Origin: a virus
Direction: 5' to 3' (one strand)
Length of the DNA: 23,533 nt
IMG/VR virus record: IMGVR_UViG_3300020401_000095
Location: 1 to 23,533 of that record
Shown here one piece after another: positions 1-23,533 of this stretch; the first letter of the stretch is position 1, and each line of letters starts with the position of its first letter. Below the pieces are notes generated by a model. The model made no database searches. It had not been told where the DNA came from and saw only the letters and a list, made by a program, of their open reading frames with translations. Made by a program: the position numbers and the translations under genes.

Positions 1-543
1 CCTGTAACGACACTCGATCAAACCAACCCAGACGTTGCGATTGCATACGATACGCTTTTACAGGTGTCAAGGGAAGTCCAATCAGAAGGCTGGACATTTA
101 ATAAAGAATTTAATTATCCATTTACACCAGACAGTAATAAAGAAATACTAATACCATCTAATATTTTACAGATAGATCTTGCTAGAGATGAGTCAAGTAG
201 TAAGAACTACGATGTAGTAAGAAGAAGTGGAAAATTATATGACAGACGCAAGCATTCCTCACAATGGGATACTGTTATGAAATGCGATGTTGTCTGGTTA
301 TTTGACTGGGTAGATTTACCACGTCCTATTCAAGATTACATAACTGCTAGGGCAGCATGTTTTACAGTAAGCAGAATTGTTGGAGACGCAAATTTATACA
401 AAATGTGTCAAGAAAAAGAGCAATATATGAGAGCGCAAGCTTTGGAATATGAATGTAATCAAGGTGAGTTTACTTTCTTTGGTCATCCAAAAGATGGAAA
501 CTTTTACACCAGCTACGAACCTTATCATGCTTTATCCAGATAA
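1..543 (+). CDS. Tail tubular protein A (T7 gp11-like), 5' partial
   Basis: The reading frame is open from base 1 to the TAA at 541-543, giving 180 residues, so the true start lies before the window. A GTG at 64 is only an internal codon, because the upstream residues in frame (ending DVAIAYDTLLQ) run straight into the family-like segment VSREVQSEGWTFN. T7 gp11 is 196 residues, so only a short N-terminal piece should be missing. In T7 this protein forms the ring between the portal and the tail nozzle and carries the fibres. The stop overlaps the ATG of the next tail gene (TAATG), consistent with translational coupling to tail tubular protein B. The call rests on the SREVQSEGW region, the size and the position directly before tail tubular protein B. 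Confidence 0.9.
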   Translation, partial: PVTTLDQTNPDVAIAYDTLLQVSREVQSEGWTFNKEFNYPFTPDSNKEILIPSNILQIDLARDESSSKNYDVVRRSGKLYDRRKHSSQWDTVMKCDVVWLFDWVDLPRPIQDYITARAACFTVSRIVGDANLYKMCQEKEQYMRAQALEYECNQGEFTFFGHPKDGNFYTSYEPYHALSR

Positions 544-2939
544 TGCCTAATGTCACACAAACAATTACGAACTATTTAGGTGGAGTATCTCGCCAACCTG
601 ATACAAAAAAATTACCGGGACAGGTTACTGAAGCAGTTAACGCTTATCCAGATCCAACTTTTGGTTTAACAAAGAGACCCGGTTTTAAATTTTTAACAAA
701 TTTGGGAAACGCGAATATTTATGACAACGCTAAATGGTTTTATATACACAGAGATGGAGACGAAAAATATATAGGTTGCATTAAAGGTACAGCTATCTAT
801 ATATGGAATGCTACATCAGGTGTACAAGCAACAGTTAGTTATACAAATAATGCTAATACTACTTATTTAACAGGTACTAATGCTAATGATTATGACGTAT
901 TGACTGTTCAAGATACTACTTTAATTACTAATAAAACAAAGACGATTACTACTCAAGCTGCGCCATCATTTACAGCTAATGCTGTAGGTACAGTTAGACT
1001 TCGTGCTGTTACTGTAAGTACACAGTATGATGTCACGATCAATGGAACAACAGTTGGTTATGCAACTGGAGGTACTCAAGCTACAGCTGATACGATCTTA
1101 CTTAATTTAAAAAATAATATTGATGCGTTAAATATAGCTGGTTTGACTGTAACTAGATTAGATAATTCATTAGAGTTATCTGGTACTTCTACATTTACTT
1201 TGTCCGGTAAAGGTGGAACAGATAATGAAAGACTTGATACTTTTCAGGATCAGGTAGCTAACGTAGGTACTCTTCCAGATAAAGCTTTACATGACAGAGT
1301 AGTAAAAGTTTTAAATACTGAAAGTAATGATGATACATATTACGCCAGATTTAGAGCTGATAATGGAGTTTCTGGTAATGGATACTGGGAAGAATATATT
1401 GCTCCTAACGTATCACCGGGTTTAGATGACACTTCTATGCCACATGAATTAGTTAATACAGGTCTTAATACTTTTACATTTAGATCAGTTTCATACACTG
1501 ATAGATTAGTTGGTGATGATACTACTAATTCACATCCAAGTTTTGTAGGAAAAAAGATACAACAAGCTTTCTTCCATAGCAGTCGATTAGGTTTTCTAGT
1601 TGATGATAATGTTTCATTAAGTCAGGCTAATGAGTTCTTTAACTTTTACCACGTATCAGCTAGAACACAGATAGCTTCTGACCCAGTTGATTTAAGTACT
1701 TCAAGTATTAGACCAACACTTTTAACAGGTGTCCTACCTACTGCGCAGGGTTTGATCTTATTTAGTAAAAACCAGCAGTTTCTAATGTTTGCACCTAACG
1801 GTATATTCACACCAACTACAACTATTATTCGTGGTATCTCAAACTATGAGATGGACATCAATATAGATCCTGTAGATAACGGAAACACTATGAATTTCGT
1901 TAGTAAAACTCCGGGCTACACTCGTATTTATCAAATGCGTACATCTGGTCAAGAGATGAACCCAGTGGTATTAGATATAGGACGAGTAGTTTCAGAATAT
2001 ATACCGAGTAACATAACTGATTTAATTGCTAGTCCACAGAACAGCTTCATTGCTATGTGGGGTACGTCTGCACCTAATGTTTATTTTTATAGAACATATA
2101 GTAATGGTCAAGAAGAAGTTATGCAGGCATGGTTTAAATGGCAATTACCGGGAAATGTTCAAACACTTGCTGTAGATTCGGATGTTATGTATGCCGTTAC
2201 AATGCAGGGTGGTAAATATACTTTATGTAGTGCAAGTCTTAACCAGACTCCTGAAGAATCAATACTTGTAAACTCTAATGGGGATAAGATGAACCCCTGT
2301 GTAGATTTATATGCTACTGCTTCATCAGTTGTATATGACGAAACAGATCCAATAAATCCTTTTAGTAAGTGTTACATACCATTTGAAAATGTAAGTACAT
2401 TAACTCCAGTTCTTGTGATTGGTAGTGATCTAAGTGCTTTACAAAATCAAACTTATGTTGAATCGGGTTTTACTATTACACCTACAGTAGCTACTGACGG
2501 AACAGGAACCTACTACAAAGTACCTTTTAAAAATTTAACAAGTGTAGCTAACAAAGTTATTGTTGGTTTTAAATATACATTTGACGTTGAGTTACCAACT
2601 ACATATTACAGATTAGATCCTAATGGTTTTCAAACTGATTTCACCGCTAACTTAACTGTGGCAAGAATGAAGTTTTCTACAGGGTTGTCTGGAGTATTAG
2701 CATTTAAATTAAAACGTAATGGTGCTAATGAATATAACGATGTACAGCCTATTGCACTAGCTAATTTTTATTTAGCTAATGATGTACCTTTAGCTGATCA
2801 AACAGTTGTAACAGTACCTATACACCAACGTAATACAAACTTTGAATTAAAGGTTTCAAGCGATTCACCTTTTCCTGTTTCATTGGCTTCAATGATGTGG
2901 GAAGGATTTTACACACCACGTTTTTACAGGAGGGCATAA
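543..2939 (+). CDS. Tail tubular protein B (T7 gp12-like)
   Basis: This 798-residue protein matches the usual size of T7 gp12, the nozzle of the short tail. Its N-terminus has the family signature: YLGGVSRQPD (residues 11-20), LPGQV, then YPDPTFGLTKRPG (about 35-47). The rest is rich in Thr, Asn and Val, as expected for a beta-rich nozzle, with no membrane segment or signal peptide. The ATG at 543 shares its A with the stop of tail tubular protein A. There is no clear Shine-Dalgarno sequence upstream, so coupling is the likely route of initiation. The order A then B then internal core proteins is the T7 order. Product identity is close to certain; the fine domain structure cannot be read by eye. 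Confidence 0.93.
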   Translation: MPNVTQTITNYLGGVSRQPDTKKLPGQVTEAVNAYPDPTFGLTKRPGFKFLTNLGNANIYDNAKWFYIHRDGDEKYIGCIKGTAIYIWNATSGVQATVSYTNNANTTYLTGTNANDYDVLTVQDTTLITNKTKTITTQAAPSFTANAVGTVRLRAVTVSTQYDVTINGTTVGYATGGTQATADTILLNLKNNIDALNIAGLTVTRLDNSLELSGTSTFTLSGKGGTDNERLDTFQDQVANVGTLPDKALHDRVVKVLNTESNDDTYYARFRADNGVSGNGYWEEYIAPNVSPGLDDTSMPHELVNTGLNTFTFRSVSYTDRLVGDDTTNSHPSFVGKKIQQAFFHSSRLGFLVDDNVSLSQANEFFNFYHVSARTQIASDPVDLSTSSIRPTLLTGVLPTAQGLILFSKNQQFLMFAPNGIFTPTTTIIRGISNYEMDINIDPVDNGNTMNFVSKTPGYTRIYQMRTSGQEMNPVVLDIGRVVSEYIPSNITDLIASPQNSFIAMWGTSAPNVYFYRTYSNGQEEVMQAWFKWQLPGNVQTLAVDSDVMYAVTMQGGKYTLCSASLNQTPEESILVNSNGDKMNPCVDLYATASSVVYDETDPINPFSKCYIPFENVSTLTPVLVIGSDLSALQNQTYVESGFTITPTVATDGTGTYYKVPFKNLTSVANKVIVGFKYTFDVELPTTYYRLDPNGFQTDFTANLTVARMKFSTGLSGVLAFKLKRNGANEYNDVQPIALANFYLANDVPLADQTVVTVPIHQRNTNFELKVSSDSPFPVSLASMMWEGFYTPRFYRRA
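2928..2934 (+). promoter_or_regulatory. Strong Shine-Dalgarno of the gp14-position gene
   Basis: AGGAGGG lies inside the last codons of tail tubular protein B, five bases before the ATG at 2940. It is the clearest ribosome binding site in the structural block, where most starts have none. It suggests that the first internal core protein is translated independently and at high level. Confidence 0.75.
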
Positions 2940-4721
2940 ATGTCATCAGGTCGAAGTCAGCAGAATGCAATTATTGATATGCAAAATAAGCAGACCGCTG
3001 CACAATATGAATTGGATCTTAAGAACTATCTATATCAATATGGACAACAAGCTCGAAGAGATGAGGAAGGAAATTTAGTCAAAGATGAAAATGATGAAGT
3101 CATCTTTGATCAGACGTATGATGCTGATGGTTCCAAAGCTGGAGCTATTCAAGATCAATACGAATACGCACAAGAAGGTTTAGAGTTAAGAAAACAAGCT
3201 GACAAAGAAACACACGAATATCAAACTGAAACTGCTAGACAAAACTGGGAACAGGGAAAGTCAATGCAGCAATTCCAGTGGGATCAGGAAGATAGGGTAT
3301 ATAGAAAAAACATTGATCAATATAATAAACAGCTTGATTTTAATGAACTTGAATTTGCTGATGCAATAGCAAGAGAAGGTGCAGTTTTAGATGAACAGTT
3401 TATTGGAGCTGCTTTTGAGAATCAAAGTTTAATACAAGATTTATATGAAGCAACTGGAACAGCTGGTTTTTCTAAAGCACAAGCAACATTAGGTTTACAA
3501 TCAAAAAAAACTGCGGCTGAGTATCAAAAACAAAAACAATTAGTTAATTTAAAACAAAATACTAAAGCTGCTGATTTCAGAACAGGAGGCGAACAGTTAA
3601 ATATTTTAGATCGTCGAGGTCAGGCTGAATTTCAAAAAGGAAATATTAGACAAGGTGTAGCTGAACGAGAAGCTAATCGTAGATTTCAGTTAGCTGGGGT
3701 TTTATTAGATACTAAAACTAGAACACAGATGACTGATTATCAAAACGAGATAATTAGACGTGAGCAGAGAAAACAAAGTATGGATGCTGCTCATCAAAAT
3801 CAAGAGGCAACTATAAGAGCATTACAAGCATCTGGACAAGCTCAACTTTCACAAGCTGGTAGATCTCAAGGTAAGGCTGTGCAAATGGTTATGGCTGAAC
3901 TTGGTAGAAATAATGCTTATCTTGCTGATACTTTAGTTCGTGGTCAAGAAACAGCTGAAGCTAGAATGAAGCAAAACAAGATTAATAATCTTAATGCTAT
4001 ACAAAAAGCTGCTTTAGCTGAACAGCAAATTAATTTTAGTACTGTTCAAGATATCAATAGATCTTTGATGAGTATTAATGAAGTTGAACGTGGTTTAAAA
4101 ATTGGAGATGCAAAGAGCCAATTAAACTTGGATGAAATTAAGCAAGCTGTAATGAACAATGTTGAAAATACAACTTTAGATGTAGAAAATATTTATAAGA
4201 ATTTTCAACAAGCACAAAATGAAACAGGTCTAACTTATAAAAAGATAGATTTTGATTTGGCTAATGTCGGTACAAGATTTCAAAATAACCAAGATATTTT
4301 ACGTGCAAACTTACAAAGTGCAGTAAGAGCAAGTGAAATGAATATGAAAGATATCTATAGAAGTAAAAAAAGTGCTGATTTAGCTGCTGAAGCTAGAAAA
4401 ATGTTAGACCCTTCAGTCGGTAGAGAAGATATAGATTTAGATAAATTCCAACCATTAGATATACCGCTTCCTATATATCAAGACCCAATGGAACCAAAAA
4501 TACCACCAGCTCCAATATCAGGTGCTATGCAATCACAAATGGGTATGGGTGCAGCTCTTCCCGGTGCAGCTTTAACTGGACTTACTATGGGATTAGGTAC
4601 TGCCGCTTTTGCAGGCTCCGCAGCTGGAAGTGCAATGCTAGGTAAGATGGGTATAACAATGGGAGCTGGACCTTTAGGTCTTCTAGTAGGACTTGGATCA
4701 TTCGGATTATCACTATTTTAA
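2940..4721 (+). CDS. Internal virion (core/ejection) protein, gp14 position
   Basis: A 593-residue protein placed directly after tail tubular protein B, where T7-like phages encode the first internal core protein. Residues 1 to about 480 are very rich in Gln, Lys, Glu and Ala and look almost wholly helical, probably coiled coil. From about residue 480 comes a Pro-rich linker (QPLDIPLPIY, KIPPAPISG). The last 60 or so residues are Gly/Ala/Met/Leu-rich and hydrophobic, ending GLLVGLGSFGLSLF. A helical body with a hydrophobic glycine-rich tail suits a protein ejected into the host envelope to help form a DNA channel. It is about three times longer than T7 gp14 (196 residues), so the assignment rests on position and architecture. 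It starts one base after the preceding stop, with a strong ribosome site. Confidence 0.75.
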   Translation: MSSGRSQQNAIIDMQNKQTAAQYELDLKNYLYQYGQQARRDEEGNLVKDENDEVIFDQTYDADGSKAGAIQDQYEYAQEGLELRKQADKETHEYQTETARQNWEQGKSMQQFQWDQEDRVYRKNIDQYNKQLDFNELEFADAIAREGAVLDEQFIGAAFENQSLIQDLYEATGTAGFSKAQATLGLQSKKTAAEYQKQKQLVNLKQNTKAADFRTGGEQLNILDRRGQAEFQKGNIRQGVAEREANRRFQLAGVLLDTKTRTQMTDYQNEIIRREQRKQSMDAAHQNQEATIRALQASGQAQLSQAGRSQGKAVQMVMAELGRNNAYLADTLVRGQETAEARMKQNKINNLNAIQKAALAEQQINFSTVQDINRSLMSINEVERGLKIGDAKSQLNLDEIKQAVMNNVENTTLDVENIYKNFQQAQNETGLTYKKIDFDLANVGTRFQNNQDILRANLQSAVRASEMNMKDIYRSKKSADLAAEARKMLDPSVGREDIDLDKFQPLDIPLPIYQDPMEPKIPPAPISGAMQSQMGMGAALPGAALTGLTMGLGTAAFAGSAAGSAMLGKMGITMGAGPLGLLVGLGSFGLSLF

Positions 4722-4730
4722 TAATTAACA

Positions 4731-7493
4731 ATGAGGAACTTATCTTTTAGAGGGTACGCCCAAAGAAAAGGTTTTGCTCCACAACAAGTTCCTGATGAGA
4801 CGTGGAAACTTGAACAAGAAACTAACCGCTCTCTACGGGGAATGCGTGAAGTACGTGATCAAAACCGAGCTAATAGGAGTGACATGTTACAGGCACTCCA
4901 AGCTAACAATGTCAAAGAAGAACGTCAAAGAGATTCAAATTTTAATCTTTTAAACGATTTTAAAAAGGCATATCACAATGCTGAAATGCAGCATTATGAA
5001 GTGGCAATACAAGATGCCAGAACTGGAGAGATAGAAGCAAGAAGAAATTATAATGAATTTGAAAAATTAAAAAGTCTTATACCAAAAGCATGGAGTGCGT
5101 ACGTAGGGTTTGAAGCAGGCAGACTAGATAAAGCTTTGGGTAAAAGCCAAGAAACACTTACTAATTTCTACGGAATAGTTGGAAACCTTGGTCTTGATGT
5201 AACTGAAGTTAGAAGTCACGTAAATGACGCATTAAAAAAAGGTGTAGCTGTTGGTGAATATTTAAAAGATATTTATACAAATCCAGTTATTCAAAACCAA
5301 ATTAACGAGACATTTAAAGGTTATAGAGGTTTAGCTTTACAAAAAGGTATGATTGATCGTGCCTATGCACCGGGAGGTGTTTTAGCTAATCAGTTTAATG
5401 AACGTGCAGCTATGCCCATGCCGGGTAGAAAAGAATCTTTTAATCAACAATTAGCTGATCCAAATGATATAGATGGAAAAATTGCTCATGGTTATTTAGA
5501 TGTAGATAGAGCAAATGTTACACAAAGATTTCTTGAAGGTGGATATTCTTCTGGATTTGTAGCTGATTATATTTCAAAAAAACAAGATGAGTTTTATGGT
5601 TTAAAACGTAAACTTGTTAATGATCAAGTATCTACTAATCTACAGGCTGCAAACACTAAAGCTAATAAAGAAAACTTACAAGGATTTATAAACGAGTATA
5701 AAGACGATCCTATGAGAGGAGTTCTTGAGTGGATTGAAATGGGAGAAAATAAATCTGCTAGATGGGGATTTGCTGGTAACGTTATAGATCAGATGTTTGA
5801 GTCCGGTGAGTTGGATAGAACTGATTACAATAAAATGTTTAGTTCACCAACTAAGTACAATGGCAAGGAAGAACAAGCTGGGATACAACGTAAAAATGAA
5901 TTTTCTCGTTGGGATAAAACACTGCATGATAGAGAAACTCTTAATAGAAAAACAGAAACAGATCGTAAAAAGAATGTAGGTAGTCAAGCACAGCAGATGT
6001 ATATACAGACAGCAATGTCTACTGGTAATAGATTAAACGCTGCAACTATGGAAAAGATTCATGGATTTATGGTTAGCAGTGGATTGACTAAATCAGATAT
6101 TGATACATATGCACCATGGTACAAAGATGAAATGAATCGTGAAGCTATGCCTATTGAAAATGCAAAACGATATGCAAAGCTTTTACAAAGAGATGGACAG
6201 TTTACTGTCTCAGCAATGATTAGTACGATGCCACCATCTTTATGGAAAGAATATTTACCTAAAACAAACGAAGGTATGAACATTGACGAAGATGCGTTAG
6301 ATGAGGCATATGGAGTATTAGAATCTGAGATTGCTGCGGTTACAGGGCAATTAAATTTAGATACTAAAAGTCGGAAGGCAAATACAAGGCATATGTTTAA
6401 AGTAGCTAAACGTAAATTCTTTCCTAAAATATTATCTGCGATAGCAGCCGGTGAAAATGTTGATGCAAATGATGCGATAGATAGAATCTTAACAAAAGAA
6501 CTTGAGTTAGTAAAAAACGGAGAAGGTATATATCAAATTAAAAAAGATGCTAATGGAAAACCTTTACTACAAAAACAAGCTGGTTTTGCATACTTTGATG
6601 GATTACAAATTGATCAACGTCTTAACGATATTGAAGATCAAATCCTTGAAGATACCAGTGTTATAGAAGAACCTGATTTTTTTGGATCAGATGTAGGTCA
6701 GATTATTAAATATAGTGAAGGTAAAGGTATGATGCCTATTTCTTTACAGGTAGCTCATGATGCCGCACCTAACCTTAGCTATAAAGATATAACTAATGCA
6801 GTACGTGTTGCTAATGGACTAGATCCTATAGAATATTATGGTATTGAAAAAGTAGAGAATATTGTTTCTCCAGAGTTTAAAAAAGATATAACTCACAAAC
6901 CATCTTTACATAAAACAATTAATGCAATTAGAAATACAGCTGAAAATGCTGGAACTATAGACGTAGCTGATCAATTAATAACTGAAGCTTTAATACCTAA
7001 AGATATTTACAACTACAACGAAAATGATCCTTACGATGTTGTTCGTAATTCTGAAGGATTAAATACATCTACTGACTTATTTAAGAAACCAGCAACAGAA
7101 CTTTCTTTTGCTGAGGTTAAGAATGCACTAGGTTCAAATATGCTAAACAGTTTTGGTGCGTTTGATTTAACATCTGAAGATTTGTTTAGAGCTGAATTTA
7201 AAGGTGAAATTGGTGATGGTTCTATTTTGACACCTGAATTACAGCGACGAATTTATAGATCTAAATTAGAAGATGATACTTCCAAAATATTTGTAAATGG
7301 AATGTATCAAGCTATCCCGGGAATTGGTCATGAAAACTATGAGTCTTTAAAAGCTACTAAACCAATAGAAGCAAACCCGGAAGCCATGACATCTATATTA
7401 TTAAATTTTGCTGATACGATTGGAATCAATGCTTTCCAATTAACAGATCATGCCTTAGACACATTAAATGAAAAAGTAAAACAAAATGAATAG
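4731..7493 (+). CDS. Internal virion protein, gp15 position, with a possible lysozyme-like C-terminus
   Basis: 920 residues, between the gp14- and gp16-position genes. The N-terminal 120 residues are highly charged and helical (many Arg, Glu, Gln, Asn), followed by a long mixed helical body with no membrane segment. The region at about 768-870 is different. It has DVVRNSEG with a candidate acid E775, then LSFAEVKNAL, NSFGAFDLTSEDLF and LTPELQRRIY. By eye this resembles the order of elements in phage muramidase-like domains (Glu, LT/S-x-x-E-V, G-A-F-x-(I/L)-x-x-x-x-L, T-P-E-x-Q). That reading is an inference. In T7, gp15 is ejected with gp16 to span the envelope. No Shine-Dalgarno precedes the ATG. 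The 3' end overlaps the next gene by 8 bases. Confidence 0.78.
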   Translation: MRNLSFRGYAQRKGFAPQQVPDETWKLEQETNRSLRGMREVRDQNRANRSDMLQALQANNVKEERQRDSNFNLLNDFKKAYHNAEMQHYEVAIQDARTGEIEARRNYNEFEKLKSLIPKAWSAYVGFEAGRLDKALGKSQETLTNFYGIVGNLGLDVTEVRSHVNDALKKGVAVGEYLKDIYTNPVIQNQINETFKGYRGLALQKGMIDRAYAPGGVLANQFNERAAMPMPGRKESFNQQLADPNDIDGKIAHGYLDVDRANVTQRFLEGGYSSGFVADYISKKQDEFYGLKRKLVNDQVSTNLQAANTKANKENLQGFINEYKDDPMRGVLEWIEMGENKSARWGFAGNVIDQMFESGELDRTDYNKMFSSPTKYNGKEEQAGIQRKNEFSRWDKTLHDRETLNRKTETDRKKNVGSQAQQMYIQTAMSTGNRLNAATMEKIHGFMVSSGLTKSDIDTYAPWYKDEMNREAMPIENAKRYAKLLQRDGQFTVSAMISTMPPSLWKEYLPKTNEGMNIDEDALDEAYGVLESEIAAVTGQLNLDTKSRKANTRHMFKVAKRKFFPKILSAIAAGENVDANDAIDRILTKELELVKNGEGIYQIKKDANGKPLLQKQAGFAYFDGLQIDQRLNDIEDQILEDTSVIEEPDFFGSDVGQIIKYSEGKGMMPISLQVAHDAAPNLSYKDITNAVRVANGLDPIEYYGIEKVENIVSPEFKKDITHKPSLHKTINAIRNTAENAGTIDVADQLITEALIPKDIYNYNENDPYDVVRNSEGLNTSTDLFKKPATELSFAEVKNALGSNMLNSFGAFDLTSEDLFRAEFKGEIGDGSILTPELQRRIYRSKLEDDTSKIFVNGMYQAIPGIGHENYESLKATKPIEANPEAMTSILLNFADTIGINAFQLTDHALDTLNEKVKQNE

Positions 7494-10400
7494 TTTTGAA
7501 GAATATCGTAAGAATGCTTACGAGCGTGCCTTACAAGATTCTGAGGAACGCAAGCGTGTAGAACAACAACAATCTGAAGCTTTAAAAGAAGAGGCGGTAA
7601 AAGACCAAACACAGCAAGTTGATACTCCTGTAGAAAAACCTAAAGAAACTAATAACATTTTTAGTAAAGACTTTAAGCATAAGAAACCAGAAGAGATATT
7701 TAGTCCGGCTGCTATTGAAGGTAGAAACGCAGTAGTTGGTGGTCTAACTGATTTTTATAACAGTGTTGCTTCTGTACCTAAATTCTTAGATAAAGACTTT
7801 TATAAACCTACTGACCCAGCTAATCCTTATAAATATGATGCACCATGGTTAATTAAAAATAAACCTGTCACTGAAACTGTGTGGGGAAATTTTATTAGAA
7901 GTGGTGTAGAGATGGTAGCTGGATTTAGGTTTATGGGTAAAATGTGGGGTCGTCCCGGATTAAAAGGATTGGCAACTAAAGCTAAGGCTTCTGCTGTTGG
8001 TCGTATTGGTATGGGTGCGGCACAAGGTGCGGCTTATGACTTAGTTAGTAATCAATCACAAGAATCTAATTTAGCCAAAGTATTAGTAGATACGTTTCCT
8101 GATAAAGCTGGCTTTTTAGAACCATTAGCTACTAAAGATACTATGTCTCCAGCTATGAAATCCATGTACAACATTATGGATGGATTAGGTATTGGTTCAT
8201 TTCTTGATATGGTTGCTGAAGGAGTTGGTTGGGGATTAAGAGCTAAATCTAAAGTTGCTAAAACAGCCCAGAAAAAGATTACTGGTAATACTGATGATCT
8301 ACAAAAAGCTGTCGATAATAGTATTGACGTAGATTACGCTGCAAGAGAAGCAACAGTTTTAAAAGGAGCTAGACAGCTATATGAAAAAGCTGAGTATCGC
8401 AAATACACTAATAAGACTAAGAAAGCTGGTGTTGAACCTTTAACAAAAGCACAGTTTCTTAAGCGTAATAAGACTTGGGACAGATTAAAGTCTGAAGAGC
8501 AACTTGCTAAGATGAATGACTTTGCTAGTAAAAATGATATTGATTGGGGTGATTACAGAGATAGCACAATACATAGCAGACAGAAAGGTAAGGCTAATAA
8601 AGACTTACAAATTGAACAGCTAGAAAAAGATATATCTACTGGAAAGCCTAGACAGAACCCAGCTTATTACAAAGGTGGAGATATTACTGATAACCAAGCA
8701 TTAGTCAGTGGAAATAATCCTACTGAAGGTGTAAGAGACATGATTGAAATTAGGAATAATCCTAATCAAAAATATGGATCTCCTAGAGGAACCATGCCTG
8801 AAGCACACATCCGTAGAGTTGAATATACAGCTCCCGGAATGATGCTTGATGAAATTAATGCTGTTAGTAAAAACCTAAAAGCTAGTCCTAGTTATCAGAG
8901 AATGTTTGAAAAGGTAACTAATAAAGCTGTTACCGCAGATATGGCAAAAGCCTATAGAGATATCATATTATTTCTTGATCAGTCAGGTCATAGTAGATTA
9001 ATAGATGTGCCAGAACAAGATTTAATAGATTTTCTAGGACCTAGAGGAGACCGCATAAAGTTAGAAGGTAAAAAAATACCCTTTTTAGATATAGAGCAAG
9101 TTAGTGCTGTCGATGTCATAACTGGTCAAATGTTATTTGAAGCAAGAGACCTAGCTAAGGCTAGTTTAAGTGTTGCAGATAAAATTGATGTTTCTGCATC
9201 TGGTTCTTTATTAGATGGAATATTTGCTAGATATACAGCATTAGCACGATTAAGAAAAGAAGCTAGTGGTGCAGCGGCTGCTCGATTAAGAGGTTTTGGT
9301 TCTGGTCCTTTAACTAAAAAAGAATTAATTGCTAGAGCATCTGATGAAGCAGCTCAAGAAGTACAACAGCTTAAAGAAGTTATTAAGACTGACCCTTCAA
9401 ATTCTTTACTAGAAGGTTTTTTACATTTCACAGCAGAATCTAATGGAAACAAACAGACCTTTAAAGACTTTAATGAGTTTTATCGTAATAAGCTTAGAGG
9501 TTACAAGATGGGCGATAAGTACGAAAGAAACGCAATCTTAAACGAAATGATGTCTATGGGGATGAACTCCATGTTATCTGGTCCTAAAACTCAAGCACGA
9601 GCTTTAGTAGGTACTGGTTTAGGAACTGTTATGCGTCCAGTAGCTACAATACTTGGTGCATTTGGACAAGCAGATGATTCAGTTTTAAGAGGTGCTTATG
9701 CAACTCTTGGTGGAATGATTGAAGCCAGAAATGAAGCTTTTAGAAAAGCAGTTGCTGACTTTAATTCTTATGCTATGAAAGAAGACGGATGGAGAGGTTA
9801 TATAAAAAATAAAAAAGATGAAGAATGGGAAGGCATGGTGGAATGGGCAGCAACTAGAGGAACATTAGGTGATAAAGCTCAAGCTAAATTTGCTAACTCT
9901 TTACGTGAAATAAATAAACTGCCTGTCTTTAATTATGGTCCTAGAGTAATGAGATCTATGGATACTTTCTTTTCCCAAATAATTGGTAGAGGAAGACAAA
10001 GACAATTAGCATTTAATGAAGTTTATGATAAATACAAAGCACAAGGTATAACTGTTTCAGATGCTGATCTTGATAAATTAGTCAGAGAAGCTGAAATCAA
10101 TTTTGAAAATAAAGTATTTTCTGGTGATGGTCGCATTACTGATGAGATGGCAAAGTTTGCAGCTGATGAAGCTAAACTTACACAAGAATTAACAGGTGTA
10201 GCTAAAGACCTTGATAAAGTTTTTGAACGTACTCCATATTTAAGACCTTTCTTATTATTTGCTCGTACTGGTGTAAACGCATTAACCATGATGTCTAAGT
10301 ACACACCGGGTCTAAATATGTTTATTGGTGAACATGTAGACATAATGACTAAGGCATGGGACCACCCTGACATGGTTAAGTATGGAATAAAAAGTGCTGG

Positions 10401-11532
10401 TGATTTAGAAATAGCTAAAGCTACAATGCGTGGACGTATGGCTATGGGTTACTCAGTTACTGGTTTAGCGTCATGGGCAGCATTAAATGGAATTATTACA
10501 GGTAATGGTCCTCCAGATCGAGGTTATAGAAACACTTGGATTCAAAGTGGATGGCAACCAAGATCTATTAGGTTAGGTAATACTTATGTTAGTTATGAAT
10601 CTTTAGAACCTTTTAACGGAATACTTAGTTTAGTTGCTGATATTGTTGATTCACAACAAGTTATGGGTGACGAATGGGTTGGTAATTGGGTTGGTAAAGT
10701 TTCGTATTTAATAAGTGCAAACGTAACTAATAAATCATTCTTAGCTGGTCTTTTACAATTATCTGATTTATTAACCAGTCAAGGTGGTGATGCTCCAAGA
10801 GTTGCAGCTAACTTTGTTAACTCACAGATACCACTAGCTGGATTAAGAAATGAGATTGGTAAAATTTTATCGCCCGGTATGAGGGAATTAGAATCTGGAT
10901 TTATGCAAAGTATTCAGAACAGAAACTTATGGGCTGATGTTGTAAATAAAGATGGAAAACTTCCATATAGATATGACGTATTGAATGGTACACCTTTAAG
11001 AGATTGGGTTCCATTAACACGTTTAGTAAATGCAATGCTTCCAATAAATTTAAATGTTGGAGTAATGAATGAAACAAGAGATCTTCTTTTAAGAAGTGGT
11101 CTTAATTTAAAACAAACATTTAATACTGGTCCTAATGGAGAGGAATTAGAAGGTCATCCAGATCTTAAATCTAAATTTCAATTTTATATGGGTCAACAAA
11201 ATATAGAAGCTCAGTTGTCAGAAGTATTTACTGATCAAGTTAAAGACTCTATTCGTCAAATGGATATTGATCGAAATAGCAGAAGATCATATGAACCTAG
11301 ACATACATTACATGGTGCTGTAATTCATAATGTGTTTAATAATGCAAAAAAAGTTGCATGGGACATGTTGCTCGATGACCCTGAAATAGGTGGCAGAGCA
11401 CAAGCACTACAGGAATTACATGATCTACAAAAATTACAAGATAACTATCGAATAAGTGGAGATAATGCATCTGATAGGTCGATAGATATCGAAATAGAAA
11501 AAATTAAAAATATAAATAATTTACCAAAATAA
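7486..11532 (+). CDS. Large internal virion protein, gp16 position
   Basis: 1348 residues, close to T7 gp16 (1318), and last in the internal core trio. The N-terminal 60 residues are charged and disordered-looking (Gln/Glu/Lys). Residues 988-1043 hold GYSVTGLASWAALNG, GNGPPD, the W-x-x-x-GWQPRSI element and YVSYESLEPF. From memory, this combination recurs in large ejected proteins of T7-like and related phages. Gly/Ala-rich helical stretches with moderate hydrophobicity occur around 145-180 and 735-775. In T7 gp16 the N-terminus is a soluble lytic transglycosylase; here I see no Glu-Ser plus downstream lysozyme-like motif at the N-terminus, so that activity appears absent or moved. The start overlaps the gp15-position gene by 8 bases with no ribosome site, suggesting coupled translation. 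Confidence 0.82.
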   Translation: MNSFEEYRKNAYERALQDSEERKRVEQQQSEALKEEAVKDQTQQVDTPVEKPKETNNIFSKDFKHKKPEEIFSPAAIEGRNAVVGGLTDFYNSVASVPKFLDKDFYKPTDPANPYKYDAPWLIKNKPVTETVWGNFIRSGVEMVAGFRFMGKMWGRPGLKGLATKAKASAVGRIGMGAAQGAAYDLVSNQSQESNLAKVLVDTFPDKAGFLEPLATKDTMSPAMKSMYNIMDGLGIGSFLDMVAEGVGWGLRAKSKVAKTAQKKITGNTDDLQKAVDNSIDVDYAAREATVLKGARQLYEKAEYRKYTNKTKKAGVEPLTKAQFLKRNKTWDRLKSEEQLAKMNDFASKNDIDWGDYRDSTIHSRQKGKANKDLQIEQLEKDISTGKPRQNPAYYKGGDITDNQALVSGNNPTEGVRDMIEIRNNPNQKYGSPRGTMPEAHIRRVEYTAPGMMLDEINAVSKNLKASPSYQRMFEKVTNKAVTADMAKAYRDIILFLDQSGHSRLIDVPEQDLIDFLGPRGDRIKLEGKKIPFLDIEQVSAVDVITGQMLFEARDLAKASLSVADKIDVSASGSLLDGIFARYTALARLRKEASGAAAARLRGFGSGPLTKKELIARASDEAAQEVQQLKEVIKTDPSNSLLEGFLHFTAESNGNKQTFKDFNEFYRNKLRGYKMGDKYERNAILNEMMSMGMNSMLSGPKTQARALVGTGLGTVMRPVATILGAFGQADDSVLRGAYATLGGMIEARNEAFRKAVADFNSYAMKEDGWRGYIKNKKDEEWEGMVEWAATRGTLGDKAQAKFANSLREINKLPVFNYGPRVMRSMDTFFSQIIGRGRQRQLAFNEVYDKYKAQGITVSDADLDKLVREAEINFENKVFSGDGRITDEMAKFAADEAKLTQELTGVAKDLDKVFERTPYLRPFLLFARTGVNALTMMSKYTPGLNMFIGEHVDIMTKAWDHPDMVKYGIKSAGDLEIAKATMRGRMAMGYSVTGLASWAALNGIITGNGPPDRGYRNTWIQSGWQPRSIRLGNTYVSYESLEPFNGILSLVADIVDSQQVMGDEWVGNWVGKVSYLISANVTNKSFLAGLLQLSDLLTSQGGDAPRVAANFVNSQIPLAGLRNEIGKILSPGMRELESGFMQSIQNRNLWADVVNKDGKLPYRYDVLNGTPLRDWVPLTRLVNAMLPINLNVGVMNETRDLLLRSGLNLKQTFNTGPNGEELEGHPDLKSKFQFYMGQQNIEAQLSEVFTDQVKDSIRQMDIDRNSRRSYEPRHTLHGAVIHNVFNNAKKVAWDMLLDDPEIGGRAQALQELHDLQKLQDNYRISGDNASDRSIDIEIEKIKNINNLPK

Positions 11533-11566
11533 ATAATCTGCCCGGTTAAATTACTTTTTAGCGTAA

Positions 11567-13492
11567 ATGGCTCTTACACAAACTCAATACACAGGGGACG
11601 GTTCTACCGTTCTATACAATTTTACATTTCCATATTTAGCTGAAACAGACGTTAAGGTAAAAATTAACGGTGTTACACAGCCTACAACTGAATATACTTT
11701 CGCCAACGCTACTACAGTCCAAATAAATACAGCTCCAGCTAATGGAGCTACTGTTTTAATTTTCCGAGATACAAACAACGATAATAAAAGAGCGACATTT
11801 TATCCCGGCTCTGCAATTAAAGCTGAAGATTTAAACGAAAATATAGACCAGATTTTATATGTAGCTCAAGAAGTTGATAACAATGCCATGAGCACGATTG
11901 GCGATGATGCTATGCAAGGTGACTTAGACCTTGGTAATAACAAAATCGTCAATCTTGCAAATCCAACAACTGGAACTGATGGTGTTAATAAAACAACTTT
12001 AGAATCTACTATATCTTCAAATGTCTTAGCTGGTACTGATTTAGCAAAAACTACAAGTAATAACCAAGTAACAATCAACCACGATGTTGCTGGGGCGAAT
12101 ACTACGATCAACAACAGTAATGGAAATGTACTTCAAGACATAACTGTTTCAGCTCAAGGTCATGTTACCTCAGCTGGTTCTGTTGATTTAGACACCAGAT
12201 ACTATACCGAGACCGAGCTAGATGCTGGTGCTCTTGACCCTTTATATTTTAGACAAGATAGTAGTGAAACTATAGCAAGTGGACAGACTTGGTCTGCAAG
12301 TGATACTTATGTAGCTACAACAGCTGCAATTGATGCACGTATTATTGACTTAGTTGATGAAGTTGGTGGTTTTGATATCGTTAACGATGAGCAAAGTTTT
12401 CCTGATACAAACCCCGGTGGAACTACAGGACAAGCAGCTGTTTTAAGTATAAAAGCAGCTACTACAGATTTAGTTCCAAGCGGTACGACAGTTACTATAA
12501 CTAATGGAAACTTAGCTAATAATGCCAACATTACGATTACTGGTGTACCTAGTACAATCGCTCAAGGCTTTGGATTCTTAGTAGAATCTACCAGTACATT
12601 ACATACATATACATTTCATAGATTAGTACCTAAAGCTACAGAGGTAACTACAGTTGCTAGTAACGCAACAGCTGTAGCAAATGTTGGAAACAATATCCCT
12701 GCAATAAATACTGCAAACTCTAATTCAACTAATATAAGTACAGTTGCTTCTAATATAGGCAACGTAAATAATGTTGGTACTAATATTGCTGACGTTAATA
12801 CAGTTGCAACTAATATAGCTGATGTTAATAATTACGCTGACACATATCAGGTTGCTTCTAGTGATCCAACAACTAGAGCTGACAGTTCAAGTTTACAAGA
12901 AGGTGATTTATACTTTAATAGTACTTCTAATGAACTTAGAGTTTATAATGGCAGTGCTTGGCAAGGTGGTGTAACAGCTACAGGTAACTTAGCTGGTCTT
13001 GGAAGTAATACATTTACTGGTAATCAAACTATTAATGGAGGAGTAACCGCTACATCTTTTACGGGAGATGGAGCCAACTTAACTAACTTACCTGTAGACC
13101 TTACAAATTTAAGTGCAACAAACTTAACTTCTGGTACTATTCCAGATGCAAGATTTCCAGCAACTTTACCAGCAGTTAGTGGAGCTAACTTAACTAACTT
13201 ACCTGTAGACCTTACAAATTTAAGTGCAACTAATTTAACATCAGGGACAATACCTGATGCTAGGTTCCCAGCTGTTTTACCAGCTATTAGTGCAGCTAAT
13301 TTAACAAACATTCCATCAACAGGAGGTTTAACTGGTGCAGGCAATGATGAGTTATTCCTTGAGTCAGATAATGTAATGAGTAACAACTTTACAACAGGAA
13401 CAAATAAGAATTATCTGAATCTTCTTCCGTTAACAATTAACGCAACATTAACTGTGACAGACGGAAGTTTTATACAGTTCGTATCCGCATAA
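11567..13492 (+). CDS. Tail fibre protein with T7 gp17-type N-terminal domain
   Basis: 641 residues. Residues 1-105 (QTQYTGDGST, FPYLAETDVKVKINGV, FYPGSAIKAEDLN, ENIDQILYVAQE) are the tail-attachment domain of T7-type fibres. Next come QGDLDLGNNKIVNLANP (117-133) and a degenerate run of short V/I-x-N repeats (about 360-425) typical of trimeric fibre shafts. A GDLYFNSTSNELRVYNGSAW module follows, then two tandem 37-residue repeats carrying LTNLSATNLTSGTIPDARFP. The last 50 residues (NDELFLESDNV to FIQFV) form a small C-terminal module that is duplicated in the next gene. Expected role: attachment to the tail and recognition of the host surface. A 34-base gap precedes the gene, with no visible ribosome site. 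Confidence 0.9.
   Translation: MALTQTQYTGDGSTVLYNFTFPYLAETDVKVKINGVTQPTTEYTFANATTVQINTAPANGATVLIFRDTNNDNKRATFYPGSAIKAEDLNENIDQILYVAQEVDNNAMSTIGDDAMQGDLDLGNNKIVNLANPTTGTDGVNKTTLESTISSNVLAGTDLAKTTSNNQVTINHDVAGANTTINNSNGNVLQDITVSAQGHVTSAGSVDLDTRYYTETELDAGALDPLYFRQDSSETIASGQTWSASDTYVATTAAIDARIIDLVDEVGGFDIVNDEQSFPDTNPGGTTGQAAVLSIKAATTDLVPSGTTVTITNGNLANNANITITGVPSTIAQGFGFLVESTSTLHTYTFHRLVPKATEVTTVASNATAVANVGNNIPAINTANSNSTNISTVASNIGNVNNVGTNIADVNTVATNIADVNNYADTYQVASSDPTTRADSSSLQEGDLYFNSTSNELRVYNGSAWQGGVTATGNLAGLGSNTFTGNQTINGGVTATSFTGDGANLTNLPVDLTNLSATNLTSGTIPDARFPATLPAVSGANLTNLPVDLTNLSATNLTSGTIPDARFPAVLPAISAANLTNIPSTGGLTGAGNDELFLESDNVMSNNFTTGTNKNYLNLLPLTINATLTVTDGSFIQFVSA
13070..13291 (+). repeat. 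Two tandem 111-bp repeats inside the tail fibre gene
   Basis: Copies run 13070-13180 and 13181-13291, and a third begins at 13292 and fades after about 20 bases. Each encodes 37 residues: GANLTNLPVDLTNLSATNL, then TSGTIPDARFP and an ALPA-like end. The first halves are nearly identical at the base level (AACTTAACTAACTTACCTG in both). The second halves differ mainly at third positions, which indicates duplication followed by selection on the protein. Confidence 0.9.
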
Positions 13493-13496
13493 ACCT

Positions 13497-13703
13497 ATGT
13501 TAAGTAAATTAATCTTTTTTAAAACTCTTTCTGGAGAGTTAGTAGGTTCTAGCGGTGAACAGTTATTTGTAGAAGCAGATAATCAAGTTAGTAATAGCTT
13601 CACTACGACACCCAACAATAACTATCTTGCAATTAGTCCAATCAGTATTTCACCCGGTTCTGTCCTAACTGTGACAGACGGGGCTGTTGTGGACTTTTAT
13701 TAA
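13497..13703 (+). CDS. Small protein homologous to the tail fibre C-terminal module
   Basis: 68 residues, starting four bases after the fibre stop codon. From residue 16 it parallels the last 50 residues of the fibre: GEQLFVEADNQVSNSFTT against NDELFLESDNVMSNNFTT, then NNNYLAISPISI against NKNYLNLLPLTI, then LTVTDG in both. A 16-base identity (TAACTGTGACAGACGG) is shared at 13449-13464 and 13666-13681. This is a duplicated module that became its own gene. It has no signal peptide or membrane segment. Likely roles are an accessory fibre tip, a co-trimerising cap or a decoration protein. It is unlikely to be a frameshifted fibre end, because the fibre gene already ends with its own complete module. 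Confidence 0.75.
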   Translation: MLSKLIFFKTLSGELVGSSGEQLFVEADNQVSNSFTTTPNNNYLAISPISISPGSVLTVTDGAVVDFY

Positions 13704-13714
13704 ACAATATTATT

Positions 13715-14623
13715 ATGTCAAAATTAAACGTTAATGAAATCGAAGCTACTAGCACTAATACCAATGTAAAAGTTGTTCCTAAAGGTGCTGATGCTACGTG
13801 TGAAATTAAAGGAACTGATGATGCAACTTTACAATTAAATTGTTCAGCACAAAGTCACGGAGTCAAATTAAAAGCACCAAACTCAACAGCAAGTCAAAAC
13901 TATACAATGATCTTGCCTGATAACCAGATAGCAGCAAATAAACTATTGAGAGTTAAAAGCATTACTGGTACTGGTGCGACTGCTGTTGGACAATTAGAGT
14001 TTGCAGATGAACCTCCACAAGATATAAGTTCTTTAAATGCTAGTAATTTAACATCTGGAACTATACCATCAGCTAGAATACCAAGTATCCCTTCATCCGC
14101 CGGAACTGCATTAGAACTTGTTAGTATATTCACTGTCGGTTCTACTGCTATTTCCAGCGCGATAATTACTATTAGTGATCAAGATTCAGTATATAAGTTA
14201 GTCGGAAGAAATATACAATTATCGTCAGCTTCTAATCTTGAAATGTTTTTTCAAAATTCCGCTGGTGGTCAATATAGTGGTATAATCTATACAAGATCAT
14301 ATCACAACAGTGCTGGCACGTCAGGTGCTGTTTATTTGAACAACAGCAGCAGCAGCGGCGTATCTACTATACCTTTAAGTGTTTATAGCGAATCATCATA
14401 TCAATTTATAGCTGATTTTTGTCCTAAAGCAGGTCGAAATTTTATGATGATAGAAGGATTTAGTGGGGGAACCACAGGCACACAAAATACAAGGCATCAG
14501 CAACGGGCAACTATGTTTTACAGCTGGCAAGGAATAAATCGAATTAAAGTTGCACCTGCTACATCAAGCGTAACCATTCAACCAAACTCAGAGTTCGTAC
14601 TTTACAAATATAGGGAAAGTTAA
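13715..14623 (+). CDS. Fibre-like virion protein, paralogue 1 of 3
   Basis: 302 residues. It opens with MSKLNVNEIEATS, followed by a beta-rich head (THR/LYS-rich strands, LQLNCSAQSHGVKLKAP, SQNYTMILPDNQI, KLLRVKSITGTGATAVGQLEF). From memory, this head recurs in marine cyanophage structural proteins. At 14021-14083 it carries the 21-residue motif shared with the tail fibre (LNASNLTSGTIPSARIP). The C-terminal 170 residues are Ser/Gly/Asn-rich and diverge from the two neighbours, except for the last strand (SEFVLYKYRES). Probable role: a tail- or capsid-attached receptor-binding or decoration protein. It starts after an AATATTATT spacer with no ribosome site. Function is inferred from composition and position. 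Confidence 0.75.
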   Translation: MSKLNVNEIEATSTNTNVKVVPKGADATCEIKGTDDATLQLNCSAQSHGVKLKAPNSTASQNYTMILPDNQIAANKLLRVKSITGTGATAVGQLEFADEPPQDISSLNASNLTSGTIPSARIPSIPSSAGTALELVSIFTVGSTAISSAIITISDQDSVYKLVGRNIQLSSASNLEMFFQNSAGGQYSGIIYTRSYHNSAGTSGAVYLNNSSSSGVSTIPLSVYSESSYQFIADFCPKAGRNFMMIEGFSGGTTGTQNTRHQQRATMFYSWQGINRIKVAPATSSVTIQPNSEFVLYKYRES

Positions 14624-14625
14624 TT

Positions 14626-15531
14626 ATGTCAAAAATTAAAATTAATGAAATTGAATCAGTAAATACTAACGATGATTTAACAATAACACCGAATGGTACA
14701 GGTGTATTTGAAGTAGCTGGTGAGGATGAACAGTCATCTATACAATTTAATGATTCACTACAAGTAAATAAAGTAAAGGTAAAAGCACCACATTATAGTG
14801 CAAGCCAAGACTATACAATGGTTTTACCAGCAACTAATATAACTGATAATACTTATTTAAAAGTAGATTCTACAACAGGTAGTGGCTCTACAGCTACAGG
14901 ACAATTAGGATTTCATACTATTACAGAAGCAGATACGACTAATTTAGATGGTGCCAGCTTTACAAGTGGTACAGTACCGGGAGCTAGATATAATCTTCTT
15001 GCGACACAAGGTGCGGGGTTACAACATGTTCAAACACAAACAGTTACACAGGCAAATACAGTTACTGCTATTGACTTTACTGGTTTAGAAAATGGTACGC
15101 TGTATAAATTTTTTATAAAAAACCTTACACAAGAGCCGAGTTCTCAGTACTCATTATTTAAAATATTAGATTCAAGTGGTAACCCCATAAATTCTAAGCT
15201 GAATTATGAAAGCATTTATTATGACGGTAACTATCTTCAAGAGAATACAAATGATAGTTCTATTATTTTTGACACCTATGACGATGGAGATCAATGTTTT
15301 GTAGGAGAAATTTATACAGCAAATCCTAATTCAGCTGGTCAAACTGCTAATTTTGGAATATTTAGAGGTGTAGACGCATCTCAAAGGTGGTCTAAAATGA
15401 GACTATATTTTTCTACCAGTTCAACTTATTATACCCAAATATATGGAGTTAGGTGGCAACCTTATAATAATTCAAGTAATACTTATAAAGTGGGTACAGA
15501 AATAGCAATGTATAAATATAACGAAACCTAA
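14626..15531 (+). CDS. Fibre-like virion protein, paralogue 2 of 3
   Basis: 301 residues, starting three bases after the stop of paralogue 1. The head repeats the pattern: MSKIKINEIESVNT, VKVKAPHYSASQDYTMVLPATNI, YLKVDSTTGSGSTATGQLGF. The linker motif is the most diverged copy (TTNLDGASFTSGTVPGARYN, 14932-14994). The C-terminal domain is rich in Tyr, Asn and Ser (LNYESIYYDGNYLQENTNDSS, read as two adjoining pieces LNYESIYYDG and NYLQENTNDSS) and has aromatic-rich strands near the end (YYTQIYGVRWQPYNN), before the shared terminal strand GTEIAMYKYNET. Abundant aromatic and polar residues would suit a sugar-binding tip, but that is inference. It is less similar to paralogues 1 and 3 than they are to each other at the head/body junction. 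Confidence 0.73.
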   Translation: MSKIKINEIESVNTNDDLTITPNGTGVFEVAGEDEQSSIQFNDSLQVNKVKVKAPHYSASQDYTMVLPATNITDNTYLKVDSTTGSGSTATGQLGFHTITEADTTNLDGASFTSGTVPGARYNLLATQGAGLQHVQTQTVTQANTVTAIDFTGLENGTLYKFFIKNLTQEPSSQYSLFKILDSSGNPINSKLNYESIYYDGNYLQENTNDSSIIFDTYDDGDQCFVGEIYTANPNSAGQTANFGIFRGVDASQRWSKMRLYFSTSSTYYTQIYGVRWQPYNNSSNTYKVGTEIAMYKYNET

Positions 15532-15545
15532 TAACTTATAATATT

Positions 15546-16448
15546 ATGTCAAAAATAAAAGTTAATGAAATTGAAAGCAGTAGTACAAATGTCAAACTAG
15601 CTGCTAAGGGATCAGGAGTTGTAAAAGTTAAAGGTGCGGGAGGAGCAGATGGTACATTACAACTTAATTCCGGTACACACAACGTAAAAATAAAATCCCC
15701 TGCTCATAGTGCTGGTCAATCTTACACTATGGTTTTACCTGATAATAATATTGAAACAGATAAATACTTAAGAGTTAAAAGTATTACTGGTAGTGGAGCT
15801 ACTGCTACAGGTCAGTTAGAGTATGCCACTATTCCTCAACCTGATATTACAAATTTAAATGCTACTCATATAACGTCAGGAACCGTACCAGCTGCAAGAT
15901 TTGGAACTACCATCGCAGCAAGTGTAGGTGCACTTCAATTAGTTTCAAAAACAACTGTTGGATCTACAGCTGTTAGCTCAATTGACATAACTGGTTTTGA
16001 ATCAGGGTATCACTATTTATTAATTGCTAAATGCCTAAAACAGGATAATAACTCAGCAAACTATGTATGGCTTGACGAGTATCAGGCTGATGGATCTACT
16101 TTGTATAGACTTGGGCAGTCAGTACGAGGTGGCTCAGGTTATGCACCGGTAAACGATACTATAAATGGACAACAGATTTATATAACGCCGGGTAACACAA
16201 GTCAAAGTTCACAACAACAGATGGCGTTTGTTGCTGAAATTAATAATGCAGCAACACGTGGAAGCATTTTTATAGACGCTATGCATATGGGTGTTAACGC
16301 AGGTATAAACTATAACTTTTATCAAGGATTTATGGGAACATATGGTAGTAACAACTACTTGCATACTATGAAAATTATGCCCGTTTATTCATTTTGGAAC
16401 TTTACACAAGGTTCCGAAGTACTACTTTACAGATACGGAAAAAATTAA
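15546..16448 (+). CDS. Fibre-like virion protein, paralogue 3 of 3
   Basis: 300 residues. The head is MSKIKVNEIESSST, VKIKSPAHSAGQSYTMVLPDNNI, YLRVKSITGSGATATGQLEY, very close to paralogue 1. The linker motif is at 15843-15905 (ITNLNATHITSGTVPAARFG). The body then starts like paralogue 1 (GALQLVSKTTVGSTAVSSIDI) before diverging into a distinct domain with GINYNFYQGFMG, and ends with the common strand GSEVLLYRYGKN. A TATAAT sequence lies at 15537-15542, four bases before the ATG, with no Shine-Dalgarno. The stop overlaps the ATG of the next gene (TAATG). Likely an alternative or co-assembled receptor-binding or decoration protein. Confidence 0.75.
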   Translation: MSKIKVNEIESSSTNVKLAAKGSGVVKVKGAGGADGTLQLNSGTHNVKIKSPAHSAGQSYTMVLPDNNIETDKYLRVKSITGSGATATGQLEYATIPQPDITNLNATHITSGTVPAARFGTTIAASVGALQLVSKTTVGSTAVSSIDITGFESGYHYLLIAKCLKQDNNSANYVWLDEYQADGSTLYRLGQSVRGGSGYAPVNDTINGQQIYITPGNTSQSSQQQMAFVAEINNAATRGSIFIDAMHMGVNAGINYNFYQGFMGTYGSNNYLHTMKIMPVYSFWNFTQGSEVLLYRYGKN

Positions 16449-16717
16449 TGTACAAAATGGTAGATGGTGTAACCATCAAAATGACAGACGAAGAGATTGC
16501 AGCAGCTAGAGCTGCCGATCCAACAGATGCTGAAATTCTTGCTAGAAAATGGCAACAGATAAGAGCACAAAGAAATCAAAAACTTCTTGAAACAGACTGG
16601 AGAGCTGGTAGCGATCTTACATTATCTGATGAATGGAAGACATATCGTCAAGCACTAAGAGATGTACCTACTCAGTCAGACCCAGATAACATCACTTGGC
16701 CGACAGAACCTAGCTGA
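16448..16717 (+). CDS. Phage tail/fibre assembly chaperone-like protein
   Basis: 89 residues from the ATG that overlaps the preceding stop. An upstream in-frame ATG at 16394 exists, but it lies inside the coding sequence of paralogue 3, so the 16448 start is preferred. The C-terminal half has the signature of the phage tail assembly chaperone family: RAQRNQKLLETDW, then DEWKTYRQALRDVP, then PDNITWPTEP. The N-terminal half is short and acidic, with VDGVTIKMTDEEIAA. Members of this family usually lie just downstream of the fibre genes they assist. Here it follows four fibre-type genes, so one or more of them is the probable client. The stop overlaps the next start (TGATG). Family recognition is firm; the client is inferred. 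Confidence 0.85.
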   Translation: MYKMVDGVTIKMTDEEIAAARAADPTDAEILARKWQQIRAQRNQKLLETDWRAGSDLTLSDEWKTYRQALRDVPTQSDPDNITWPTEPS

Positions 16718-17175
16718 TGCCAAATTGGAAACAAGAACTTAATCAAATTCCAGTTATAGAAATTCCACCAATTGAAACGATAGAGACAATATCTATACCG
16801 CTTCCAACAGCAGAAGTACCTTTCTATACTCCGTTGGTCATACCTCCAAGTGATTTACGATCAACAGAACAGATAGAAATACAAACAGATACATCTATAG
16901 ATAATTATGAAATAGATGCTGAAGCAACAGAAGGTACTTCTTCTAAACCTAATAATCAACCAGGAATGAGAACAGTCAATTTGTTTTCCACAAATGTTGA
17001 AATACCTCTACCTGAGAATGAGATATTAATTACAGCAACTACTACAGCTGTAGTTTCAGTTGGAGCTGCGTTAACGGCTACGGCTGTATTCAATTGGGTT
17101 GTGAAAATTATGAAACCAGTAATTAAAACATTATGGAAGAAGATGACAAAAGGGAATGGCTCCACGACTCGATAA
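16717..17175 (+). CDS. Pro/Ile-rich protein with one C-terminal membrane segment
   Basis: 152 residues. The N-terminal 50 are Pro/Ile/Glu-rich (IPVIEIPPIETIETISIPLP) and extended in character. Residues 50-100 are acidic and low-complexity. Residues about 103-130 form one hydrophobic segment (ILITATTTAVVSVGAALTAT then AVFNWVV), followed by a Lys-rich tail (KPVIKTLWKKMTK). This suggests a large extended domain on one side of a membrane and a basic anchor on the other. I recall similar architectures in T4-like cyanophages but cannot name a family. The gene also contains the only CCAGG seen in the window (16960). It overlaps the next gene by 43 bases in another frame. Possible roles: lysis accessory, spanin-like tether or minor virion protein. 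Confidence 0.65.
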   Translation: MPNWKQELNQIPVIEIPPIETIETISIPLPTAEVPFYTPLVIPPSDLRSTEQIEIQTDTSIDNYEIDAEATEGTSSKPNNQPGMRTVNLFSTNVEIPLPENEILITATTTAVVSVGAALTATAVFNWVVKIMKPVIKTLWKKMTKGNGSTTR

Positions 17176-17378
17176 AAATATTTATTCTTTTATGGTCGAT
17201 GGTGTTATTGTCTTGTAATTACATAAAAATACACGACAAAAAAATACTTGATTTTGATAGTACATTTATTGCTTCAATCTTTTCTACGTCCGCAGCTTCG
17301 CTAGGACTTAAAGGTATTGGTGGTGGAAGACTATCAGGTAACGGAAACGGAAACACAACAACTAAACCAAAAGCATGA
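17133..17378 (+). CDS. Small membrane protein, holin-like in form
   Basis: 81 residues. A charged start (MEEDDKREWLHDS) is followed by a hydrophobic helix (IKIFILLWSMVLLSCNYI, residues about 14-31). A polar turn (KIHDKKILDFD) leads to a second, weaker hydrophobic segment (STFIASIFSTSAASLGLKG) and a Gly/Asn/Thr/Lys tail. Small size, two hydrophobic segments and charged ends fit a class II-type holin, and it lies late in a structural operon. No endolysin adjoins it and no holin family motif is recognised, so this is a suggestion. The first 43 bases are dual-coding with the preceding gene, and the end overlaps the next gene by four bases (ATGA). Confidence 0.6.
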   Translation: MEEDDKREWLHDSIKIFILLWSMVLLSCNYIKIHDKKILDFDSTFIASIFSTSAASLGLKGIGGGRLSGNGNGNTTTKPKA

Positions 17379-17731
17379 AAAAACTAATCTTGCTTTTAGC
17401 GTTGTTATCACCCAGCATTGCTAAAGCCAACACAGTAACTCCTCAGTTTACAACTGGAAATATGACTTCAACTACAGTTACAACTCAAACTGTGAAAGAA
17501 GTAACCAAAAAAGAAATATACGGAGCTGCCGTAAAAACATGGTCAGGTACTAACGTAACTGCGTCCGCAGATATCGCTGGGGCTGCTACAAAATTTTCAA
17601 TCAAAGATGACACAAAAGCATGGCAGTTGGAAACAACTACTAGAGCCGCTGGTCTTATAGAAAAATGGGACATAACCTCAGACTATACAATAAACTCCAC
17701 TACAAATTCCTTCTCTGTCTTCTCACAATAG
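17375..17731 (+). CDS. Exported protein with Sec signal peptide
   Basis: 118 residues. A textbook signal peptide is present: MKK, the hydrophobic run LILLLALLSPS, then IAKA with cleavage predicted after residue 18. The mature protein is Thr/Val/Ser-rich (TSTTVTTQTVKEVTKKE) and ends with TTNSFSVFSQ. It has no cysteines and no membrane segment. The composition suggests beta structure. I recall cyanophage proteins with a similar signal peptide, Thr-rich body and FSQ-type ending, but no characterised function. The start overlaps the preceding stop (ATGA). The last 67 bases are also coding for the next gene's N-terminus in another frame. It may act in the periplasm or at the outer membrane during infection or lysis. 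Confidence 0.7.
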   Translation: MKKLILLLALLSPSIAKANTVTPQFTTGNMTSTTVTTQTVKEVTKKEIYGAAVKTWSGTNVTASADIAGAATKFSIKDDTKAWQLETTTRAAGLIEKWDITSDYTINSTTNSFSVFSQ

Positions 17732-18201
17732 GCAATCCGGTTTTTGCTGAAGGAGATACAACAAATAATGCCACACCCGTTGCTGCCGCGACGGGAAATG
17801 TGACCAACAGTGCGGTGCAATTCCAGAACAACGGAGCACCCTCGAGACAGCAGTTCAGCACTGGGAACTCGTGCAATGGAAGTACTATGACACTTAGCCC
17901 ATTTTATATGGGTAATGATGTTCAACCTGAGACTGAAGACGGATATGTCATAAACGAAAACTGGGGAGTTCAACTTGCATTTATGGTTCCCCTTAATCGT
18001 GATTTGACTAAGCAGTGCGAACGCATCGCTGCACTTCATGAACGGAATATGAAACTTTCACAAGAAATGACAAGAGCACTTAAATGTAGTGAGCTTCATC
18101 GCAAGGGCTTTACCTTCCGACCTGATTCTGACTCATACAAATTGTGCTCTGATGTCGTACCTATTCAATTAGTAAAAAACGAAAATGTTAACACTCCTTA
18201 A
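17665..18201 (+). CDS. Second exported protein, unrecognised
   Basis: 178 residues. Basic n-region (MGHNLRLYNKLHYK), hydrophobic core (FLLCLLTIG), then NPVFA with cleavage predicted after residue 28. No other ATG is available that keeps the signal peptide, which supports this start even though it overlaps the preceding gene by 67 bases. The mature part begins with an Asn/Ala/Thr-rich segment (NNATPVAAATGNVTNSAVQF), then STGNSCNGSTMTLSPFYMG, NENWGVQLAFMVPLNRDLTK, and a helical part with Cys residues (QCERIAALHERN, LKCSELH, KLCSDV). Several cysteines in an exported protein could form disulfides. I recall comparable proteins in cyanomyoviruses, without known function. Bases about 17760-17885 are clearly richer in G and C than their surroundings. 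Confidence 0.68.
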   Translation: MGHNLRLYNKLHYKFLLCLLTIGNPVFAEGDTTNNATPVAAATGNVTNSAVQFQNNGAPSRQQFSTGNSCNGSTMTLSPFYMGNDVQPETEDGYVINENWGVQLAFMVPLNRDLTKQCERIAALHERNMKLSQEMTRALKCSELHRKGFTFRPDSDSYKLCSDVVPIQLVKNENVNTP

Positions 18202-18340
18202 ACCAATCATTTTAAGCTTTGTCAAAACTGACAAATTTAAAGTTTTTGTAATTCAATTATTAGAAAAATTAGTAGAACAAACAGATAACGATTTAGACGA
18301 TAAAGCTGTAGCCATCGTTAAAAAAGGTTTAGGTCTTTAA
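18185..18340 (+). CDS. 51-residue conserved-type small protein
   Basis: ATG at 18185, TAA at 18338-18340; it overlaps the preceding gene by 17 bases. The protein starts MLTLLKPIILSFVKTDKFKV, continues FVIQLLEKLVEQTDNDLDDK, and ends AVAIVKKGLGL. The first two thirds are a hydrophobic/amphipathic helix with spaced lysines, followed by an acidic turn and a second short helix. This pattern is one I associate with a tiny cyanophage protein usually found near tail or lysis genes; its function is unknown to me. Size, tight packing and plausible composition support a real gene. It could be a membrane-active peptide (holin or antiholin) or a virion component. Confidence 0.6.
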   Translation: MLTLLKPIILSFVKTDKFKVFVIQLLEKLVEQTDNDLDDKAVAIVKKGLGL

Positions 18341-18342
18341 AT

Positions 18343-18483
18343 ATGGCAAAACAAGGTTTGTACGCAAATATTAATAAGCGCAAAAGAGCTGGTACTAGCA
18401 GACCTAAGTCAAAAAGTACAATTACTGCCAAAGCATACGCAAATATGAAAGCTGGATTTCCTAAGAAAAAAGGCAAAAAGTAA
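18343..18483 (+). CDS. 46-residue highly basic small protein
   Basis: ATG at 18343, two bases after the preceding stop; TAA at 18481-18483. The protein starts MAKQGLYANINKRKRAGTSR, continues PKSKSTITAKAYANMKAGFP, and ends KKKGKK. About a third of the residues are Lys or Arg. The GLYANI-x-x-KRKRAG-x-S and TAKAYANMK elements are typical of tiny basic proteins in marine phages (from memory). Likely a nucleic-acid-binding or internal virion protein; the function is not established. It is the last gene before a terminator-like hairpin, so it closes the structural/exported cassette. Confidence 0.65.
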   Translation: MAKQGLYANINKRKRAGTSRPKSKSTITAKAYANMKAGFPKKKGKK

Positions 18484-18513
18484 AGGTACAAATATACCCA
18501 GACAAAATTACAA

Positions 18514-18547
18514 GCCCCTTACAGGCGATTCTGGAGGGGCAATTTTT
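18514..18547 (+). terminator. Intrinsic terminator-like hairpin before small terminase
   Basis: GCCCCT (18514-18519) pairs with AGGGGC (18535-18540). CAG (18522-18524) and CTG (18531-18533) extend the stem, with a GCGATT loop. AATTTTT follows. It separates the structural/exported cassette from the packaging genes. The right arm also contains GGAGGGG, the only Shine-Dalgarno-like sequence upstream of the small terminase start at 18555, so folding could also affect translation of that gene. Confidence 0.75.
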
Positions 18548-18554
18548 ATGAAAA

Positions 18555-18803
18555 ATGACGAAAAAGGCAACTGAAGAGCAATTTAATGAACTCCACCAGT
18601 TAGTCACAGAAGAATTTCTAAAAAGAGTAAAGAGCGGTGAAGCTACTACTCAAGACTTAAAAGCAGCCTGTGATTGGCTGAAGACAAACGATATAAGTGG
18701 TGTTGCATATGATGGCAACCCATTACACAAGCTGGCAAATGTATTACCAGAAATAGATCCAGAACTAGTTAAGAGCAAACTCTATGGCAGGCAAAGGAGC
18801 TAA
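18555..18803 (+). CDS. Small terminase subunit (T7 gp18-like DNA maturase A)
   Basis: 82 residues, close to T7 gp18 (89). The sequence EEQFNELHQLVTEEFLKRVK, SGEATTQDLKAACDWLKTND and YDGNPL matches the helical small-terminase type of T7-like marine phages. This subunit recognises concatemeric DNA and regulates the large subunit during packaging. No membrane or signal sequence is present. The ATG lies 15 bases beyond a GGAGGGG located in the preceding hairpin; a short upstream ATG at 18548 leads only to a three-codon frame. The end overlaps the next gene by 20 bases. The large terminase lies 1.6 kb downstream, separated by three genes. Identity is supported by motif, length and context. Confidence 0.85.
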   Translation: MTKKATEEQFNELHQLVTEEFLKRVKSGEATTQDLKAACDWLKTNDISGVAYDGNPLHKLANVLPEIDPELVKSKLYGRQRS

Positions 18804-19017
18804 GTACGCAAACGGTAATTATAAAGCTCAACAAAAAGCGTACAACAAAACAAAAAAGGGATTGAAATTACGTGTCAATGCAAACAAGCTTAATCGAAAA
18901 CTTGGTACTTACGGAAATGGTGATGGGCGAGACGCTGCTCACTATAAGGGGAGTACTACCAAGGGAAGACTCCAAAGTCCAAGTAAAAACAGAGCAAGCA
19001 GAACAAAACGTAAATGA
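18784..19017 (+). CDS. Small basic protein, unrecognised function
   Basis: 77 residues, very rich in Lys, Arg, Asn and Gly. Near the C-terminus it has YGNGDGRDAAHYKG, GRLQSPSKNRASRTKRK. The G-D-G-(K/R)-D-A-x-H plus GRL-x-S-x-S-(K/R)-NR combination recurs in small phage proteins next to packaging or structural genes (from memory), without a known role. Composition suggests nucleic-acid binding. The start overlaps the small terminase by 20 bases and the stop overlaps the HNH gene start (ATGA), so it is translationally tied to both and may take part in packaging. Confidence 0.65.
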   Translation: MAGKGAKYANGNYKAQQKAYNKTKKGLKLRVNANKLNRKLGTYGNGDGRDAAHYKGSTTKGRLQSPSKNRASRTKRK

Positions 19018-19346
19018 CCCCATTACTACCTAGTCCAAAACATTACTTACACAATTTAATAACCATGACAAGCCCCGAAGCAAAACGCCTTTGGAGGCGT
19101 GCGATCAAAGAGCATTTTAATTGTCAATGTGTTTATTGCGGAGAAACTTATGAACTTAATGAACTTACACTCGATCATGTCAAGCCTCGCAGCCGAGGTG
19201 GAGAAGATCTTACGACGAATGTTGTACCCGCCTGTCAGAAATGTAACCAAGGTAAAGGTAGCAGTCATTGGCTCGGATGGTGTCGAGAGACATTTGGATG
19301 CCGACCTATTAGAGAACAAATGATAAGCGATCACATCGCTGCATAA
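19014..19346 (+). CDS. HNH endonuclease
   Basis: 110 residues with a complete HNH core: CVYCG (C39, C42), LTLDHVKPRSRGG with the D54-H55 catalytic pair, NVVPACQKCNQGKG with N69, C74, C77 and N78. The four cysteines are placed for structural zinc. The first 18 residues may not be used: an alternative ATG at 19065 gives MTSPEAKRLWRRA, where the domain really begins. The 19014 start overlaps the previous stop (ATGA). The gene sits between the terminase subunits. HNH nucleases next to terminases can act in DNA packaging or can be free-standing homing enzymes, and the sequence does not decide. No intron or intein is visible in the terminase. Confidence 0.9.
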   Translation: MTPLLPSPKHYLHNLITMTSPEAKRLWRRAIKEHFNCQCVYCGETYELNELTLDHVKPRSRGGEDLTTNVVPACQKCNQGKGSSHWLGWCRETFGCRPIREQMISDHIAA

Positions 19347-19355
19347 CTTATCCAC
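19345..19355 (+). promoter_or_regulatory. AACTTATCCAC element, copy 1
   Basis: AACTTATCCAC begins on the stop codon of the HNH gene and lies upstream of a TATATATA stretch (19361-19368) and a terminator. The same 11 bases recur at 20421-20431. It contains TTATCCACT, one mismatch from a DnaA box. It could be a phage promoter or regulator site; this is inferred from recurrence only. Confidence 0.35.
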
Positions 19356-19370
19356 TCAAGTATATATACC

Positions 19371-19390
19371 GCCCCGTAAGGGGCTTTTTT
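19371..19390 (+). terminator. Intrinsic terminator after the HNH gene
   Basis: GCCCC (19371-19375), loop GTAA, GGGGC (19380-19384), then six T. A classic short rho-independent terminator that ends immediately before the ATG at 19392. The 342-residue gene would therefore depend on read-through or on a promoter very close to its start. Confidence 0.88.
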
Positions 19391-19391
19391 A

Positions 19392-20420
19392 ATGGAAAAA
19401 TTTATACCTAAAGATGGTAGGTACGAAATTACAGCTGACCAACAACCAGCTTTACTTAAACAATTAAGAGAAACATTAGCTAATAATAATCAATCCAAGC
19501 AAGGCGTTATACATAAAACTAAAATTGGTGATCAACTTCATATTTTAAAAAATAGAGGAAATAAGGCTAATCCTATTTGGAACTTTAAGCCTATAAGTCA
19601 ACTAGCAGCTGAAAAAACTAGAAGAGTTAACAGGAAAACTTATTTCAATGAAGATAGTAGACGCGCTGCAAAAAGTTTAAAGTTTAAAGATAAAGACTTG
19701 GCTAAAGAAGCTGATGCTTTAGGTATTCCTATTTATGAAGAACATCAACATAGTTTAGATGCTCCAGCTGAACATTTACCAGATGATGTAGGTACTGATG
19801 ATCTTGGTAACCGTAAGACTAGATTAGCTACTGATAAAACTAAACAAGCTAAAGATCAATTTGATGGTATTGCAAAAAGAAATAAACATCCTTGGAAATC
19901 ATTTTTTAACGAAACAACTGATGAGTTACAGGTTATAAATATTGAAGAATGGAAAGCTAAAGGTAATGGTAGATTTGTAGATATTTTTCGTGATGGTATA
20001 ACTCTCACCCCTGCCGAAGTAAAACAATGGGATAAAGTTACTAAGACTGGTAAATTAGGTAACTTTCCAAAAGAAAAGGCTGCTTATTTACTTAAAGAAG
20101 TTGCAAGTAAAACACCTAGTAAATTAACTAAAGGATTGAAATTTGCAACAGCTGCAAGTCTTTTAGGCGTTGGAGCGTTAGGTACTGGTGCGGCTGTAGC
20201 AGATACAATACAAAGAACGAACAAAGCAAGAAAAACTGGCAACAGATTAGATAAACTACAAGCTGGTATAGCTGGTTTGTCAGCAGCTACAGGAGCAACA
20301 GGAATTGGAGAAATAGTTTCTACTCCAGCTGATTTAACAAACTTACTAATAGACGCAGCTAGATACAAGCGTAAAGGTCCCATGTTGGGGTCTAGAAGCC
20401 GTTTCAAGCTTAGAAAATAG
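19392..20420 (+). CDS. Unrecognised 342-residue protein beside large terminase
   Basis: 342 residues with no family recognised. The first 170 residues are charged and Lys/Arg/Asp-rich. A segment at about 110-158 (GIPIYEEHQHSLDAP, then DDLGNRKTRLATDKTKQAKD) has spaced His, Asp and Asn, vaguely like a degenerate HNH nuclease. The centre has Trp-rich pieces (HPWKSFF, IEEWKAK, VKQWDKV). Residues 251-270 are hydrophobic and Gly/Ala-rich (FATAASLLGVGALGTGAAVA), and 290-309 repeat that character (QAGIAGLSAATGATGIGEIV). The C-terminus is very basic (RYKRKGPMLGSRSRFKLRK). This architecture could suit a minor virion protein that meets DNA and membrane, but that is inference. It has a terminator directly before it and a repeated AACTTATCCAC element directly after it. 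Confidence 0.7.
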   Translation: MEKFIPKDGRYEITADQQPALLKQLRETLANNNQSKQGVIHKTKIGDQLHILKNRGNKANPIWNFKPISQLAAEKTRRVNRKTYFNEDSRRAAKSLKFKDKDLAKEADALGIPIYEEHQHSLDAPAEHLPDDVGTDDLGNRKTRLATDKTKQAKDQFDGIAKRNKHPWKSFFNETTDELQVINIEEWKAKGNGRFVDIFRDGITLTPAEVKQWDKVTKTGKLGNFPKEKAAYLLKEVASKTPSKLTKGLKFATAASLLGVGALGTGAAVADTIQRTNKARKTGNRLDKLQAGIAGLSAATGATGIGEIVSTPADLTNLLIDAARYKRKGPMLGSRSRFKLRK

Positions 20421-20432
20421 AACTTATCCACA
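20421..20432 (+). promoter_or_regulatory. AACTTATCCAC element, copy 2 (contains a perfect DnaA-box sequence)
   Basis: AACTTATCCAC at 20421-20431 matches 19345-19355. With the next base it contains TTATCCACA (20424-20432), the consensus bacterial DnaA box. It fills most of the 19-base gap before the large terminase ATG. It could be a promoter or regulatory element; a chance match is also possible. Confidence 0.35.
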
Positions 20433-20439
20433 AACGTAC

Positions 20440-22173
20440 ATGACAGACGTTTTAGACGCCTTACAGGGCGATTTCAAGCTGTTTCTGCAAGCTTTATGGG
20501 AACAGCTAGATCTACCACAACCAACACGAGCACAATATGCAATCGCAGACTACTTACAACACGGACCAAAGAGATTACAGATACAAGCCTTTCGAGGTGT
20601 TGGTAAGTCTTGGATTACTGGTGCTTTCGTGTTATGGACTTTATTCAAAGACCCAGAAAAGAAAATAATGATTATTTCAGCTTCTAAGGAACGTGCAGAC
20701 AACATGTCCATCTTCCTACAGAAGCTGATCATTGAAACACCTTGGTTAAGTCACTTACAACCTAAATCAGACGATGCTAGATGGTCTCGTATCTCTTTTG
20801 ACGTACTATGTAGCCCTCACCAAGCACCATCGGTCAAATCCGTTGGTATAACTGGTCAGTTGACTGGTAGTAGAGCTGACTTAATGATTCTCGATGACGT
20901 AGAGGTTCCCGGGAACTCTATGACTGAATTAATGAGAGAAAAACTTATACAGCTTTGTACAGAAGCTGAATCTATTCTTACGCCGAAAGATGATAGTCGC
21001 ATTATGTATTTGGGAACTCCCCAAACCACCTTCACTATATATAGGAAACTTGCTGAAAGAAGTTACCGTCCTTTCATCTGGCCGAGCCGATATCCCAGAG
21101 ATATTACGCCTTACGAAGGTCTTATTGCTCCACAGCTACAGGAAGACATAGATAATGGCGCAGAACCATGGGAGACAACAGATCCAGACCGATTTGACAA
21201 CGAAGATCTCCTTGAAAGGGAAGCATCTATGGGACGTAGTAACTTTATGCTCCAGTTTATGCTTGACACAAGCTTATCTGACGCTGAAAAGTTCCCTCTT
21301 AAATGTGCTGACCTTATTGTTACTAGCGTTAACGATACTACTGCACCCGACAACATCATATGGTGTTCTGACAGACAAAACGTCATCAAAGACTTACCAG
21401 CAGTCGGATTACCCGGAGACTATTTCTATTCACCTATGCAATTGCAGGGAGAATGGACTGAATACGATGAGACAATTTGCAGTGTCGACCCTAGCGGACG
21501 AGGAACAGACGAAACTGCGGCTGCGTATATATCCCAGAAGAACGGATTCCTCTATTTGCATGAGATGCGTGCATACAGAGACGGCTACTCGGATAATACC
21601 TTGCTTGACATCCTTAGAGGATGCAAGAAATATGGAGCTTCAAAACTGGTTGTCGAGACAAACTTTGGAGATGGAATCGTAAGTGAACTATTTAAAAAAC
21701 ATATACAACAAACTAAACAATTCATTGATATCGAAGAGGTCAGAGCAAATGTTCGGAAAGAAGACCGTATCATTGACGCGCTTGAACCTGTGCTTAACCA
21801 GCATCGTCTTGTTGTTGACCGTGGGGTTATTGAGTGGGATTACAGCTCGAACAAAGACAGTGCACCTGAAAGTCGGCTCCTCTATATGCTCTTTTACCAG
21901 ATGAGTCGTATGTGTCGTATGAAAGGTGCTGTAAAGCATGACGACAGATTAGACTGCTTGGCTCAAGGCGTTAAATACTACACAGATGCTATGGGCATCT
22001 CAGCTCAAGAAGCTATTAATGCCAGAAAGAATAAAGAATGGGAAGACATACTAGAAGACTTCCTAGATAGTCCTCAAGCTTCCGCTAACCACCTAGTCTT
22101 TGGTATGTCCTTAGACCAACGGAAAAAGGCACGAGGAATAGAAGACAACAATGAAGTCCCTAACTGGATTTAG
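20440..22173 (+). CDS. Large terminase subunit (T7 gp19-like DNA maturase B)
   Basis: 577 residues, close to T7 gp19 (586). ATPase part: Walker A-like AFRGVGKSW at 50-58 with K56, preceded by RLQIQ; Walker B-like LMILDDVEV at 148-156. The LGTP element at 191-194 suits the coupling motif. Nuclease part: D350 in SVDPSGRGTD, E406 in VVETNFGDG and the DD at 501-502 in KHDDRLD, the three acidic positions of the RNase H-like terminase nuclease. The protein translocates DNA into the prohead and cuts concatemers. The gene uses more C-ending codons than its AT-rich neighbour (for example GACGTA and TACACC-type pairs). It is followed by strong hairpins. Confidence 0.96.
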   Translation: MTDVLDALQGDFKLFLQALWEQLDLPQPTRAQYAIADYLQHGPKRLQIQAFRGVGKSWITGAFVLWTLFKDPEKKIMIISASKERADNMSIFLQKLIIETPWLSHLQPKSDDARWSRISFDVLCSPHQAPSVKSVGITGQLTGSRADLMILDDVEVPGNSMTELMREKLIQLCTEAESILTPKDDSRIMYLGTPQTTFTIYRKLAERSYRPFIWPSRYPRDITPYEGLIAPQLQEDIDNGAEPWETTDPDRFDNEDLLEREASMGRSNFMLQFMLDTSLSDAEKFPLKCADLIVTSVNDTTAPDNIIWCSDRQNVIKDLPAVGLPGDYFYSPMQLQGEWTEYDETICSVDPSGRGTDETAAAYISQKNGFLYLHEMRAYRDGYSDNTLLDILRGCKKYGASKLVVETNFGDGIVSELFKKHIQQTKQFIDIEEVRANVRKEDRIIDALEPVLNQHRLVVDRGVIEWDYSSNKDSAPESRLLYMLFYQMSRMCRMKGAVKHDDRLDCLAQGVKYYTDAMGISAQEAINARKNKEWEDILEDFLDSPQASANHLVFGMSLDQRKKARGIEDNNEVPNWI

Positions 22174-22191
22174 GACTGAACCGTTACCTAT

Positions 22192-22235
22192 ACAGGGGAA
22201 GGGTGGACCCCTGTGGGGACCTTCGGGTCCCTTTT
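22192..22235 (+). terminator. Tandem hairpins and terminator after large terminase
   Basis: First hairpin: ACAGGGG (22192-22198) with CCCCTGT (22208-22214). Second: GGGACC (22216-22221), a TTCG tetraloop, GGTCCC (22226-22231), then TTTT. The second is a very stable intrinsic terminator that should end the packaging transcript. The first may stabilise the 3' end. Confidence 0.88.
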
Positions 22236-22294
22236 AATAGACATCCGTGAATGATGTCACTTTAAAACACTTCTCCCACCTACCTATAACTTAT

Positions 22295-22540
22295 ATGCCT
22301 AGATTAAAACTAGAACGATTTAGAAAGATATACAAGAGTCTAAAGACTCCTTGGAAACCTATTAACTGGTTGATACTTGGATACTTAATAGGGATAGAAG
22401 ATAGATATATAAATATTGTTTCAAAGCAAACAGTAGATAAAGCAATAAAAGATTACATGATAGACCATCCACCTGAAGTCTACAAAGCAGTAGTAAAAGA
22501 ACATGAGGATGGCTCTATGAGCATTGGAGACATTGATTAA
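22295..22540 (+). CDS. Small hypothetical protein coupled to talC
   Basis: 81 residues from the ATG at 22295 (MPRLKLERFRKIYKSLKTPW). A GTG at 22247 would add 16 residues; it lies only 12 bases after the terminator and has no ribosome site, so the ATG is preferred, with moderate confidence. The N-terminus is basic, then a short hydrophobic stretch follows (PINWLILGYLIGI), then EDRYINIVSKQTVDKAIKDY, and an acidic end (VKEHEDGSMSIGDID). It may be a peripheral or single-pass membrane protein; no family is recognised. The stop overlaps the talC ATG (TAATG), so the two are probably translated together. Confidence 0.65.
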   Translation: MPRLKLERFRKIYKSLKTPWKPINWLILGYLIGIEDRYINIVSKQTVDKAIKDYMIDHPPEVYKAVVKEHEDGSMSIGDID

Positions 22541-23178
22541 TGAAATTATTTCTTGATACAGCTATTGTTAGTGATGTAGAAGAAAGGTTTCCTACTGGAT
22601 TAATATCAGGGGTTACCACCAACCCTACTCTTATAAAGAAGAGTGGACGAGAACCAGAAGAAGTTTATATAGATCTTTTTAACTTAGGAGTTACAGATCT
22701 AAGCATAGAAGTTCCCGGTACAGATTGTACTGAATTTATAGCTAATGGCTTTCAGGCTGTTAGAGACTATGGGTCATATGCCACAGTAAAACTGCCTTGT
22801 ACGGTAGAAGGGCTTAAGGCTTGTAAGTATTTAGAAGAACATAACGTCAGATGCAACATGACACTGGTGTTTAGTGTTAGTCAGGCGATACTTTGCGGTA
22901 TAGCTAGGGCTACTTATGTATCTCCTTTTGTAGGTAGGTTAGATGACAACGGATTTGATGGGTTAAACCTGATAAAAGACATATGTGAGGTGTTCTGTAA
23001 GCAGGGAATAGCGACCAAAGTATTGGCAGCTTCTATTCGCGATGCTCAATCAGCTGCCAAAGCATTTGAATACGGAGCATACATATGTACACTGCCTCCA
23101 AAGGTGTTTGATAGTATGTCCACTAATGTATTAACAGATAAAGGGTTGGAGCAATTCAACCGTGATTTTTTGGCATAA
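22540..23178 (+). CDS. talC: Transaldolase (short TalC / fructose-6-phosphate aldolase-like type)
   Basis: 212 residues, the short TalC size. Family landmarks: FLDTA with D6, SGVTTNPTLIKK with N28, YATVKLPCT with K84 as the Schiff-base lysine, RCNMTLVFSVSQA and YVSPFVGRLDD. The enzyme moves three-carbon units between sugar phosphates in the non-oxidative pentose phosphate pathway. T7-like and T4-like cyanophages carry this as an auxiliary metabolic gene, thought to push carbon toward NADPH and ribose for nucleotide synthesis in the infected cell. It is the last full gene here, as in T7-like cyanophages where talC lies near the genome end. All key residues are present, so it should be active. 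Confidence 0.95.
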   Translation: MKLFLDTAIVSDVEERFPTGLISGVTTNPTLIKKSGREPEEVYIDLFNLGVTDLSIEVPGTDCTEFIANGFQAVRDYGSYATVKLPCTVEGLKACKYLEEHNVRCNMTLVFSVSQAILCGIARATYVSPFVGRLDDNGFDGLNLIKDICEVFCKQGIATKVLAASIRDAQSAAKAFEYGAYICTLPPKVFDSMSTNVLTDKGLEQFNRDFLA

Positions 23179-23198
23179 ATTTCTGAGGTCATATATAG

Positions 23199-23292
23199 AC
23201 GTCCGGGCAGGGACGTTCCCCCCAAGGGGGTACACGCAGGCAGGCACGCGCTGGATATGTAATCCAGTGAGATCGCTGTTGTACACTGCGAT
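23199..23292. repeat. Cluster of short inverted repeats
   Basis: Four adjacent potential hairpins: ACGTCC (23199-23204) with GGACGT (23211-23216); a CCCCC/GGGGG pair around 23219-23230 with a two-base AA centre; CTGGAT (23251-23256) with ATCCAG (23262-23267); ATCGC (23272-23276) with GCGAT (23288-23292). None is followed by a T run, so these are not simple terminators. Confidence 0.7.
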
Positions 23293-23315
23293 GTGGGCGG
23301 ACTGTACGCGCGTGT

Positions 23316-23355
23316 GATCAATTAACGCAGGCGTGCGCGATCAATTAACGCAGGC
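23316..23355. repeat. Direct repeat GATCAATTAACGCAGGC, two copies
   Basis: Identical 17-base copies at 23316-23332 and 23339-23355, start-to-start distance 23 bases (about two helical turns). The ACGCAGGC part recurs once more at 23234-23241. This spacing suits protein binding on one DNA face. Confidence 0.85.
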
Positions 23356-23363
23356 AGCCGCAC

Positions 23364-23373
23364 CCGCGCGCGG
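23364..23373. repeat. Perfect palindrome CCGCGCGCGG
   Basis: A ten-base self-complementary GC tract with alternating CG steps, followed by ATTAAT. Extremely unusual base composition for this AT-rich genome. It could form a cruciform, Z-DNA or a binding site; the function is unknown. Confidence 0.8.
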
Positions 23374-23418
23374 ATTAATTGCATGTTCTCTCTTTTGTGG
23401 TGATCTGTTGCCCTACAT

Positions 23419-23530
23419 TGTCAGCAAATCAAGACAACCCAGTCATAGCAACAACTAAGTACATCTTAACAAAACTGTAACAATTCTCATATCGATTGGT
23501 ATGACTGATGACTCAGCAAATGTCAGCAAA
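23419..23530. repeat. TGTCAGCAAA / TCAGCAAA repeats
   Basis: TGTCAGCAAA occurs at 23419-23428 and 23521-23530. TCAGCAAA alone occurs once more at 23513-23520, two bases before the last copy. They lie in the AT-rich part at the window end and may be iterons or operator half-sites. Confidence 0.6.
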
Positions 23531-23533
23531 CCA
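23501..23533 (+). CDS. Possible start of a gene running off the window
   Basis: An ATG at 23501 opens a frame (MTDDSANVSKP) with no stop before the window ends. There is no ribosome site, and only 11 codons are visible, so it could easily be chance. A weak TGTAAC/TATGAC pair with an 18-base spacer overlaps this start. Confidence 0.2.
   Translation, partial: MTDDSANVSKP

Follow-up and report, generated by a model that had tools for sequence, protein, structure and literature searches.

A conserved set of membrane and exported proteins in marine cyanophages and its possible role in late envelope disruption

Six small genes between the fibre chaperone and TerS

The window, that is, the whole stretch of 23,533 nucleotides analysed here (IMG/VR record IMGVR_UViG_3300020401_000095, positions 1 to 23,533), comes from a T7-like cyanopodovirus, a relative of P-SSP7, and covers its late region. 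The genes are arranged in the order tail and internal proteins, tail fibre, three fibre-like proteins, fibre-assembly chaperone, a cassette of small genes, TerS, HNH nuclease, TerL and transaldolase. The chaperone (PF16778, E 1.5e-15) lies directly 5' of the cassette, and the TerS that follows it belongs to PF11123. Six small open reading frames (ORFs), which a first-pass annotation had described after the chaperone at 16717-18483 on the + strand, were re-located and confirmed, and are referred to as A to F:

16717-17175, + strand: gene A, 152 aa; phrog_9426 (E 7e-38), phrog_570 (E 1e-5)
17133-17378, + strand: gene B, 81 aa; PF20048 (DUF6450; E 1.4e-13)
17375-17731, + strand: gene C, 118 aa; phrog_650 (E 3e-30)
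17665-18201, + strand: gene D, 178 aa; phrog_1755 (E 6e-43), phrog_848 (E 1e-35)
18185-18340, + strand: gene E, 51 aa, amphipathic protein; phrog_2738 (E 3e-19)
18343-18483, + strand: gene F, 46 aa, basic protein; phrog_25774 (E 6e-23)
18514-18547, + strand: hairpin with T-run, possible transcription terminator; RNA fold -16.2 kcal/mol, z -3.3

Consecutive genes overlap by 43 nt (A/B), 4 nt (B/C, ATGA), 67 nt (C/D) and 17 nt (D/E), and a gap of 2 nt separates E from F. That these are not chance ORFs follows from several observations: a PHROG relative was found for each of the six; A to E are under purifying selection, with a median dN/dS against relatives of 0.13-0.18 (two comparisons only for B, and F outside the test); the B/C overlap is exactly 4 nt in all 149 measurable loci; and the relative frame of C and D, the latter starting inside C in another frame, is kept in 237 of 238 loci. 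The hairpin, which is located between F and TerS, is absent from the output of a consensus terminator scan.

Two other parts of the window deserve mention. The three fibre-like proteins of about 300 aa, found in a row after the tail fibre (13715-16448), have similar N-terminal halves (MSK.x.NEIE...) and are recent duplications with divergent tips. Before TerL, a 342-aa protein (19392-20420) has no Pfam family, and its P-SSP7 counterpart, with 568 aa, is very different in both length and sequence.

A core of four genes in podo-, myo- and siphoviruses

The six genes do not form one system, as had been supposed; the core is A-D. F, which was found in Syn5 (E 7e-23) and P60 (E 3e-20), both lacking A-D, is outside the module. 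E is usually linked to A-D in podoviruses and also occurs in P-HS2 and S-H34, but it is present in Syn5 (gp48, E 2e-13) without them, and is only loosely associated with the core.

For A-D, the proposed co-occurrence in other phages was borne out. Using profiles built from the contigs, A, B and C were found to accompany D in every podovirus contig with enough flanking sequence (86/86). In myovirus loci with enough flank, D is always accompanied by A, C and a further gene, X (31/31), and in 27 of the 31 also by B, at a distance of no more than 3.1 kb. The siphovirus P-HS2 has all four genes, A being followed by D-C-X-B on the opposite strand and finally by E, and in P-RSP2 and P-SCSP1a an isolated B-C-D block is found, with A and E reversed. 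The set persists while gene order and orientation change, an indication that A-D are functionally linked and not mere neighbours.

Profile searches identified B, A, D and C as orthologues of Syn9 gp161, gp164, gp165 and gp166, respectively, so the first-pass annotation's proposal of similar proteins in T4-like cyanophages proved correct, and the sharing extends to a siphovirus. The corresponding P-SSM2 set (B, A, D, C and X) comprises PSSM2_223 and 239-242, and relatives of A, C and D were found in S-TIP37. Unlike the window, the Syn9 and P-SSM2 sets contain X, with A usually on the strand opposite to C-D and B at a distance of about 2 kb. These Syn9 genes, together with gp167, and their P-SSM2 counterparts are conserved hypotheticals of cyanomyoviruses, and DUF6450, DUF6322 and phrog_9426/570, 721/21865, 650 and 848/1755 are all families without an assigned function. 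The literature searched contained neither a description of the Syn9/P-SSM2 gene set as one system nor a mention of DUF6450 or DUF6322.

Searches by tblastn, using the window protein for D and the P-SSM3 proteins for C and A, returned 421 (D), 411 (C) and 407 (A) records, counts that fit the co-occurrence of these genes; all came from cyanophages or uncultured or single-cell marine viruses, and there was no match for D, C or A outside cyanophages and uncultured marine viruses. Among genome contigs, no homologue of D lay clearly on a host chromosome; the matches were in metagenome bins, in single-cell genomes and on long contigs as large as a cyanomyovirus genome. D homologues were also seen on two contigs in bacterial assemblies, one of 188 kb in Nonlabens xiamenensis (NZ_RMVE01000006.1) and one of 189 kb in a Prochlorococcus single-cell assembly (loci L278 and L275), which are probably cyanophage genomes carried in those assemblies.

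The idea of a recently mobile module found no support: in the D tree, a long branch with full support separates podovirus from myovirus forms, which are about 30% identical, and any exchange between the two groups would therefore be ancient. Syn5 gp55-gp58, of similar size and order, were considered as a parallel to A-D and rejected, as profile comparison shows no homology; the hint of virion decoration taken from gp58, which is annotated as structural, falls with it.

Predicted topology and folds of A-D and X

A contains an acidic, Pro-rich N-domain (median charge -9 and 18% Pro among homologues), one transmembrane (TM) segment toward the C-terminal side (residues about 111-129) and a basic C-tail. 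In all 206 homologues, more positive charge is found on the C-terminal than on the N-terminal flank of the TM segment, and by the positive-inside rule this bias predicts an inner-membrane protein with an N-out/C-in orientation.

B has two hydrophobic segments, at residues 13-31 and 45-63, whose Kyte-Doolittle medians are 1.86 and 1.54 over 211 homologues, and it is holin-like in size and in predicted topology. The small size, at least one (predicted) TM segment and a hydrophilic, charged C-tail that define holins are all found in B. It is a member of DUF6450 (50.9 bits against a gathering cut-off of 25), a match shared by all 14 aligned B members; no known holin family was matched, the only hits being DUF6450 and PHROGs of unknown function. 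The lipobox-like LLSC of the window protein had raised the option of a lipoprotein, which was dropped because its Cys is not conserved.

C and D both carry predicted Sec signal peptides, each with an h-region and with an almost invariant Ala preceding the putative signal peptidase I site, cleavage being predicted after A18 in C and after A28 in D. C is Thr-rich, and its AlphaFold2 model is a single long β-hairpin whose strands are each about 23 residues long (mean pLDDT 82.7, pTM 0.38). The closest PDB neighbours of this model in Foldseek are phage collar proteins and oligomeric β-barrel pores (best E 1.6e-3; pore matches at E about 7e-3 to 5e-2, with low TM-scores), and such neighbours are a hint of shape, not of homology. 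The score of C against DUF6322 (PF19847) lies below the cut-off.

X, an exported Ser/Thr/Gly-rich protein encoded upstream of C in myoviruses and in P-HS2, and absent from podoviruses of this group, is distantly related to C (hhalign probability 94.9, E 4.6e-8). Its location is as follows:

L002:5010-5609 and L003:5184-5699 (- strand) in two of the loci compared: gene X; Syn9 gp167, assigned by position

In D, four Cys residues are invariant across podoviruses, myoviruses and a siphovirus, as would be expected of a disulphide-bonded periplasmic protein. Its structural model is poor (pLDDT 56), with a β region followed by one long helix, and gave nothing usable in Foldseek. PDB sequence searches with profiles of A, C and D yielded only chance-level matches.

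Late placement and a possible role in opening the outer membrane

In cyanomyoviruses, the X-C-D unit runs opposite to the surrounding replication genes. In 55 of 66 myovirus loci, the motif [AC]TA[AT]ATA was found upstream of X, its distance to the start almost always being 21-43 nt, against an expectation of about 0.02 per locus; the stricter [AC]TAAATA occurs in 32 of 66. These counts do not represent independent events because the loci are related to one another. As controls, two blocks of P-SSM3 were scanned. In the structural block, 9 of 28 genes have the strict motif 26-38 nt upstream; of the 48 genes in a block of small hypotheticals none has it, and two carry looser variants. The reported late promoter is NATAAATA (PMC2984593).

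In podoviruses, the module sits between the tail fibre and TerS, an interval like that of T7 17.5. The lysis region of P60 (gp36-gp39, with gp37 annotated as endolysin) occupies the same interval and also consists of several small proteins; P60, however, has none of A-D, whereas in the window A-D are present and no endolysin was recognised. The T7 holin lies in the corresponding interval too. Taken with the late-promoter-like motifs before X, this placement suggests that A-D are probably expressed late. No endolysin was recognised beside A-D, nor by a Pfam scan in ten P-SSP7 and seven window proteins, and in a search for GH19 endolysins S-H34 alone scored above the curated cut-off.

Late expression fits virion proteins equally. 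C and D, together with X, might be exported to coat the cell surface or to bind released virions, for instance keeping virions from re-adsorbing to debris or decorating the particles once lysis has occurred, as their export, β-rich character, late-promoter-like motifs and apparently late genes adjoining the tail-fibre genes in podoviruses would allow. We consider this unlikely, given that A and B are membrane proteins, that C and D have Sec signals whereas virion assembly is cytoplasmic, and that the set is common to three virion architectures. This sharing by three virion types, which argues against a structural part, and the absence of tblastn matches outside cyanophages and uncultured marine viruses point to a function at the host envelope rather than in the virion.

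At the envelope, the proteins could instead block superinfection or remodel the envelope during infection, by receptor masking or membrane stabilisation, with no part in lysis. Exported and membrane proteins specific to the phages of one host group are compatible with such a role, which is nevertheless improbable: superinfection-exclusion genes, such as T4 imm and T5 llp, are usually early, and here both the placement and the promoter-like motifs are late. Among the roles listed in the first-pass annotation, one in the envelope or in lysis gives the best fit, and superinfection exclusion is less likely. From position, timing, host restriction and the sharing across three morphotypes we infer a role in lysis, and we propose, as a tentative reading with somewhat less than an even chance of being right, that A-D are a late envelope-disruption module of phages of marine picocyanobacteria, acting like a spanin with other parts.

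In a survey of 677 phages, Kongari et al. (2018) listed P-SSP7, P-SSM2, Syn9 and many other cyanophages as spanin-less, and considered as alternatives a fragile outer membrane or proteins of another topology, naming an inner-membrane protein of type I and a protein of the outer membrane (PMC6139136). Two-component spanins such as lambda Rz/Rz1 (PMC6139136) resemble A-D in that they are encoded by small, overlapping genes in different frames, expressed late as A-D probably are, and pair inner-membrane with exported partners; they differ from A-D, which have at least three components, of which A, C and D have no lipobox and A is predicted not to be type II. A lipobox-like motif, as required of an outer-membrane lipoprotein o-spanin, was found in 0 of 217 A, 1 of 241 C and 0 of 244 D homologues. 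An i-spanin is type II, with its N terminus inside and a periplasmic C-domain, the reverse of the orientation predicted for A. By prediction, A has a Pro-rich periplasmic segment like that of Rz1. With the unimolecular spanin T1 gp11, A shares a C-terminal TM segment and an N-domain predicted to be periplasmic, but it has no signal peptide and lacks the N-terminal lipobox that this class combines with a C-terminal TM segment. Given the lipobox and topology results, A-D is not a spanin family member.

All of A-D are present in three of the phages listed as spanin-less, P-SSP7, P-SSM2 and Syn9 (profile search), and at least one member was found in P-HM2, S-SSM5, Syn19, Syn33, P-SSM7 and S-SM1 (tblastn). 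The set is absent by profile search from six others, Syn5, P60, PSS2, S-PM2, S-CBS4 and Pf-WMP4, and it is therefore not a general answer to that list; at best, it is an answer for part of it.

Under the lysis reading, the parts could cooperate as follows. C (with X in myo- and siphoviruses) and D would leave the cytoplasm via Sec, D probably being held by disulphides between its conserved Cys, and C, or C with X, might form an oligomeric β structure at the outer membrane, as its hairpin model hints. A would reside in the inner membrane with its acidic, Pro-rich part in the periplasm, bridging to C and D, and B, by its topology and linkage, may be the holin or trigger. At the end of infection, as the inner membrane and the wall give way, the bridge formed by A, C and D would open the outer membrane in the manner of a spanin. 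The full proposal is more doubtful: a new kind of lipoprotein-independent outer-membrane disruption machine that would combine an N-out, Pro-rich inner-membrane rod with Sec-exported, disulphide-bonded, β-pore-forming partners, be common to podo-, myo- and siphoviruses of marine picocyanobacteria and explain part of the spanin-less phages.

An ordinary spanin could also be at work in P-SSP7-like phages. A 75-aa lipoprotein ORF, PSSP7_020A, lies outside the window in the +1 frame inside nrdJ (P-SSP7 AY939843.2, 14426-14653; locus L255) and is unrelated to A-D. Among 83 nrdJ loci (L281-L363), its ATG is kept in all, the frame is stop-free in 81 and the lipobox is kept in 73; amino-acid-matched rates from the rest of nrdJ predict 473 +1-frame stops, and only 2 were observed. 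Judged by this conservation, the ORF has the appearance of a real embedded gene, perhaps encoding an o-spanin or a superinfection-exclusion lipoprotein, and an ordinary o-spanin could thus exist in the P-SSP7 subgroup. The conserved ATG and lipobox and the depletion of stops would fit a spanin built on this lipoprotein that disrupts the outer membrane, with A-D doing something else. That explanation is quite improbable, as tblastn finds 020A only in the P-SSP7/P-SSP2/P-SSP3/P-GSP1/C849 group, a far narrower range than that of A-D, the gene lies among replication rather than late genes, and no inner-membrane partner of type II was found linked to it.

For many cyanophages, no gene is recognised for opening the outer membrane of Prochlorococcus and Synechococcus. 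A-D supplies co-inherited, exported and apparently late parts of the type proposed for spanin-less phages, and does so in hundreds of cyanophages with sequenced genomes. S-TIP37, with its relatives of A, C and D, and Syn9, with all four genes, have both already been genetically modified through recombination in Synechococcus WH8109 (PMC8776855), which brings a test of A-D within reach.
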